Positions 1-64,000 of a DNA stretch of 64,000 bases are shown here, piece by piece. Position 1 is the first letter of the stretch. Every line of letters starts with the position of its first letter. The translations under genes and the position numbers were made by a program. The stretch spans positions 14,007 through 78,006 of the forward strand of contig NZ_SSOJ01000160.1 of assembly GCF_029871205.1 (NCBI RefSeq), written 5' to 3'. The notes under the pieces were generated by a model, which was not told where the DNA came from, searched no databases, and saw nothing but the letters and a program-made list of their open reading frames with translations. Origin of the DNA: Pseudomonas sp. BN417. Lineage in GTDB: Bacteria > Pseudomonadota > Gammaproteobacteria > Pseudomonadales > Pseudomonadaceae.

Positions 1-63
1 AGTGGCCTAGGACACCGCCCTTTCACGGCGGTAACAGGGGTTCGAGTCCCCTAGGGGACGCCA
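1..63 (+). tRNA. tRNA-Glu (TTC), 5' end cut by window
   Basis: The window opens inside a tRNA. The anticodon arm with TTC at 22-24, the T-arm with the GTTCGAGTCC loop and a 3' acceptor strand ending in an encoded CCA (61-63) are present. The 5' acceptor strand and part of the D-arm are outside the window. It is 15 bases upstream of a tRNA-Gly and probably cotranscribed with it. Confidence 0.93.
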
Positions 64-78
64 ATTTCGAAGTGTTAT

Positions 79-154
<76 letters not shown>

Positions 155-200
155 GATAAAGATCTACAGACATCCACCAACGTCTGTAAGTTTTTGAAAG

Positions 201-222
201 AAGGGGCGAAAGCCCCTTTTTT
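201..222 (+). terminator. Rho-independent terminator of the tRNA operon
   Basis: A GGGGC stem with a GAAA tetraloop and GCCCC arm is followed by six T. It lies 47 bases after tRNA-Gly. A second inverted repeat, TACAGAC/GTCTGTA (165-171 and 182-188), lies between the tRNA and the terminator. Confidence 0.85.
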
Positions 223-236
223 CATTCCGGTCGGTT

Positions 237-506
237 CTACTCGATTCCAGCACCAGCCAGCACTATTTGGTTTCGGCCGAAGAAGGCAGAAGCTGGCACT
301 TCCGTTGTTGCTGGAACAGCAAGCCGAAGCGCCTCTATCTCGGCACCTATCCCGAGACTTCCCTCAAAGAAGCCCACACCCGGCGCGACGAAGCTCGCGA
401 GCTGGTTGCGCGCGGTATCGATCCTCGGAAGCACCGGAATCAGGAACGCAGGCAGCCAAGACAGAGCGTCCTTCCTTGGCTCCCGATGACTGGTTCAGGA
501 CGGTGA
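237..506 (+). pseudogene. Remnant of a tyrosine integrase (N-terminal arm-binding domain)
   Basis: The reading frame encodes residues typical of the N-terminal DNA-binding domain of P4-type phage and island integrases: RSWHFR, KPKRLYLGTYPETSLKEA and RRDEARELVARGIDP. There is no proper start, similarity fades upstream of about 237, and no core-binding or catalytic (R-H-R-Y) region follows; after about position 460 the frame runs into unrelated sequence. It is therefore a fragment left by an element that used the adjacent tRNA-Gly. The matching far-end attachment site is not visible in the window. The domain assignment is fairly secure; the history is inferred. Confidence 0.75.
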
Positions 507-668
507 ACATGCGCATCTAACGGCCCACCTCCAGCAACTGGTAGAGGGAGAGGTGATTGGGGAATTACGAAGACAGGGGGCCGTAGTCCATTCGGACGTG
601 GCCAGGCTTTGCGGGTTTTCCTTAGTCTCGATCCACCATGCTTCTCCTGGAAGGGCGGTGGAACGGCT

Positions 669-842
669 ATGAAATCAACAAGAAAAATCTGCCTGGCTCT
701 AATCCTGTGTGCATTCTCCGCAGCCTATTTCGCCCTGTTGGCACGCCCAGTGCCAACAGCACTGGCGAGCAACGTCTATTGCAACGCCAGCTACCCCAGT
801 TGCTCCATACCCGTTTCCTCCATTGCCAGGTTGCTGCCCTAG
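669..842 (+). CDS. Putative small exported peptide
   Basis: A 57-residue frame starts with a Sec-type signal peptide: MKSTRK, then a hydrophobic stretch (CLALILCAFSAAYFALL), with possible cleavage after TALA around residue 34. The mature part would be only about 23 residues, with two cysteines (YC and SC). A G-rich stretch precedes the ATG but is a poor ribosome binding site. I do not recognise a family. It lies in the degraded region after the integrase remnant, so it may be the truncated 5' end of a larger exported protein. Low confidence that it is a functional gene. Confidence 0.3.
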   Translation: MKSTRKICLALILCAFSAAYFALLARPVPTALASNVYCNASYPSCSIPVSSIARLLP

Positions 843-1161
843 TTGCCGCCCGCTCCGGGGGGGCAGGCGGGCGCGTGGGTTTGTGTGTGGGGCGAGCCAT
901 CAGCTGGGAGGCGGTCGCCGATCTACCGTCGGCGGGGAGGTGGCCGAGGCGCTCTTCGCCCCTGTGCGCCAGGTGGGGTAGTCGCTTCCAGCGCGTTTCC
1001 GCCGCCTTCACCTCCAGCCAGCGGCAGCAAGCGGTTGGCCTCATGGGCGGCATCTTGGACGTAAGACTCAATGTTTGTGCCAGAGCGGACACAGCCCAGG
1101 TATTGGCGGCATACCCCGCTGACGGCTCTTCTCCTACTGACATCACGTGCAAGGATTTGTC
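843..1161. other. Intergenic stretch with no supported gene
   Basis: About 320 GC-rich bases between the putative exported peptide and the VOC gene. Several overlapping open frames exist on both strands, but none has recognisable domains or a convincing start. It is probably residual DNA of the integration scar plus the promoter of the VOC gene. Confidence 0.5.
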
Positions 1162-1689
1162 ATGAGCAGTGCTTTCTTCGGTCCCATAGATCAGATCGGC
1201 TATCTCGTTGATGACCTGGAACAGGGCATCGGGCGCTGGCGACAGCATTTCGGCGTCGGGCCATGGACCGTCTTTCGGAACGTCTCCCTGGAGGGGAAAT
1301 ATCGCGGTGAACCGGTGACGGTCACCATGGATGTCGGGCTTGGCTATCAGGGAGAGCTCCAGGTCGAGTTGATTCAGGTGACCAATGCCGCGAAATCGCC
1401 TTATCGGGACGAGCAGGGCCATGTCCTTCATGGAATGCACCATGTCGCCTGGGTCGTCACCGATATCGACCAGGCGATAGCGCATTTGACGGCCACTGGA
1501 CTACGTGTGGTTTTCGAGGCGAGCAACCCCGCGACGCGCGTTGCCTATCTCGAAAACGAAGCGGAGCCGGGGGTGTACTACGAAGTCATCCAGGGCACCG
1601 GCATGCGCGAGCTGATCCAGCAGGGCATCCAGGCCGCCAGGACCTGGGATGGTTCCGACCCGATTCATGTCATTGATACAGCTGTGTGA
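1162..1689 (+). CDS. VOC-family protein (glyoxalase/epimerase-like)
   Basis: A 175-residue protein of the vicinal oxygen chelate superfamily, closest in look to methylmalonyl-CoA epimerase/glyoxalase_4-type members. The N-terminal module begins DQIGYLVDDLEQGIGRW (a metal-ligand His may be replaced, since the usual 'HIgi' is 'QIGY'). The second half has GMHHVAWVVTDIDQAI with the conserved His and ends with EPGVYYEVIQ, which carries the Glu ligand. Start chosen at ATG 1162 because AAGGA sits 7 bases upstream; a GTG at 1147 in frame is less likely. An SDR starts 9 bases downstream, so the two are probably cotranscribed and may act on the same unknown, probably cyclic or CoA-linked, substrate. 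Substrate not assignable. Confidence 0.75.
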   Translation: MSSAFFGPIDQIGYLVDDLEQGIGRWRQHFGVGPWTVFRNVSLEGKYRGEPVTVTMDVGLGYQGELQVELIQVTNAAKSPYRDEQGHVLHGMHHVAWVVTDIDQAIAHLTATGLRVVFEASNPATRVAYLENEAEPGVYYEVIQGTGMRELIQQGIQAARTWDGSDPIHVIDTAV

Positions 1690-1698
1690 GAGAACTGC

Positions 1699-2496
1699 AT
1701 GTCGAAGCGATTGGAAGGTAAGGCGGCGTTGGTGCTGGGGGTTGCGCCCGGCAATATCGGCGAGGCCATCGCCCGGCGCTATGTCGAGCACGGGGCCCGG
1801 GTGTTGGTGTCGGGGCGCCGCCCCGATGCGATGTCGGCCGTTGCAGATGCCCTTGGCGTCCCCTGGCGGGTTTGCGATATCACCTCACAGGCCGAGGTTG
1901 AGGATCTCGTTGCCCAGAGTGAAAAACGGCTCGGCAGGCTCGATATCGGCGTCAATGCGACCGGATGGGGCCTCTTGAAACCCTTTCTCGAGCACAGCCA
2001 GGAAGACCTGGACAGGATGAACGCGGTCCAGTTCACCGGGCCGTTCCAGTACTTCCAGGCGCTGCTGCGCCATATGCCCGAGGGCGGCTCGATCATCCAG
2101 GTTTCGTCGGTGACCGCCAGCATCATGTTTGACGACCATGCCGCCTACATGGGTACCAAGGCAGGCATCGACCATGTCATCCGTTGCATCGCTCACGAGT
2201 TCGGCCAACATGGCATCCGTGCCAACTCCATTGCCCCGGGCGGAGTGGCCGACGCGCCGATGTCGGGAGGCGGCCTGATGCATCCCGCCGTCGCCGCCCT
2301 TTATCACCGCGAGATTCCGCTGCGGCGTAGTGGTATCGCGGCAGAGGTCGCCGACGCCGCGCTCTGGCTGGCGAGTGATGAGTCCAGCTTCGTCACTGGT
2401 CAGGTCATCCACGTCAGTGGTGGCCAGACGCTGCGCCGCAATCCATCCCTTGCCGAGGTGTACGCTGCTGCGTCCGACGCGCCTCAGGCCAGCTGA
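1699..2496 (+). CDS. Short-chain dehydrogenase/reductase
   Basis: A 265-residue NAD(P)-dependent SDR of the classical type. The cofactor-binding loop is a variant, GVAPGNIGEA (residues 14-23), which resembles the enoyl-ACP-reductase-like spacing more than the strict TGxxxGxG. N86 (NATG), S136/S137 (VSS), Y150 and K154 (YMGTK) form the catalytic tetrad. The C-terminal part shows the standard SIAPGG and FVTGQVIHVSGG stretches. It follows the VOC gene by 9 bases, suggesting an operon. A palindrome 29 bases after the stop may end the transcript. The cytoplasmic oxidoreductase function is secure; the substrate is unknown. Confidence 0.88.
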   Translation: MSKRLEGKAALVLGVAPGNIGEAIARRYVEHGARVLVSGRRPDAMSAVADALGVPWRVCDITSQAEVEDLVAQSEKRLGRLDIGVNATGWGLLKPFLEHSQEDLDRMNAVQFTGPFQYFQALLRHMPEGGSIIQVSSVTASIMFDDHAAYMGTKAGIDHVIRCIAHEFGQHGIRANSIAPGGVADAPMSGGGLMHPAVAALYHREIPLRRSGIAAEVADAALWLASDESSFVTGQVIHVSGGQTLRRNPSLAEVYAAASDAPQAS

Positions 2497-2524
2497 AACC
2501 GCAACGAGCAGAAGAACATGGGAC

Positions 2525-2547
2525 AGCGGCCGGCAATGCCGGCCGCT
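2525..2547. terminator. Perfect 10-bp stem, 3-base loop hairpin
   Basis: AGCGGCCGGC and its exact complement surround AAT. It lies between two convergent SDR genes. There is only a short T run afterwards (CGCTTTCG), so termination is plausible but not certain. The remaining roughly 280 bases up to the minus-strand SDR show nothing else recognisable. Confidence 0.55.
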
Positions 2548-2831
2548 CGCTTTCGATTGCATCGTGTCCCCGTAAATCCCGATCCTGCTGGAAGCCGCCA
2601 AACAGCACGCAGCCGTCTTCAAGGCCCACGCTCCGCCGGTGCCGCTCCAGCTGCAGTAGCGACGCTGGACCCGCACAGTTGGCTTGATGACGGCAGGTGG
2701 CGATAGCCGCCAGGAAATTCGACCTGCCTGTCTTCCATCAACAGGCAGGACCGAACCTGAAGCCTCGGCGCGTCCGGGAAATTGCCTGGCGCTGTCAATT
2801 GGAGCCCGACTGCGCTCAGGGAACCGCTGTA

Positions 2832-3656
2832 TCAGTAACGCGGCAGCTGCGGGTCGCGGCGCATGAGGATCCCTTCCGTGCGTGCCTTGAGCGCTTCATC
2901 GAGCAATTCCGGCTGGGGCAGCAGCCAGTAGCGTCCTTCGTTGATGCCGGTGAAGACTCGCTGGGCGAACTCATCGGGAGACAAGCCGTTCTCCCGCAGC
3001 ATACCGCGCAGTTGCTCCACGAAGCCTCGGACCGCCGGTTGCTCGGGGGCATCGCCGAAGGGGTCGTCGAAGATGCCGCTCTGCACCGGCCCAGGCGCCA
3101 GCAGCGAAACGCCAATCGGCGCATCGAGCATGCGCAGCTCGCCATGCAGCGATTCGGTCAGCGCCACCACCGCGAACTTGGTTGCCGAGTACGGGGACAT
3201 CAGCGGGCTTGGCAGGAATCCGCCTATCGAAGCCGTGTTCACGATATGGGAGCGGCTGCCTTGTTGAAGCAGGCGGGGTACGAAGCTGCGGAGACCGTTC
3301 AGCACGCCCTGGACGTTCACGGCGAAGCTGTGTTCGAAACGCCTTTGCGAGATTTCCCAGGTGAAGCCGGTCGCCATGACGCCCGCATTGTTGAACAGCA
3401 GGTCGACGCCGCCGAATCGCTCCCAGGCGCGAGCGGCCAACTGGTCGACGGCTGCCTCGTCGGTGACGTCGGTGGGTACTGCGAGTACCTCGGTGTCGAG
3501 GGAGGCGCCAAGCGCCTGGAGTCGTTCTGCATCGATATCGGCAAGCACCAGACGCATGCCCAGTTCGGCTGCCCTGCGCGCGAGCCCGGCGCCGATGCCG
3601 CTGGCTGCGCCTGTGATGACGGCTGTAGCGCCCTTTCGGCAGATGTGTTCGCTCAT
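2832..3656 (-). CDS. SDR-family oxidoreductase
   Basis: A 274-residue classical SDR. TGAASGIG near the N-terminus binds the dinucleotide; LADID after the second beta strand, with an acidic residue, suggests NAD preference. NNAG, the catalytic Ser in NTASIGG, and YSATK complete the motif set. The start at 3656 was chosen over longer in-frame starts because GGAGGAAT lies 7 bases upstream. The C-terminal 50 residues (EFAQRVFTGINEGRYWLLP) are the extension typical of the SDR subgroup often annotated beside alcohol and steroid catabolic genes. It is convergent with the SDR at 1699-2496 and not in its operon. Substrate unknown. Confidence 0.87.
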   Translation of the reverse strand: MSEHICRKGATAVITGAASGIGAGLARRAAELGMRLVLADIDAERLQALGASLDTEVLAVPTDVTDEAAVDQLAARAWERFGGVDLLFNNAGVMATGFTWEISQRRFEHSFAVNVQGVLNGLRSFVPRLLQQGSRSHIVNTASIGGFLPSPLMSPYSATKFAVVALTESLHGELRMLDAPIGVSLLAPGPVQSGIFDDPFGDAPEQPAVRGFVEQLRGMLRENGLSPDEFAQRVFTGINEGRYWLLPQPELLDEALKARTEGILMRRDPQLPRY

Positions 3657-4004
3657 GACCAGATTCCTCCGTGGTGTGCAAGGTGAAGCGAAGGCAGTGG
3701 GCTTCATCAAACCCGCCGATTCACGCCTGGCCCAATCCACGCATTGGCCGAGTTGTGGGCTGTGTGAGGACGGGGCCATGGCGAACCCGCTCACGAGGCT
3801 ATGCGGGCGATGGCACGGTGTCATGGTCCGAAGCGACTAGTTGCTTAACGTGCGGTACCGTTTGACTCGACATCGGATCGACCCGTCGCTTGGCGGGGTT
3901 GGGTAGAGACAAATGGCGATCAAGGCACAGCTGATGGCTGCAGCCGGGCAGCCTTCTGGGGTAACCTTCCGCATCCGAATTGACCGAACCTGGTAATGCG
4001 TACG
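3657..4004. other. Divergent intergenic region, SDR / proQ-like
   Basis: About 350 bases with the 5' ends of the minus-strand SDR and the plus-strand ProQ-like gene. It must hold both promoters, but I see no clear -35/-10 pair, operator or repeat. Open frames crossing it have no recognisable content. Confidence 0.5.
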
Positions 4005-4520
4005 ATGGGTTTTGAACAACTTGCTGAACTGAGGGAGCGTCTTCGCGCTCAGGCTGAACAATCTAAACCGTCCAAGCCGAAGCGTGCCGCCGCCAAGAAG
4101 CAGCGCCGCGAGCCGGTATCCCCGGAAGTGGAAATCATCTGGCGCCTGCAAAAGCATTTTCCCCTTGCCTTTCCGCGGAACCCCGCGCCCAAGGTTCCGC
4201 TCAAGCAAGGCATCTTCGAAGACGCGCAACAGCATCTCGATACCCTGGGGGTGACGGGTGAGCAGTTGAAGCAGGCCATCGGCGCCTGGTGCCAGGGTGG
4301 TCGGTACTGGGCCTGCCTGGTGGAAAATGCCGAGCGGGTCGACCTGCAAGGCCAGGCCGCGGGCCAGGTAACGGCCGCGCAAGCGCTCTATGCCAGAAAG
4401 CTGGCCTCGCGCCGCTCGCGGGAGCAGGGGCAGGAACGACGTGCCAAGCGCCCGCGGCCTGCCACGCCAGCGGCACCTGATGCAGCAAACGAGACGGGCG
4501 CATCGTCGATCGAAAGCTAG
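4005..4520 (+). CDS. ProQ/FinO-domain RNA chaperone
   Basis: A 171-residue cytoplasmic RNA-binding protein. The N-terminal 40 residues are charged and coiled-coil-like (ELRERLRAQ, then a Lys/Arg/Ala run). The FinO/ProQ domain spans about residues 42-140, with the recognisable pieces PLKQGIFEDA, YWACLVENAERVDLQG and AGQVTAAQALYARK. A basic, low-complexity tail follows (RRAKRPRP). Proteins of this family bind structured sRNAs and 3' UTRs and affect their stability and pairing. An ATG 9 bases earlier (3996) is also possible; the MGFEQL start is preferred because it is how I remember Pseudomonas members beginning. It stands alone, without an obvious operon partner. Confidence 0.85.
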   Translation: MGFEQLAELRERLRAQAEQSKPSKPKRAAAKKQRREPVSPEVEIIWRLQKHFPLAFPRNPAPKVPLKQGIFEDAQQHLDTLGVTGEQLKQAIGAWCQGGRYWACLVENAERVDLQGQAAGQVTAAQALYARKLASRRSREQGQERRAKRPRPATPAAPDAANETGASSIES

Positions 4521-4787
4521 ACCTGAAGTCGGCATGACCCCTTGTACGGGGGCGGCGCAAGGCAGTGTCCTTTTGCCGCCTTGTTCCCCGCGACCTCGGG
4601 CAGCGCAACGAGCGAGTTGTGCTCTGCATGACTGCGGATTTCGCACGGGACAGCAGTCCCGTTCGACGTCTTCATCGCGCGCCTTCATCCTCCCTAGTCC
4701 CACCAGACGAAGAGTTCCGCAGCCGCCTTTCCGATAGTGCCTCCTCCACGGGCCGCGTGTGGCCCGAATCGAGAGGGGGAACGACCC

Positions 4788-5231
4788 ATGCTTTCTCTGC
4801 AGGAAATTTCGGATCGGCTCGAGATTCAGCAACTGGTCGTGGACTACGCCACGGCTATCGACAGAAAGGACTTCGATGCACTGAACCAGGTGTTCACCAA
4901 TGATGCGTATATCGACTACCGCGCGATGGGCGGTATCGATGGCCGCTACCCGGTCGTGAAAACCTGGCTTCAGGATGCACTGAGCGCATTCCCGGCCTAC
5001 CAGCACATGATCTCGAACATCTCCGTCGTGCTGAATGGCGATGAAGCGAGCGGACGCATCGTCTGCTTCAACCCAATGGAAGTCGCTCTGGCCGACGGCA
5101 CCCGGCAGACGTTCTTTCTCGGGTTGTGGTACGTCGATCGTTATGTGCGAACCCCCGAGGGGTGGCGAATTGCACAACGAGCTGAAGAGAAATCGTACGG
5201 CTTCAATGTGCCGGATGGGCTACCGGTATGA
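4788..5231 (+). CDS. SnoaL-like (NTF2-fold) protein
   Basis: A 147-residue single-domain protein of the SnoaL_4 type within the NTF2-like superfamily: ISDRLEIQQLVVDYATAID at the N-terminus, then KDFDALNQVFTNDAYIDY, and a C-terminal strand RTPEGWRIAQRAE. Members include small cyclases, dehydratases and isomerases as well as scaffold proteins, so no reaction can be assigned. The start at 4788 follows GAGAGGGGGAA. Together with the VOC protein and two SDRs upstream it hints at a small catabolic or detoxifying gene set. The 267 bases upstream hold only a short CCCCTTGTACGGGGG hairpin near 4538. Confidence 0.8.
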   Translation: MLSLQEISDRLEIQQLVVDYATAIDRKDFDALNQVFTNDAYIDYRAMGGIDGRYPVVKTWLQDALSAFPAYQHMISNISVVLNGDEASGRIVCFNPMEVALADGTRQTFFLGLWYVDRYVRTPEGWRIAQRAEEKSYGFNVPDGLPV

Positions 5232-5376
5232 GGCCCGCGGTGCTTGTACTTCATGCGACGCAAGCCAACGCAATCGATACGAAAGCTGGCCGTCGGCCTG
5301 CTGCATGGGCTACGGACTCAGGTCCGCCGGGCAATTTCCTGGCGGGTGGGGGCATCGGTCCATCTGTATCGGGACC

Positions 5377-6522
5377 CTAAGCGGGGAGCCCACCTCGCTG
5401 CCGGGTCGGTGCTTCCTCTACGACCCTTTCCACCACTTCCTTCAGTCGCTTCATGGATTCGGCCGATTCGCGGTCGATCTTGCGGCGCATCACCAGCAGG
5501 TTGGCCAGGCGCATCAGCGGGCCGGCGAAGCGGTAGTCCAGGGTGCGGACGAAGCGGGTGCCGGTGGCGGTCTTCTCGCATTCGTAGGTCAGCAGGAGTT
5601 CCAGGCCGTGGGTGCCCTTGGCAAAGGCGCGCCAGCGGCGGCCGAGGGTGTATTCGGTCACGTCCCAGCTGAGGTGGCCGGCGCGGCCGCCGGCATGGAT
5701 GTCCTCCTCGAAATGGCTGCCGTCCGGCAGTGGCCCGGCGGGCCCGTCCACCTTGAGGGATGAGGGGTGCCATTCGGGCCAGCGAGTGGCCGTGCTGGCA
5801 TAGGCCAGGACCTGTTCCGGGCTGCGGGCGATATCCACGTGATGCTGCATTCGGGTCATGGAGCTCTCCTGTTCCAGGGGTTCCCAGTGCAGGCTGCCCT
5901 TGAGCCAGTCCATCAGCGGGAAGACCAGGTTGAAGTTGTGGGTTTGCATCAGGTCGCGGCGGTGGTGCAGTTCGTGGAGCCTGCGCATATGGCGTATCCA
6001 GGGCAGGCGCGAGATCGGGTGGCTGGCCGGCAGGTGCTCGCAGGCGTGGAAGACCTCGTAGCTCAGGTAGCCCGCCAGCAGCGTAGCCGAGAACAGCGCG
6101 GCGACATTGGCATCGAGCAAGGACAACAGCCACCAGACCGGGAACAGGCCGACGCTGAAGAGGACGATCAGCCAGGCGGGGAAGAGGATCACCCGCCAGT
6201 CGCGGGCCGATTCCCAGGTCATCTGCCCGGCGACGAAGAAGCTGTGGTGGTCGCCGGTATGGCGCTTGTAGAACATGGCTCCCAGGCGGGTCTTGTAATG
6301 GCCGAGGTTCTTGTGGATCGAGTACTCGCCCCAGTTGAAGAACACCAGCGCCGCCGGCACCACCAGCCATTCCCAGAGCTTCACGTTCTCCAGGCTGCCG
6401 AAGTAGAAGGCGAGCCAGGCCGTGCCATAGGCCAGCACGAAGCCGCCATGCAGCCAGACGTTGTAGAGCGGATGGATGCCCGCGCGGTAACGCGCGCGAA
6501 AGGCCCGGGTGTCGTGGCTCAT
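5377..6522 (-). CDS. Fatty-acid hydroxylase/sterol-desaturase domain fused to SRPBCC domain
   Basis: A 381-residue protein with two unlike halves. Residues 1-220 are an integral-membrane di-iron hydroxylase: hydrophobic segments around 28-40, 52-63, 112-135 and 141-152, and histidine clusters HKNLGH (70-75), HTGDHH (88-93), HACEH (159-163) and HELHH (183-187), which are the metal-ligand boxes of the family. Residues about 225-370 form a cytosolic START-like SRPBCC domain (HHVDIARSPEQVLAYAST ... RWPEWHPS ... RTLDYRFAGPLMRLANLL), a fold that holds hydrophobic ligands. The order suggests that the SRPBCC part presents or receives the lipid substrate. It is transcribed divergently from a LysR-type regulator 88 bases away, the likely controller. 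The substrate is not known. Confidence 0.85.
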   Translation of the reverse strand: MSHDTRAFRARYRAGIHPLYNVWLHGGFVLAYGTAWLAFYFGSLENVKLWEWLVVPAALVFFNWGEYSIHKNLGHYKTRLGAMFYKRHTGDHHSFFVAGQMTWESARDWRVILFPAWLIVLFSVGLFPVWWLLSLLDANVAALFSATLLAGYLSYEVFHACEHLPASHPISRLPWIRHMRRLHELHHRRDLMQTHNFNLVFPLMDWLKGSLHWEPLEQESSMTRMQHHVDIARSPEQVLAYASTATRWPEWHPSSLKVDGPAGPLPDGSHFEEDIHAGGRAGHLSWDVTEYTLGRRWRAFAKGTHGLELLLTYECEKTATGTRFVRTLDYRFAGPLMRLANLLVMRRKIDRESAESMKRLKEVVERVVEEAPTRQRGGLPA

Positions 6523-6564
6523 GGCTTCTCCGGCAGTCTTGTTGACATGCCCTTGAGTCTAGTG

Positions 6565-6610
6565 ATGAATGCTTTATTCCAATAATGGATAGTCGAAATG
6601 AGCATTATTC
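6565..6610. promoter_or_regulatory. AT-rich operator between hydroxylase and lysR genes
   Basis: The 88-base divergent gap holds TTATTCCAATAA (6574-6585, 5-base arms) and an outer imperfect inverted repeat GAATGCT (6567-6573) / AGCATTATTC (6601-6610). Both are AT-rich against a GC-rich background. T-N11-A-type dyads between divergent genes are typical LysR-family binding sites. Confidence 0.5.
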
Positions 6611-7534
6611 ATGATCCTGAATTTGCGCCGAATCGACCTGAACCTGCTGCTGGTGTTCGACGCCCTGATGCAGGAGCAGAACCTGTCGCGGGCCGCTACG
6701 CGCCTGCACATGAGCCAGCCGGCGGTGAGCAACGCCCTGGCGCGGCTGCGCAGCCAACTGGGTGAGCCGCTGTTCAAGCGCACCGCCCGTGGCATGTCGC
6801 CCACGGCCCACGCCCAGGTGCTCTACGGGCCGGTACGCCAGGCGCTGAACCTGCTGCAGCTGGGGCTCGGTGCCCAGGAGGTGTTCGATCTGCAGGCCGA
6901 GCATTGCTTTCGCCTGTCGATGAACGACTACGCCCAGGCCATGCTCCTTCCGGCGTTGCTGGAGCGGCTGAAGGCCGAGGCGCCCAGGGTAGTGCTGGAG
7001 GTGCAGGACGATGATGCGCAAACCCTGGTGTCGCGGCTGGCCGCCGGAGAACTCGACCTGGCCATCGACTACCTGTACTTCGACAACCCCGATCTCTGTT
7101 ACCAGCCTTTCATGGAAGAGGAACTGGCGGTAATCGGCCGGTCCGGCCACCCGGCCTTCGCGGGCGGGCTCACCCGAGAGGGCTACCAGCGCAGCCAGCA
7201 TGTGCTCGTCCTGCCGCGCGCCGGCCGTGGCTCGCCGCTGGAGATCGTTCTGGGCTCGGCGAAGATCAAGCGCCAGGCGGGGCTGCACGTTCCCCACTAC
7301 CTGACGATCCCGCCCATCGTGGCGCGCTCCGACCTGCTGGGCACCGTGCCGCGCCGGTTGGCCAAGTACTTCGCGGCCATCTATGCGCTGGAGGTGGCGC
7401 CGCTGCCGGTGGCGACGCCGCCCGTGCAGGTGAGCCTGATCTGGCACCGCCAGCAGGAACTGGCGCCCGGCCTGCGCTGGCTGCGAGAGCGACTGGCGCA
7501 GCTCGGCACGGCGCTTGCCGACGGCGACGCCTGA
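6611..7534 (+). CDS. LysR-family transcriptional regulator
   Basis: A 307-residue LTTR. The winged helix-turn-helix is in residues 8-68 (RIDLNLLLVFDALMQEQNLS, MSQPAVSNALARLR, FKRTARGM), the coiled linker helix follows, and the effector-binding domain runs from about 95 to 300. The 'LNLLLVFDALM' start and 'RGMSPTAHA' stretch place it with the NodD/LeuO-like subgroup. It is divergent from the hydroxylase-SRPBCC gene and is probably its regulator as well as its own; the inducer is unknown. The next plus-strand gene starts 307 bases later and is probably independent. Confidence 0.9.
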   Translation: MILNLRRIDLNLLLVFDALMQEQNLSRAATRLHMSQPAVSNALARLRSQLGEPLFKRTARGMSPTAHAQVLYGPVRQALNLLQLGLGAQEVFDLQAEHCFRLSMNDYAQAMLLPALLERLKAEAPRVVLEVQDDDAQTLVSRLAAGELDLAIDYLYFDNPDLCYQPFMEEELAVIGRSGHPAFAGGLTREGYQRSQHVLVLPRAGRGSPLEIVLGSAKIKRQAGLHVPHYLTIPPIVARSDLLGTVPRRLAKYFAAIYALEVAPLPVATPPVQVSLIWHRQQELAPGLRWLRERLAQLGTALADGDA

Positions 7535-7841
7535 ATGTCCTCGGCGGACGATGCCATCCTGCCGTTCGCGCAGGGTGGTTTCAGCAGGCAGCCCGACGGG
7601 TGGTTCGGGCCGCTCTAGGCTCCCGGCGGTAGCGGGTTTTTGCCGGGGCTGCGGGAGATTGCCGTGGGGCCAAATTCGTTAGCAAGCGAACTAATTTCGT
7701 TTGGGCCGGTCCTATTTTCCGGAATTGATCGTTGGTCTGCAGTCTTTCGGCATCAGCTTGTGCTCCAGTCGCCAGCCGTTGATCGAGGATGACTCCCGCT
7801 GATCCTTTCCGTTTAGCCTTTTTGTTGTCCGGAGTTCCAAT
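7535..7841. other. Intergenic stretch before the PtrA-like gene
   Basis: About 307 bases. Near 7620-7650 a short CCCG/CGGG hairpin followed by TTTTT may end the lysR transcript. At 7670-7705 a stretch rich in TTCGTTAGC/AGCGAACTAA half-repeats lies about 140 bases before the small exported protein and could contain its promoter or operator. No open frame is convincing. Confidence 0.4.
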
Positions 7842-8033
7842 ATGAAATCTGTTATCGCCCTTGCTTCCGCCCTGACCATCGTCCTTTCGGCCAGTTCAGC
7901 CATGGCCTCAGGCGGCGGCGATCGTACGACGCAACGCTGGCAGACCCGCCTGGTTCAGGTCCAGCTGAAAGAGCAGAAGCAGCAAGAGGCTGTGGCTGCA
8001 AAGCAGCGCGCCGAACAAGCCCGGCAGGGCTGA
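7842..8033 (+). CDS. Small exported PtrA-like protein
   Basis: A 63-residue protein with a clear Sec signal peptide (MKSVIALASALTIVLSASSAMA, cleavage after residue 22) and a mature part of about 40 residues that starts SGGGDRT and is rich in Gln, Lys and Ala (LKEQKQQEAVAAKQRAEQ), probably helical. The length, signal peptide and GGGDRT start resemble the PtrA N-terminal family; PtrA of P. aeruginosa is a 63-residue copper-induced protein reported to repress type III secretion. That gene lies beside copRS near the PA2811 block, so its presence here fits partly conserved order, although no copRS is seen. GGAG lies 9 bases before the ATG. A strong terminator follows. The family call is moderate. 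Confidence 0.65.
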   Translation: MKSVIALASALTIVLSASSAMASGGGDRTTQRWQTRLVQVQLKEQKQQEAVAAKQRAEQARQG

Positions 8034-8083
8034 CCCGAGGCGTTGGCCGGCGTCCTTCTTCAACGCCCCCCGCGCACCCCATG

Positions 8084-8120
8084 AAAAAGGCCCGCCCGGC
8101 AATGCCAGGCGGGCCTTTTC
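8084..8120. terminator. Bidirectional terminator
   Basis: AAAAAGGCCCGCC and GGCGGGCCTTTT form a long GC stem with A and T runs on either side, and the inner CGGC-AAT-GCC extends the hairpin. It separates the PtrA-like gene (plus) from the convergent siderophore-receptor gene (minus) and can serve both. Confidence 0.9.
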
Positions 8121-8187
8121 AGTTCTCGTCCTGGCACTTGCTGATGTCTGCAGCCAGGACCAATAGGCAGCAGGAAGAGGGCGCAGA

Positions 8188-10566
8188 TCAGAACTTGTAG
8201 TTCACGCTGCCGATGACGCTGCGCTCGTCGCCGTAGTAGCACCAGTAGCCGTCACAGGTGGACAGGTACTCCTTGTTGAATACGTTCTTCGCGTCCACCG
8301 TCACCGACAGGCCTTGCAGCGAGCTGTCCAGGCGGCCCAGGTCGAAGTGCGCGGAAGCGTCGTAGACAGTGTAGGAACCGGTGTGGCCGAGCCAGGTATT
8401 GGCGGTGTTGCCGTAGCTGTCACCGACATAGCGCACGCCGCCGGCGACGCCGAAGCCGTCGAGCATGCCGCTGTGCCAGGTGTAGTCGACCCAGGCGGTG
8501 GCCTGGTTGCGCGGGACCTGGGCCATGCGGTTGCCCTTGTCCGGCCCTTTCTGGATCTCGCTGTCGGTGTAGCTGTAGGAGGCCACCAGCTTGAGGTTCT
8601 CGGTGACGTCGGCGGTGGCTTCCAGTTCCAGGCCGCGTACTTCCAGCTCGCCGACCTGGCGGGTCAGGCTGCCCTCGGTGGCGCTGACGTTGGTCTGGGT
8701 CAGGTCATAAACGGCGGCGGTCAGCATGGCGTCGGTGCCGGGCGGCTGGTATTTGACCCCTACCTCGTACTGCTTGCCTTCGGTGGGTTCGAACGACAGC
8801 GTGCTGTCGACGTTGGCGCCCATGGCCGGCTGGAAGGACTCGGCGTAGGAGACATAGGGGGTCACGCCATTGTCGAACAGGTAGCTCAGGCCGACGTTGC
8901 CGCTGAAGGCCACGTCGCGCTGGGTGTTGGTGGCGTCGTTCTTGTTGTGGAAGGTGGTGCCGGTGTGCACCCAGTCCTCGCGGCCGCCGAGGGTCAGTCG
9001 CCAGTTGTCCAGGGCGATCTGGTCCTGGATGTAGAGGCCGGTCTGCTGGGTCTTCTGGTTGAAGTCCTGCATCGTGAAATAGCTGACCCCGGACATATCC
9101 GCGCCGTAGATCGGGTTGTTCACGTTGATCGGCGGCACGCCCATGCCGTAGAGCCACCGATAGTTGGTGTTGGCGCGCTGGTGGTCGAGGCCGAGCAGCA
9201 GGGTGTGGTCCAGTTCACCGGTACTGAAGTTGGCCTGGAAGTTGTTGTCCACGGCGAACTGGCTGATGTCCTCGTCGACGATGCCGGACTCGCGGTTGAC
9301 GTTGCCGTCGGCGTCAACGGTATTGAAGGTGGCTACGTTCACCGCCTGGAACTCCAGGTCGCTCTTGGTGTAGCGCAGGTTCTGGCGGAACTGCCAGACA
9401 TCGTTGAAGCGGTGCTCGAAGGCGTAGCCGAGGGCGTAGTAGGTGCGGTCGTAGAAGTCCCAGTCCGGCTCGCCGAGGTTCTTGTGATGGGAGATATCGC
9501 CGAAGGGCGAGTCGATCTTGGTGCCTTGCAGCGGCAGGAACTGGCCGGTGATGCCCGTGTCGTCACGGGTGTACTGCGAGAGGAAGGTCAGGCGAGTGTC
9601 ATCGTTGATGTTCCAGGTCAGGCTCGGCGCGATGTTGTAGCGCTTGTCCGGGATGTGGTCGATGGGCGAGTTGCTGTCGCGCGCGGTACCGCTGACGCGG
9701 TAGAGAAACTGGCCCTCGTCGTCGATCTTGCCGGTGCTGTCGAAGTTGACCTGCTTGTGTTCATTGCTGCCGGCTTGCAGCTCCACCTCGTTGGCCTGCT
9801 CGGCCTGCGGACGGCGGCTGACCATGTCGAGCAGGCCGCCGGGCGGGGTCTGGCCATAGACGGAGGAGGCCGGACCGCGCAGCACGGCGATGCGCTCGAG
9901 GTTCCAGGGCTCGATCTTCGGGTTGGCGAAGGAACCCACCGGCAACGGCAGGCCATCGAGGAACTGGGTGGGCACAAAGCCGCGGACCTTGAGCCAGTCG
10001 GCACGGGAGTCGGAGCCGTAGCCGCTGCTCATCACGCCCGCGGTATAGCGCAGCGAGTCGTTGAGGTTGAGGGTGGGGCGCGAATCCAGCTGCTCGCGGG
10101 TGATCACCGAGATGGAACGCGGAATCTCGATGATCGCGGTGTCGGTCTTGGTGCCGGCGGCCGTGCGGGTGGCGACCATGCCAGTGGTCGGGCCCCATGC
10201 GCTTTCATAGCTGCGGTTTCCGTCGATGTTCACGTCCGGCAGGCTCATGGCCTCGTCAGCCACTGGGGCCAGGCTGAAGCTGTCAGCCCCATTCTGCACC
10301 AGGCGCAGGTTGCTGCCCTGCAGGGCCTGGGACAGCGCCTGCAGCGGGCTGAGCTCGCCTTTCACGGCGGGAGCGGTCTTGCCGGCGGTCAGGGCCGGAT
10401 CGATGCTCAGCGCTATACCGGCATCGGCGGCAATGCGGTTCAGCGTGCTGGCCAGCGGGGCCGACGGCAGCTGGTAGCTTTCCGCCAGGGCCTGGGTGGA
10501 CAGGCCGCCGAGGGTGACGGCCAGCGCCAGCAAGGCATGGCGGAAAGGGGCGGAAACAGGGCGCAT
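8188..10566 (-). CDS. TonB-dependent siderophore receptor with STN signalling domain
   Basis: A 792-residue outer-membrane receptor. Signal peptide to about residue 28 (LSTQALA). An STN domain (YQLPSAPLASTLNRIAADAG, residues about 31-100) is present, as in FpvA-type transducers. The plug (DTAIIEIPRSISVITREQL ... VRGF ... LRGPASSVYGQTPPGGLLD) is followed by a 22-strand barrel ending in YKF with the usual terminal aromatic residue. The barrel stretch CDGYWCYYGDERSV near the C-terminus is typical of ferrioxamine/ferrichrome-type receptors. AGGAG precedes the start. The STN domain implies control through an anti-sigma/ECF pair, but no such genes are next to it in this window. Ligand not determinable. 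Confidence 0.93.
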   Translation of the reverse strand: MRPVSAPFRHALLALAVTLGGLSTQALAESYQLPSAPLASTLNRIAADAGIALSIDPALTAGKTAPAVKGELSPLQALSQALQGSNLRLVQNGADSFSLAPVADEAMSLPDVNIDGNRSYESAWGPTTGMVATRTAAGTKTDTAIIEIPRSISVITREQLDSRPTLNLNDSLRYTAGVMSSGYGSDSRADWLKVRGFVPTQFLDGLPLPVGSFANPKIEPWNLERIAVLRGPASSVYGQTPPGGLLDMVSRRPQAEQANEVELQAGSNEHKQVNFDSTGKIDDEGQFLYRVSGTARDSNSPIDHIPDKRYNIAPSLTWNINDDTRLTFLSQYTRDDTGITGQFLPLQGTKIDSPFGDISHHKNLGEPDWDFYDRTYYALGYAFEHRFNDVWQFRQNLRYTKSDLEFQAVNVATFNTVDADGNVNRESGIVDEDISQFAVDNNFQANFSTGELDHTLLLGLDHQRANTNYRWLYGMGVPPINVNNPIYGADMSGVSYFTMQDFNQKTQQTGLYIQDQIALDNWRLTLGGREDWVHTGTTFHNKNDATNTQRDVAFSGNVGLSYLFDNGVTPYVSYAESFQPAMGANVDSTLSFEPTEGKQYEVGVKYQPPGTDAMLTAAVYDLTQTNVSATEGSLTRQVGELEVRGLELEATADVTENLKLVASYSYTDSEIQKGPDKGNRMAQVPRNQATAWVDYTWHSGMLDGFGVAGGVRYVGDSYGNTANTWLGHTGSYTVYDASAHFDLGRLDSSLQGLSVTVDAKNVFNKEYLSTCDGYWCYYGDERSVIGSVNYKF

Positions 10567-10584
10567 TTGGAAACATCTCCTAAG

Positions 10585-10599
10585 TGAGAAAAAGTCTCA
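10585..10599. promoter_or_regulatory. Inverted repeat upstream of the siderophore-receptor gene
   Basis: TGAGA-AAAAG-TCTCA is a perfect 5-base inverted repeat 18 bases upstream of the receptor start codon, overlapping its leader. It could be part of an operator; it does not closely match the GATAAT-type Fur box. Confidence 0.35.
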
Positions 10600-10725
10600 A
10601 TGCCCTGTTGCCGAAGCAGAATCGAAAAGTGATAGGGCTGCGGAGAAAAGTTTTCCGGCGGGGTCGGAAGCGGGGCGCCAGCGGGGAAGGGTGGGGCGAC
10701 GCAGTGGCGCCACCCCGAGGGAAAA

Positions 10726-11136
10726 TCAGTGCTTGCTGCCGTCGTCCGGCAGGGCCAGCAGTTGTTTTTCGCGGTTCCAGTCAAAGGGTTCGTCGTTCTG
10801 CTCGGCCTCGAAGCGGCGCTCGTCGAGCCGTTGGAACAGGTCGATTTCCTCGTCCGGCATGAAGTGCAGGCAGTCGCCGCCGAAGAACCAGAGCAGGTCG
10901 CGCGGCACCAGGTGAGCAATCTGCGGGTAGCGATGGAAGACCTGGCTGATGAGGTCCTGGCCCAGGTACAGGCTGCGTTCCGGGTCGCGCGGAAGTTCGC
11001 TCATCAGCTCGTCGAAGCGTTCGACGAAGAGGGCGTGGTTTTCTTCCGGCACCTGTTCGGCCTCGCCCAGGGCGACCAGGATGCCGCGCAGATGGGCGAG
11101 CAGGGCGAGGTGGTGGTCGAGGTAGGGATTGGCCAT
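10726..11136 (-). CDS. Conserved hypothetical protein (PA2816-like)
   Basis: A 136-residue acidic, soluble protein of unknown function. It is mostly helical, with a Trp/Phe-rich centre (RDLLWFFGGDCLHFMPDEEI) and no signal peptide or membrane segment. The start at 11136 is preceded by AGGAAA. It sits 71 bases downstream of the FadE-like gene on the same strand. In P. aeruginosa a protein of this type follows the acyl-CoA dehydrogenase PA2815, so the pairing is conserved and suggests a related role, but none is demonstrated. Confidence 0.8.
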   Translation of the reverse strand: MANPYLDHHLALLAHLRGILVALGEAEQVPEENHALFVERFDELMSELPRDPERSLYLGQDLISQVFHRYPQIAHLVPRDLLWFFGGDCLHFMPDEEIDLFQRLDERRFEAEQNDEPFDWNREKQLLALPDDGSKH

Positions 11137-11207
11137 GGCGGATTTCCTGAAGCTGGATCGGGCGCGGGAGTATAAGGCCCCCGGCGCCCGCTGTCCTGCC
11201 CACGGGC

Positions 11208-13655
11208 TCAGCGGGTCTTGCCGGGGCTGAGTTCGAAGTCCTCCTTGGCGAAATCGTCGACATCTATCACCCGGCGGCGCGCTGCCTCGGTCGCCTGCAG
11301 CTGCTGCGCTTCGCTGTCCTCTATCAGGCCAGCCGCCAGCGCAGCGGCAATCGCGCTTTCGCCCGGCGCCGGCCTGAGCTGGCCGGACTTGAGGGCCTGC
11401 TGCAGTTTCTTCTGCGCAGCCTGGCTGGCGATCGACAGTTCGATGGCCTGCTGCAATGCGCCTACAGGGTCGTTGGCGGACTGAGGGCGATGGCAACCGG
11501 CGAGCAGTTCTTCCAGGGCCGGGTCGCCGCGGTCGCGGCCTATCACCCCGGCCACTTCGGCGTCCAACCGGTCCGAGGGGCCGGGATGGCGGCGGCCGAG
11601 GGGGAACACCAGCACCCGCAGCAGGCCGCTCATCATGGCGTTGGGGAAGTTGTCCAGCAGCCCGTCGAGGGCCTGCTCGGCCTTGCCCAGGCTCTCTTCC
11701 AGGGCCCAGCGCAGTAGTGGCTGCAGGTGTTCGGGGTAGTCGCGGTCGTGGTAGCGCTTGAGCGCGGCCGACGCCAGGTAGAGGTAGCTCAGGGCATCGC
11801 CCAGGCGCGCGGACAGGCGTTCGCGGCGTTTCAGCTCGCCGCCGAGCAACAGCATGCTGCTGTCGGCCAGTAGGGCAAAGCTCGCGGCGAGGCGGTTGAG
11901 GGCGCGGAAGTAAGGGCGGCAAAGATTGTCGCCGGGGACGTCGCCGACGCGTCCGAGGCTGAGGCCGAGCAGCAGGCTGCTGGCGGCGTTGCCCACGGCG
12001 AAGCCGATATGGCGCAGCAGCAGCTGGTCGAACTCCTCCAGCGCCCGCTCACGGTCATCGCGACCCGCCAGGGCCATTTCATCGAGCACGAAGGGATGGC
12101 AGCGGATGGCGCCCTGGCCAAAGATCATCAGGTTGCGCGAGAGGATATTGGCGCCTTCCACCGTGATCGAGATGGGCGCCCCCTGCCAGGCGCGCCCCAG
12201 GTAGTTGTTGGGGCCGAGGATGATGCCTTTGCCGCCGTGCACATCCATGGCGTGGCCGATGCACTCGCGGCTCCGCTCGGTAAGGTGGTACTTGAGGATG
12301 GCCGAAAGCACCGAGGGCTTCTCGCCGAGGTCCACGGCGCTGGCGGTGAGGATGCGCGCGCTGTCCATCAGCCAGGCGTTGCCGGCGATGCGCGCCAGGG
12401 CTTCCTGGATGCCTTCGAAGGCAGCCAGGGGCACATTGAACTGCTCACGTACGCGGCAGTACTGGCCGCTCACCAGGCTGGTGAACTTGGCCTGGCCCGT
12501 GGCCGCCGCCGGCAGGGAAATGGAGCGGCCCACCGAGAGGCAGTTCATCAGCATCATCCAGCCCTTGCCGAGCATGGCCTGGCCGCCGATGACGAAGTCC
12601 AGGGGCACGAACACGTCCTTGCCCGAGTTCGGGCCGTTCATGAAGGCCGCGCCCAGGGGCAGGTGGCGCCGGCCTATCTCCACGCCGGGGGTGTCGGTGG
12701 GCACCAGGGCCAGGCTGATGCCGAGGTCTTCTTCCTCGCCCAGCAGGTGGTCCGGGTCATGGGCTTTGAAGGCCAGGCCGAGGAGGGTGGCCACCGGGCC
12801 CAGGGTGATGTAGCGCTTCTCCCAGGTCAGGCGCAGGCCCAGGACCTCCTGGCCCTGCCATTGGCCCCGGCAGACGATGCCGATATCCGGCATGGCGCCG
12901 GCGTCGGAGCCGGCCAGGGGGCCGGTCAGGGCGAAGCAGGGGATGTCTTCGCCGCTGGCCAGGCGCGGCAGATAATGCTGGCGTTGCTGGTCGGTGCCGT
13001 AGTGCAGCAGCAGTTCTGCCGGGCCGAGGGAGTTCGGCACCATCACGGTGGACGCCAGGTCGGCGCTGCGGGTGGCCAGCTTCATCGCCACCTGGGAGTG
13101 GGCCAGGGCGGAGAAACCCTTGCCGCCGTACTCCTTGGGGATGATCAGGGCGAAGAAGCCATGCCGCTTGATGTGCGCCCAGGCTTCGGCCGGCAGGTCC
13201 AGCTGCTGGCCGATCTGCCAGTCGCTGACCATGGCGCAGAGTTCTTCGGTGGGGCCGTCGAGGAAGGCCTGTTCCTCTTCCGTCAGCTGCGGGCGTGGGG
13301 AGTCCAGCAACTTTTGCCAGTCCGGACGGCCGCTGAACAGTTCGCCATCCCACCAGACGGTACCGGCCTCGATGGCGTCGCGCTCGGTCTCGGACATGGG
13401 CGGCAGTACCCGTTGGAACCAGGCGAACAGCGGTGCGCTGAGCCATTTGCGGCGCAGTTCCGGTAGCGCCAGGGGCAGGGCGACCGCCAGCCACGGCAGC
13501 CAGAGCAGAAGCAGCAGCCAACCCGGTGCGCGGCTGAACAGCCCCATCGCCAGCAGGAAGCCGGCCACCAGGGTCAGGGCGGGCAGGGGAGCGGTGCGGC
13601 GATGGGCGAGATAGGCAACACCCAGGACCAGTGCGAGTAACCAGAGAAACAGCAT
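11208..13655 (-). CDS. fadE: Large membrane-anchored acyl-CoA dehydrogenase (FadE type)
   Basis: An 815-residue FadE-type enzyme for the first step of fatty-acid beta-oxidation (acyl-CoA to trans-2-enoyl-CoA, FAD-dependent). Two N-terminal hydrophobic segments (residues 1-20 and 30-60: LFLWLLALVLGVAYLA, WLLLLLWLPWLAVALPLALP) anchor it in the membrane. The dehydrogenase region spans about residues 80-560 (IIPKEYGGKGFSALAHS, CFALTGPLAGSDAGAMPD, AMDVHGGKGIILGPNNYLGR), followed by a C-terminal domain of about 250 residues found only in FadE-like proteins. The start at 13655 is preceded by GGAGG. It is followed by the PA2816-like gene. Chain-length preference cannot be told. Confidence 0.92.
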   Translation of the reverse strand: MLFLWLLALVLGVAYLAHRRTAPLPALTLVAGFLLAMGLFSRAPGWLLLLLWLPWLAVALPLALPELRRKWLSAPLFAWFQRVLPPMSETERDAIEAGTVWWDGELFSGRPDWQKLLDSPRPQLTEEEQAFLDGPTEELCAMVSDWQIGQQLDLPAEAWAHIKRHGFFALIIPKEYGGKGFSALAHSQVAMKLATRSADLASTVMVPNSLGPAELLLHYGTDQQRQHYLPRLASGEDIPCFALTGPLAGSDAGAMPDIGIVCRGQWQGQEVLGLRLTWEKRYITLGPVATLLGLAFKAHDPDHLLGEEEDLGISLALVPTDTPGVEIGRRHLPLGAAFMNGPNSGKDVFVPLDFVIGGQAMLGKGWMMLMNCLSVGRSISLPAAATGQAKFTSLVSGQYCRVREQFNVPLAAFEGIQEALARIAGNAWLMDSARILTASAVDLGEKPSVLSAILKYHLTERSRECIGHAMDVHGGKGIILGPNNYLGRAWQGAPISITVEGANILSRNLMIFGQGAIRCHPFVLDEMALAGRDDRERALEEFDQLLLRHIGFAVGNAASSLLLGLSLGRVGDVPGDNLCRPYFRALNRLAASFALLADSSMLLLGGELKRRERLSARLGDALSYLYLASAALKRYHDRDYPEHLQPLLRWALEESLGKAEQALDGLLDNFPNAMMSGLLRVLVFPLGRRHPGPSDRLDAEVAGVIGRDRGDPALEELLAGCHRPQSANDPVGALQQAIELSIASQAAQKKLQQALKSGQLRPAPGESAIAAALAAGLIEDSEAQQLQATEAARRRVIDVDDFAKEDFELSPGKTR

Positions 13656-13807
13656 GGTCGATCCTCCATGATGGCGGCGCGGGGCCGTCACGAGCTTAGT
13701 CGCCATCCGGAATCATGGCGACAGGAACGGCGAGCTTGGCCGGATCGTCGTTTTCCCGCTTGTAATGCCCTCTATAGACTGGGCCGATGCCCCGAGGAGG
13801 AACCCCC

Positions 13808-14464
13808 ATGCAGTGCTACCTGGAAGCCGGCCGCTTCGTTGATAGTGACCACCCCCTGGTGGTCGAGTTCGCCGAAAAGCACCGTGGCGCAAGCGCCAAC
13901 TCCGCTGATCAGGCTGTCAGCCTGTACCGCGCGGTGCGTGACGAGGTCCGCTACAACCCTTACGTGTTCAGCCGCGATCCTGAAACCCTGAAGGCCAGCC
14001 ACGCCCTGGCCGCAGGTGAGTCCTACTGCGTGCCCAAGGCGATCTTGCTGGCGGCCTGCGCGCGGCATTGCGGCATCCCCGCGCGCATCGGGCTGGCCGA
14101 TGTGCGCAACCACCTGGCCACGCCCAGGCTGCTGGAGCTGCTGCGTAGCGAGGTGTTCGCCATGCACGGCTATACCGAGTTCCATCTCGACGGCCGCTGG
14201 GTCAAGGCCACTCCGGCCTTCAATCTCGCCTTGTGCCGGCTCTTCAATGTTCCGCCCCTGGAGTTCGACGGTCGCCACGACAGCGTCTTCCACCCCTTCA
14301 ACCGGCAGGGTGAGCGCTATATGGAATACCTGGCCGACCACGGCCAGTTCGCCGACCTGCCGGAAGAGCTGTTCTTCGGGCACCTGGCGGCCGTCTACCC
14401 GCACCTGTTCGAGGAAGGCGCCGCCTTCCTCACCGGCGACCTGCATGCCGAGCTAGGGACGTAG
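13808..14464 (+). CDS. Transglutaminase-like (papain-fold) protein
   Basis: A 218-residue cytoplasmic protein with a transglutaminase-like domain: the candidate nucleophile C74 in GESYCVPKAILLAACAR, then HGYTEFHLDGRWVKATPAFN (120-139), where a His and the following strand occupy the usual catalytic places. The usual Asp of the DPT motif is replaced (KATPAFN), so activity as a peptidase or transglutaminase is unproven. Start 13808 was chosen for the GAGGAGGAA ribosome binding site. It is divergent from fadE and upstream of a GST gene, the same neighbourhood as PA2814. Its stop codon TAG lies inside a dispersed GTAGGGTGG repeat. Confidence 0.78.
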   Translation: MQCYLEAGRFVDSDHPLVVEFAEKHRGASANSADQAVSLYRAVRDEVRYNPYVFSRDPETLKASHALAAGESYCVPKAILLAACARHCGIPARIGLADVRNHLATPRLLELLRSEVFAMHGYTEFHLDGRWVKATPAFNLALCRLFNVPPLEFDGRHDSVFHPFNRQGERYMEYLADHGQFADLPEELFFGHLAAVYPHLFEEGAAFLTGDLHAELGT

Positions 14465-14563
14465 GGTGGATCACACTTCACCGATCCACCGGCGGTGGTT
14501 GAGCTTCTGAGCGTTTGCCCACGTCCCTCTGGTGGAAATCCGCCACGCGGATTTTCACCCTAC
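14461..14563. repeat. GTAGG...CCTAC intergenic repeat, copy a
   Basis: Begins GTAGGGTGGATC and ends TTTTCACCCTAC, with inner inverted arms (GGATC...GATCC; AATCCGCC...GGATT). The TAG at its left edge (14462-14464) is the stop codon of the transglutaminase-like gene. Related elements occur at 21536, 25591, 36220, 37541, 41402, 42483, 42588, 54866 and 60487. Confidence 0.8.
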
Positions 14564-14592
14564 GTGGCTGCGTTGGAAGGGAAGGCTTTTCC

Positions 14593-14688
14593 TGTGGGGG
14601 CGAATTCATTCGCCAAGGGCTGCGGAGCTGCCCCGGAAGGCCGCGGGGCGAACCTGCGGTTCGCTTGGCGATTGAAATCGCCCCCACA
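14593..14688. repeat. 97-bp palindromic repeat, copy 1
   Basis: Outer arms TGTGGGGGCGAATTCATTCG and GATTGAAATCGCCCCCACA with an inner GCCAAGGG.../...CTTGGC region. One of seven copies in the window. Confidence 0.9.
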
Positions 14689-14816
14689 ATGAGTGGTGCC
14701 TCCGTGCAGGCCATCCTGCGAACCTGCGCAGAATATCTGGAGGATTCGGCATTCCGTCGCCGGGACCGCCGCCCTAGAATGGTGCCCCTGCCCATCTGGC
14801 CGAGGAGTGTGTCGCG

Positions 14817-15437
14817 ATGCTGAAAATCTGGGGACGAAGGAATTCCACCAATGTGCGCAAGGTGCTCTGGTGCGCCGAGGAGATCGGCATCGCCCATGAG
14901 CAACTGGACGCCGGCGGCGCCTTCGGCCTGGTCAATGACGCCGCCTACCGGGCGCTCAACCCCAATGGCCTGGTGCCGATGATCGAGGACGATGGCCTGG
15001 TGCTCTGGGAGTCCAACGCCATCGTCCGTTACCTGGCCGCGCGCTACGCCGCCGGCAGCCTCTACCCCGAATCCCCGGTGGCGCGCGCCGAAGGCGACAA
15101 GTGGATGGACTGGGCCACCTCCAGCCTGGCCACGCCGTTCCGCGACCTGTTCTGGGGCACCCTTCGCACACCGCCTGCCGAACGCAACCAGGCGCTGATC
15201 GACGCCGCGCTGACCCGCTGCGGCGAGCTGCTGGCCATTCCCGACCGTGCCCTGGCCGAGCGGCCCTACCTGTCGGGCGCGAGCTTCGCCATGGGCGACA
15301 TTCCCCTGGGCTGTTTCGCCTATGCCTGGTTCGAGATGCCGATCCTGCGTCCCGAACTGCCGAATCTCGAAGCCTGGTACGAACGCCTGAAGGCGCGCCC
15401 GGCCTACCGCAAGGCGGTGATGACGGCGCTGACCTGA
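14817..15437 (+). CDS. Glutathione S-transferase family protein
   Basis: A 206-residue two-domain GST. The N-terminal thioredoxin-like domain (MLKIWGRRNSTNVRKVLWC, with the S/N active-site region near residues 10-12, and NPNGLVPMIEDD carrying the cis-Pro) is followed by ESNAIVRYLAARY and an all-helical C-terminal domain (ASFAMGDIPLGCFAYAWFE). It probably conjugates glutathione to an electrophile or reduces a peroxide; the substrate is unknown. CGAGGAG precedes the start. Position between the transglutaminase-like gene and the ABC-2 pair matches PA2813 in P. aeruginosa. Confidence 0.9.
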   Translation: MLKIWGRRNSTNVRKVLWCAEEIGIAHEQLDAGGAFGLVNDAAYRALNPNGLVPMIEDDGLVLWESNAIVRYLAARYAAGSLYPESPVARAEGDKWMDWATSSLATPFRDLFWGTLRTPPAERNQALIDAALTRCGELLAIPDRALAERPYLSGASFAMGDIPLGCFAYAWFEMPILRPELPNLEAWYERLKARPAYRKAVMTALT

Positions 15438-15563
15438 GCGGGTCGCGACCCCGGTTCGCCGATCCTTTCCATCGAACCTAGGCTGATGTGCAATGATCCG
15501 TAGTTGAATTTACTGGCATTCAGCCTTATCTAGCCTCTTCCCCTTGAATCAGACGAATCCGAT

Positions 15564-16496
15564 ATGACTTCCGCCCTGTCCATCCGGCAGTTGACCAAGA
15601 CCTACGCCAATGGCTTCCAGGCCCTCAAGGGCATCGACCTGGAAGTAGCCGAAGGCGACTTCTTCGCCTTGCTCGGGCCCAACGGCGCGGGCAAGTCCAC
15701 CACCATCGGCATCCTGTCCACCCTGGTGAACAAGACCAGCGGCACGGTCAACGTGTTCGGCAACGACCTGGACAAATCGCCCTATGCGCTCAAGCGCTGC
15801 CTTGGGGTGGTGCCCCAGGAGTTCAACTTCAACCAGTTCGAGAAGGTCTTCGACATAGTCGTGACCCAGGCGGGCTACTACGGTATTCCGGCGAAGATCG
15901 CCAAGGAGCGCGCCGAGCAGTACCTGACCCAGCTCGGCCTGTGGGAGAAGCGCGACTCGGCGTCCCGCGAGCTGTCCGGCGGCATGAAGCGCCGGCTGAT
16001 GATCGCCCGTGCGCTGATCCACCAGCCGCGCCTGTTGATCCTCGACGAACCCACCGCGGGCGTCGACATCGAGCTGCGCCGCTCCATGTGGAGCTTCCTC
16101 ACCGAGCTCAACCAGCAGGGCATCACCATCATCCTCACCACCCACTACCTGGAAGAGGCCGAGCAGCTCTGCCGCCACATCGGCATCATCGACCACGGGC
16201 GGATCATCGAGCACACCAGCATGAAAGAGCTGCTGAAGAAGCTCCATGTGGAGACCTTCCTGCTCGACCTCAAGGAGTCCCTGGAAGTGGTGCCGCAGCT
16301 CAATGGCTACCCGGCGCACCTGGTGGACCACCACACCCTGGAGGTGCAGGTGGAGAAGACCCAGGGCATGACCGAGCTGTTCCGCCAGTTGGCGGCGCTG
16401 AACATCGACGTGCTGAGCATGCGTAACAAGTCCAATCGCCTCGAGGAGCTGTTCGTGTCACTGGTGGAGAAAAACCTGGCGAAGGTGGCCCTATGA
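15564..16496 (+). CDS. ABC-2 transporter ATP-binding protein (YadG-like)
   Basis: A 310-residue nucleotide-binding subunit. Walker A GPNGAGKST (residues 38-46), Q-loop in GVVPQEFNF, signature LSGGMKRR, Walker B LLILDEPTAG and the H-loop in TTHYLEEAE are all intact. It pairs with the permease gene that follows with a 4-base ATGA overlap, so translation is coupled. YadG/YadH-type pairs export unknown, probably lipidic or drug-like, substrates from the inner membrane. The order GST, ATPase, permease equals PA2813-PA2811. Confidence 0.92.
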   Translation: MTSALSIRQLTKTYANGFQALKGIDLEVAEGDFFALLGPNGAGKSTTIGILSTLVNKTSGTVNVFGNDLDKSPYALKRCLGVVPQEFNFNQFEKVFDIVVTQAGYYGIPAKIAKERAEQYLTQLGLWEKRDSASRELSGGMKRRLMIARALIHQPRLLILDEPTAGVDIELRRSMWSFLTELNQQGITIILTTHYLEEAEQLCRHIGIIDHGRIIEHTSMKELLKKLHVETFLLDLKESLEVVPQLNGYPAHLVDHHTLEVQVEKTQGMTELFRQLAALNIDVLSMRNKSNRLEELFVSLVEKNLAKVAL

Positions 16497-17272
16497 GTTC
16501 GGAACTGAGCGCCAACCTGGTCGCCCTGAATACCATCGTCTATCGCGAAGTCCGTCGTTTCACCCGTATCTGGCCGCAGACCCTGCTGCCCCCGGCCATC
16601 ACCATGGCCCTGTACTTCGTCATCTTCGGCAACCTGATCGGCCGGCAGATCGGCGAAATGGGCGGCTTCAGCTACATGGACTACATAGTCCCCGGGCTGA
16701 TCATGATGTCGGTCATCACCAACTCCTACAGCAACGTGGTCTCGAGCTTCTTCGGCAGCAAGTTCCAGCGTTCGGTGGAGGAGCTGCTGGTGTCGCCGGT
16801 GTCGCCGCACACCATCCTCCTCGGCTACACCATCGGCGGCGTGCTGCGCGGGCTGGCAGTGGGGGTGATAGTCACTTTCCTGTCGCTGTTCTTCACCAAG
16901 CTCTCGGTGCACCACATCGGGGTGACGGCGCTGGTGGTGCTGCTGACCGCCACCATCTTCTCCCTGGGTGGCTTCATCAACGCCGTCTACGCGCGCAACT
17001 TCGACGACATCTCGATCATCCCGACCTTCGTGCTGACCCCGCTGACCTACCTGGGCGGCGTGTTCTACTCGATCAACCTGCTGCCGCCGTTCTGGCAGAC
17101 GGTGTCGCTGGGAAACCCGATCCTGCACATGGTCAACGCCTTCCGTTACGGCATCCTCGGCGTTTCCGACATCAATATCGGCGTCGCCATCGCCCTGATG
17201 CTGCTGACCATGGCCGTTCTCTACGTCGCCTGCATCCACCTGCTGGTGAGCGGGCGCGGCATGCGTCAATAA
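16493..17272 (+). CDS. ABC-2 transporter permease (YadH-like)
   Basis: A 259-residue inner-membrane protein of the ABC2_membrane family with six predicted helices, e.g. TLLPPAITMALYFVIFGNLI, YMDYIVPGLIMMSVIT, GGVLRGLAVGVIVTFLSLFF and LMLLTMAVLYVACIHLLV. The family signature around GGVFYSINLLPPFWQTVSLG is present. Its start overlaps the ATPase stop by 4 bases, and together they would form a homodimeric exporter. A 12-bp stem hairpin after the stop separates it from the RND genes. Confidence 0.92.
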   Translation: MSSELSANLVALNTIVYREVRRFTRIWPQTLLPPAITMALYFVIFGNLIGRQIGEMGGFSYMDYIVPGLIMMSVITNSYSNVVSSFFGSKFQRSVEELLVSPVSPHTILLGYTIGGVLRGLAVGVIVTFLSLFFTKLSVHHIGVTALVVLLTATIFSLGGFINAVYARNFDDISIIPTFVLTPLTYLGGVFYSINLLPPFWQTVSLGNPILHMVNAFRYGILGVSDINIGVAIALMLLTMAVLYVACIHLLVSGRGMRQ

Positions 17273-17322
17273 GGCGAAACAAAGCGACACAGAGTGGCAT
17301 TATCTTCTGGATGCCGCTGATC

Positions 17323-17351
17323 GAAGTCTGCCGATACAGTCGGCAGACTTC
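17323..17351. promoter_or_regulatory. Perfect 12-bp inverted repeat upstream of RND operon
   Basis: GAAGTCTGCCGA-TACAG-TCGGCAGACTTC. It lies 50 bases after the ABC-2 permease stop and 33 bases before the RND adaptor start. No T run follows, so it is more likely a repressor operator (TetR-type size) for the RND operon than a terminator, though either is possible. Confidence 0.6.
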
Positions 17352-17384
17352 CTCCCCCCTTGCGTTCAGTCTCAGAGGCTCCAG

Positions 17385-18401
17385 ATGAAGGTCCGTCGCA
17401 GTGTTTGGCTGTTGCTCGGGACGATCGCCGCTGTCTCCGCCCTGGCCCAGGAGGCGCCCCTGGTGGAAGTGGCCGAGCCGCAGCGGGCGCTGGTGCGCGA
17501 CGAGCTGGTGACCTTCGGTTCGCTGCGTTCCGACGAGTCGGTGATGATCCGCCCGGAGATCGAGGGCCGGGTAGCCGCCCTGCATTTCAAGGAGGGGCAA
17601 CAGGTCAAGGGTGGCGCCTTGCTGGTCAGCCTGGATGATGCCATCGCTCGCGCCGAGCTGGCCCAGGCCCAGGCCAACCTCGACCTGGCGGAAAAAAGCT
17701 ACCAGCGCGCAAAGATGCTGTTCTCCCGGGGCGCCAGCAATGCCCAGGCCCAGGATGAATCCCAATCCCAGCAGCAGGCGGCCCGCGCCAGCCTGGCCCT
17801 GGCCCAGGCGCGCCTCGACAAGACGCAGATCCGCGCGCCCTACGACGGCACCCTCGGCCTGCGCCAGGTGAGCGTCGGCGACTACCTGAGCGCCGGCCAG
17901 GACATGGTCAACCTGGAAGTCCTGGACCCGCTCAAGCTCGACTTCCGAATCCCGCAGAGGGCGGTCAGCCAGGTGAATCTCGGCCAGCCGGTGGAGATCA
18001 GCCTGGACGCCTATCCGGGCGAACGCTTCCGTGGCGACATCATCGCCCTCAACCCGCGCCTGGACGAAGTCGGTCGCAGCCAGGCGATCCGCGCGCAGAT
18101 TGCCAACAAGGATCACCGTCTCAAGCCCGGCCAGTTCGTAAAGGTGTCGGTGATCCTCGCCGAACGCCCAGAGGCCCTGCTGATCCCCGAGGAGGCGGTG
18201 ATGCCCGTGGGGCAGCAGTTGTTCGTCAACCTGGTGGTGGACGGCAAGGTGGAGCGGCGTCAGATCAAGATCGGCCAGCGCCTGCGCGGCAAGGCCGAGG
18301 TTCGTGAAGGCCTGCAGGGCAATGAGCAGGTCATTACCGCGGGCTGGCAAAAGGTCAGCCCCGGGCTGGAGGTCCGCACCGTAGCGCGAGGTGGGGTATG
18401 A
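17385..18401 (+). CDS. RND efflux periplasmic adaptor
   Basis: A 338-residue membrane-fusion protein. A signal peptide (MKVRRSVWLLLGTIAAVSALA) is followed by a barrel-sandwich (lipoyl-like) domain (ESVMIRPEIEGRVAALHFKE), a helical hairpin rich in Ala/Gln (about residues 85-150: IARAELAQAQANLDLAEKSY), the second lipoyl half (KTQIRAPYDGTLGLRQVSVG), a beta-barrel and a membrane-proximal domain. No lipobox cysteine is seen. The permease gene follows with a 4-base overlap. It links the inner-membrane pump to an outer-membrane channel, whose gene is not adjacent. Confidence 0.93.
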   Translation: MKVRRSVWLLLGTIAAVSALAQEAPLVEVAEPQRALVRDELVTFGSLRSDESVMIRPEIEGRVAALHFKEGQQVKGGALLVSLDDAIARAELAQAQANLDLAEKSYQRAKMLFSRGASNAQAQDESQSQQQAARASLALAQARLDKTQIRAPYDGTLGLRQVSVGDYLSAGQDMVNLEVLDPLKLDFRIPQRAVSQVNLGQPVEISLDAYPGERFRGDIIALNPRLDEVGRSQAIRAQIANKDHRLKPGQFVKVSVILAERPEALLIPEEAVMPVGQQLFVNLVVDGKVERRQIKIGQRLRGKAEVREGLQGNEQVITAGWQKVSPGLEVRTVARGGV

Positions 18402-21400
18402 CCCTCTCTGATGTGTGCATCCGCAGGCCGGTCTTCGCCACCGTCCTGTCGCTGATCCTGGTCCTGCTCGGGCTGCTGGCCTACCAGCGGCTGGCAGTGC
18501 GGGAGTATCCCAACATCGACGTGCCGATCGTCACGGTCAACATCATCTACCCCGGCGCCAGCCCCGAGATCATGGAGTCCCAGGTGGCCCAGCCCATCGA
18601 GGACGTGCTCTCGGGCATCGAGGGCCTGGACTTCGTCGCTTCCATCAGCCGCTCGGAAAACACCCAGATCACCGCCCAGTTCCGCCTCGGCACCAATGCC
18701 GACGAGGCGGCCAACGACGTCCGCGACCGCCTGGGCCGGGTACGCGGGCTGCTGCCGGACGAGATCAACGAACCTATAGTGCAGAAGGTCGAGGCCGACG
18801 CCCAACCGGTGATCTGGATCGCGTTCTACAGCGAGCAGCACTCGGCCATGGAGATCACCGATGTGCTGGAGCGGGTGGTGCGTGACCGCCTGCAGACCAT
18901 CCCCGGCGTCTCCGAAGTGCAGATCCGCGGCGCGCGGCGCTTCGCCATGCGCATCTGGCTGGACCCGGAAAAGCTCGCTGCCCATGACCTCACCGTGCAG
19001 GACGTGGAGGACGCCCTGCGCCGGCAGAACGTGGAGATTCCCGCCGGGCGCATCGAGTCGGTGCAGCGCGAGTTCAGCGTGCTCTCGGAAACCGACCTGC
19101 GTACCCCCGAGGAATTCAACGACCTGATCCTCAACGACCAGCGCGGCTACCTGCTGCGCCTCGCCGACGTCGGCCATGCCGAGGTAGGCGCGGCGGATTT
19201 GCGCAGCATCGTGCGCTTCAATGGCCGTTCAGCGGTGTCCCTCGGCCTGGTGCGGCAGGCCACGGCCAACCCGCTGGACATCTCCGATGGGCTGAACGCC
19301 GCGCTGCCGGAAATCCGCGCGCTCCTGCCGGACGGCATGAAGATGGCCATTGCCAACGACAACTCGCTGTTCATCCGCGAGTCCATCGACAACGTCTACA
19401 CCACGATCTGGGAAGCGGTGGGGCTGGTGATCCTGATCATCTTCCTGTTCCTGCGCTCCCTGCGCGCCACCCTGATTCCCCTGGTGACCATTCCGGTGTC
19501 GCTGATCGGCGCCTTCAGCCTGATGGTGCTGCTGGGATTCTCCATCAACACCCTGACCTTGCTGGCCATGGTGCTCGCCATTGGCCTGGTGGTGGACGAC
19601 GCCATCGTGGTGCTGGAGAACATCCACCGGCATATCGAGGAAGGCATGTCGCCGCTGCAGGCAGCCTACAAGGGCAGCCGCGAGATCGCCTTCGCGGTGA
19701 TCGCCATGACCCTGACCCTGGCTGCCGTCTATGCCCCCATCGGTTTCATGCAGGGCACTTCGGGCAAGCTCTTCACCGAGTTTTCCTGGACCCTGGCCGG
19801 CGCGGTGCTGGTGTCCGGCTTCGTCGCCCTGACCCTGTCGCCGATGATGTGCGGGCATCTGCTCAAGCCCTATGCGCCGCAGCAGCATGGACGGCTGTAC
19901 AACCTGGTGGAGTCCTTCCTCCACGGCCTGACCTATAGCTATCGCCACCTGCTGGAGCGGGTCCTGCATGCCTGGGTGCTGATCATCGGCGTGCTGGTGG
20001 CCATCCTGGTCCTGTGCCTGGTGATGTTCAGCGGCCTGCGCAGCGAACTGGCGCCCACCGAAGACACCGGCACCATAGTCGGTTCCATCAACGGTCCCGA
20101 CGGCGCCACCATCGAGTACACCAGCCGCTACGCGAAGATGCTGGAAGACGCCTACCGCTCGATCCCGGAAACCAACCGCTACATGGTCGTGGTGGGCTTC
20201 CCCACTGTGGCCCAGGGCCTGTCGTTCATGAAGCTGGAGGACTGGGACTCCCGCGACCGCACCCAGTTCGAGATCCGTGACGAGCTGCTGCCCAAGCTGC
20301 GCGACATCCCCGGCGTGCGCGCCTTCCCGATCAACCGGCCGCCACTGGGTCAGAGCGCGCGCAACCAGCCGGTGAACTTCGTGGTCCGCTCCTCCCTGGA
20401 GTACAGCGAGCTGCAGAGGTACGTCGACCAGTTGATGGAGCGGGTGCGCGACTACCCGGGGCTGGAAAGCCTGGACAGCGACCTCAAGCTCAACTCGCCG
20501 CAGCTCAAGGTCACGGTCAACCGCGAGCAGGCGGTGGCGGTGGGCACCGATGTCGCCGCCATCGGCCGCAGCCTGGAAAGCCTGTTCGGCAGCCGCCAGG
20601 TGACTCGCTTCAAGCAGAACGGCGAGCAGTACGACGTGCTGGTGCAGCTGGCCAACGTCGACCGCAGCAACCCGGAAGACCTCAACCGCGTCTATGTGCG
20701 CGGGCGCAACGACAGCATGGTGCAGCTGGCCAACCTGATCGAGATTCGCGAGACCGTGGCGCCCCGCGAGCTGAATCACTTCAACCAGCTGCGCGCGGTG
20801 ACCGTCACCGCCAACGTCGGCTCCGGCTACACCCTGGGCGAGGCCCTGGACTATCTGGAAGAAGCGGCGCGGGGCATATTCCCGCCCGACACCCAGTTCG
20901 ACTACACCGGCACCTCAAGGGACTTCAAGGACGCGAGTACAGGCGTGGCGCTGATCTTCGCCCTGGCCCTGGTGTTCATCTATCTGGTGCTGGCGGCGCA
21001 GTTCGAGAGCTTCATCGACCCGCTGATCATCCTCTTCAGCGTGCCCCTGTCCATGGCCGGTGCGCTGCTGGCCCTGTCCTTCTTCGGCGGCACCCTGAAC
21101 ATCTACTCGCAGGTGGGCATGGTCACGCTGATCGGCCTGATCACCAAGCACGGCATCCTCATCGTCGAGTTCGCCAACCAGCTGCTGCGCCAGGGTATGG
21201 AGCTGCACGAGGCGGTGCTGGAGGCCTCGGTGAAGCGCCTGCGGCCGATCCTCATGACCACCGGCGCCATGGTGCTGGGCTCGGTGCCCCTGGCCATCGC
21301 CAGCGGCGCCGGCGGCGAAAGCCGGCAGCAGATCGGCATGGTGATAGTCGGCGGGCTGCTGGTGGGCACTTTCTTCACCCTCTTCGTGGTGCCGACCCTC

Positions 21401-21457
21401 TACCAGCAGCTGCGCCGCTGGCGGCCAATCCACAAGCTGGAGGCGGCGCCGGCCTGA
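18398..21457 (+). CDS. RND multidrug efflux permease (AcrB/MexK-like)
   Basis: A 1019-residue proton-driven trimeric inner-membrane pump. The first helix with IRRPVFATVLSLILVLLGLL, the two large periplasmic loops, and the TM4 proton-relay motif LAIGLVVDDAIVVLENIHRH with the two essential Asp are intact; a Lys-containing TM10 segment (ITKHGILIVEFANQLLRQG) is also present. The length is usual for the HAE-1 family. It overlaps the adaptor gene by 4 bases. No outer-membrane factor gene follows, so it probably borrows an OprM/TolC-type channel, as MexJK does. A CCCTCTCCC/GGGAGAGGG hairpin starts 9 bases after the stop. Substrates unknown. Confidence 0.93.
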   Translation: MTLSDVCIRRPVFATVLSLILVLLGLLAYQRLAVREYPNIDVPIVTVNIIYPGASPEIMESQVAQPIEDVLSGIEGLDFVASISRSENTQITAQFRLGTNADEAANDVRDRLGRVRGLLPDEINEPIVQKVEADAQPVIWIAFYSEQHSAMEITDVLERVVRDRLQTIPGVSEVQIRGARRFAMRIWLDPEKLAAHDLTVQDVEDALRRQNVEIPAGRIESVQREFSVLSETDLRTPEEFNDLILNDQRGYLLRLADVGHAEVGAADLRSIVRFNGRSAVSLGLVRQATANPLDISDGLNAALPEIRALLPDGMKMAIANDNSLFIRESIDNVYTTIWEAVGLVILIIFLFLRSLRATLIPLVTIPVSLIGAFSLMVLLGFSINTLTLLAMVLAIGLVVDDAIVVLENIHRHIEEGMSPLQAAYKGSREIAFAVIAMTLTLAAVYAPIGFMQGTSGKLFTEFSWTLAGAVLVSGFVALTLSPMMCGHLLKPYAPQQHGRLYNLVESFLHGLTYSYRHLLERVLHAWVLIIGVLVAILVLCLVMFSGLRSELAPTEDTGTIVGSINGPDGATIEYTSRYAKMLEDAYRSIPETNRYMVVVGFPTVAQGLSFMKLEDWDSRDRTQFEIRDELLPKLRDIPGVRAFPINRPPLGQSARNQPVNFVVRSSLEYSELQRYVDQLMERVRDYPGLESLDSDLKLNSPQLKVTVNREQAVAVGTDVAAIGRSLESLFGSRQVTRFKQNGEQYDVLVQLANVDRSNPEDLNRVYVRGRNDSMVQLANLIEIRETVAPRELNHFNQLRAVTVTANVGSGYTLGEALDYLEEAARGIFPPDTQFDYTGTSRDFKDASTGVALIFALALVFIYLVLAAQFESFIDPLIILFSVPLSMAGALLALSFFGGTLNIYSQVGMVTLIGLITKHGILIVEFANQLLRQGMELHEAVLEASVKRLRPILMTTGAMVLGSVPLAIASGAGGESRQQIGMVIVGGLLVGTFFTLFVVPTLYQQLRRWRPIHKLEAAPA

Positions 21458-21465
21458 TTTATCTC

Positions 21466-21487
21466 CCCTCTCCCTCCGGGAGAGGGG
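21466..21487. repeat. CCCTCTCCC/GGGAGAGGG repeat, copy 1
   Basis: CCCCTCTCCC-TC-CGGGAGAGGGG hairpin followed by CCGGGGGTGAGGG. It lies directly after the RND permease and may act as its transcription end. Relatives occur at 39341, 39418 and 45490. Confidence 0.75.
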
Positions 21488-21535
21488 CCGGGGGTGAGGG
21501 TATCCAGTCCGCTCTGCGCCAAGCTGCGGGATTTA

Positions 21536-21604
21536 GTAGGGTGAAAATCCGCGTGGCGGATTTCCACCGAGGGGGATCGCGCGGCGCGGTGACAACCGCC
21601 CTAC
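21536..21604. repeat. GTAGG...CCTAC intergenic repeat, copy b
   Basis: GTAGGGTGAAAATCCGCG at the left and CGCCCTAC at the right; the AAAATCCGCGTGGCGGATTT segment matches, inverted, the right part of copy a at 14461. Part of a tandem of three different repeat types filling the 288-base gap between the RND operon and the next gene. Confidence 0.75.
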
Positions 21605-21627
21605 CCGACTGCAGGCAGCTCGCTTCT

Positions 21628-21725
21628 TGTGGGGGCGATTTCAATCGCTAAGGGGCGCGCAGCGGCCCCCTTTGACCTTGCAGGCCGAACCTTCGGTCCG
21701 GTTAGCGAATGAATTCGCCCCCACA
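21628..21725. repeat. 97-bp palindromic repeat, copy 2
   Basis: TGTGGGGGCGATTTCAATCG at the left and GCGAATGAATTCGCCCCCAC at the right, with inner GGCCGAACCTTCGGTCCGG hairpin. Same family as copy 1 in opposite arm orientation. Confidence 0.9.
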
Positions 21726-21745
21726 AGGTCGCCCAACCGACCCGA

Positions 21746-22303
21746 TCACAACCGCTGGAAGAATTTCGGATAGCGGTGCACCAGCCCATCCTCATCCAGG
21801 GTCAGCACCGCCTCGAAGCCACTGCCATCGAGGTTCTGGTAGAGGTAATGGCCATGGTCCAGGCGGGTGTAGGCTTGGCGCATGCGCCGAACCGTCAGCT
21901 GCGGCGCCTCGACGAACACCACCTCGATCTCGCGGCGCTCGCCGGGATTGAGGAACAACCGCCAGATGCTCGGGCTGTTGGTGAAGGGGGTGGGCCAGAG
22001 GTCCAGGTCGAGGCAGCCGGACAGCTCCGGCAGCTTGCGGCCGTCGCCGTCGAACCAGTGCAAGCCGTCGCGGCGCAGGACCAGGCTCCGGCTGCCTCGT
22101 GCATCGCGCACCGTGGCGTTGAATGCCCGCGGTTCCCAACCTTTCTCGTATTCCAGGGTGTAGTTCAGGCGGTAGCACTTGCCGTCGTCGTCGAAAGCCA
22201 GCATGCCGCTGTCCACCCGCCGACCTTCCAGGCGGAAGTCCTCCAGCCCCTGGGTGGGCGCCCGGGTGTTCCAGAGGTGGGTCCAGAGAGCGGTGGTTCG
22301 CAT
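21746..22303 (-). CDS. Putative glycolipid-binding (DUF1089) protein
   Basis: A 185-residue soluble protein that matches the putative glycolipid-binding family: GLEDFRLEGRR, a strand-rich centre (CYRLNYTLEYEKGWEPRAF), CLDLDLWPTPFTNSPSIWRL and a final GFEAVLTLDEDGLVHRYP. No signal peptide or membrane helix. Its biochemical role is unknown in the family. The gene downstream-upstream arrangement (with the MmcQ/YjbR gene 71 bases upstream on the same strand) suggests loose cotranscription. Confidence 0.75.
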   Translation of the reverse strand: MRTTALWTHLWNTRAPTQGLEDFRLEGRRVDSGMLAFDDDGKCYRLNYTLEYEKGWEPRAFNATVRDARGSRSLVLRRDGLHWFDGDGRKLPELSGCLDLDLWPTPFTNSPSIWRLFLNPGERREIEVVFVEAPQLTVRRMRQAYTRLDHGHYLYQNLDGSGFEAVLTLDEDGLVHRYPKFFQRL

Positions 22304-22374
22304 CGGTTCAAGCCTCGTGGCGCTTGAGTGCGCGCAGGTCCTGGGACAAGGGTAGCAACTGGAAGGGGCAGGGT

Positions 22375-22722
22375 TCAGTCCAGCCGCAGCCCCACCTGGC
22401 GAATCTTCGGCAGGCGTGCCACCACCAACTGGTGGGAGCGGGTGATCAGCTCGCGCAGTTCATGCTCGCCCATGGGGTAGGGGCGCTGCATGGCAATCCA
22501 GTGGGCGCGGGCCAGATAGGGGGCGGGGCGAATGCCGGGGCGGTCGACGTAACCGAGGAACAGCTCCTTGTCGACCTTGAAGGTCAGGCCGTCACCCATG
22601 AAGTCGAGTATGGCGAACATCTTGTTGCCGGCCACCGAGAACACCCGGTTGCTGCCCCACTTGAGGTCTTCCCGGGCCCCGGGCAGTTGCAGGCAGAAAG
22701 CGGCGACTTGATCGGGGGTCAT
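22375..22722 (-). CDS. MmcQ/YjbR-family protein
   Basis: A 115-residue protein of the MmcQ/YjbR (CyaY-like fold) family: AFCLQLPGAREDLKWGSNRV at the N-terminus and ARAHWIAMQRP... ELRELITRSHQLVVARLP at the C-terminus. The family is annotated as DNA-binding on structural grounds, without a known target. It starts 16 bases after the MFS gene's stop on the same strand, so it is probably the second gene of that transcript. Confidence 0.85.
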   Translation of the reverse strand: MTPDQVAAFCLQLPGAREDLKWGSNRVFSVAGNKMFAILDFMGDGLTFKVDKELFLGYVDRPGIRPAPYLARAHWIAMQRPYPMGEHELRELITRSHQLVVARLPKIRQVGLRLD

Positions 22723-22738
22723 GGGTGCTCCTGTTCCT

Positions 22739-23920
22739 TCAGGTTGTCGATTCGCTGCGCAGCAGCCACAGGCTCAGCAGCATGCCGGTCAGCGCCATCA
22801 GTGCAGCTACCAGGAATATCGCGGCGAAGCCTGCGAGGCTTGCGATGGCGCCCATCAGCGGCCCGGCGATGCCCAGGGCCAGGTCGAAGAATACCGCGTA
22901 GGCGCCCAGGGCCGAACTGCGGCTTGCGGCCGGGATGCGGGTGACCGCCTCGACGCCGAGGGCCGGATAGACCAGGGACAGGCCGAATCCGGTCAGCGCC
23001 GCGCCGGCCAGGGCCATCCAGGGTGTCGGCGCCAGCCACAGCAGGAACAGGCCGAGGCTTTCCACCGTCAGGCAGGCGATCGCCACGCGGTAGCCGCCGA
23101 GGTGCTTGATGCTGTTGACGAACAGCAGCCGCGCGCCGATGAAGGCGCAGCCGAAGGCCGTCAGGCAGTAGGCGGCGCCTTCCCAGCCGACGCTGGCGTA
23201 GTACAGGGTGATGAAGGTGGCCAGGGTGCCGAAGCCGATGGAGCCCAGGGCCAGCGCCGTGCCGTTGGGGGCGATGCGCAGGAAAACGTTGGTGAAGGGG
23301 AGTCGCTCGCCGTGGACGATGGGCGCCGGGCGCTTGGGCCAGGCCAGCAGCAGGGCGATGGCGCAGAGCAGGGCCATCAGTCCGCCGATGCTCCACAGCC
23401 CCAGGGCGTCCACCATCACCACGCCCAGTGGCGCACCGATGGCCACCGCACCGTAGGAAGCGATGCCGTTCCAGGAAATCACCCGCGCCATGTTCTCCGC
23501 GCCCACCAGGCCCACGCCCCAGCTGATGGAACCCGTGCCGACCAGGCCCTGGCCAATGCCCAGCAGCACCCGCCCGCCCAGCAACAGGCCGAGGCTCGCC
23601 AGGGGGAACTGCGCGAGGCTGGTGGAGAGCAGCGTCAGTACCCCGGAGAGGCCGCAGCAGGCCATGCCATACATGACCGCGCGCTTGGCGCCCAGACGGT
23701 CGGCCAGGCTGCCGGACATGGGGCGGGAAAGCAGGGTGGAGAGGTACTGGGTACTGATGACGATGCCCGCCATCACCGAGCCGTAGCCCATGTCGTCGTG
23801 CACGTAGCCGGGCAGCACGGCGATCGGCAGGCCGACGCAAAAGAAGCTGATGAAGGTGAAGAAGACGACGGTGATGATCTGCAGGGTGGTGGAGGACGCG
23901 GACGGCCGTGGCGTGCTCAT
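22739..23920 (-). CDS. MFS transporter (YhhS-like)
   Basis: A 393-residue, 12-helix major facilitator. The A-like motif between TM2 and TM3 reads [16 protein letters not shown]; other conserved parts are [16 protein letters not shown] (TM4 region) and the second-half repeat [20 protein letters not shown]. The general look, [14 protein letters not shown] together with [15 protein letters not shown], matches the YhhS/UPF0226 subgroup of putative sugar-efflux or drug-efflux carriers. It begins the minus-strand pair with the YjbR-like gene. The divergent neighbour on the other side is the LysR gene at 24017-24925, which reads the same direction and is upstream. Substrate unknown. Confidence 0.88.
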
Positions 23921-24016
23921 GGCAGAACCTGGAAAGGGGGAAGAGGGCGCCGCCCATGATCCCTGACTCGGGCCGACAAAGAAAGCTAGCTAATGGTTGT
24001 CTTGCTGCCGGATGAC

Positions 24017-24925
24017 TCAGACGGTGGGGTAGCGCTCGTGGGGGAAGCTTACGGCCAGATGCTCGATCCAGGCGCGTACCGCCGGCAGCATGCCGCGCCT
24101 ATGGGTGTAGACGGCCCGCAGGTAACCACTCGGCAGGTCCCAGTCCGGCAGCAGGCGTACCAGGCTGCCATCGCGCAGTTCGGCGTCGCAGTTCATCTCC
24201 GGCAGCATGCTGAAGCCCAGGCCGGCCAGCACGGCGTGCTTGCGCACGTCGAAGTCCTCGATGCCGAGGCGGGCTTCCAGCACCACCTCGCGACGGTTGC
24301 CGTCGCTGTCGCGCAGCGGGTGGTGGATGCGCCGGTCCGCCTCCAGAGCGCCGAGGGCCGGCAGTTTCTGCAGATCGTCCGGGGTTTCTATTCGAATGCC
24401 TTCCAGCAGGCTGGGCGCTGCCACCAGGAATGCCTTGGCCGGGCTCAGTGGTCGGGCGATCAGCGACGGGTCTTCGTCACCTTCCTCGCGCACCCGCAGG
24501 GCCACGTCCACGCCTTCCTCACGAAGGTCCACGCGGCGGTTGGTGAGGATCAGGTCCAGTTGAACCAGCGGGTGGCGCTGGAGGAATTCTGCGATGACGG
24601 TCTTCAGCAGCGAGTGTGCCATCTCGGTGGGGCAGGACACTCGCAGGCGGCCGCGGGGCTCGGCGGTCAGGCTGGCCACCGCCTCGTCGGCCTGTTCGGC
24701 TTCGGCGAGCATGGCCTGGCAGTGGCGCAGGTAGCGCTCGCCGACATCGGTCAGCGCCAGCTTGCGGGTGGTGCGCTGCAGCAGGCGCACGCCCAGGCGC
24801 GTCTCCAGCTCGGCGATGCGCCGCGAGAGGCGCGACTTGGGCACCCCCAGCAGGCGGCCGGCGGAGGAGAAGCCGCCGTGCTCGACGACTTTGGCGAAAT
24901 AGAAGAGATCGTTGAGGTCTTGCAT
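24017..24925 (-). CDS. LysR-family transcriptional regulator
   Basis: A 302-residue LTTR of the CrgA/DsdC-like class common in Pseudomonas: MQDLNDLFYFAKVVEHGGFS and KSRLSRRIAELETRLG give the helix-turn-helix; the effector domain has RGRLRVSCPTEMAHSLL and FVDVALRVREEGD-type landmarks. It is divergent from the DUF1993 gene (151-base gap) and two genes from an azoreductase gene. In P. aeruginosa a LysR gene (PA0784) neighbours azoR1 (PA0785), so it may control the azoreductase or the DUF1993 gene; this is inference. Confidence 0.9.
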   Translation of the reverse strand: MQDLNDLFYFAKVVEHGGFSSAGRLLGVPKSRLSRRIAELETRLGVRLLQRTTRKLALTDVGERYLRHCQAMLAEAEQADEAVASLTAEPRGRLRVSCPTEMAHSLLKTVIAEFLQRHPLVQLDLILTNRRVDLREEGVDVALRVREEGDEDPSLIARPLSPAKAFLVAAPSLLEGIRIETPDDLQKLPALGALEADRRIHHPLRDSDGNRREVVLEARLGIEDFDVRKHAVLAGLGFSMLPEMNCDAELRDGSLVRLLPDWDLPSGYLRAVYTHRRGMLPAVRAWIEHLAVSFPHERYPTV

Positions 24926-25076
24926 GGCTTCGTCCTGCGGGTGGGACGAACTATCGCACCGGGCGGGTTTCCTGCGCTATTGCTTTGTTTGGCGGGACTC
25001 GGCCGCCGATTGCCGACGGGCCTGCCAGGGTCTATACCTGATCCTCTTCCAACCACCCGATAACGGAGCGATCACC

Positions 25077-25583
25077 ATGTCCTTGTCCATGTACGAGGCG
25101 TCCATCCCGGTACTGGCGCGCATGCTCAACAATCTGTCCAACATCCTCAAGAAGGCCGAAGCCAATGCCCAGGCCCGCGGCATCGAGCCCAAGGTGTTCA
25201 TCGAATCGCGCCTGGCGCCGGACATGTATCCGCTGGCGCGCCAGGTGCAGATCGCCAGCGATATGGCCAAGGGCTGTGCGGCCCGCCTGGCTGGCGTCGA
25301 GGTCCCGAGCTGGGCCGACACCGAAACCAGCTTCGAGGAACTGCAGGGGCGCATCGCCAAGACCCGGGACTTCATCAAGGGCATCGACGCCACTCAACTG
25401 GAAGGCAGCGAAAGCCGCACCGTGGTGTTGAAGATGCGCAGTGGCGATATCAGCTTCAGCGGCCAGGACTACCTGCTCAACTTTGCCTTGCCGAACTTCT
25501 ATTTCCACATCACCGCCGCCTACGCGATCCTGCGCCACAACGGCGTGGATGTGGGCAAGATGGATTACCTGGGCGGGGTCTGA
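25077..25583 (+). CDS. DUF1993 family protein
   Basis: A 168-residue soluble protein. It matches the DUF1993 family along its whole length: SMYEASIPVLARMLNNLSNI, ARLAPDMYPL, then VKMRSGD-like and the final FALPNFYFHITAAYAILRHN. The family has a DinB-like four-helix fold with no demonstrated reaction. The start 25077 is preceded by AACGGAG at a good distance. It is divergent from the LysR regulator and upstream of azoR, with a dispersed repeat between, so cotranscription with azoR is unlikely. Confidence 0.85.
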   Translation: MSLSMYEASIPVLARMLNNLSNILKKAEANAQARGIEPKVFIESRLAPDMYPLARQVQIASDMAKGCAARLAGVEVPSWADTETSFEELQGRIAKTRDFIKGIDATQLEGSESRTVVLKMRSGDISFSGQDYLLNFALPNFYFHITAAYAILRHNGVDVGKMDYLGGV

Positions 25584-25590
25584 CGCTCTG

Positions 25591-25671
25591 GTAGGTTGGC
25601 GCTGAGCGCAGCGAAGCCCAACGGTTCCGTGCATTGGGCTGTTGGGCTTCGCGGAGCTCTGCCCAACCTAC
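25591..25671. repeat. GTAGG...CCTAC intergenic repeat, copy c
   Basis: GTAGGTTGGCGCTGAGCGCA at the left and GCTCTGCCCAACCTAC at the right, with an inner AGCCCAAC...GTTGGGCTTC hairpin. It starts 7 bases after the DUF1993 stop codon. Confidence 0.8.
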
Positions 25672-25800
25672 AACCTGAGTTTGTTCTGCCAGTGGGACGC
25701 TGAATCACAAAATTGCTGGCTAATCAGCTTTTATCGACATGGATAGGATTACCCCCATTCCGGTCGGCCGTCGCCGATCGCCCAACTGAGGGAACCTTCC

Positions 25801-26409
25801 ATGAAACTCCTGCACCTCGATTCCAGCATCCTCGGCGACGCCTCCGCCTCCCGTCAGCTCAGCCGCGCCGTGGTCGAAGCCTGGCAAGCCGCCGAGCCGG
25901 CCGCCAAGGTCACCTACCGCGACCTGGCCGGCGATGCCCTGAGCCACCTGTCGGCGCTGAGCCTGGTCGCCGGTGGTACCCCGTCCGAACTGCGTGACGC
26001 CGCGCAGAAGCATGAAGCCGAGCTGGGCGAAACCACCCTGAACGAATTCCTCGCCGCCGACGCCATCGTCATCGGCGCGCCGATGTACAACTTCACCGTG
26101 CCGACCCAGCTGAAAGCCTGGATCGACCGCATCGCCATTGCCGGCAAGACCTTCCGCTACACCGAGAACGGTCCCGAAGGCCTGGCCGTTGGCAAGAAGG
26201 TAGTGATCGTTTCCACCGCCGGTGGTATCCATTCCGGCCAGGTCACCGGCCAGGCCCACGAGGACTACCTGAAGCTTGTGCTGAACTTCCTCGGCGTGAC
26301 CGACATCGAGATCGTCCGCGCCGAAGGCCTGGCCTACGGTGAAGAGCCGCGCGCCAACGCCATCAGTGGCGCCCAGGCGCAGATCGGCGGGCTGTTCGCC
26401 ACCGTCTGA
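25801..26409 (+). CDS. azoR: FMN-dependent NADH-azoreductase
   Basis: A 202-residue flavodoxin-like oxidoreductase. [20 protein letters not shown] binds the FMN phosphate, [18 protein letters not shown] and STAGGIHSG form the isoalloxazine pocket. The enzyme reduces azo dyes and quinones by two-electron transfer using NAD(P)H and protects against thiol or quinone stress. GAGGGAA precedes the start. The leader (25690-25800) contains a GCTGGCTAATCAGC dyad that could be an operator. The gene ends in a very strong terminator, so it is a single-gene transcript. The nearby LysR gene is a possible regulator. Confidence 0.93.
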
Positions 26410-26423
26410 TCCGGCTGCCTGTA

Positions 26424-26457
26424 ACGACAAAGCCCCGCAATTGCGGGGCTTTGTCGT
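26424..26457. terminator. 17-bp perfect palindromic terminator after azoR
   Basis: ACGACAAAGCCCCGCAA and its exact complement without loop bases, with AAAG...CTTT flanks that allow termination in both directions. It separates azoR from the convergent ABC-F gene. Confidence 0.92.
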
Positions 26458-26489
26458 TTCGGTCGGGCAGGGCAACTGCCGGCTTTACC

Positions 26490-26588
26490 TGTGGGGGCGA
26501 ATTCATTCGCTAAGGGGCGCGAAGCGGCCCCCTTGAGGTGTCGAAGGCCGAACCTTCGGTCCGGTTGGCGAATGAATTCGCCCCCACA
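26490..26588. repeat. 97-bp palindromic repeat, copy 3
   Basis: TGTGGGGGCGAATTCATTCG at the left and GCGAATGAATTCGCCCCCAC at the right, with the inner GGCCGAACCTTCGGTCCGG hairpin. It lies between convergent azoR and the ABC-F gene. Confidence 0.92.
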
Positions 26589-26607
26589 AAGAGCCAAGCC
26601 AGTGCGA

Positions 26608-28197
26608 TCAGACAATCACACCCTGGCTACGCAGGTAGTCGTCATAGGTGCCGCTGAAGTCGGTCACGCCGTTTTCCGACAGCTCGATGATCCGGGTGGC
26701 CAGGGAGCCGACGAACTCGCGGTCGTGGCTGACGAAGACCAGGGTGCCCGGGTAGTTCTCCAGCGCCAGGTTGAGCGCCTCGATGGACTCCATGTCCAGG
26801 TGGTTGGTGGGTTCGTCCATCACCAGCACGTTGGGTTTCTTCAGGATCAGCTTGCCGAACAGCATGCGACCCTGCTCGCCGCCGGAGATCACCTTCACCG
26901 ACTTGAGGATCTCGTCGTTGGAGAACAGCATGCGGCCGAGGGTGCCGCGCACCAGCTGCTCGCCGCCCTGGGTCCACTGGGCCATCCAGTCGAACAGGGT
27001 GACGTCGTCTTCGAAATCATGGGCGTGGTCCTGGGCGTAGTAGCCCAGCTCCGCGCTTTCGGTCCACTTCACGTTGCCGGCGTCCGGCGTCATCTCGCCG
27101 ACCAGGGTGCGCAGCAGGGTGGTCTTGCCGATGCCGTTGGGGCCGATGATGGCCACGCGCTCGCCGGCTTCGATCTGCAGGTCCAGGCCCTTGAACAGTT
27201 GCTTGTCCTCGAAGCCCTTCGCCAGCTTCTCCACGGTCACCGCCTGGCGGTGCAGCTTCTTGTGCTGCTCGAAGCGGATGAAGGGGCTGACGCGGCTGGA
27301 CGGCTTGACCTCGGCCAGCTGGATCTTGTCGATCTGCTTGGCGCGGGAAGTGGCCTGCTTGGCCTTCGAGGCGTTGGCGGAGAAGCGACTGACGAAGGTC
27401 TGCAGCTCGGCGATCTGCGCCTTCTTCTTCGCGTTGTCGGCCAGCAGTTGCTCGCGCGACTGGGTCGCCGCGGTCATGTATTCGTCGTAGTTGCCCGGGA
27501 ACAGGCGCAGCTCGCCGTAGTCCAGGTCCGCCATATGGGTGCACACGCTGTTCAGGAAGTGGCGGTCGTGGGAAATGATGATCATGGTGCTGTTACGCGC
27601 CGTGAGGATGTTTTCCAGCCAGCGGATGGTGTTGATATCCAGGTGGTTGGTCGGCTCGTCCAGCAGCAGCACGTCCGGGTCCGAGAACAGCGCCTGGGCC
27701 AGCAGCACGCGCAGCTTCCAGCCGGGGGCGACTTCGCTCATCGGGCCGAAATGCTGGCTCAGCGGGATGCCCAGGCCAAGCAGCAGCTCACCGGCGCGGG
27801 ATTCGGCGGTGTAGCCGTCCATCTCCGCGAACTCGGTCTCCAGCTCGGCCACGGCCATGCCGTCTTCCTCGCTCATTTCCAGCAGCGAGTAGATACGATC
27901 GCGCTCGGCCTTGACCCGCCACAGCGCCTCGTGCCCCATGATCACGGTGTCGATCACACTGAAGTCTTCGTAGGCGAACTGGTCCTGGCGCAGCTTGCCG
28001 AGGCGCACGTTGGGCTCCAGCATCACCTGGCCACCGGACGGCTCCAGATCACTGCCGAGGATCTTCATGAAAGTCGACTTGCCGCAGCCATTGGCGCCGA
28101 TCAGGCCGTAGCGGTTGCCGTTGCCGAATTTGACGGAAACGTTCTCGAACAGCGGCTTGGGGCCGAACTGCATGGTGATATTGGCGGTGGAGATCAC
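26608..28197 (-). CDS. ABC-F family ATPase (YbiT-like)
   Basis: A 529-residue soluble protein with two ABC ATPase domains and no membrane part. Walker A motifs GANGCGKST and GPNGIGKTT, Walker [15 protein letters not shown] and [13 protein letters not shown], signature SGGEQGR in the second domain. The about 80-residue inter-domain linker (after [13 protein letters not shown]) is the P-site tRNA interaction motif, and an arm insertion is short. ABC-F proteins bind the ribosomal E site and relieve stalling; YbiT-type members are housekeeping and not usually resistance factors. It forms a single-gene unit on the minus strand. Confidence 0.93.
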
Positions 28198-28486
28198 AGT
28201 TGAATCCTGGGCTGGCTAGGCGCTCGCGCGCAAAAAGGGCGAGATTGTAGCCTTTTCGATGGGCTTCGGGGGGATCGGTTGTCGGACCGGGGCCTTGTTC
28301 GGCGCAGTCGCGAGAGCGTCGCAAAACCGTCAACTTGCAGCGCTAGCCTGGGCTGGCTTCCACGGCACTCTCAATGCACGTCGCATTGCCCATACCTTCG
28401 CGGTGCAGGCCAACCTGATCAGTTGGTCTTTTTTCTTGGCGTCGCAGGCTTGGAGGGTGTCCGGGTGAATTCAGCCGGAGTACTCC

Positions 28487-28672
28487 ATGGACATCGCGAT
28501 CCACCAGGTTAGCCGCGGCGGCAGGGAAGAATGGCAGGTGGAGGTCCTCGGCATGAAGGTGCCCTTCAGGGACAGGGCCTCGGCCCTGGCGTTCGCCGTC
28601 AGGCTGCAGGAGCGGGTCGAGGCGCCCCATTGGTTGCCGGGCCTGGAGCAGCAGAAGTGCACGGAAGACTGA
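28487..28672 (+). CDS. Small conserved-looking hypothetical protein
   Basis: A 61-residue acidic/basic mixed soluble peptide (MDIAIHQVSRGGREEWQVEV, VPFRDRASALAFAVRLQERV) with a DUF2188-like pattern of two strands and a helix. GGAG lies 8 bases before the ATG. Codon use is like neighbouring genes. No function is known. The 289 bases upstream, back to the ABC-F gene start, show no gene and no repeat. Confidence 0.55.
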   Translation: MDIAIHQVSRGGREEWQVEVLGMKVPFRDRASALAFAVRLQERVEAPHWLPGLEQQKCTED

Positions 28673-28760
28673 GGTGCCCGCGCCTTGTCGTTTTCGGCTA
28701 TTGCCTGCGAGGGGGCCACTGCGGCAAGAATGTGCCTTCGGGACCAGCAGGAGACGGCAT

Positions 28761-29060
28761 GTGAAGAAGACTCGGATTTTCGCTGCATTGGCCTTGCAGG
28801 CCTGCGCCTTCGCAGCGCTGGCGGGGGAGTGGCCGCCCGGGGGCGGCGAGAAATTCACCCAGGAGTGCGTGACCAGCGCCGCGCGGCAGGTCCCGCAGGA
28901 CAAGGCGGTCGCCTACTGCACGTGCTCCAACGGCATGATGCAGGAGGCGTTCACCTCCCAGCAGCTGGTGGGGGTCACCGAAGGTCGGAAGCCGACCGCG
29001 GACGAACTGACGGTCCTGACCGATATCTCGCGTTCCTGCGCACGGGAAACGCTGCAGTGA
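28761..29060 (+). CDS. Exported small cysteine-containing protein, GTG start
   Basis: A 99-residue frame. The GTG at 28761 is chosen because AGGAG lies 6 bases before it and because it puts a good signal peptide (KKTRIFAALALQACAFAALA) at the N-terminus. The mature part, about 79 residues, has four Cys (EC, YCTC, SC) probably paired in the periplasm, and a helix-rich pattern (AARQVPQDKAVAYCTCSNGM). No family recognised. It follows the small ORF at 28487 by 88 bases. Confidence 0.65.
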   Translation: MKKTRIFAALALQACAFAALAGEWPPGGGEKFTQECVTSAARQVPQDKAVAYCTCSNGMMQEAFTSQQLVGVTEGRKPTADELTVLTDISRSCARETLQ

Positions 29061-29138
29061 AACGGCAATAGAAGCGTCACATATCCGCTCTAGAATGGGC
29101 ACTGCGCCACGGACGGTGCCCATCTCCCTGCAGATGAC

Positions 29139-29417
29139 TCATTCCCGGAAGAATACCTGCACCAGGTGATAGCCGAACTGGCTCTTCACCGGGCCATGGA
29201 CGACCCGTACGGGCTTCTTGAAGATCACCTGATCGATCACCCGCACCATCTGGCCGGGGCGGACTTCGCCCAGATCGCCGCCGCGCTTGGCGGAAGGGCA
29301 GATGGAATGCTTCTTTGCCAGGACGGCGAAGTCCTCGCCATTGGCCAGGCGCTTCTTCAGTTGTTCGGCTTCCGCCTCGGTCTTGACCAGGATGTGGCGG
29401 GCAAGTGCCTTGGCCAT
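29139..29417 (-). CDS. ppiC: Parvulin-type peptidyl-prolyl isomerase PpiC
   Basis: A 92-residue single-domain parvulin, the usual length of cytoplasmic PpiC. ARHILVKTEAEAEQL at the N-terminus, GGDLGEVRPGQMV in the centre and VHGPVKSQFGYHLVQVF at the C-terminus give the catalytic His pair and the Cys (SICPS) typical for the family. It catalyses cis/trans isomerisation of prolyl bonds. No signal peptide. It is convergent with the small exported-protein gene and divergent from the PilT/PilU-like gene. Confidence 0.95.
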   Translation of the reverse strand: MAKALARHILVKTEAEAEQLKKRLANGEDFAVLAKKHSICPSAKRGGDLGEVRPGQMVRVIDQVIFKKPVRVVHGPVKSQFGYHLVQVFFRE

Positions 29418-29536
29418 GGGATTTCCTCTTGGACTGTGGAACGGTTCATTGTGCCAGCATGGCCAGCCGCCATACAGTTGCCGGCCTATAATCCGCTGCG
29501 CGGATGCAACGACCCCACATTGGATGCGGATGCCCC

Positions 29537-30733
29537 ATGGACCTTTCCTCGATGCTGAAAATCCTGGCCACCCAGGATGGTTCCGACCTCTACCTGTCCA
29601 CCGGTGCGCCGCCTTGCGCCAAGTTTAATGGCGTGCTCAAGCCTCTCAGCAACGAGCCGATGCGGGCCGGCGACGTGGCCCGGATCGCCGAGTCCGTCAT
29701 GGATGCCGAGCAGCGCGCCGAGTTCGACAAAGAGCTGGAAATGAACCTGGCGATCTCGCTGCCGAACATCGGTCGTTTCCGCATCAACATCTTCCGCCAG
29801 CGCAACGAGGTTTCCATCGTCGCGCGGAACATCAAGCTGGATATCCCGCGCTTCGAGGACCTCAAGCTGCCCGAGGTGCTGCTCAAAATGGTGATGGAGA
29901 AGCGCGGCCTGGTGCTCTTCGTCGGTGGTACCGGCTCCGGCAAGTCCACCTCCCTGGCGGCGCTGATCGACTACCGCAATCGCAACAGCGGCGGCCATAT
30001 CATCACCATCGAGGACCCGGTGGAGTACGTGCACCGGCACAAGAAATCCATCATCAACCAGCGCGAGGTGGGGGTGGACACCCGCAGTTTCCACGCCGCG
30101 CTGAAGAACACCCTGCGCCAGGCGCCGGACGTGATCCTGATCGGTGAGATCCGCGACCGCGAGACGATGGAGCACGCCCTGGCGTTCGCCGACACCGGCC
30201 ACCTGGCCATCTCCACCCTGCACGCCAACAACGCCAACCAGGCGCTGGACCGCATCATCAACTTCTTCCCCGAGGAGCGCCGCCCGCAGCTGCTCAACGA
30301 CCTGGGCAACAACCTCAAGGCCTTCGTTTCCCAGCGCCTGGTGCGCACCCAGGACGGCAAGCGCCGCGCCGCGGTGGAAGTGCTGCTGGGCACCTCCACC
30401 ATCAGCGACCTGATCAAACGCGGTGAATTCCACTCCATCAAGGAAATCATGGAAAAGTCCCGCGGCCTGGGGATGCAGACCTTCGACCAGGCGCTGTTCG
30501 ACCTGGTGGTGGAGGGCGCCATTCCCGAAGAGGAGGCGATCAAGAACGCCGATTCGGCGAACAACCTGCGCCTGAAGCTCAAGCTGTACCGGGAAGACCC
30601 CGCAGCCCAGCCAGCGGCGGCCGCCGCTGCGCCGGCCGCAGCACCGGCTCGCACCCAGGATGCTGGCTGGGGTACGGAGCTTAAGCTGGAGGAGCTGGAG
30701 GAGGATGAGCCGGAGGAACCGGGGCTGCGCTAG
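29537..30733 (+). CDS. PilT/PilU-family type IV pilus retraction ATPase
   Basis: A 398-residue hexameric secretion ATPase. Walker A GGTGSGKST, Asp box IITIEDPVEYVH, Walker B ILIGEIRDRETMEHAL and His box GHLAISTLHANNA are intact. It is closer to PilU than PilT in the N-terminal part (SSMLKILATQDGSDLYLSTG) and in ending about 30 residues beyond the core. The tail is unusual: an Ala/Pro-rich linker (AAAAAAPAAAPART) then an acidic end (LEELEEDEPEEPG). It is a lone gene with no pilT partner, unlike the classical pilTU pair, so it may be an accessory third paralogue. AUG 29537 was chosen over an upstream start because it gives the family N-terminus. Confidence 0.88.
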   Translation: MDLSSMLKILATQDGSDLYLSTGAPPCAKFNGVLKPLSNEPMRAGDVARIAESVMDAEQRAEFDKELEMNLAISLPNIGRFRINIFRQRNEVSIVARNIKLDIPRFEDLKLPEVLLKMVMEKRGLVLFVGGTGSGKSTSLAALIDYRNRNSGGHIITIEDPVEYVHRHKKSIINQREVGVDTRSFHAALKNTLRQAPDVILIGEIRDRETMEHALAFADTGHLAISTLHANNANQALDRIINFFPEERRPQLLNDLGNNLKAFVSQRLVRTQDGKRRAAVEVLLGTSTISDLIKRGEFHSIKEIMEKSRGLGMQTFDQALFDLVVEGAIPEEEAIKNADSANNLRLKLKLYREDPAAQPAAAAAAPAAAPARTQDAGWGTELKLEELEEDEPEEPGLR

Positions 30734-30759
30734 GCCGTTCCGGGGGGCACTGCCTGCTT

Positions 30760-30857
30760 TGTGGGGGTGAATTCATTCGCTAACCGGACCGAAGGTTCGG
30801 CCTGCTGGTCCCTGGGGGGCAGCTTCGCCGCCCATCGCGAATGAATTCGCCCCCACA
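30760..30857. repeat. 97-bp palindromic repeat, copy 4
   Basis: TGTGGGGGTGAATTCATTCG at the left (one change, GGGTGA) and GCGAATGAATTCGCCCCCAC at the right. It starts 27 bases after the PilT/PilU-like gene. Confidence 0.9.
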
Positions 30858-30981
30858 GGTAAAGCCGGGACATGCGCATTGAATAGCCTGTATGGCCAAA
30901 TTTAATTCCCGCTGTACATGGCCCCTGTGTCCCGCTGCGCATAGATTCGCTCCATGCACCAAACCGATCCGGGAGGTCGTG

Positions 30982-31578
30982 ATGCGTATCGCTGTTCTGA
31001 CGTTCGAAGGCTTCAACGAGCTGGATTCATTTGTTGCCGCCGGGCTGCTCAACCGCATGCGCGGACAGGGCTGGCAGGCGGAGATCACCGCGCCCAGCGA
31101 ATGGGTCACCTCGATGAATGGTGTACGGGTCCAGGCCCAACAGCCGCTGGAGTTCGCCAATGCCGCCGACGTGGTGCTGTTCGGCAGCGGCATCCTGACC
31201 CGCGACATCGCCCAGGACCGCGGCATCCTCGATCGCCTGCGCCTGGACCCCTCGCGCCAGCTGATCGGCTCCCAGTGCTCCGGCGCCTTGCTGATGGCCA
31301 AGCTCGGCCTGCTCGGCAGCCTGCCGGCCTGTACCGACCTGACCACCAAGCCCTGGGTGATCGAGGCCGGCGTGCAGGTGCTGGACCAGCCGTTCTACGC
31401 TTCGGGCAACCTGGCCACCGCTGGCGGCTGCCTGTCCGCGCCCTATCTCGCGGCCTGGGTGATCGCCAAGTTGGCCGGTGAGGATGCCTGCGCCACGGCG
31501 CTGCACTACGTGGCGCCGGTGGGGGAGAAGGAGGCGTACATGGAGCACGCATTGGGCGTGGTGCGGCCGTATCTCTAG
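30982..31578 (+). CDS. DJ-1/PfpI family protein
   Basis: A 198-residue cytoplasmic protein of the class-I glutamine-amidotransferase-like DJ-1/PfpI superfamily. The nucleophile elbow is IGSQCSGALLMAKLG (C99), with the acidic partner in FEGFNELD (E13). Members are glyoxalase III/deglycase-like, chaperones, or regulators such as the AraC-fused group; the family cannot be narrowed from the sequence alone. GGGAGG precedes the start. A palindromic repeat follows 17 bases after the stop. Confidence 0.88.
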   Translation: MRIAVLTFEGFNELDSFVAAGLLNRMRGQGWQAEITAPSEWVTSMNGVRVQAQQPLEFANAADVVLFGSGILTRDIAQDRGILDRLRLDPSRQLIGSQCSGALLMAKLGLLGSLPACTDLTTKPWVIEAGVQVLDQPFYASGNLATAGGCLSAPYLAAWVIAKLAGEDACATALHYVAPVGEKEAYMEHALGVVRPYL

Positions 31579-31595
31579 GCAGAGACCGCTTTCCT

Positions 31596-31693
31596 TGTGG
31601 GGGCGATTTCAATCGCTAAGGGCAGCGAAGCTGCCCCCAGGAAGGCCCAAGGCCGAACCTTCGGTCCGGTTAGCGAATGAATTCGCCCCCACA
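31596..31693. repeat. 97-bp palindromic repeat, copy 5
   Basis: TGTGGGGGCGATTTCAATCG at the left and GCGAATGAATTCGCCCCCAC at the right, with inner GGCCGAACCTTCGGTCCGG. It lies between the convergent DJ-1 and aacS genes. Confidence 0.92.
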
Positions 31694-31719
31694 GGGCAGT
31701 GCCCCACAAGGGAGTCGCA

Positions 31720-33675
<1,956 letters not shown>

Positions 33676-33736
33676 CTGCGCATCCTCATTCTGCGTGTCT
33701 TGGTTCGACCGGCTGCTTTTCAGCATAGGCCCTGCC

Positions 33737-34645
33737 TCAGGCCGCGGGCAGGTCGAGCCGGTTCCAGTCGCGCACGTGCAGCAGCACGTCGGCGAGCGCC
33801 TGGGCGGCGGCGGAGAGCTTGTGCTCGGCCAGCCGCAGCAGCCCTACCCGGCGCTCCACCTGGGGTCCGTGGAGGGCGATGCAGCGGGCCCCGAGCTCCT
33901 CCATCTGCTGGATGCACAGGCTGGGCACAGCGCTGACGCCCAGCCCCTGGGCGACCATCCGGCCCACGGTCACCAACTGGTGGCTCTCGAAGGCCACCGG
34001 GAGTCGGCCGTGCTGCGCAGCGATGCTTTCCTCCAGCAGCAGGCGCACCGCCGACGGCCGCTGCAGGGTGATGAAGTTGCCTTGCAGCAGCTCCGCCCAG
34101 CTCACCTCGGTGCGCTGGGCCAGCTCGCAATCGGCCGGCACCACGGCGACGAAGCGGTCGGTGTAGAAGGGCGTGAAGTCCAGACCATCAAGGGAATCCG
34201 GCTCCAGGGCGATGCCGATTTCCACCCGGCGGTTGCGCACCATCTCCAGCACCTGCTCGTTGATCACGTCGTGCACCGCTACGTTGACCTTGGGATGGCG
34301 GTCGCGGAAGGCCTTGAGCACCACCGGCAGCAGGTTGCCGGCGAAGGAGGGCATGGCGGCGATGGAAACCTTGCCGAGCTGCAGCGTGAAGTGCTGGCGC
34401 AGTAGCTCCTCGGCATTGTCCCAGTCGGCCAGGAGGCGCCGGGCGATGGGCAGCAGGGTCTCGCCTTCGGGCGTCAGGGCGACGCTACGGGTGGTGCGCA
34501 CCAGCAGCTGGCCGCCGAGGGATTCCTCCAGGTTCTTGATTGCCAGGCTCAGCGCTGGTTGGGAGAGGTGCAGCCGCTCGCAGGCCTGGGCGAAGCTCAG
34601 GCTCTGGGCCACGGCAAGGAAGGCGCGCAGCTGTTTGACGGTCAT
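33737..34645 (-). CDS. dhcR: LysR-family regulator of the dhcAB genes
   Basis: A 302-residue [23 protein letters not shown] and [20 protein letters not shown] form the DNA-binding domain; [20 protein letters not shown] begins the effector domain. It is divergent from dhcA (124-base gap) and upstream of aacS on the same strand, the arrangement of PA1998 (DhcR), which is known to activate dhcAB in response to carnitine or ketone-body catabolites. The AT-rich divergent gap is its probable binding region. Confidence 0.88.
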
Positions 34646-34692
34646 TTATTTGCCTTTCTTATTAATTGTTAGGAAAAACAAACTTAACAAAT
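34646..34692. promoter_or_regulatory. AT-rich promoter/operator region between dhcR and dhcA
   Basis: TTATTTGCCTTTCTTATTAA followed by TTGTTAGGAAAAACAAACTT is strikingly AT-rich against its surroundings. It contains TTAATTGTTA and AACTTAACAA half-sites with T-N11-A spacing and is the likely divergent promoter and DhcR site. Confidence 0.5.
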
Positions 34693-34769
34693 CAGTCGGG
34701 AGGGGAGAAGCTCTGGACCACTCAAGGCGGCAACCCCGCCAACGCGAAAACTACAAGAGGCGCAACAGC

Positions 34770-35468
34770 ATGAGTGGACTCGACAAGCGAGTAGGCAGCT
34801 ACGAGGAAGCCCTGGCCGGGCTGACCGACAACATGACCGTCCTGGCTGGCGGCTTCGGCATCTGCGGCATCCCCGAGAACCTCATCGCCGAAATCCGCCG
34901 CCGTGGCGTCAAGGGGCTCACCGTGGTCTCCAACAACTGCGGCATCGATGGCTTTGGCCTCGGCGTACTGCTGGAAGACCGCCAGATCCGCAAGATGGTC
35001 GCCTCCTACGTCGGCGAAAACGCCTTGTTCGAGAAACAGCTGCTCAGCGGTGAGCTGGAGGTCGAACTGACTCCCCAGGGCACCCTGGCCGAGAAACTCC
35101 GCGCTGGCGGCGCCGGCATCCCGGCTTTCTTCACCGCCACCGGCTATGGCACCCCGATCGCCGACGGCAAGGAAGTACGCGAGTTCAACGGTCGCCATTA
35201 CATCCTCGAGCCGTCCATCACCGGTGACTTCGCCATCGTCAAGGGCTGGAAGGCCGACCATTTCGGCAACGTGATCTACCGCCACACCGCGCAGAACTTC
35301 AACCCGCTGGCGGCCACCGCCGGCCGTATCACCGTGGTCGAGGTGGAGGAGATCGTCGAGCCAGGTGAACTGGACCCGGCCCAGATCCACACCCCCGGCA
35401 TCTACGTGGACCGCGTCATCTGCGGCACCTTCGAGAAACGTATCGAGAAGCGGACCGTCCGCTCCTGA
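34770..35468 (+). CDS. dhcA: 3-ketoacid/dehydrocarnitine CoA-transferase subunit A
   Basis: A 232-residue alpha subunit of a SCOT-like CoA-transferase. The glycine-rich oxyanion/CoA region [16 protein letters not shown] and the [12 protein letters not shown] stretch are typical, as is the final [15 protein letters not shown]. With subunit B it moves CoA between succinyl-CoA (or acetyl-CoA) and acetoacetate or dehydrocarnitine. It is the first gene of the dhcAB-atoB-atoE run; GAGG precedes the start and subunit B follows after 30 bases. DhcA/B naming follows P. aeruginosa PA1999-PA2000; an ato/sco name would be equally valid. Confidence 0.93.
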
Positions 35469-35498
35469 CCACGACAAGAAGAATTCGAGGAAATCGAC

Positions 35499-36155
35499 AT
35501 GGCACTGACCCGCGAACAAATGGCCCAGCGCGTGGCCCGCGAACTGAAGGACGGCTACTACGTGAACCTGGGCATCGGCATCCCGACCCTGGTGGCCAAC
35601 TACGTACCCGAAGGCATGCAGGTGATGCTGCAGTCCGAAAACGGCCTGCTCGGCATGGGCGCCTTCCCCACGGAAGACGAGGTTGACGCCGATATGATCA
35701 ACGCCGGCAAGCAGACCGTCACCGCGGTCAAGGGCGCTTCGATCTTCTCCTCCGCCGAGTCCTTCGCCATGATCCGTGGCGGCCACGTCGACCTGACCGT
35801 GCTCGGTGCCTTCGAGGTGGACGTCCAGGGCAACATCGCCTCCTGGATGATCCCCGGCAAGCTGGTCAAGGGCATGGGCGGCGCCATGGACCTGGTGGCC
35901 GGCGCGGACAACATCATCGTCACCATGACCCACGCCTCCAAGGACGGCGAGTCCAAGCTGCTGGATCGCTGTGAACTGCCGCTGACCGGCGCCGGCTGCA
36001 TCCGCAAGGTGCTCACCGACCTGGCCTACCTGGAGATCGAGAATGGCGCCTTCATCCTGCGCGAAACCGCGCCGGGGGTGAGCATTGCCGAGATCGCCGA
36101 GAAGACCGCCGGCCGCCTGATCGTCCCCGACGACGTGGTCGAAATGACCTTCTGA
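35499..36155 (+). CDS. dhcB: 3-ketoacid/dehydrocarnitine CoA-transferase subunit B
   Basis: A 218-residue beta subunit. It carries the catalytic glutamate in QSENGLLGMG (E47), which forms the acyl-glutamyl-CoA intermediate, and the GGHVDLTVLGAFEVD and WMIPGKLVKGMGGAMDL family blocks. It works as a heteromer with DhcA. A GAGG stretch lies before the start. After the stop, a GC hairpin followed by six T (36170-36216) and a dispersed repeat come before atoB, so atoB may be partly uncoupled from dhcAB. Confidence 0.94.
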   Translation: MALTREQMAQRVARELKDGYYVNLGIGIPTLVANYVPEGMQVMLQSENGLLGMGAFPTEDEVDADMINAGKQTVTAVKGASIFSSAESFAMIRGGHVDLTVLGAFEVDVQGNIASWMIPGKLVKGMGGAMDLVAGADNIIVTMTHASKDGESKLLDRCELPLTGAGCIRKVLTDLAYLEIENGAFILRETAPGVSIAEIAEKTAGRLIVPDDVVEMTF

Positions 36156-36169
36156 TTGCTCTGCCGCTC

Positions 36170-36216
36170 TGGAGGAGGCCACCACGCATGGCGCTCCTCC
36201 GGCGCGGTTTTTTGGT
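36170..36216 (+). terminator. Hairpin with T run between dhcB and atoB
   Basis: GAGGAGGCC and GGCGCTCCTC form an imperfect stem around ACCACGCAT, and GGCGCGGTTTTTTGG follows. It could be a terminator or attenuator that lowers atoB expression relative to dhcAB. Confidence 0.5.
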
Positions 36217-36219
36217 TTT

Positions 36220-36319
36220 GTAGGATGGGTGGAGCGGAGCGATACCCATCATTCGTCCTTTGGCCCTGGTTTGTTGGGTTTCGCTTCGCTCAAGCGGAAC
36301 GCCGCCCGCACCAACCTAC
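36220..36319. repeat. GTAGG...CCTAC intergenic repeat, copy d (composite)
   Basis: Left half GTAGGATGGGTGGAGCGGAG with GATACCCATC; right half GTTGGGTTTCGCTTCGCTCA ... CCAACCTAC. The two halves are of different sub-families (ATGGG and TTGGG), so the element looks hybrid. Confidence 0.7.
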
Positions 36320-36349
36320 GGGGCCGTGCCGTTTTCAGGAGTTCCAGAG

Positions 36350-37528
36350 ATGCAAGACGTCGTTATCGTCGCCGCCACCCGCACCGCCATCGGCAGCTTC
36401 CAGGGCGCCCTGGCCAACATTCCCGCCCACGAGCTGGGCGCTGCGGTGATCCGCCAGTTGCTGGCGCAAACCGGCCTGAAGGGCGAGCAGGTCGATGAGG
36501 TCATCCTCGGCCAGGTGCTCACCGCCGGCAGCGGCCAGAACCCGGCGCGCCAGGCCGCCGTCCTCGCCGGCCTGCCCCATGCGGTGCCGGCCATGACCCT
36601 GAACAAGCTCTGCGGCTCCGGCCTCAAGGCCCTGCACCTGGGCATCCAGGCCATCCGCTGCGGCGACGCCGAGGTAATCATCGCTGGCGGCCAGGAGAGC
36701 ATGAGCCTGGCCCCTTACATCCTGCCAGCTGCCCGTACCGGCATGCGAATGGGCCACGCCAAGGCGCTGGACACCATGATCCACGACGGCCTGACCGATG
36801 CCTTCAACGATTACCACATGGGCGTGACTGCCGAGAACCTGGTGGAGAAGTACGGTCTCACCCGCGAGCAGCAGGACGCCTTCGCCGCCGCTTCCCAGCA
36901 GAAGGCCGCCGCCGCCATCGAGGCCGGGCGCTTCCAGGACGAGATCACCCCGATCCTGATCCCGCAGCGCAAGGGCGAGCCCGTTGCCTTCGATACCGAC
37001 GAAGGTCCGCGCGCCGGCACCACTGCCGAATCCCTGGCCAAGCTCAAACCGGCGTTCAAGAAGGACGGCAGCGTCACCGCCGGCAACGCCTCCACCCTCA
37101 ACGACGGCGCCGCCGCCGTGGTGCTGATGAGCGCCGCCAAGGCCGAGGCCCTGGGCCTGCCGGTGTTGGCGAGGATCAAGGGCTACGCCAATTCCGGCGT
37201 CGATCCGGCGATCATGGGCATCGGCCCGGTGACCGCCACCCGCCGCTGCCTGGAGAAGGCCGGCTGGAGCCTGGACGAGCTGGACCTGATCGAAGCCAAC
37301 GAAGCCTTCGCCGCCCAGTCCCTGTCGGTGGGCAAGGAGCTGGGTTGGGACATGGCCAAGGTCAACGTCAACGGTGGCGCCATCGCCCTCGGCCACCCCA
37401 TCGGCGCCTCCGGCTGCCGCGTGCTGGTGACCCTGCTGCACGAGATGATCAAGCGCGACGCGAAGAAGGGCCTGGCGACCCTGTGCATCGGCGGTGGCAT
37501 GGGCGTAGCCCTGGCCGTCGAGCGCTAA
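36350..37528 (+). CDS. atoB: Acetyl-CoA acetyltransferase (thiolase II)
   Basis: A 392-residue biosynthetic/ketone-body-type thiolase. The nucleophile C88 is in [12 protein letters not shown]; the His and second Cys are in [17 protein letters not shown] and [10 protein letters not shown]. It cleaves acetoacetyl-CoA from DhcAB or AacS to two acetyl-CoA. CAGGAG lies before the start codon. Same order as PA2001 in P. aeruginosa. The stop is followed by another GTAGGGTGG element. Confidence 0.95.
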
Positions 37529-37540
37529 GCATTCTGGTTT

Positions 37541-37637
37541 GTAGGGTGGACAGCGCTTTTCTGTCCACCACGCGGACTTGAATCGAAAAAACCGGGTTCC
37601 CGGATTGGTGGAAATCGCTTCGCGATTTTCACCCTAC
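37541..37637. repeat. GTAGG...CCTAC intergenic repeat, copy e
   Basis: GTAGGGTGGACAGCGCTTTT at the left and CGATTTTCACCCTAC at the right, with inner AATCGCTTCGCGATT hairpin. It is followed by about 230 bases before atoE that hold no convincing gene; a 60-codon frame at 37693-37875 overlaps the atoE start and is rejected. Confidence 0.75.
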
Positions 37638-37871
37638 GAGGAACACCGAAAAGGGTGGACAACGTATCCACCCACGCAAGGTCATCACGCACGTGCCCAA
37701 GGCCGAAAGGCTGCGGGACTCGGACTTCGCCACGCCCGGTCACGGGTGTGGCGTCGTCGTTTCAGACAGAAAGAGGGCACAAGACCCTCGGTTTCGTTTC
37801 AAGACCACTGTCCCGGTACCCGGCTGCGGCTGGGTGATTGCCGATAAGAATAAAACTCCCGAGGTAACCCG

Positions 37872-39311
37872 ATGACCACAATACTTCTCGAAAGCCGATC
37901 GGCACTTCACGAAAGCCGCTCAGCACGCTTTGCCATGCGTTGCTCGAACTGGGCGGAACGCTGGTTCCCCGACTCCTGGGTCTTCGCCGCAGTCGCCGTG
38001 CTGCTGGTGACGATCGCCGCCCTGGCCATGGGGGCACCGGCCAGCCAGGCCGCCAAGGCCTTTGGCGATGGTTTCTGGAGCCTGATTCCCTTCACCATGC
38101 AGATGGCCTTCGTCGTCATCGGCGGCTATGTGGTCGCCAGCTCCGGCCCGGCCTCGCGGCTGATCGACCTGCTGGCCCGCGTACCGAAGAATGGCCGCTC
38201 GGCGGTGTGCTGGGTGGCGCTGATCTCCATGGTGGCCTCGCTGCTGAACTGGGGCCTCAGCCTGGTGTTCGGCGGCCTGCTGGTGCGCGCCCTGGCTCGC
38301 CGTGAAGAGCTGAAGATGGACTACCGCGCCGCCGGTGCCGCCGCCTACCTGGGCCTGGGCGCCGTCTGGGCCCTGGGCCTGTCGTCCTCGGCGGCGCAAC
38401 TGCAGGCCAACCCGGCCAGCCTGCCGCCGTCGATCCTCGCCATCACCGGCGTGATCCCCTTCACCGAGACCATCTTCCTCTGGCAGTCGGGTGTGATGTT
38501 GCTGGCGCTGATGGTGGTGTCCCTGGTGATCGCCTACATGACCGCCCCCAGCGCAGCCAGCGCGCGTGACGCCAAGTCGTGCGGCGTGGACCCGAGCTTC
38601 ACCGCGCCGCCGCAGGTCAAGCCGACCCGTCCGGGCGAGTGGCTGGAGCACAGCCCGCTGCTGATCATCCTGCTGGTGGTGCTGGCCGGTGGCTGGCTGG
38701 CCCAGGAGTTCGCCAGCAAGCCGGCGATCACCGCCATTTCCGGGCTGAATACCTACAACCTGCTGTTCATCATGGCCGGTGCGCTGCTGCACTGGCGTCC
38801 GCGCAGCTTCCTCGACGCCGTGGCCCGTGCGGTGCCGACCACCACCGGGGTGCTGATCCAGTTTCCGCTCTACGGCTCCATCGCCGCCATCATGACCACG
38901 GTGAAAGGCGTGGACGGCTCGACCCTGGCGCACCACATCTCCACCTTCTTCGTGCAGATCGCCAACCACGACACCTATGCGCTGCTGATGGGCGTGTATT
39001 CGGCCGTGCTGGGCTTCTTCATCCCGTCCGGCGGTGGCAAGTGGATCATCGAGGCGCCCTACGTGATGCAGGTGGCCAACGAGCTGAACTACCACCTGGG
39101 CTGGTCGGTACAGATCTACAACGCCGCCGAGGCGCTGCCGAACCTGATCAACCCCTTCTACATGCTGCCGCTGCTGGGCGTGCTGGGCCTGAAGGCGCGC
39201 GACCTGATCGGCTTCTCCTTCGTCCAGCTGCTGGTGCACATACCGCTGGTAATGGTGCTGCTGTGGGCGTTGGGCACGACGCTGGCGTATGTTCCGCCGG
39301 TCATGCCTTGA
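37872..39311 (+). CDS. atoE: Short-chain fatty acid transporter
   Basis: A 479-residue inner-membrane permease of the AtoE/TIGR00366 family, with about 12 hydrophobic segments, e.g. SWVFAAVAVLLVTIAALAMG, MQMAFVVIGGYVVASSG, WVALISMVASLLNWGLSLVF and the C-terminal LPLLGVLGLKARDLIGFSF. It is expected to import acetoacetate, butyrate and similar acids for DhcAB/AtoB, matching PA2002. GAGGTAACCC precedes the ATG. Its last codons and stop (ATGCCTTGA) lie inside a 32-bp sequence that is repeated exactly 2.06 kb downstream. Confidence 0.93.
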   Translation: MTTILLESRSALHESRSARFAMRCSNWAERWFPDSWVFAAVAVLLVTIAALAMGAPASQAAKAFGDGFWSLIPFTMQMAFVVIGGYVVASSGPASRLIDLLARVPKNGRSAVCWVALISMVASLLNWGLSLVFGGLLVRALARREELKMDYRAAGAAAYLGLGAVWALGLSSSAAQLQANPASLPPSILAITGVIPFTETIFLWQSGVMLLALMVVSLVIAYMTAPSAASARDAKSCGVDPSFTAPPQVKPTRPGEWLEHSPLLIILLVVLAGGWLAQEFASKPAITAISGLNTYNLLFIMAGALLHWRPRSFLDAVARAVPTTTGVLIQFPLYGSIAAIMTTVKGVDGSTLAHHISTFFVQIANHDTYALLMGVYSAVLGFFIPSGGGKWIIEAPYVMQVANELNYHLGWSVQIYNAAEALPNLINPFYMLPLLGVLGLKARDLIGFSFVQLLVHIPLVMVLLWALGTTLAYVPPVMP

Positions 39312-39324
39312 GGGTAGGGCGGGC
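39293..39324. repeat. 32-bp direct repeat, left copy
   Basis: TCCGCCGGTCATGCCTTGAG through GGCGGGC, covering the atoE 3' end. Identical to 41357-41388. The two copies bound the segment with the broken ABC exporter gene. Confidence 0.95.
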
Positions 39325-39340
39325 TTCCCTCTCCCCCCGG

Positions 39341-39366
39341 CCCCTCTCCCGCAAGCGGGAGAGGGG
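39341..39366. repeat. CCCTCTCCC/GGGAGAGGG repeat, copy 2
   Basis: CCCCTCTCCCGC-AA-GCGGGAGAGGGG, a perfect 12-base-arm hairpin, preceded by CCCTCTCCCCCCGG. It lies just inside the left 32-bp repeat. Confidence 0.85.
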
Positions 39367-39417
39367 AGTTTATCCGTGCCGCCTGCCAGACTTGCGAGGA
39401 CTGTCAGGCGCGCGTCA

Positions 39418-39441
39418 CCCCTCTCCCTTCAGGGAGAGGGG
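39418..39441. repeat. CCCTCTCCC/GGGAGAGGG repeat, copy 3
   Basis: CCCCTCTCCC-TTCA-GGGAGAGGGG followed by CAGGGGGAGAGGGG. It lies 43 bases before the exporter pseudogene's stop codon and may serve as its terminator. Confidence 0.85.
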
Positions 39442-39484
39442 CAGGGGGAGAGGGGCTTCGAGGCAGGGCTCAGCAATCGGCCGT

Positions 39485-41149
39485 TCAAGTCAGGGCTATG
39501 GCTTGCGAACCAAGATCAATCACCTCGTCCGCCATGGCCCTGGACGCGTCTCGATGAGTAATCAGGATCAAGGTGTTGATCCTGGACTTCAGGAACCCAA
39601 GAACCCTTGCTTCCGTTTCGCCATCCAGTGCAGAGGTAGGCTCGTCCAGGATCATCACGTCTTTCTTGCGCAGCGCGGCCCTTGCAATGGCGATTCGCTG
39701 ACGCTCTCCCCCCGACAGAGAGCGATTCTCGCCACCCGCGATCAGCTCCAGGCGGCTGTAATCATCCTCGCAGCCGAAATCGAGTCCCAAGGCATCAAGA
39801 GCAAGCGTCAATTCGTCATCGCCCAACTGATCTTCGGTGCCATAGAGCAGGTTCTCGCGAACGGTTCCTGAAAAGATGAACGGGTTCTGCGAGACGACGC
39901 TGACCCGATCCATGATGGTTTTCGGCGAGAGCCTGGAAACGTCCGTCCCCATGAACCTGATCGTCCCTTCATATTCGCGATTCAAGCCGAGCAGGACGTT
40001 GACCAGCGTCGTCTTGCCGCTGCCGGTAGGGCCTCGGACGGCATAGGTCTTGCCATTTTCGATCCTGAAGCTCAGCGGTTCTCCTTTGTTCGTTCTGTAC
40101 GAACGGACTTCGAACAAGACGCTTCCATCTCGAACTTCGTCCTTGTCGGCATCCGTCTCCGCGAGGTCGAAGTACTTCAAGCCTGCCTCGAGGGCCAGGT
40201 ATTCGCGTTTCAGGCCAACCAGGGAACTGGCGACAATCGCGAACGGCGTTGTCAGCTGGACGATATAGGAGGCCACCATGACAAAGTCACCAACCCCGAA
40301 ACTCCCATAGATCGCCATATACGACGAGGCCAGGGTGAAACAAAGCAGGACAAGGCCGATCGCGATGACCTAGGTGCCCAGCAGGATCGCCGTCCTGGCG
40401 TTTGCCTTGAAAACGGCGGTGGCATGCTGGTTGATGATGGGCTCGAGCTTCCGCGATTCCTTCGCTTTCGACAGGTTGATGCTGATTTCGTGGTTGGCGT
40501 CCAGCTTCTCTACCAGAAAAGCGGAAAGCTGGTTCGTGGCTTCAAAAGTTTTCCGGTAGACGTCCCGTGTTTGCTGAGATACCCAGAGCGCGACACAGAA
40601 CAAGGCCATCATGGCGATAAGAAACAGCGTCGAGAAAACGATGCTGGTCGCTTTCCAGAGGACCAGGAACACGAAGGCAAACTCGAACAGCATCGGCGTA
40701 AGCGTCCAGAACAGCGTGTCGTTGATCTGGCCGAAGCTGCTCATCGATCTGTCGAAGTCAGATAGGACTTCGCCTTTCGAAAGGCTTTGTTGCCTGTGCA
40801 GCGGGATGCTGAGCAGGCAGTCGAACAGGGATCTGTAAAAGGCTGTGTCGCATCGCACCATCACACGGGATGTAGCGATGTGCTTGATCCACTGCATCGC
40901 GTTACAGAAAGTCCAGGAACATGCATAGGCGGCCACGAAGGTGAATACCGTGGCAGCTTCTGCATCGGAGCTGCTGAGGAGGTCGGCGGCTTCACGTAGG
41001 AAGAGTGGAACCAATGCACTGAAGAGGGAAAGCAGCAGCGTGGAGATGAAAACCAGGAAGAAGTCCCTTGGGAAGCTGAGGTACTCCGATCCTATGATTT
41101 TCAGTGCCTTGGCATAGGGGACCGCAAAATCCTCGAACAACGTCTTCAT
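39485..41149 (-). pseudogene. ABC exporter (TMD-NBD) interrupted by an in-frame amber codon
   Basis: Two frames on the minus strand, 41149-40370 and 40369-39485, are in the same phase and separated only by TAG at 40370-40372 (LLGT-stop-VIAIGLVLL). Read through, they give a 554-position half-size exporter: six hydrophobic segments in the first part (DFFLVFISTLLLSLFSALVP; VVFLVLWKATSIVFSTLFLI-like) and an intact ATPase in the second (Walker A GPTGSGKTT, signature LSGGERQR, Walker B DVMILDEPTSALD, H-loop ITHR). The look is that of Atm1-like or peptide exporters. Base composition is visibly poorer in GC than neighbours, a sign of transfer. ATG 41149 chosen as start; its ribosome site is weak. One base change would restore the gene, so loss is recent, or the codon is suppressed. 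Confidence 0.88.
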
Positions 41150-41305
41150 CTGATTCACCGTCCCGGGTCCAAAGGATGAAAACAGGCATCGTCGGCCGAG
41201 TTTCAAGAATCGCCGGCAATCTGCGAGGGGGGGCAGAGCCGGGAGAGTGTCTGGGAGGGCTGGGTCGATTTGAAGGGGGTGTCCGTTGTTTCGGATCGGT
41301 CAGGG

Positions 41306-41324
41306 TGAAGACTTCATGTCTTCA
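41306..41324. promoter_or_regulatory. Inverted repeat upstream of the exporter gene
   Basis: TGAAGAC-TTCAT-GTCTTCA, 7-base perfect arms, 157 bases upstream of the exporter start. It is a likely operator or leader hairpin and belongs to the inserted segment. Confidence 0.5.
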
Positions 41325-41356
41325 GAGTATCGGAGGGAGGTATTCTGACGGCGTGG

Positions 41357-41388
41357 TCCGCCGGTCATGCCTTGAGGGTAGGGCGGGC
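41357..41388. repeat. 32-bp direct repeat, right copy
   Basis: Identical to 39293-39324, so it contains a second copy of the last codons and stop of atoE with no gene in front of it. It marks the right border of the exporter segment; the native sequence towards liuE resumes after it. Confidence 0.95.
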
Positions 41389-41401
41389 CTGGTAAGCGAT
41401 C

Positions 41402-41489
41402 GTAGGTTGGGCTGAGCTCCGCGAAGCCCAACGCATCGACCTCGACTGGAACACCGCCGTTGGGCCGCGCTGCGCTTGGCCCAACCTAC
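41402..41489. repeat. GTAGG...CCTAC intergenic repeat, copy f
   Basis: GTAGGTTGGGCTGAGCTCCG at the left and TTGGCCCAACCTAC at the right. Followed by AAAAAGGCCGCGCTCC-ATG-GGAGCGC (about 41491-41515), a hairpin with an A-run that, read on the minus strand, can terminate the liu operon. Confidence 0.8.
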
Positions 41490-41541
41490 AAAAAGGCCGC
41501 GCTCCATGGGAGCGCTGCCATAGGAGAAACGCTTGGCCGAA

Positions 41542-42447
41542 TCAACCTTGCTTCGCCAATATCGCCCGCGCCACCCTTGAGCCATTCTCCTTACCCAGCA
41601 CTGCGCAGATGCGCTGGCCGGCGTCCACCAACCTGCCCATGTCGATCCCGGTTTCGATGCCCAAGCCGTTGAGCAGGTAGAGCACGTCTTCGGTGGCCAC
41701 GTTGCCAGTGGCGCCCTTGGCGTAGGGGCAGCCGCCGAGGCCGGCGACCGAGCTGTCGAACACGGCGATACCCTCCAGCAGGCTGGCGTGGATGTTCGCC
41801 ACCGCCTGGCCGAAGGTGTCGTGGAAGTGGCCGGCAAGGCGGTCGCGCGGGACGCGGGTGCCGACCACGTTGATCAGGTGGCGGGTGGCGCCGGCGGTGC
41901 CGGTGCCGATGGTGTCGCCCAGGGACACTTCGTAGCAGCCCATGGCGTAGAGTTCGGCGGCGACGGCGGCGACTTGCTCGGCGGGAACATCGCCCTCGTA
42001 GGGGCAGCCCAGTACGCAGGACACATAGCCGCGCACGCTGATGCCAGCGGCCTTGGCCGCGTCCATCACCGGAACGAAGCGCGCCAGGCTCTCGGCGATG
42101 GAGCAGTTGATGTTCTTCTGCGAGAAGGATTCGGAGGCGGCGGCGAATACCGCCACTTCCTTCACCCCGGCTTCCAGGGCGGCCTCGAAGCCTTTCAGGT
42201 TCGGCGCCAGGGCGGCGTAGGTGACGCCGGCCTTGCGCTGGATCTGCGCGAAGACCTCGGCGGAGCCGGCCATCTGCGGCACCCACTTGGGCGAGACGAA
42301 GCTGCCCACCTCGATATAGCCGAGGCCGGCGGCGGTCAGGTCGTCCACCAGGCGTACCTTGTCGGCGATGCTGATGGGCTGTTTCTCGTTCTGCAGGCCA
42401 TCGCGGGGGCCGACTTCGACAAGGCGGACCTTGCTGGGAATAGTCAT
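41542..42447 (-). CDS. liuE: Hydroxymethylglutaryl-CoA lyase
   Basis: A 301-residue TIM-barrel lyase that splits HMG-CoA to acetyl-CoA and acetoacetate, the last step of leucine and acyclic-terpenoid breakdown. Markers: VEVGPRDGLQNEK with the metal-ligand Asp and the catalytic Arg, HFHDTFGQAVANIHAS with the two His ligands, and the catalytic cysteine in GLGGCPYAKGATGN. It is the last gene of the liuABCDE operon, 239 bases after liuD with two dispersed repeats between. Its product acetoacetate is what the dhc/ato/aacS genes next door consume. Confidence 0.95.
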   Translation of the reverse strand: MTIPSKVRLVEVGPRDGLQNEKQPISIADKVRLVDDLTAAGLGYIEVGSFVSPKWVPQMAGSAEVFAQIQRKAGVTYAALAPNLKGFEAALEAGVKEVAVFAAASESFSQKNINCSIAESLARFVPVMDAAKAAGISVRGYVSCVLGCPYEGDVPAEQVAAVAAELYAMGCYEVSLGDTIGTGTAGATRHLINVVGTRVPRDRLAGHFHDTFGQAVANIHASLLEGIAVFDSSVAGLGGCPYAKGATGNVATEDVLYLLNGLGIETGIDMGRLVDAGQRICAVLGKENGSRVARAILAKQG

Positions 42448-42482
42448 TGCGTCATCTCTCGATTCGGGGCGTTGGGCAATGG

Positions 42483-42566
42483 GTAGGGTGGATGTCGCTT
42501 TTTACATCCACCATGGTGCTCGATCTGAACACCGATGGTGGACATGAAAGGCGATGTCCACCCTAC
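42483..42566. repeat. GTAGG...CCTAC intergenic repeat, copy g
   Basis: GTAGGGTGGATGTCGCTTTT with TACATCCACC at the left and ATGTCCACCCTAC at the right. It lies inside the liu transcript between liuD and liuE. Confidence 0.85.
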
Positions 42567-42587
42567 GGGACCGTGGCCGTTCAGACC

Positions 42588-42671
42588 GTAGGATGGGGCG
42601 GGCGGCGTTCCGTGATCCCCGCGATACCCATCGCGGGGTTGATGGGTATCGCTCCGCTCCACCCATCCTAC
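42588..42671. repeat. GTAGG...CCTAC intergenic repeat, copy h
   Basis: GTAGGATGGGGCGGGCGGCG at the left and TCCACCCATCCTAC at the right with inner GATACCCATCGCGGGGTTGA hairpin (GATACCCATC / GATGGGTATC). It belongs to the ATGGG sub-family like the left half of copy d. Confidence 0.85.
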
Positions 42672-42686
42672 GATGGTGCCAGCACT

Positions 42687-44630
42687 TCAGGCCTCTTCCA
42701 GCTCGACGAGGGCGGTGCCTTCGTTGACCAGCTCGCCTTCGCCGCAATACAGCGCCTTGACCACGCCTGCGTGGGGCGCGCGGATGCTGTGTTCCATCTT
42801 CATGGCTTCGAGCACCACCAGGGCGGTGCCGGCTTCCACCTGCTGCCCGGCTTCCACCAGCACGCGCACGATACTGCCGTTCATGGGCGCCGTCAGCCCG
42901 CCGTGATGGGCGTGGCTGGCTTCCACTTCCTCGATCGGGTCGACGCGCTCGACGTTGCGCAGCTCGCCATCCCATTCGAGATACAGGGTTTCGCCACGGC
43001 GGATCGCCAGGTGCTGGCGGCGCAGGCCGTCCTGTTCCAGGGTGATGCGCTCGCCCTTGAGCAGGATCGGGCTGGCGGCCGTGCCGCGCAGACGGATCAC
43101 ATGGCGCTCGCCGCCGCAGGTCAGGTGCAGGTCGGTCTCGCTGGGCAGGCCGGCGCGCCAGCCGCTATTGCGGTTCCAGGGCGAGTGCGGGTCGTCGCCG
43201 CGCACGCGTTCGGCCTCGCTCTGGCGGAAGGCTTCGCCCGCCATCTGCCAGAACGCCTGGGGCAGGGCGGCCGTGGCGGGCAGCAGCTGCTCCTGGTGGC
43301 GGGCGATAAAGCCGGTGTCCAGCTCGGCGGCGGCGAAGGCCGGGTGGGCCAGCACGCGACGGAGGAAGGCCAGGTTGGTCCGGAAGCCCCCCACGGCGGT
43401 TTCGTCCACCATGGCCAGCAGGCGCTGGCGGGCTTCCTCGCGGGTCTCGCCCCAGGCGATCAGTTTGGCCAGCATGGGGTCGTAGAAGGGCGATACCTCA
43501 TCACCCTCGGCCACGCCGCTGTCCACCCGGCGGCCCGGGCCGGCGGTGGCTTCGCGGTAGAGCGCGAGGCGGCCGCTGGCGGGCAGGAAGTCCTGGTCCG
43601 GGTCTTCGGCGTAGAGGCGCACTTCGATGGCGTGGCCGATCAGCGGCACCTGCTCCTGGGTGATGGGCAGGGCCTCGCCACGGGCGACGCGGATCTGCCA
43701 GGCCACCAGGTCGAGGCCGGTGATGGCTTCGGTAACCGGGTGTTCCACCTGCAGGCGGGTGTTCATCTCCATGAAGAAGAAGTCGCCGCGCTCGTCCAGC
43801 AGGAATTCCACGGTGCCGGCGCCCACATAACCAATGGCCTGGGCGGCACGCACGGCGGATTCGCCCATGGCCCTGCGGATTTCGGGGGAGAGTCCGGGGG
43901 CCGGCGCTTCTTCCACCACCTTCTGGTGGCGGCGCTGGATGGAGCAGTCGCGTTCGTTGAGGTAGAGGCAGTTGCCGTGGCTGTCGGCGAACACCTGGAT
44001 TTCCACGTGGCGCGGCTTGAGGACGTATTTCTCCACCAGCATGCGCGAGTCGCCGAAGGCCGACTGGGCTTCCCGCTGGGCGGAAGCCAGGGCTTCGGCC
44101 AGTTCGCTTTCCTGTTCGACTACCTTCATGCCCTTGCCGCCACCGCCGGCGGCGGCCTTGAGCAGCACCGGGTAGCCGATGCGCTCGGCGGCGTCGCGGA
44201 AGGTTTCCAGGTCCTGGGCCTCGCCGTGGTAGCCGGGCACCAGGGGCACGCCGGCGGCCTCCATCAGCGCCTTGGCGGCGGACTTGCTACCCATGGCGTC
44301 GATGGCGCTGGCCGGCGGGCCGAGGAAGATCAGCCCGGCATCGGCGATGGCGCGGGCGAATCCGGCGTTCTCCGAAAGGAAGCCGTAGCCGGGGTGGATG
44401 GCCTGGGCGCCGCTGGCCTTGGCGGCGGCGATCAGCTTGTCCACCAGCAGGTAGCTCTCCGCCGGTTTGGCGCCGCCCAGGTCCACGGCCATGTCGGCCT
44501 CGCGCACATGGCGGGCGTTGCGGTCGATGGCGCTGTGCACGGCCACGGTACGAATGCCGAGGGCCTTGGCGGTGCGCATGACGCGGCAGGCGATTTCGCC
44601 GCGGTTGGCGATCAGCAGGGTGGTGATCAT
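42687..44630 (-). CDS. liuD: Methylcrotonyl/geranyl-CoA carboxylase biotin subunit
   Basis: A 647-residue alpha subunit with, in order, the biotin-carboxylase N-terminal domain (LLIANRGEIACRVMRTA), the ATP-grasp domain (LLKAAAGGGGKGMKVV; MEMNTRLQVEHPVTE), the BC C-terminal domain, a BT-like linker and the biotinyl domain with EAMKMEH, K611 being the biotinylated lysine. It carboxylates biotin and passes CO2 to LiuB for 3-methylcrotonyl-CoA. The start at 44630 has GGAG 9 bases before, and liuC ends 2 bases upstream, so translation is coupled. Confidence 0.95.
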   Translation of the reverse strand: MITTLLIANRGEIACRVMRTAKALGIRTVAVHSAIDRNARHVREADMAVDLGGAKPAESYLLVDKLIAAAKASGAQAIHPGYGFLSENAGFARAIADAGLIFLGPPASAIDAMGSKSAAKALMEAAGVPLVPGYHGEAQDLETFRDAAERIGYPVLLKAAAGGGGKGMKVVEQESELAEALASAQREAQSAFGDSRMLVEKYVLKPRHVEIQVFADSHGNCLYLNERDCSIQRRHQKVVEEAPAPGLSPEIRRAMGESAVRAAQAIGYVGAGTVEFLLDERGDFFFMEMNTRLQVEHPVTEAITGLDLVAWQIRVARGEALPITQEQVPLIGHAIEVRLYAEDPDQDFLPASGRLALYREATAGPGRRVDSGVAEGDEVSPFYDPMLAKLIAWGETREEARQRLLAMVDETAVGGFRTNLAFLRRVLAHPAFAAAELDTGFIARHQEQLLPATAALPQAFWQMAGEAFRQSEAERVRGDDPHSPWNRNSGWRAGLPSETDLHLTCGGERHVIRLRGTAASPILLKGERITLEQDGLRRQHLAIRRGETLYLEWDGELRNVERVDPIEEVEASHAHHGGLTAPMNGSIVRVLVEAGQQVEAGTALVVLEAMKMEHSIRAPHAGVVKALYCGEGELVNEGTALVELEEA

Positions 44631-44632
44631 TG

Positions 44633-45427
44633 TTATTGCTCCTGCCAGGACGGTTTGCGTTTTTCCAGGAAGGCGCGCAGGCCCTCCTGGCCTTCGGGGC
44701 TTACACGGATGCGGGCGATGGCGCTTTCGGTGTAGCGGCGCAGCGAGGGGGAGAGGGCGCCGCTGGCCACTTCGCGCAGCAGGTCCTTGGTGGCGCTCAT
44801 GGCTTGCGGGCTGTTTTGCAGCAGGTTGGCGGTCCAGCCGCTGACGGCTTCGTCCAGTTCCTCTGCCGGGTAGCACTCGGCGAGCAGGCCCAGTTCGCGG
44901 GCGCGTTCGCCGCTGAAGCGTTCGGCGGTCAGGGCATAGCGGCGCGCGGCGCGCTCGCCGATGGCCTGGACCACGAAGGGGCTGATCACCGCCGGGGCCA
45001 GGCCGATGCGCACCTCGGAGAGGGAGAACTGCGCGTCGACAGCGCCGATAGCCATGTCGCAGCAACTGATCAGGCCCAGGGCGCCACCGAAGGCCGCGCC
45101 TTGCACCACGGCCAGGGTGGGCACCTTGAGGTGGTAGAGGTTGTACATCACCTCGGCCAGCTCGCGGGCGTCATCCAGGTTGGCGGCGTAGTCGAGCTGG
45201 GCGGATTCCTGCATCCAGGCCAGGTCCGCGCCGGCGGAGAAGTGCCGGCCACGGCCGCGCAGGACCAGGAAGCGCACATTGGCGGCGGCCTTGACCGCGT
45301 CCAGGGCGAGGATCAGCTCGCGGATCATCCCGGCGTTGAAGGCGTTGTTCTTCTCCGGACGGTTGAGCCAGAGGGTGGCGACACCGTTGGCGGCGATGTC
45401 CAGTTGCAGGGTGTTGAAGTCGGTCAT
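44633..45427 (-). CDS. liuC: Methylglutaconyl-CoA hydratase (enoyl-CoA hydratase family)
   Basis: A 264-residue crotonase. The oxyanion-hole parts GRGRHFSAGADLAWMQE and VQGAAFGGALGLISCCDMAI are intact. It hydrates 3-methylglutaconyl-CoA to HMG-CoA between LiuBD and LiuE. The start at 45427 is preceded by AGGA at a usable distance. The 182 bases between it and the liuB stop hold an unusual hairpin-rich repeat (45490-45601), so the liuB-liuC junction is longer than the tight liuC-liuD one. Confidence 0.93.
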   Translation of the reverse strand: MTDFNTLQLDIAANGVATLWLNRPEKNNAFNAGMIRELILALDAVKAAANVRFLVLRGRGRHFSAGADLAWMQESAQLDYAANLDDARELAEVMYNLYHLKVPTLAVVQGAAFGGALGLISCCDMAIGAVDAQFSLSEVRIGLAPAVISPFVVQAIGERAARRYALTAERFSGERARELGLLAECYPAEELDEAVSGWTANLLQNSPQAMSATKDLLREVASGALSPSLRRYTESAIARIRVSPEGQEGLRAFLEKRKPSWQEQ

Positions 45428-45489
45428 GGTCGATCCTGTAGGGTGCGCCGTGCGCACCGGGATGCCTGGGTAGCGGAGAGGGCTGGCTA

Positions 45490-45601
45490 CCCTCTCCCCC
45501 GGCCCCTCTGGACTCGCCACATCCATGTGGCTCGGCCTTCGGCCAGCTCTTCGAGCTGCCCAAATCGGCTGTCCTGCCGATTTGTCCGAAGGGAGAGGGG
45601 A
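45490..45601. repeat. CCCTCTCCC/GGGAGAGGG repeat, copy 4, split by four tandem hairpins
   Basis: CCCTCTCCCCCGGCCCCTCT at the left and AAGGGAGAGGGGA at the right are halves of the repeat. Between them lie four consecutive perfect dyads: CCACAT/ATGTGG (45517-45530), GGCC/GGCC (45534-45544), AGCTC/GAGCT (45545-45557) and AAATCGG/CCGATTT (45562-45583). The stretch lies in the liuB-liuC transcript and could slow RNA decay or transcription. Confidence 0.8.
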
Positions 45602-45609
45602 GCTGTTTA

Positions 45610-47217
45610 TTACATCCGGAACACACCAAAAGTGGTCCGCTCGATCGGGGCATTCAGGCTGGCGGACAGGGCCAGGCCCAGCACGTCGCGGGTCTGCGCC
45701 GGATCGATCACGCCGTCGTCCCAGAGCCGCGCGCTGGAGTAATAGGGGTGCCCCTGGCGCTCGTACTGCTCGAGGATCGGCTGCTTGATCCGTGCTTCGT
45801 CTTCCGCGCTCAGGTGGTGGCCGGCGCGTTCGCTCTGCTCGCGCTTGACCTGGGCCAGCACGCCGGCGGCCTGCTCGGCGCCCATCACGCCGATCCGCGC
45901 GTTGGGCCACATCCACAGGAAGCGCGGGTCGTAGGCGCGGCCGCACATGCCGTAGTTACCGGCGCCGAAGCTGCCGCCGATGATCACGGTGAACTTCGGC
46001 ACCTTGGCGCAGGCCACCGCCGTCACCAGCTTGGCGCCGTGCTTGGCGATGCCGCCGGCCTCGTACTTCTGGCCGACCATGAAGCCGGTGATGTTCTGCA
46101 GGAACAACAGCGGAATGCCGCGCTGGCAGGCCAGTTCGATGAAGTGCGCGCCTTTCTGCGCGGCTTCGGCGAAGAGAATGCCGTTGTTGGCCAGGATGGC
46201 GATGGGGTAGCCGTGGAGGTGGGCGAAGCCGCAGACCAGGGTGGTGCCGAACAGGGCCTTGAATTCATCGAACTCGGAGTCGTCCACCAGGCGGCCGATG
46301 ACTTCACGCACGTCGAACGGCTGCTTGGCGTCGGCCGGGATCACCCCGTACAGCTCCTCGGCCGGATGGCGCGGCAGCAGCGGTTCGCGGCGGTTCAGCT
46401 CGCCCTGCTTGCGCCAGTTGAGGTTGGCGATGCAGCGGCGGGCCAGGGCCAGCGCGTGTTCGTCGTTCTCGGCGTAATGGTCGGCCACGCCCGAGGTCTT
46501 GCAGTGCACATCGGCACCACCCAGGTCCTCGGCGCTCACCACTTCACCGGTGGCGGCCTTCACCAGCGGCGGGCCGGCGAGGAAGATGGTGGCCTGGTTG
46601 CGCACCATGATGGTCTCGTCGGACATGGCCGGCACATAGGCGCCGCCGGCGGTGCAGGAACCCATCACCACGGCGATCTGCGGGATGCCCATGGCGCTCA
46701 TGTTGGCCTGGTTGAAGAAGATCCGCCCGAAGTGCTCGCGGTCCGGGAATACCTCGTCCTGGCGCGGCAGGTTGGCGCCGCCGGAGTCCACCAGGTAGAT
46801 GCAGGGCAGGCGGTTCTCGCGGGCGATGGCCTGGGCGCGCAGGTGCTTCTTCACCGTCAGCGGGTAGTAGGAGCCGCCTTTCACCGTGGCGTCGTTGGCC
46901 ACGATCATGCATTCCACGCCCTCTACGCGGCCGATGCCGGCTACCACGCCGGCGGCGGGCACGTCCTCGCCATAGACCTCATGGGCGGCCAACTGGCCGA
47001 CTTCGAGGAAGGCCGAGCCCGGGTCCAGCAGGCGGTTGATGCGCTCGCGGGGCAGCAGCTTGCCGCGCGAGGTATGGCGCTCCTGGGCCTTGGCGCCGCC
47101 GCCTTCATGGATGCGGCCGAGCAGCGTGTGCAGGGCGCCGACCTGTTCGAGCATGGCCGCGCTGTTGCGGGCGAACTCGGGGGAACGGGGGTTGATCTGG
47201 GTGTGCAGGATGGCCAT
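45610..47217 (-). CDS. liuB: Methylcrotonyl-CoA carboxylase carboxyltransferase subunit
   Basis: A 535-residue beta subunit, the length known for P. aeruginosa LiuB. The two crotonase-like halves are seen: [36 protein letters not shown] in the N-half and [40 protein letters not shown] in the C-half, which bind the acyl-CoA and carboxybiotin. It acts with LiuD. The start 47217 gives the family N-terminus [13 protein letters not shown] classical REP sequence lies in the 104-base gap to liuA. Confidence 0.95.
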
Positions 47218-47251
47218 CTGGCGCGCTCCGTCGAGTGTTGGCACTACCTCT

Positions 47252-47305
47252 TGTAGGAGCGAGCTTGCTCGCGAAAGGCGCTTCGCCAGCAAGCTGGCTC
47301 CTACA
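47252..47305. repeat. REP palindrome (TGTAGGAGCGAGC type)
   Basis: TGTAGGAGCGAGCTTGCTCG at the left and CAAGCTGGCTCCTACA at the right, the classical Pseudomonas REP in inverted pair (REPIN-like) form, 54 bases. It lies between liuA and liuB on the transcript. Confidence 0.9.
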
Positions 47306-47321
47306 GGGGAGGTGTTGGCGG

Positions 47322-48485
47322 TCAGCGGGTCTCGTTAAACAGCTCGCGGCCGATCAGCATGCGGCGGATCTCGCTGGTGCCGGCGCCGATCTCGTAGAGC
47401 TTGGCGTCGCGCAGCAGGCGGCCGGTGGGGAACTCGTTGATGTAGCCATTGCCGCCCAGAACCTGGATGGCTTCCAGGGCCATCTGGGTGGCGCGCTCGG
47501 CGGTGTAGAGGATCACCCCCGCGGCGTCCTTGCGGGTGGTCTCGCCACGGTCGCAGGCCTGGGCCACGGCGTAGAGGTAGGCGCGGCTGGCGGCGAGCTG
47601 GCTGTACATGTCGGCGACCTTGCCCTGGATGAACTGGAACTCGCCGATGCTCTGGCCGAACTGCTTGCGGTCGTGGATGTAGGGAACCACCACGTCCATG
47701 CAGGCCTGCATGATGCCCACCGGGCCGCCGGACAGCACCACACGCTCGTAGTCCAGGCCGCTCATCAGTACCTTGACGCCGCCGTTGACCACGCCCAGGA
47801 CGTTCTCTTCAGGCACTTCCACGTCATCGAAGAACAGCTCGCAGGTGTTGGAGCCGCGCATGCCCAGCTTGTCGAACTTGTTGCTGCGGCTGAAGCCTTT
47901 CCAGTCGCGCTCGACGATGAAGGCGGTGATGCCGTGGGGGCCCTTGTCCAGGTCGGTCTTGGCGTAGATCACGTAGGTGTTGGCGTCCGGGCCGTTGGTG
48001 ATCCAGGTCTTGCTGCCGTTGAGGACGAAGTGGTCGCCCTTGCGCTCGGCGCGCAGCTTCATGGAGACCACGTCGGAGCCGGCGTTCGGCTCGCTCATGG
48101 CCAGGGCGCCGACGTGCTCGCCGCTGATCAGCTTGGGCAGGTACTTCAGCTTCTGCTCGTGGGTGCCGTTGCGATTGATCTGGTTGACGCAGAGGTTGGA
48201 GTGGGCGCCGTAGGAGAGGGCGACCGAGGCGGAGCCACGGCTGATCTCTTCCATCGCGACGACGTGGGCGAGATAGCCCAGGCCGGCGCCGCCGTACTCC
48301 TCGCTGACAGTCACGCCGAGCAGGCCCATGTCACCGAACTTCTTCCACATGTCCATGGGGAAGGCGTTTTCCTGGTCGATTTCGGCGGCGCGCGGCGCCA
48401 GCTCGGCGGCGACGAAGGCTTGTACCTGCTCGCGCAGCATGTCGATGGTTTCGCCGAGGGCGAAGTTCAGGCTCGAGTAAGTCAT
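47322..48485 (-). CDS. liuA: Isovaleryl-CoA dehydrogenase
   Basis: A 387-residue acyl-CoA dehydrogenase that turns isovaleryl-CoA (from leucine) into 3-methylcrotonyl-CoA with FAD. Landmarks: [36 protein letters not shown] (FAD/substrate), [37 protein letters not shown] and [19 protein letters not shown]. Start 48485 chosen ([11 protein letters not shown]), 18 bases upstream of which lies AGGTGGAACC. First structural gene after liuR; the upstream 40 bases to liuR suggest one transcript liuRABCDE. Confidence 0.95.
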
Positions 48486-48525
48486 GGTTCCACCTGTGCT
48501 TGTCATTGTCGGGGAGTAGGGGGAG

Positions 48526-48924
48526 TCAGGCGTTGACGCCCTGTTTGCGTTCGGTTTCGGCCATCGCCGCCAGGCAGCGTTCTTCGGCCGTATCCAGTTC
48601 CAGTTGCATCTGCTGGATGTCCAGCAGCTGCTGTTCCAGCTGCGCGCGGCGCGCGGCGATCTTGTCCATGAAGGTCTGCAGCTGCTTGCGGTTGCCGCTG
48701 CTGGGGTCGTAGAGGTCGATCAGCTCCTTGCACTCGGCCAGGGAGAAGCCGATGCGCTTGCCGCGCAGGATCAGCTTCAGCGCCACCAGGTCCTTTGGGC
48801 TGTAGATGCGTTCCTGGCCACGGCGCTCGGGGCTGAGCATGCCTTGCTCCTCATAGAAGCGGATGGCGCGGGTGGTGACGTCCAGTTCGCGGGCCAGGTC
48901 GGAAATGCTGTAGGTGGTGGGCAT
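48526..48924 (-). CDS. liuR: MerR-family regulator of the liu operon
   Basis: A 132-residue MerR protein. [20 protein letters not shown] and [20 protein letters not shown] form the helix-turn-helix and wing; [20 protein letters not shown] and a Gln-rich coiled coil ([17 protein letters not shown]) make the dimer helix. The metal-binding loop of MerR is absent, as in LiuR. It senses a branched-chain acyl-CoA or related intermediate. The gene is cotranscribed with liuA and its own leader contains the palindrome at 48951-48966. Confidence 0.92.
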
Positions 48925-48950
48925 GGTCGGGGCTCGTGGCTATGTTTACC

Positions 48951-48966
48951 TTTACGTTAACGTAAA
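48951..48966. promoter_or_regulatory. liuR operator: LiuR operator candidate
   Basis: TTTACGTTAACGTAAA is a perfect 16-bp palindrome 26 bases upstream of liuR, inside an AT-rich patch (GTTTACCTTTACGTTAACGT). MerR-family activators bind such dyads in 19-bp-spaced promoters, and this is the form expected for LiuR. Confidence 0.8.
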
Positions 48967-49110
48967 CCTGTGCCAACCTGACTGTCAACTACGCGACACC
49001 CGGGATCTCGACTGACTGCCCGCTCTTTACGGACGCGGGCCGGGGGTGTAGACATTCAAGGCGTGCGACTTCACCGCCGGCCGCTGCCGGGGCGCACGCT
49101 GGAGCGAGAG

Positions 49111-51018
<1,908 letters not shown>

Positions 51019-51039
51019 AGCGCGGCCTTGGCTGTTTCT

Positions 51040-51137
51040 TGTGGGGGCGAATTCATTCGCTAAGCAGACCGCAGGTCTGCCCTGCAATGCCCAAGGGGGC
51101 TGCGTTGCAGCCCATAGCGAATGAATTCGCCCCCACA
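51040..51137. repeat. 97-bp palindromic repeat, copy 6
   Basis: TGTGGGGGCGAATTCATTCG at the left and GCGAATGAATTCGCCCCCAC at the right, inner region GCAGACCGCAGGTCTGCC. It fills most of the gap between the sigma-54 activator gene and the exporter gene. Confidence 0.92.
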
Positions 51138-51166
51138 AAGACCGTGAATTCCCTGGCCATTACCTG

Positions 51167-52900
51167 ATGACCCGCCTCTTCCTCAAACTGGTGGAAACCA
51201 GCGACCCCGAACTCCTGCGCCGGGCCCTGGCCTGGCTCTACGGCTTCGTCCGCCCGCACGTGCGCGCCATCCTGCTACTGCTCGGCCTGTCCCTCGGCGC
51301 CTCCCTGCTGGTGCTGGCCCAGCCCTGGCTGACCAAGACGCTGATCGACGACGGCCTGCTGGCCAAGGACTTCGGCAGGCTGGTGCAGGTGGCGGTGGCA
51401 ATGATCGCCGTCGGCATCCTCGGCACCGTCCTGTCCGGCATCAACCGCTACCTGCACACGCGGCTGTCCGGACGCATCCTCTTTGCCCTGCGCGATGATC
51501 TCTACCGCCACCTCCAACAGCTGTCGCCGGCCTTCTACGGGCGCAAGCGCATCGGTGACCTGTTGTCGCGGCTGGATGGCGACGTCGCGGAGATCCAGCG
51601 TTTCGCCGTGGATTCCCTGTTCTCCGCCGTCTCCAGCGTCATTGGCCTGATCGGGGCGGTGACCCTCATGCTGCTGCTGTCCTGGCAGCTCTCCCTGCTG
51701 CTGGCGCTGCTGATTCCCATCGAAGTGCTCTGGTTGCGCTGGATGCGGCGCAAAGTGGAGCGCGAAGTGCGCAGCCTGCGCGAGCGTTCGGCCGATGTGT
51801 CGTCCTTCCTCGTGGAGACCCTGCCGGCGATGAAATTCATCCAGGCCGCCGGCCAGCAGCAGCGCGAATCCCGTCGTCTGGAAGGGCTGGGGCAGGGCTA
51901 CATGAGCCAGCTGCTCAAGGTGCAGGTCACCGAGTTCTTCACCCATGCGGTGCCGGGCACCCTGACGTCCTTGTCCCGCGCCTGCGCCTTCCTTATCGGC
52001 GGTTACTGGGTGATCCAGGGCACCTGGCAACTGGGCGCGCTGATCGCCTTCTCCACCTACCTGGGCATGGCCGTGGGCCCGGTGCAGAGCCTGCTGGGCC
52101 TCTATGTCGCCATGCAGCGAATGACCGTCAGCCTTGGCCGGGTCATGGAGCTGCAGCAGGAGCCGGTACCGGTGCGCCAGCCGGTGGCGCCACGGCCGAT
52201 GCCGGAGGGCAGGGGAGAGCTGCGCTTCGAAGGCGTGCACTTTGCCCACGAACAACGGGCCGGTGCCGTGTTGCGCGGCGTGGATGCCGTGATTCCCCCC
52301 GGCCTCAAGGTCGCCATCAGCGGCGCCTCGGGCGTTGGCAAGTCCACCCTGATCGACCTGCTGCAACGCTTCTACGACCCGGACCAGGGGCGCGTCCTGC
52401 TGGACGGCGCCGACCTGCGCGAGCTGGACCTGTTCGCCCTGCGCCGGCGCATCGCCGTGGTCAGCCAGGACATCGTCCTGTTCCGCGGTACCCTGGCCGA
52501 CAACCTGGCCTACAGCGCTCCCGAAGCCAGCCGCGAGGCCCTGGAAGAGGTCGCGCGCCTGGCGCGCCTGGACGGCCTGATCGAATCCCTGCCACACGGC
52601 CTGGACAGCCAGCTGGGGGAGCGCGGCCAGCAGCTTTCCGGTGGCCAGAAGCAACGCATCGCCATCGCCCGCGCACTGTTGCAGGACCCGCTGATCCTGG
52701 TGCTGGACGAAGCCACCTCGGCGGTGGACGAAGCCACCGAGCGCGAGGTGATCGCCGCCATCGACCAGCTCTTCGCCGGGCGCACCCGTATCCTCATCAG
52801 CCACCGGCCCTCCACCCTGGCACAGGCCGATATCGGCCTGCGCCTGGAGCATGGCCAGTTGCACAGCCTCGAATCCGAGCAGGTGGACCATGGCCACTGA
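51167..52900 (+). CDS. qhpF: ABC-type peptide exporter, QhpF-like
   Basis: A 577-residue half-transporter: six membrane helices in residues about 30-320 (AILLLLGLSLGASLLVLA, SVIGLIGAVTLMLLLSWQLS, ACAFLIGGYWVIQGTWQLGA) and an ATPase domain from 350 with GASGVGKST, QDIVLFRGTLADN, LSGGQKQR and LILVLDEATSAVD, all intact. Its stop overlaps the start of the S8 protease gene by 11 bases, which in turn overlaps the flavin monooxygenase gene. This exporter-protease-monooxygenase set is the QhpF-QhpE-QhpG arrangement of quinohemoprotein amine dehydrogenase (QHNDH) operons, where QhpF is thought to move the processed, cross-linked gamma subunit QhpC to the periplasm. No qhpA, B, C or D lies in the window. 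Confidence 0.8.
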   Translation: MTRLFLKLVETSDPELLRRALAWLYGFVRPHVRAILLLLGLSLGASLLVLAQPWLTKTLIDDGLLAKDFGRLVQVAVAMIAVGILGTVLSGINRYLHTRLSGRILFALRDDLYRHLQQLSPAFYGRKRIGDLLSRLDGDVAEIQRFAVDSLFSAVSSVIGLIGAVTLMLLLSWQLSLLLALLIPIEVLWLRWMRRKVEREVRSLRERSADVSSFLVETLPAMKFIQAAGQQQRESRRLEGLGQGYMSQLLKVQVTEFFTHAVPGTLTSLSRACAFLIGGYWVIQGTWQLGALIAFSTYLGMAVGPVQSLLGLYVAMQRMTVSLGRVMELQQEPVPVRQPVAPRPMPEGRGELRFEGVHFAHEQRAGAVLRGVDAVIPPGLKVAISGASGVGKSTLIDLLQRFYDPDQGRVLLDGADLRELDLFALRRRIAVVSQDIVLFRGTLADNLAYSAPEASREALEEVARLARLDGLIESLPHGLDSQLGERGQQLSGGQKQRIAIARALLQDPLILVLDEATSAVDEATEREVIAAIDQLFAGRTRILISHRPSTLAQADIGLRLEHGQLHSLESEQVDHGH

Positions 52901-53564
52901 ACTCGCCATCGGCATCATCGACAGCGGTTTTTCGCCCGCGCAGTCCGCCCTGGTCAGTGCGTCCCGGCGCTTCTGGCTGGACGCCGGCGAATTGCAGGAA
53001 GGCGATACCCAGCCCGACGCCCTTGGCCATGGCAGGGAGGTGCTCGATACCTTGACCCGTGAGGCAGGCCCTGTGCGCCTCTGCGTCGCCCAGGTATTCG
53101 CCGAGCGCTGGCAGACCAGCCCATTGCAGATAGCCGCCGCATTGCACTGGCTGATCGAGCAGGACGTGGCCCTGGTCAATATGAGCCTCGGCCTGCGCAA
53201 CGACCGCCCGGTGCTACGCGAGGCCTGCGTCCTCGCCCAGGCCTCCGGTGTTCTCCTCTGCGCCTCCAGCCCGGCCCAGGGCGAGCCGGTGTACCCGGCC
53301 AGCTATCCAGGGGTGATCCGCATCACCGGTGACGCCCGCTGCGCACCGGGCCAGTGGTCCTGGTTGAACAGCGCCCAGGCCGACTTCGGCGCCCATGTGG
53401 CCGGCGCCAACGGCGTGTCCGGTTCCAGTGTCGGCTGCGCCGCGCTGAGTGGAGTCATCGCGGGCTTCCTCCAACGTCATCCCGGCGCCAGCCGCGAGGA
53501 CGTCCTTCTCTGGCTGCGCGAGAGCGCCGCCTTCGCCGGGCCGGAGCGCCGTGGCCATGACTGA
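52890..53564 (+). CDS. qhpE: Cytoplasmic subtilisin-like protease, QhpE-like
   Basis: A 224-residue S8 peptidase with no signal peptide or prodomain, as described for QhpE, which cuts the leader from the QHNDH gamma subunit. Catalytic residues: D11 (IIDSGF), H47 (LGHGRE) and S180 (GSSVG). The oxyanion-hole Asn expected around residue 127 is missing (CASSPAQG in place of AAGN). The start 52890 overlaps the exporter gene by 11 bases and the stop overlaps the monooxygenase gene by 8, so the three are translationally coupled. Being so short, it needs a specific partner substrate; none is visible here. Family assignment good, target inferred. Confidence 0.8.
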   Translation: MATELAIGIIDSGFSPAQSALVSASRRFWLDAGELQEGDTQPDALGHGREVLDTLTREAGPVRLCVAQVFAERWQTSPLQIAAALHWLIEQDVALVNMSLGLRNDRPVLREACVLAQASGVLLCASSPAQGEPVYPASYPGVIRITGDARCAPGQWSWLNSAQADFGAHVAGANGVSGSSVGCAALSGVIAGFLQRHPGASREDVLLWLRESAAFAGPERRGHD

Positions 53565-54846
53565 GATCGCCATCCTCGGCGCCGGCCCCGCGGGCGCGGT
53601 GGTGGCCCTCGGCCTGCGCCGCTTGGGTTATGCCGTTCGGGTCATCAGCGAATGGCGACGCTTCGCGGCGGTCGAGGGCGTGTCCCAGCGGGTGCTCGAC
53701 GGCCTGCGCCAGGCCGGATTGAGCCGGGCACTGGCCTGCGCCGCGGCGCCATCGCCACGGCGGGTGCAGTGGAATGGCGACGGCCAGTCCATCAACCAGG
53801 AATGCCTGCTGGACCGCCCGCAATTCGATGCTGCCATCCGCGAAGACCTGCATGCCGCCGGCATCGAGGTGCTGGAAGCCCGTGTGCTGAAAGTGGCAAG
53901 CGCCGATGACGGCCATCTCATCAATATTGAATCGGGCGAGCCGCTGCGTGCGGACTTCCTCGTCGAAGCCCGTGGCCGACAGGCACCCCTGGCCGGCGGC
54001 CGCCTGCGCGGGCCGGAAACCCTCAGCCTGCTCAATCAGTGGCGGGAGGAACCGGGCCGCCCCGGCTCGGCAGTGGAAAGCCTGCCCGACGGCTGGGCCT
54101 GGATGGCGCGCTTGGAAGATGGCCGCTGCTACTGGCAGATCACCCTGGATGCCCGCGACCTGCCGCCCAGGGACCAGCTACCCGACTACTGCGCCCGCCG
54201 GCGCAGCCAATCCGCCCTGGTGCGCGAACTCTTCGGCGAAGCCGCGTTGCAACCCGCCAGCCTGCACGCCCGCAGCAGCACGGCCATCCTCTTCCACGAG
54301 GCCAGCGGCCCGAACTGGCTGCGAGTCGGCGATGCGGCCATGGCCGTGGACCCGCTGTCGGGCAACGGTATCTTCCAGTCCCTGTCCTCGGCCTTACAGG
54401 CACCGGCAGTGATCAACACGATGCTGCAACGCCCGGAGCGCGCCGAACTGGCCCGCCGCTTCCACCAGCGGCGGGTGGAGCACCTGTTCCTGCGCTTCGC
54501 CCGCACCGGGCGGGATTTCTATGCCCTGGAACAGCGCTGGCCCGAGCAACCCTTCTGGCGAGATCGATGTGCTTGGCCAGACACCGAGCCCATGCACGCC
54601 CCGGCGGACTTCAGCCAGGTGCGGGTGGAGCGGGCGCCGGTCATCCAGGGCGACCTGATCGAGGAGGCCGAGGTGGTGGTGACGGCGGACCAGCCGCTGG
54701 GCATCTGGCACCTGCAAGGCGTCGAGTTGGCGCCGATCGTCAAGGCCCTGCGACTGGGCAAACTGGGGCGGGCCCTGGCGAGTTTGCCGGAGCCGCAGCG
54801 GCGAATGGTACAGGGCTGGCTGCTGGGGCAGGGGTACAGGCCCTGA
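53557..54846 (+). CDS. qhpG: FAD-dependent monooxygenase, QhpG-like
   Basis: A 429-residue group-A-type flavoprotein. The Rossmann motif ILGAGPAGAVVALGL (6-20) binds FAD, and GDAAMAVDPLSGNGIFQSL is the second FAD-binding motif. In QHNDH biogenesis QhpG dihydroxylates the tryptophan that becomes part of the CTQ cofactor. The gene overlaps qhpE by 8 bases and ends the trio; a half GTAGGGTGG repeat follows 19 bases after its stop. It resembles tryptophan halogenases and geranylgeranyl-type reductases in fold, so the name relies on the gene context as much as on sequence. Confidence 0.75.
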   Translation: MTEIAILGAGPAGAVVALGLRRLGYAVRVISEWRRFAAVEGVSQRVLDGLRQAGLSRALACAAAPSPRRVQWNGDGQSINQECLLDRPQFDAAIREDLHAAGIEVLEARVLKVASADDGHLINIESGEPLRADFLVEARGRQAPLAGGRLRGPETLSLLNQWREEPGRPGSAVESLPDGWAWMARLEDGRCYWQITLDARDLPPRDQLPDYCARRRSQSALVRELFGEAALQPASLHARSSTAILFHEASGPNWLRVGDAAMAVDPLSGNGIFQSLSSALQAPAVINTMLQRPERAELARRFHQRRVEHLFLRFARTGRDFYALEQRWPEQPFWRDRCAWPDTEPMHAPADFSQVRVERAPVIQGDLIEEAEVVVTADQPLGIWHLQGVELAPIVKALRLGKLGRALASLPEPQRRMVQGWLLGQGYRP

Positions 54847-54865
54847 AGTCCAGGCGGCCCAGCCA

Positions 54866-54899
54866 GTAGGGTGGATCTCGCTTCATCGATCCACCGTCG
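54866..54899. repeat. GTAGG intergenic repeat, copy i (half element)
   Basis: GTAGGGTGGATCTCGCTTCA then TCGATCCACCGTCGG; only the left half of the usual element is present. The rest of the 282-base gap before the BCCT gene holds no convincing gene; a GGCTTTTTTCGCTG run near 54930 could mark the end of the trio's transcript. Confidence 0.65.
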
Positions 54900-55128
54900 G
54901 CGCTTCGCCAAGGCCTGCCAGTCCCCAAACGGCTTTTTTCGCTGTCACTGTCCTGCGCCGAAAAAGACCGAAGCGGCAGAAGCCCTGTCGCATTTGGATC
55001 TGCGGGCATCGTCCATGCGCAAGTCGCAGTTCACCTGTCGCGCGACCATTGAGGGGCAATGAATATCGCCCGCCACGGCAGGTTCAACACCTTACAAGAA
55101 GAAAGGCATTCAAAGCTTGAGGAGGCCT

Positions 55129-56694
55129 ATGCATAAGACACCGGGATCACCCGTCGACAAGGTCGTTTTCTGGGGGGCTGCTGCGATATCAGCCTCGTTG
55201 GTCACTTGGGGGGCACTCGCGCCCACGGCCATGGCGACGGCGTCGCAGGCGCTGCTGAACACCATCATCGACTGGTTCGGCTGGAGCTTCGTCATCTCCA
55301 CGGCGTTCTTCCTGGGCTTCGCGCTGTTCCTGGCTTTCAGCCGCTTCGGCCGAATCAGGCTGGGCCAGGACGACGAACAACCCGAGTTCAGCACGTCGTC
55401 GTGGATCGCGATGATGTTCAGCGTCGGCATGGGAATCGGGCTCATGTTCTGGGGGGTGGCCGAGCCGATCACACACTTTTCGACGCTGCCCAACGACCTG
55501 GCGCAGCCGCACTCCAGGGAAGCAGCCAAGGTGGCAATGGGCTTCGCCTACTTCCATTGGGCGTTCCACCCCTGGGCGATTTACGCCATCGTCGGTCTGG
55601 TGATGGCTTACTTCTCGTTCCGCAAGGGACTGCCGAACCTGATATCCAGCGCCTTTACGCCCCTGATCGGCGAGGCGGGTGTGCGCGGACCGCTGGGCAA
55701 GTCGATCGACGTGCTGGCGGTTCTGGCCACTCTTTTCGGCACCGCCACCTCGCTCGGCCTGGGCGCCCAGCAGATCAACAGCGGCCTGAACTACCTCTGG
55801 CACACCGGCGAATCGAATAGCATCGCGCTGACGATCATCGCGGTGATGACGGTGCTCTTCATCCTCTCCGCAGTGTCCGGCGTGGGCAAGGGGGTGCAGT
55901 TCCTGAGCAACGTCAACATGGTGGTCGCGGTGCTGTTGCTGCTGTTCCTGGCGGCGGTAGGCCCCAGCGTGTTCATCATGAACACACTGGTCGCATCGAT
56001 TGGCGAGTACCTCCGCGAGCTGGTACCGATGTCGTTTCGCACCGCGGCCTTCAGCGATGGCAAGTGGCTCGCTGGCTGGACCATCTTCTACTGGGCCTGG
56101 TGGATCTCCTGGGCGCCGTTCGTGGGCACCTTCATCGCGCGAATCTCGCGCGGCCGCACCATTCGCGAGTTCGTCGTCGGCGTCATTTTCATTCCCAGTG
56201 GGGTGACGATGGTGTGGTTCGCGATCATGGGCGGCGCGGCCCTGTACTCGGAGCTGGCAGGCGCTGGCGGCATTGCCGCGGCAGTGAATGACCAGGGACC
56301 GGCAGTGGCGCTCTTCACGCTGCTGGCTCAGTATCCCGCCGCGGCGCTGACTTCGTTTGCGGCCATTGTGCTGGTCGGCGTGTTCTTCATCTCGGGGGCC
56401 GACGCGGGTTCCATCGTCATGGGCATGCTGTGTGCCCGCGGCAGCCTGGAGCCGCCGAGCTGGCTGGTGGTGCTGTGGGGCACGTTGACCAGTGCGGCGG
56501 CCTCGGTGCTGCTGGTGATGGGCGGCCTGGTTGCGCTGCAGACCGCAGCCATCATCTTCGCCGCGCCGTTCCTGGCGGTGATGGTGGGGTTGTGCGTGTC
56601 GCTGTGGAAGGCGCTGCTGAACGAGCGGCAGGTCGGCGCGGCGGATGACTCGCTTGCCGCTCTCCGCGATCCAGGGCGTGCCGCTTTGGATTAG
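55129..56694 (+). CDS. BCCT-family transporter (betaine/carnitine/choline)
   Basis: A 521-residue, 12-helix secondary carrier. The conserved aromatic box in the eighth helix and following loop (FYWAWWISWAPFVGTF and ARISRGRTIREFV) and the glycine-rich first-half helix (MMFSVGMGIGLMFWGVAEP) are diagnostic. No long regulatory C-terminal domain is present, so it is more like a catabolic carnitine/choline uptake carrier than an osmosensor. The ATG is preceded by GAGGAGG. Its substrate is open; carnitine would fit the dhcAB genes 20 kb away, and other quaternary or simple amines would fit the amine genes, but both are inference. Confidence 0.9.
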   Translation: MHKTPGSPVDKVVFWGAAAISASLVTWGALAPTAMATASQALLNTIIDWFGWSFVISTAFFLGFALFLAFSRFGRIRLGQDDEQPEFSTSSWIAMMFSVGMGIGLMFWGVAEPITHFSTLPNDLAQPHSREAAKVAMGFAYFHWAFHPWAIYAIVGLVMAYFSFRKGLPNLISSAFTPLIGEAGVRGPLGKSIDVLAVLATLFGTATSLGLGAQQINSGLNYLWHTGESNSIALTIIAVMTVLFILSAVSGVGKGVQFLSNVNMVVAVLLLLFLAAVGPSVFIMNTLVASIGEYLRELVPMSFRTAAFSDGKWLAGWTIFYWAWWISWAPFVGTFIARISRGRTIREFVVGVIFIPSGVTMVWFAIMGGAALYSELAGAGGIAAAVNDQGPAVALFTLLAQYPAAALTSFAAIVLVGVFFISGADAGSIVMGMLCARGSLEPPSWLVVLWGTLTSAAASVLLVMGGLVALQTAAIIFAAPFLAVMVGLCVSLWKALLNERQVGAADDSLAALRDPGRAALD

Positions 56695-56782
56695 CGGTCC
56701 AGCCCGGGATCAGGTACCGCGCGAGCCGAGGTCGAGCACAGATGAGCCTTCTCGACCTCGGCAAGCAAACGCTGCTTTTTTC

Positions 56783-56880
56783 TGTGGGGGCGAATTCATT
56801 CGCCAAGGGCAACGCAGTTGCCCCCTCGGGCTCCAAGGCAGCCCTGCGGCCTGCTTGGCGATTGAAATCGTTGCCCCTAC
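56783..56880. repeat. 97-bp palindromic repeat, copy 7 (degenerate right arm)
   Basis: TGTGGGGGCGAATTCATTCG is intact at the left; at the right GATTGAAATCGTTGCCCCTA replaces the usual GCCCCCACA. It lies between the BCCT gene and the convergent Bro-N gene. Confidence 0.85.
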
Positions 56881-57374
56881 CAATCCCCGAAGGGCACCCG
56901 CTTCCAGCTCGGCTCATCACCCAAGGTCGGGTCATCATGGGCCGCCATGAAGATCGGCAGGTCGCGTCGGGCGATCCATAGCTCGCCCTGCCACTGCGCC
57001 ACGCCAACGCGCTGATGCGCCCAGCTCATGAACGCCCTGCGCGGCGAAGCGTCAGCTTCACGATGATGGTCGTGCAGGGTCGGCATCAGCTCCTCGCTGA
57101 GCCATCGGCCGATGCTGCGATTCTCCGGATGCCCGAAGCGGAACAGCGCGTTGTAGGCGCCCAGATCGCTGATCACCTCCACCTCCTCGCGGCAGCCGCT
57201 GTCGTACTGCAGCATCACCGCCCGCCGCTGGTGCGGCGCGATGCGCCTGGCCAGCAGATGGGCACGGGGCGCGGCGAAATCATGGCCGACGAACCAGGGC
57301 CGGTTGTCGATCATCACCGCGCGCAGATAGAGGGAATGGCGTTGGAAAACGATGGGGGTATATGCGTCTTGCAT
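56877..57374 (-). CDS. Bro-N domain protein (phage antirepressor type)
   Basis: A 165-residue protein with a BRO-N-type DNA-binding domain: FQRHSLYLRAVMIDNRPWFV, EEVEVISDLGAYNALFRFGH and GRWLSEELMPTLHDH are the family landmarks. The second part lacks an ANT/KilA domain, and the C-terminal part (residues 110-165) looks like a wheat-germ of Trp/Arg-rich residues of unknown role. It follows the ash-family gene after 43 bases on the same strand. The pair resembles the icd-ant part of the phage P1/P7 immunity operon. The ribosome site is GGAG 9 bases before the ATG. Probably a domesticated phage remnant. Confidence 0.8.
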   Translation of the reverse strand: MQDAYTPIVFQRHSLYLRAVMIDNRPWFVGHDFAAPRAHLLARRIAPHQRRAVMLQYDSGCREEVEVISDLGAYNALFRFGHPENRSIGRWLSEELMPTLHDHHREADASPRRAFMSWAHQRVGVAQWQGELWIARRDLPIFMAAHDDPTLGDEPSWKRVPFGDW

Positions 57375-57417
57375 GGTGGTTCTCCGTTATGGGTTCAGGA
57401 GCTGCCACCGTTCGCTG

Positions 57418-57762
57418 TCAATCGAAGGGTGGCAGACCGCGCGGGGTTGACAGACCGGCTAACGGGAACCGGCAGATCACGAGGATCTCCCCGCGCGATC
57501 TGCCATGAAGCGAAGCAGTAAAAACTGCATGCGTGCCGATGCCTGCAAAAAACGTCCGCCGTTTTTCGCATGCACCCTGAGGCGCAATCGCGCCCGTTAG
57601 TTTCAGGCTGTCAAACCCGGCCACGGGATTGACCGTGACCGGGGCAGGATAGGGATGGGGGCGCGGTAGGGCAAGGGGAGGGGCGTGGCCTTCCAAATTG
57701 AATGAGTAGAACAGGCGTGCCTGCCCACCCGGTAACTGACACATCATGCTGCTCGCCCCCAT
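57418..57762 (-). CDS. Ash/Icd-family phage protein
   Basis: A 114-residue protein matching the Ash family (host cell-division inhibitor Icd-like of P1/P4 phages): the central block NPVAGFDSLKLTGAIAPQGA, then GTHAVFTASLHGRSRG and the RHLPLAGL-like end (ICRFPLAGLSTPRGLPPF). The first 20 residues (MGASSMMCQLPGGQARLFYS) may start at either of two close Met codons. It lies upstream of the Bro-N gene in the same direction. In P1 the corresponding genes are controlled by C4 antisense RNA made from the leader. Family call good for the centre of the protein. Confidence 0.75.
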   Translation of the reverse strand: MGASSMMCQLPGGQARLFYSFNLEGHAPPLALPRPHPYPAPVTVNPVAGFDSLKLTGAIAPQGACEKRRTFFAGIGTHAVFTASLHGRSRGEILVICRFPLAGLSTPRGLPPFD

Positions 57763-58068
57763 GCTCGCTGGCAGTGCGATTCAGCATCAGGGGCTGAGGC
57801 CAGCATTGATGCTTTTTTGCGCAGAGCTACTCGAAGTCGAGTTTTTCAACAGAATCGGCCGATTTCTGCCGGTCGTAACTGGCAGAAATCGTGCCCTTCA
57901 CGGTCATTCAGCCAGCGCTGTTACAACCCGTTTGCGCGGTTGTGTAGGAGCTTCACGGGGCCTGCATGGCTTCGCGGAAGCGATCAAGGAAATGTTCGAA
58001 CGTCGCTTGTCGCGCAATGGCTCCGTTGTGGCCCAGTGTCGGGTAGTGAAATGCAGGATTGCGATCGT
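57763..58068. ncRNA. Leader region of ash/Bro-N genes, possible C4-type antisense RNA
   Basis: About 300 bases between the ash gene and the convergent-oriented FabF-like gene. On the minus strand it contains short hairpins, such as AGCATCAATGCT near 57800-57815 and GATTTCTGCC...GGCAGAAATC (57861-57890), upstream of ash, where a C4-like RNA would lie in a P1-type operon. Plus-strand frames here are rejected as genes. I could not demonstrate the C4 pairing by eye. Confidence 0.3.
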
Positions 58069-59343
58069 TCATTGATCGGCCCACTTGCGGAACAGGATGC
58101 TGGCATTTACACCCCCGAAGCCAAAACCATTGGAGAGCGCATAGTCGGTTTCAAGCGAAAGGGGGCCGTTCTTCACGATGTTCAGCCAGTCTGCAGCGGG
58201 GTCGGCACTGAGCAGGTTGAGCGTCGCCGGAGCGACCTGATCTCGCAGGGCGAGCACGGTGAAGATCGCCTCGATTCCACCTGCTGCGCCCAGCAGGTGT
58301 CCCGTTGAAGACTTGGTCGCACTGATCGCCGGCGATGGCCCGCCTTCGAAGACGGCTTTGATGGCTGCTAGCTCGCCCTTGTCTCCCACGGGGGTCGATG
58401 TGGCGTGGGCATTCAGGTGGCCGACCTGTCCTGGCGCGACGCCTCCTTGTTGCAATGCTTGCCGCATTGACCTTTGTGCGCCGTCGCCATCTTCTGGCCC
58501 CGAGGTGATGTGGTAGGCGTCAGCACTGGTGCCGTAACCTACGAGTTCGGCTATTGGCTTGGCTCCGCGTGCCAGCGCATGTTCGAGCTCCTCGATTACC
58601 AGCAGGCCGGCGCCTTCGCTCATTACGAAGCCGTCCCGTGCTTCGTCGAACGGACGGGATGCGCATTCCGGTCTGTCGTTGAATGTGCTGGACAAGGCGC
58701 GAGCGGCAGTGAATCCGGCCAAGCTGACCCGGTGGATAGCGGCCTCGGCGCCGCCGCATAGCGCCACGTCCACTTCACCGGCCCTGATCATGCGAGCTGC
58801 ATCGCCAATCGCCTGTACTCCTGCAGCGCAAGCCGTCACCGGTGTTCCAAGCGGCCCTTTCAAGCGATGGCGAATGGAGACCTGACCGGCAGCTAGATTG
58901 CACAGGAACGAAGGGATCGTGAACGGCGAGAGACGGCGGGGGCCCTTGCTGTCTGTGGTACGCACGGCGTCAGCGATTGCTGGGAAGCCGCCGATTCCGG
59001 ATGCGATGATGGTGGCAGTGCGCTCTTGTTCCTGCATCGATTCTGGCGCCCACTTCGCTTGTGCCAGTGCTTCTTCCGCAGCCGCCAGCGCGAAGAGAAT
59101 GAAACGATCAACCTTGCGTTGTTCTTTCTGGGGAAGCACAAGGTCGGGATCGAACCCGCCGGCAGTGTCCTCCTCGACGCCAGGAACTTGGCCGCCGATT
59201 CGCACTGCCAAGTCGCCTATCAGTGTCTCCGGGAGCTGACGAATACCCGATCTTCCTGCCAACAAGCGTTGCCAGACGAGCTCGACGCCACAGCCAAGCG
59301 GTGTGACCGCCCCCATTCCGGTAACGACGATACGCTTTCGCAT
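58069..59343 (-). CDS. Beta-ketoacyl-ACP synthase II (FabF-like)
   Basis: A 424-residue condensing enzyme. The nucleophile cysteine is in VTACAAGVQAIGDAARM, the first His in NAHATSTPVGDKGEL, the second in KSSTGHLLGAAGG; the terminal NGFGFGGVNASILFR loop is present. It extends acyl-ACP with malonyl-ACP. It stands alone, next to no ACP or reductase genes, and has its own regulator, so it is probably a second, conditionally expressed KAS II (FabF2-like). The start at 59343 follows AAAGGAG. Divergent from an HxlR gene with a 17-bp palindrome in between. Confidence 0.92.
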   Translation of the reverse strand: MRKRIVVTGMGAVTPLGCGVELVWQRLLAGRSGIRQLPETLIGDLAVRIGGQVPGVEEDTAGGFDPDLVLPQKEQRKVDRFILFALAAAEEALAQAKWAPESMQEQERTATIIASGIGGFPAIADAVRTTDSKGPRRLSPFTIPSFLCNLAAGQVSIRHRLKGPLGTPVTACAAGVQAIGDAARMIRAGEVDVALCGGAEAAIHRVSLAGFTAARALSSTFNDRPECASRPFDEARDGFVMSEGAGLLVIEELEHALARGAKPIAELVGYGTSADAYHITSGPEDGDGAQRSMRQALQQGGVAPGQVGHLNAHATSTPVGDKGELAAIKAVFEGGPSPAISATKSSTGHLLGAAGGIEAIFTVLALRDQVAPATLNLLSADPAADWLNIVKNGPLSLETDYALSNGFGFGGVNASILFRKWADQ

Positions 59344-59392
59344 GAAAGTTTCGCTCCTTTCGCTGTTTGGTAGTATCTGGATGAAAGACGTC

Positions 59393-59409
59393 ACTATCAT
59401 TATGATAGT
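59393..59409. promoter_or_regulatory. 17-bp palindrome between fabF-like and hxlR-like genes
   Basis: ACTATCAT-T-ATGATAGT, a perfect 8-base-arm dyad in an AT-rich patch, 50 bases before the synthase start and 48 before the regulator start. This is the probable binding site of the HxlR-type protein for both promoters. Confidence 0.75.
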
Positions 59410-59456
59410 AACATACAACCTAAAATTTCTTCCTATACGAGCGGTGAGCAATCTCG

Positions 59457-59951
59457 ATGCAGCGCAAGACTCTTCTGGATTCCGAATGCCCGATCGCGCT
59501 CAGCTTGGAGCGCGTTGGCGAGTGGTGGAGCCTGCTGATCATGCGGGATGCCCTGCAGGGATTGAGTCGGTTCGACGACTTTTCCAGGAGCCTGGAAATT
59601 TCGCCGAACATGCTCACTCGCAGGCTCAACGCGCTGGTGGAAGCGGGGTTGCTAGAGCGGCGCGCTTACAGCATCAAACCGTTGCGACACGAGTACGTTC
59701 CGACAGAGCGAGGTCGTGAACTCAAGGGGGTTCTCTTCGCGCTGATCGCGTGGGGTAACAGGCATTTCGTCCAGGACGAAGTGAGTGTCCAGGTTGTGGA
59801 CAGGGCGACCGGTCGGACGCTACAGCCCATGATGGTCGATGTCGTCGAGGGCCGAGTGGTGCCGTGGGATGAGTGCGAACTGGTGCATGGGCCAGGCGCC
59901 AGTCACGGCATGCGAGAACGGCTGGGGCGCATGAAGAGGGTTCAGGATTGA
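59457..59951 (+). CDS. HxlR-family transcriptional regulator
   Basis: A 164-residue winged-helix protein: CPIALSLERVGEWWSLLIMR with the conserved N-terminal Cys, GLSRFDDFSRSLEISPNMLT and RLNALVEAGLLERRAYS. HxlR-type regulators often sense aldehydes or oxidants through the Cys. The C-terminal 50 residues (RTLQPMMVDVVEGRVVPWDE) are an extra small domain seen in many Pseudomonas members. Divergent from the FabF-like gene, it is the likely repressor or activator of that gene. Confidence 0.9.
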   Translation: MQRKTLLDSECPIALSLERVGEWWSLLIMRDALQGLSRFDDFSRSLEISPNMLTRRLNALVEAGLLERRAYSIKPLRHEYVPTERGRELKGVLFALIAWGNRHFVQDEVSVQVVDRATGRTLQPMMVDVVEGRVVPWDECELVHGPGASHGMRERLGRMKRVQD

Positions 59952-60161
59952 GTGGTGGGTGCTACAGGGCTCCCACTCACTGCAGGCTTGAAAATCAGAC
60001 CACTACTTGATTGGCTGCTAAGGCCAGCAGCTGCCGATTGCCACCGGCTACTCTCGGCCAAAGCAGCCATTCACGCGGCCGAGACGGGGGCAAAGGCGGG
60101 AGCTGGTCTACCATCTCCTATCCAGACCCCAATCTCACCGAAACTCTTGGAGGCCTCGCGC

Positions 60162-60473
60162 ATGACTGATCGTTACTCCTGGACCCGTGAGATCGCAGAA
60201 GACCGGGCCGCCGCCGGGGCCGCCTTGATCCCGGTCGAGCTGCGGGAAATGATCGATGGCCTGGATACCGGCGCGGTCAAACCCTTCTACGCCGCCGTGG
60301 CCAATCTTGCCTTCTCGGCTTCTGATCAGTGCGAAGAGTATGACGGCTATTGCATTGGCCTGATTGACGCCGCCTACCAGCGAGGTGAGCTGGGAATCGT
60401 GGAGCGGGATGAACTACGGGCTTTCATCATTTCCCTGTGCGCGGAGGTCCGCGAGGGCAAGCGGCCTGCGTAA
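60162..60473 (+). CDS. Hypothetical 103-residue protein
   Basis: A soluble acidic, helix-rich protein (YSWTREIAEDRAAAGAALIP, YDGYCIGLIDAAYQRGELG, LRAFIISLCAEVREGKRP). GGAGG lies 8 bases before the ATG. No family recognised. It lies 210 bases after the HxlR gene, possibly with its own promoter, and just before the duplicated cytochrome fragment. Codon use resembles the neighbours. Confidence 0.6.
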   Translation: MTDRYSWTREIAEDRAAAGAALIPVELREMIDGLDTGAVKPFYAAVANLAFSASDQCEEYDGYCIGLIDAAYQRGELGIVERDELRAFIISLCAEVREGKRPA

Positions 60474-60486
60474 TCCGCGGCGACTT

Positions 60487-60632
60487 GTAGGTTCAGGGAT
60501 GAGCGCGACGATGAGCAGGAAGACCTTGCGGACCGCAGCCACTTCAGCCTCGGTATAGGGCTTGTAGTCGTCCGGCATGCTCTTGGGTTGCACGGCCAAT
60601 CGTTGGGCTTCGCTTCGCTCTGCCCAACCTAC
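60487..60632. repeat. GTAGG...CCTAC intergenic repeat, copy j, carrying a duplicated cytochrome c fragment
   Basis: GTAGGTTCAGGGATGAGCGC at the left and TCTGCCCAACCTAC at the right. Bases 60512-60585 are a 74-base copy, with one mismatch, of 60796-60869 inside the cytochrome c gene (same orientation). The copy gives residues MPDDYKPYTEAEVAAVRKV on the minus strand, out of any gene. Confidence 0.9.
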
Positions 60633-60660
60633 GCAGACTGCACGGGCATTTCGCCCAGAC

Positions 60661-60688
60661 AAAAAAAGGCCCGCCATAAAGGCGGGCC
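60661..60688 (-). terminator. Terminator of the aau operon
   Basis: Read on the minus strand: GGCCCGCC, loop TTTAT, GGCGGGCC, then seven T. It lies 22 bases after the cytochrome c stop codon and ends the aauBEDA-cytochrome transcript. Confidence 0.92.
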
Positions 60689-60709
60689 ACAAGCCGTCCA
60701 GCATAAAAC

Positions 60710-61237
60710 TCAGTAGTGGTCGCCGATGCCGTCGTCGATCTCGATGCCTTGTTCGCGCATCTGCTTGATCAGGCCCGCGCGGGTGTCCGGCAGGTTGAGC
60801 AGGGAGACCTTGCGGACCGCAGCCACTTCAGCCTCGGTATAGGGCTTGTAGTCGTCCGGCATGCTCTTGCCGGCCATGCCGTCCTTGCGCATCAGCCAGT
60901 TGAGCAGGTCGGCCAGTTGGGCGTTGTTCAGCGCCGACTGGGACATGCCCGGCACCCGAACGAGGAACTCGCGGCCGCCTTCTACCTTGAGGAAGTTGCC
61001 GACGAAGTCCTTCATCTTCGGAGTGTCGTTGGCCTTTGAGCCGCTGCCGTCGCCCAGGTGGCAGCCGGCGCATTGCAGCTGGTAGTTCACTGGGGTGCTG
61101 TAGCCGGCCCGGGCGATGGGCTTCTGCAGCTCCTCATTGCCCGGTGCATGCTTCTGGCCAGGGTCCGGGATGGCGCGGGCCAGGGCCAGGGGGGCGGCCA
61201 TGGCGCACATCAGTCCGGCGATCAACAGGTAACGCAT
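60710..61237 (-). CDS. Monohaem cytochrome c of the aromatic amine dehydrogenase cluster
   Basis: A 175-residue periplasmic protein. Signal peptide to about residue 21 (CAMAAPLALA). One haem site, C56-AGC-H60, and a probable axial Met at 98 (VPGMSQ). The C-terminal part DLLNWLMRKDGM is typical of small class I cytochromes. It lies directly after aauA, in the place where methylamine clusters carry amicyanin (mauC). In the Alcaligenes faecalis aau cluster the corresponding gene (orf-2) also encodes a small cytochrome c, so this protein is the likely electron acceptor or relay of the dehydrogenase. GGAGG before the start. Confidence 0.88.
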   Translation of the reverse strand: MRYLLIAGLMCAMAAPLALARAIPDPGQKHAPGNEELQKPIARAGYSTPVNYQLQCAGCHLGDGSGSKANDTPKMKDFVGNFLKVEGGREFLVRVPGMSQSALNNAQLADLLNWLMRKDGMAGKSMPDDYKPYTEAEVAAVRKVSLLNLPDTRAGLIKQMREQGIEIDDGIGDHY

Positions 61238-61254
61238 GGCAGCCCTCCGGCAGG

Positions 61255-61776
61255 TCAGATCGCGACGCCGCGGATGATCGAGACGGTGCAGTGGTAGATG
61301 TGCGACTTGGCCGCCAGGCACCAGTTCACGTCGTTGTTGTTGAACGGACGGTACATCGGCTCCTCGCTGTCGTTGCGGGTGCAGGCGCACTGGGCGCAGC
61401 TGTGCTTACCGCAGCAGTCGTTGTAGGAAATGATGTAATCCTTGCCGTCGGCCGGGTTGCGGCAGGTGCCGATCCAGGTCACCTGGGACGCCTCGGTGCC
61501 CGGCGGGCAGGAGGTGACCGAGCCACCGCAGCAGCTGCAGAGGAAGCCGTCGATGGAGCAGTAGCGCCAGTAGTCGCAGCTATTGGGGTCACCCGGATCG
61601 CCGGCCTTGGGGGCTTCGGCGGCCAGGGCCTTGCTGGTGCGGTCGATGGGCAGCAGCACCGGCAGGGCGGCACCGGCGACCATCAGCGAGCCGAGGCGGG
61701 CCAGGAGTTTGCGCCGCGACGTGGTGTCGGCGACGTGGCGCGAGGAGCGTTCGAACAAGCGGTCTAGCAGTTTCAT
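61255..61776 (-). CDS. aauA: Aromatic amine dehydrogenase small (TTQ) subunit
   Basis: A 173-residue periplasmic subunit. A long twin-arginine signal peptide (SRRKLLARLGSLMVAGAALP) directs Tat export. The mature part has 14 Cys for the disulfide net, W101 (VTWIGTC) and W152 (NDVNWC), which form the tryptophan tryptophylquinone, and the presumed base D120 (YNDCCGK). It is much closer to the aromatic amine dehydrogenase small subunit (FLCSCCGG, WIGTC, NDVNWC) than to MauA (DCSGGS, WVASC). Placed after aauD with 18 bases between. It oxidises amines such as tyramine and phenylethylamine to aldehydes. Confidence 0.92.
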   Translation of the reverse strand: MKLLDRLFERSSRHVADTTSRRKLLARLGSLMVAGAALPVLLPIDRTSKALAAEAPKAGDPGDPNSCDYWRYCSIDGFLCSCCGGSVTSCPPGTEASQVTWIGTCRNPADGKDYIISYNDCCGKHSCAQCACTRNDSEEPMYRPFNNNDVNWCLAAKSHIYHCTVSIIRGVAI

Positions 61777-61794
61777 GGAGGGCTCCCTTCCTTC

Positions 61795-62406
61795 TTAGTG
61801 GTTATGTGCGCCGTGGGAATGCGTGTGGTTGTGCAGGTACTGCTGCAGGGTGGCGCTGCCCAGGTGTTCGGCCTCGAACAGGCTGTCCAGGTGCTCGCGG
61901 GAGTTCACCAGGCCCTTGGAGCGCAGCACGCCGGCCTTGTCCACCAGTGCGGCGTAGGGGAGCTTGCCGATCTGGTAGGTCATGCCCACTTCCGGGCCAA
62001 CCACATAGGTCGCGTCTTCCAGCTTGTGCTCGCGGATCAGCGCCTGTTGCGCGTCCATGTCGCCATCGCTGACGTAGACCACTTCGAGGCGGTCGGCCTG
62101 GTCCTTGGCGATGGACTTGATGGCCGGCAGCAGGGATTTGCAGATGGGGCAGGTGGGCGAGAGGAAGAACAGCAGCTGGGCTTTCTCGCCGGCATAGCCG
62201 AAGTTCACCGGGCGGCCATTACGGTCGGCGGCGGTGACTTTCGGGGCGGGTTCGTTCACGGCCACGCCTTTGTCGACCATCAGCGCGCCGGCAGGGGCCA
62301 GGCGGCCGTGGAGTACGCCGATCTGGCGAACCAGGCCCATTACGGCGAAGGCCAGGGCGATCAAGAGGCACCAGAGCAGGACGTTGGAAACGATAAGGGC
62401 TTCCAT
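61795..62406 (-). CDS. aauD: AauD/MauD-like thioredoxin-fold maturation protein
   Basis: A 203-residue membrane-anchored protein: one N-terminal helix (NVLLWCLLIALAFAVMGLV) and a periplasmic thioredoxin-like domain with the active-site SPTCPICKSLLP. It is needed for disulfide formation in the small subunit. The C-terminus is His-rich (LHNHTHSHGAHNH), an extension I would not expect in all MauD proteins and that could bind metal or is a purification-tag-like natural tail. It begins 3 bases after aauE ends, so the genes are coupled. Confidence 0.9.
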   Translation of the reverse strand: MEALIVSNVLLWCLLIALAFAVMGLVRQIGVLHGRLAPAGALMVDKGVAVNEPAPKVTAADRNGRPVNFGYAGEKAQLLFFLSPTCPICKSLLPAIKSIAKDQADRLEVVYVSDGDMDAQQALIREHKLEDATYVVGPEVGMTYQIGKLPYAALVDKAGVLRSKGLVNSREHLDSLFEAEHLGSATLQQYLHNHTHSHGAHNH

Positions 62407-62409
62407 AAT

Positions 62410-62949
62410 TCACCTTCCAATAAGTTTGAGCAGACGGGGGCTGTTGGCCATCAGGCCATCAGCGGCGGCATAGACAAGCAGGGCCACGGCGGCGGAGGCG
62501 ATCACGACGAAACTGTCGAACACGCCCAGGTCGCGGCTGTGGGGGGCGAGGCTGGCGACCAGCGCCAGACCCACCAGTACGGCGTTACGGGCCAACAGCA
62601 CTGGGCGGATCGGCTGGGCCTGTTCGGGCCCGGCGCAACCGCAGTCGATGTCGCGGCGGCCGCGCCACAGGTTGATCGAAATGGCTCCGGCGTAGCCGGC
62701 CAGCAGCGCGGCGGCGGCCAGTGCGGCAGTGCCGCGGCTGGCGGGGACCAGCAGGGCGAAGGCCACGGCCACTTCAACGAAAGGCAGCAGTCGCGCCACT
62801 GGGCGTACCAGGCCACGGGGCAGCAACTGGTAATCCTCCACCTGGTTGGCGAAGCGGGCCGGCGCGCGCAGCTTGTGGGTTGCCGCGCTGGCCAGGATCA
62901 CCGCGACCGCGAGGGCGGCGGCGATGACGAAGATGGGATCAGGTTGCAT
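62410..62949 (-). CDS. aauE: AauE/MauE-like membrane protein
   Basis: A 179-residue inner-membrane protein with four or five helices (FVIAAALAVAVILASAATHK, LPFVEVAVAFALLVPAS, VLLARNAVLVGLALVASLA, VVIASAAVALLVYAAADGLM) and a CGC loop (DIDCGCAGPEQAQP). MauE-type proteins, related to DoxX/MauE redox partners, act with MauD in maturation of the small subunit. It is 12 bases after aauB and 3 bases before aauD, inside the operon. Confidence 0.9.
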   Translation of the reverse strand: MQPDPIFVIAAALAVAVILASAATHKLRAPARFANQVEDYQLLPRGLVRPVARLLPFVEVAVAFALLVPASRGTAALAAAALLAGYAGAISINLWRGRRDIDCGCAGPEQAQPIRPVLLARNAVLVGLALVASLAPHSRDLGVFDSFVVIASAAVALLVYAAADGLMANSPRLLKLIGR

Positions 62950-62961
62950 GGCTGCACCTCG

Positions 62962-64000
62962 TCAGTGGCTGAGGACCTGGATCGGCGTCTTGGCGATGCG
63001 TTCCATGGTGCCGGTGTGCTTGCCGCTGGTCAGGTCGAAGACTTCCAGGCCGCCGCTGATGTTGGTGCCCAGCAGCAGGGGCTTGTCATCGCTGGTGGCG
63101 TGCAGGCTCCAGATCGGGTTCGGCGCTTCCAGGGTGGCGATGCGCTTGTGGGTCTTGAGGTCGTAGACCCAGACGATGGGGCTCGGGTCTTCCCACTTCA
63201 TCGGCTCGTGGGCGTCATGCATCAGCACGTAGAGGCGGTTCAGCTTCGGCGCCACGGTGATCAGTTGCCAGCCGCCCGGGGCCCAGCCGGCCTTCTTCTC
63301 GGTGTCCTCGACCAGCTCCCAGGCTTCGAGGATCTTCGGCTCCTTGCCGGAGAAGTCCACGCCGCGCACGGTGCCGGTGGTGGTGACGAAGTAGTAGGTG
63401 TCGCCCACGGCGTAGGCGCGCTCCACCAGCTTCTCGGCGTTGGGGTCGAAGAAGGCGGTGTGGGTGCGGGCGATTTCCTTGCCCTCGTCGTTCAGCTTCA
63501 CCAGCTGCAGGTTGCCGTCGCCGCACAGGGAGGCGAAGGAGCGCTTGCCCACCGGGTAGTTCAGCACGCAGCCGGGGATGGAAATCTCGCTGGCGACGGC
63601 CTTGGCCTTGGTGTCGACCACGGTCACCGAGGTGGACGGGGTGAAGTTGTAGACGTAGACGAAGCGGTCATCGGCGCTGGCGCCCAGGGCATAGCGCTGG
63701 GTCAGGGTCTCGGCGCGCTTGGTGGGGATCAGAACTTCCCAGGAGGGCGAGAGGGTGCTGGTGTCCCAGGCGGTCAGCACATCGGTGCGGGTGCCACGGG
63801 TGCCACGTGAGTAGAACAGGTCAGCGGTGTACAGCAGCTTGCCGTCGCGGCTGAGCGTCGAGGGCGCGGCAAAGCCGGTGCTGACCATGCCGAGCATCTT
63901 CTTCTTGATCGGATCGACCACGGTCACACGGCCGGCGACGAAGTTCTCGAACTCCACGTCGACGATGTAGGCACGGTGCGGTTCCGGCGGGAAGGGCAAG
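62962..64000 (-). CDS. aauB: Aromatic amine dehydrogenase large subunit, 5' part beyond window
   Basis: The C-terminal about 345 residues of the heavy chain, a seven-bladed beta-propeller related to MauB. Blade repeats such as VTVVDPIKKKMLGMVSTGFA, VTVVDTKAKAVASEISIPGC and IVWVYDLKTHKRIATLEAPN are seen; GKRSFASLCGDGNLQLVKL and PGGWQLITVAPKLNRLYVLM agree with the family. It holds the light chain in the tetramer and helps form the substrate channel. The signal peptide and N-terminus, and any gene upstream of it, lie outside the window. It is the first of the five visible genes of the operon. Confidence 0.93.
   Translation of the reverse strand, partial: LPFPPEPHRAYIVDVEFENFVAGRVTVVDPIKKKMLGMVSTGFAAPSTLSRDGKLLYTADLFYSRGTRGTRTDVLTAWDTSTLSPSWEVLIPTKRAETLTQRYALGASADDRFVYVYNFTPSTSVTVVDTKAKAVASEISIPGCVLNYPVGKRSFASLCGDGNLQLVKLNDEGKEIARTHTAFFDPNAEKLVERAYAVGDTYYFVTTTGTVRGVDFSGKEPKILEAWELVEDTEKKAGWAPGGWQLITVAPKLNRLYVLMHDAHEPMKWEDPSPIVWVYDLKTHKRIATLEAPNPIWSLHATSDDKPLLLGTNISGGLEVFDLTSGKHTGTMERIAKTPIQVLSH

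Follow-up and report, generated by a model that had tools for sequence, protein, structure and literature searches.

How did the last codons of atoE come to stand a second time on the far side of a neighbouring exporter gene? In the window (the whole stretch of 64,000 nucleotides from Pseudomonas sp. BN417 that was analysed; its genome, a draft assembly of 166 contigs, is called G000 here and its relatives are numbered likewise), positions 39293–39324 and 41357–41388 carry a direct repeat identical at 32 of 32 nt on the plus strand. An earlier note on this DNA had described both the repeats and the clearly lower GC content of the enclosed segment correctly (0.569 vs 0.65 across the window), and had read them as the footprint of an insertion or a recombination-mediated acquisition. 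The 32-mer is made up of the 16 terminal nt of the atoE coding sequence, the stop codon TGA and 13 nt past the stop, which bears out the claim that the right copy repeats the end of the gene. About 1.6e-13 exact 32-mers are expected by chance between two 500-nt flanks. Allowing up to 3 mismatches, there are only two copies in the 6.56-Mb genome, both at the atoE–liuE junction, and this rules out a dispersed element. The exact 32-mer is absent from 17 stretches of relatives.

The atoE gene itself (short-chain fatty acid transporter; 37872–39311, plus strand; PF02667, E 1.3e-85) was rightly said to be intact. It is a complete reading frame with its stop, its orthologues in 15 other genomes of the genus are 93–98% identical in amino acids, and the left 32-mer is its native 3' end. 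Next to it lies REP1 (39327–39454), an inverted pair of the dispersed palindrome CCCCTCTCCC. The two CCCTCTCCC motifs reported earlier in the segment correspond to this inverted pair, and the repeat is a dispersed one: the segment has 69 matches in its own genome, of which one is the self-match, one an inverted self-match and 67 fall within 39317–39467. On the other side, 13 nt beyond the right 32-mer, stands REP2 (41402–41489), an inverted GTAGGTTGGGCTGAG repeat pair of a type found 3' of atoE in the exporter-less genomes G006, G012 and G013. It is followed by a terminator-like hairpin (41499–41515, minus strand) downstream of liuE, which is weak evidence alone (3 such sites in the region vs 2.3 expected), and by liuE (HMG-CoA lyase family; 41542–42447, minus strand; PF00682, E 3e-55), which has orthologues in relatives. 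In agreement with the earlier note, no transposase or integrase frame was seen by eye among the open reading frames of the segment.

The exporter gene that had been placed in the segment is present but not intact, since an in-frame TAG at codon 260 (40372–40370) had been overlooked. Judged by sequence, it is a pseudogene of the lasso-peptide exporter (McjD-like) group (39485–41149, minus strand). Its halves score above the cut-off for PF00664 and PF00005, and no further Pfam family does; together they make up a type IV ABC exporter (transmembrane plus ATPase part) with no peptidase domain. The product is 53% identical to the exporter D of G005 and 48–50% to that of G182, both encoded beside a B2 gene. 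In a tree of nine rows it groups with its homologue from G007 (100/99), then with G005 (95/97) and then with G182 (81/93). General resources did not add to this assignment. NCBIfam yielded no lasso-exporter model, and the best 25 exporter matches listed there, none of which reaches its cut-off, belong to ABC transporter families of a general kind; the best 60 of 582 matches to solved structures are eukaryotic-type exporters (ABCB1, ABCB6 etc.), giving no link to McjD. Decay is not limited to G000: the homologue of G007, 76% identical and adjoining liuE, is frameshifted, and that of G008 is almost wholly deleted.

In G005 a complete lasso cluster with a GC content of 0.43 occupies the atoE–liuE interval. 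It holds a precursor-like reading frame (core Gly1/Glu9, Thr at −2), an Asn-synthetase-like cyclase, a B2 gene (NF033537, 64 bits vs cut-off 33) and the exporter. G182 has the identical A-C-B-D gene order at another place in its genome. Among the plasmid matches to the G005 exporter is one from E. coli (27.5%) whose annotated neighbours are a lasso B2 and a cyclase-like gene; in the 2 of 34 plasmid records whose contexts were examined, one was a lasso cluster and the other a lone exporter between IS3 copies. No precursor, B2 or cyclase was found encoded with the G000 exporter. A search for B2 was positive in G005, G182 and G315 and found none in G000, G007 and G008. Candidate B or C remnants adjoining the exporter matched at E 0.6 or worse only (best E in the window 0.09), and remnants upstream of it were rejected. 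Among 398 genomes searched the exporter was found in seven, with B2 present in three of these and none found in the other four. G229 carries an orphan exporter whose frame is intact. A scan of the named genomes with the exporter alignment gave only 4 distant loci, and searches of genomes drawn evenly from the order (293) and the class (369), with few candidates scored in each, yielded only G000 itself at E 1e-70.

It is probable that the exporter once worked alone, because its dN/dS between G000 and G007 is about 0.2 (0.20 for the first 400 codons and 0.26 for the last 143; 0.18 for liuE and 0.31 for thiolase) and the upstream region is shared, although no B2 was found in either genome. Perhaps, by analogy, its role was immunity. 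The upstream region (41150–41356, minus strand) aligns with that of the G007 exporter and holds, as had been reported, a dyad GAAGAC-N5-GTCTTC (41307–41323). This exact pattern is present in 2 of 18 genomes of the genus, and around its match in G010 there is neither an exporter nor a liuE match; a shared operator is therefore rejected, and with it a regulon. Nor was a sigma-70-like promoter found in 39280–41560, which gives no help to the stand-alone reading of the exporter. Note that synonymous divergence (pS) between G000 and G007 is 0.47 for the exporter, 0.29 for liuE and 0.21 for thiolase; the exporter value is 1.6 and 2.3 times the other two, which may mean that exporter alleles, too, were passed from lineage to lineage.

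Comparison of the junction across relatives separates the two borders of the segment. The exporter is absent in 11 of the 14 genomes of the genus that have atoE beside liuE, and an exporter or its remnant lies beside liuE in this interval in four species. G000 shares its left context (atoE, 15–16 nt, TTCCCTC and the repeat pair, i.e. the position of REP1) with its nearest relative G008, and the first part of it with the exporter-less G009. At this place G008 retains REP1 and the final 17–20 exporter codons, the only significant exporter match in the 12 gaps compared, without a second atoE tail. The left border is thus old, and the proposal that the two 32-mers mark both ends of one insertion is not supported. 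The earlier note had suggested looking for an empty site. None of the 12 gaps (11 exporter-less, one with the remnant) has one in which the exact 32-mer continues directly into the right flank; no single-copy site had both flanks unchanged. On the right, the 32-mer leads into REP2 and liuE, as atoE itself does in G006, G012 and G013. The alignment of G000 and G007 upstream of the exporter stops at GGTCCGC, within the beginning of the right 32-mer, and TCCGC is common to atoE and the G007 exporter-upstream sequence. Sliding identity across atoE and liuE gave no clear breakpoint. Only the right joint (41356/41357), at the left edge of the second copy, looks new.

On balance we favour the explanation that the segment is the remnant of a decayed lasso cluster and that the duplicated atoE tail stems from the fusion of an exporter-bearing with an exporter-less allele. 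Within this genus, a lasso-peptide cluster would have established itself in the atoE–liuE interval and lost its partner genes, after which the exporter would have been kept for some time as a stand-alone gene, possibly for self-protection or peptide efflux. The exporter-bearing allele (atoE-REP1-exporter) would then have been joined to an exporter-less one (atoE-REP2-liuE). The route was probably one-sided homology with an illegitimate joint: incoming DNA would have paired homologously in atoE at one end and been joined at the 5-bp match TCCGC at the other. This would keep atoE whole, and the right-hand copy would be the tail of the recipient's atoE. The TCCGC match at the right joint and the continuity of the left border with relatives are compatible with this route, donor and recipient alleles being predicted from one genome. 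The predicted exporter-less allele reads atoE-32mer-CTGGTAAGC-REP2-liuE. The 13 noncoding nt of the 32-mer are identical in both G000 copies and already different in G008, so the alleles would have to stem from strains that are very closely related, unless the tail was copied inside a single genome. The G005 cluster, given its GC content and the divergence of its exporter, may have been acquired independently in this interval.

The second atoE tail could also come from REP dynamics. The atoE 3' end and REP2 would have been copied as a BIME unit, with the exporter stretch coming later to lie between atoE and that unit. We regard this as unlikely, yet it has a precedent in the account of Nunvar et al. 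2010 (PMC2817692), which describes four cases of rayt 3' ends captured in BIMEs together with the spacer to the REP, and whose list includes a near-identical REP, GTAGGTTGGGCTGAGCTTGCGAAGCCCAAC (Coxiella). REP1 and REP2 are likewise palindromic pairs of dispersed repeats; in G006, alternating REPs with repeated inter-REP segments include three extra copies of the atoE tail besides its own, at 131–132-bp spacing and each with REP2. The short 13-nt gap before REP2 in G000 fits such copying as well. However, G000 has a single tail–REP2 unit, located at the exporter joint and outside any REP array; REP1, not REP2, follows its left tail, and the stretch from the stop codon to REP2, stop included, is 29 nt vs about 10 nt in G006. 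Of five Y1_Tnp (RAYT-type) loci, none has the exact REP1 core and one has the REP2 core in the 2.1–3.3 kb around each, and a RAYT source for REP1 is rejected. Quite improbable is a templated insertion, in which a break near the upstream end of the exporter was repaired by TCCGC pairing with the atoE tail, 27–32 nt were copied and the ends rejoined. The 5-bp match and a short exact copy whose source is 2 kb away are what it would leave, but the place of the copy beside REP2 and liuE, similar to that of the atoE end in relatives lacking the exporter, is left unexplained by it.

If a mobile element or cassette had been inserted with duplication of a 32-bp target, in line with the insertion named in the earlier note, this would account for a lower-GC segment between two exact copies beside an intact atoE. 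G008, and in part the exporter-less G009, nevertheless have the same left border, the G008 remnant lacking a second tail contradicts it unless that remnant was acquired separately, and the segment has no recombinase frame while the 32-mer is not dispersed. With the left border old, we reject insertion as the main reading and consider it very improbable; the right joint is best explained by recombination-mediated acquisition, the other route named in that note, or by allele fusion. That the locus, in-frame TAG included, is an assembly or sequencing artefact is hardly credible. The assembly is a draft and there is only one stop, but the order atoE-exporter-liuE is backed by G005 and the G008 remnant, that of exporter and liuE by G007, and the homologues are damaged as well, the one of G007 being frameshifted and that of G008 cut down to a remnant.

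Allele fusion, our favoured reading, has counterparts in known systems. Homology-facilitated illegitimate recombination, as presented in PMC3240628, has one homologous border and one illegitimate joint with the core gene intact, as is proposed here; the G000 event differs in being deduced from one genome. The text of PMC5361080, which cites work on this process in P. stutzeri, proposes a process akin to it for the type VI loci of Vibrio cholerae, where orphan immunity genes remain after effector displacement. There, too, a protective gene outlasts its producer module, although the system is another one, and the G000 gene is decayed and its immunity function putative. A lasso cluster in Pseudomonas has already been published, pseudomonassin (pdnABCD) of Pseudomonas sp. 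SST3, as reported in PMC10609385. The G000 exporter, with its ABC_membrane and ABC_tran domains, is related to those beside the B2 and cyclase genes of microcin J25 (McjD)-type A-C-B-D clusters. Unlike these and the pseudomonassin cluster, the window has the exporter alone and broken; precursor, B2 and cyclase were not found in it.

What appeared to be a small mobile segment thus becomes a readable history, in which a cluster would have entered, its producer genes been lost, and the exporter lingered under purifying selection and died. Two exact direct copies of a gene's 3' end are not necessarily an insertion footprint; they can arise from the joining of two alleles or from tail-copying REP arrays. 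We tentatively raise the possibility, with some doubt, that lasso exporters persist in this family, presumably Pseudomonadaceae, as peptide-free protection genes and that the atoE–liuE junction trades cluster and orphan alleles between species through core-gene recombination, leaving duplicated tails at illegitimate joints. If protective, orphan lasso exporters would be a simple genomic marker for past exposure to lasso peptides.

The exact 32-bp direct repeat that the earlier note had described at 39293-39324 and 41357-41388 is present in the sequence, and it does carry the end of atoE (37872..39311, plus strand): the last 16 coding nucleotides, the stop codon and 13 further nucleotides. At up to three mismatches the 32-mer occurs twice in the source genome (G000), a 6.56-Mb draft in which the window covers C154:14007-78006; the chance expectation of such a repeat is about 1.6e-13. 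The lower GC of the enclosed DNA is likewise borne out (0.569 vs 0.65). The exporter gene reported in the segment is there (39485..41149, minus strand), but its frame, which opens with the ATG at 41149, is interrupted at codon 260 by a single TAG (40372-40370). ABC_membrane and ABC_tran were identified in the two halves. The window also holds a second exact direct repeat of 65 nt (60521-60585 and 60805-60869, starts 284 bp apart) and another dispersed repeat, GCGAATGAATTCGCCCCCACA, with copies starting near 14591, 21626-21705, 26488-26571, 30837, 31594-31675, 51040-51120 and 56782, one pair being exact over 44 nt (21682 and 31650).

A close atoE is found in 16 of 18 genus genomes, G000 counted; in the stretches examined, liuE comes next in all of these except G002 and G004. 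Eleven of the 14 intervals are gaps of 107-510 nt without an exporter; the gene lies in G000 and G005 and a remnant in G008. Among 12 gaps searched sensitively only G008 gave a significant exporter match (34 nt at 94%, E 4e-10), which a wider alignment extends to 59 nt, or 17-20 codons. For atoE and for liuE alike, the sequence most similar to that of G000 is the one from G008. A tree of the two genes also groups G008 with G000; this pair is printed without a support value, G000/G008/G004/G011 together reach 100, and support is low (17-81) for many of the other branches. Because G008 keeps the left flank, REP1 (39327-39454, an inverted pair of dispersed repeats) and the exporter 3' end, the left border described in the earlier note is ancestral to G000 and G008, and an insertion of the segment between two fresh 32-bp copies is contradicted. 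No close atoE was found in G007, where the exporter stands between a thiolase gene and liuE; this frameshifted gene (G007:C1, L050 3742-5853) has an exact 17-nt repeat, part of a REP, on both sides (3833 and 5809).

The right joint has a different appearance. Homology with the region upstream of the G007 exporter ends at GGTCCGC, in the opening stretch of the right 32-mer, and past it G000 has the atoE tail, the 13 nt, REP2 (41402-41489) and liuE (41542..42447, minus strand). Since the exporter-less G006, G012 and G013 share this order, with a REP2-type repeat close after the atoE stop and then liuE, the right block has the look of an exporter-less allele. A single event fusing two alleles would explain this most simply, with homologous pairing in atoE at one end and an illegitimate joint at TCCGC at the other, the match there being inferred from G007 in place of the donor sequence. 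PMC3240628 describes one-sided events of this sort under the name homology-facilitated illegitimate recombination, and PMC5361080 proposes them for orphan immunity gene arrays. Against the fusion, the predicted exporter-less allele was not seen in the species of G000. At the 13 noncoding nucleotides the G000 copies are identical to each other and G008 is already different, which requires either two very close alleles or a local copy. Alternatively, REP arrays could have copied the atoE tail. G006 shows that atoE tails can be duplicated without any exporter: besides atoE's own tail it has three copies of the 3' end and stop, each with a REP2 pair, at 131-132-bp spacing (G006:C1, L063 5520-6029). 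For rayt genes, PMC2817692 reports 3' ends that were captured within REP arrays. G000 has five Y1_Tnp (RAYT-type) loci (L091-L095; C27, C146, C152, C131, C75), possible drivers of REP families, and no exact REP1 cores were present in the stretches fetched around them.

Strong homologues of the exporter occur in 3 of 18 genus genomes, namely G000 itself, G007 (76%) and G005 (53%); remaining matches in the 18 are weak (21-24% identity). In a tree of nine rows with two long branches, G000 groups with G007 (100/99), next with G005 (95/97) and next with G182 (81/93). The G005 exporter has the same atoE-liuE interval and orientation as in G000 and is preceded by a B2 gene (NF033537, 64 bits vs a cut-off of 33). 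Also ahead of it are an asparagine-synthetase-like cyclase gene (PF00733), with lasso-cyclase model matches below cut-off, and a 43-aa ORF that has Thr at −2, a core beginning with Gly and Glu at position 9. Lasso-peptide precursors typically follow the rule Thr −2, Gly 1, Glu 9. These genes are read as a lasso-peptide cluster, which may be a second, independent arrival; its GC is 0.43 vs 0.69 in the flanks. In the low-GC stretch (G005:C1, L049 2510-6550) a Thr(−2)-Lys site is followed by a core predicted to be 20 residues long. The order precursor, cyclase, B2 and exporter recurs in G182, which belongs to another genus of the family, but at a different genomic place; the precursor frame of G182 shows the same Thr, Gly and Glu pattern. 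A plasmid tblastn search with the G005 exporter gave 34 records, 25 from Escherichia, at identity below 60%. One of the two contexts read is annotated with a cyclase-like gene, lasso B2 and an ABC transporter. The other, on the Salmonella plasmid NZ_CP022118.1, is a lone lasso-type exporter gene (L090 3965-5539) flanked by two IS3-family transposase genes, and an asparagine-synthase-related gene is about 3.6 kb away.

At E 1e-60 or better the exporter was found in 7 of 398 family genomes. A whole-genome search detected B2 in G005, G182 and G315; none turned up in G000, G007, G229 or G044, several of the genomes being drafts and a diverged B2 being able to escape. The exporter is broken by the stop in G000 and in G007 and G044 by matches split over two frames, while in G229 it is a single open frame of 583 codons. 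The lone genes of G229 (L079 8055-9803, intact) and G044 (L081 8194-9809, frameshifted) belong to another genus. The lone arrangement is probably older than the split of the G000 and G007 exporters, because about 200 nt upstream of the gene can be aligned between them. Their dN/dS is 0.20 over 400 codons and 0.26 over the C-terminal 143, compared with 0.18 for liuE and 0.31 for thiolase, which together with the shared upstream region makes a functional stand-alone phase likely, even though a search of the segment gave no sigma-70-like promoter. Two further points stand against the proposed history: the possibly independent arrival in G005, and the synonymous divergence of the exporter, which exceeds that of liuE 1.6-fold and that of thiolase 2.3-fold and so hints at transfer among lineages or at weaker codon bias. 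By analogy, the exporter could be a self-immunity gene: PMC8277102 describes McjD as the dedicated exporter of microcin J25, mentions self-immunity for that system and states that YojI, a second E. coli exporter, may secrete microcin J25 too.

Lasso clusters in Pseudomonas are already known (pseudomonassin, PMC10609385). Among the titles and abstract openings listed by literature searches on lasso exporters and orphan immunity, none treats orphan lasso exporters as a group of their own.
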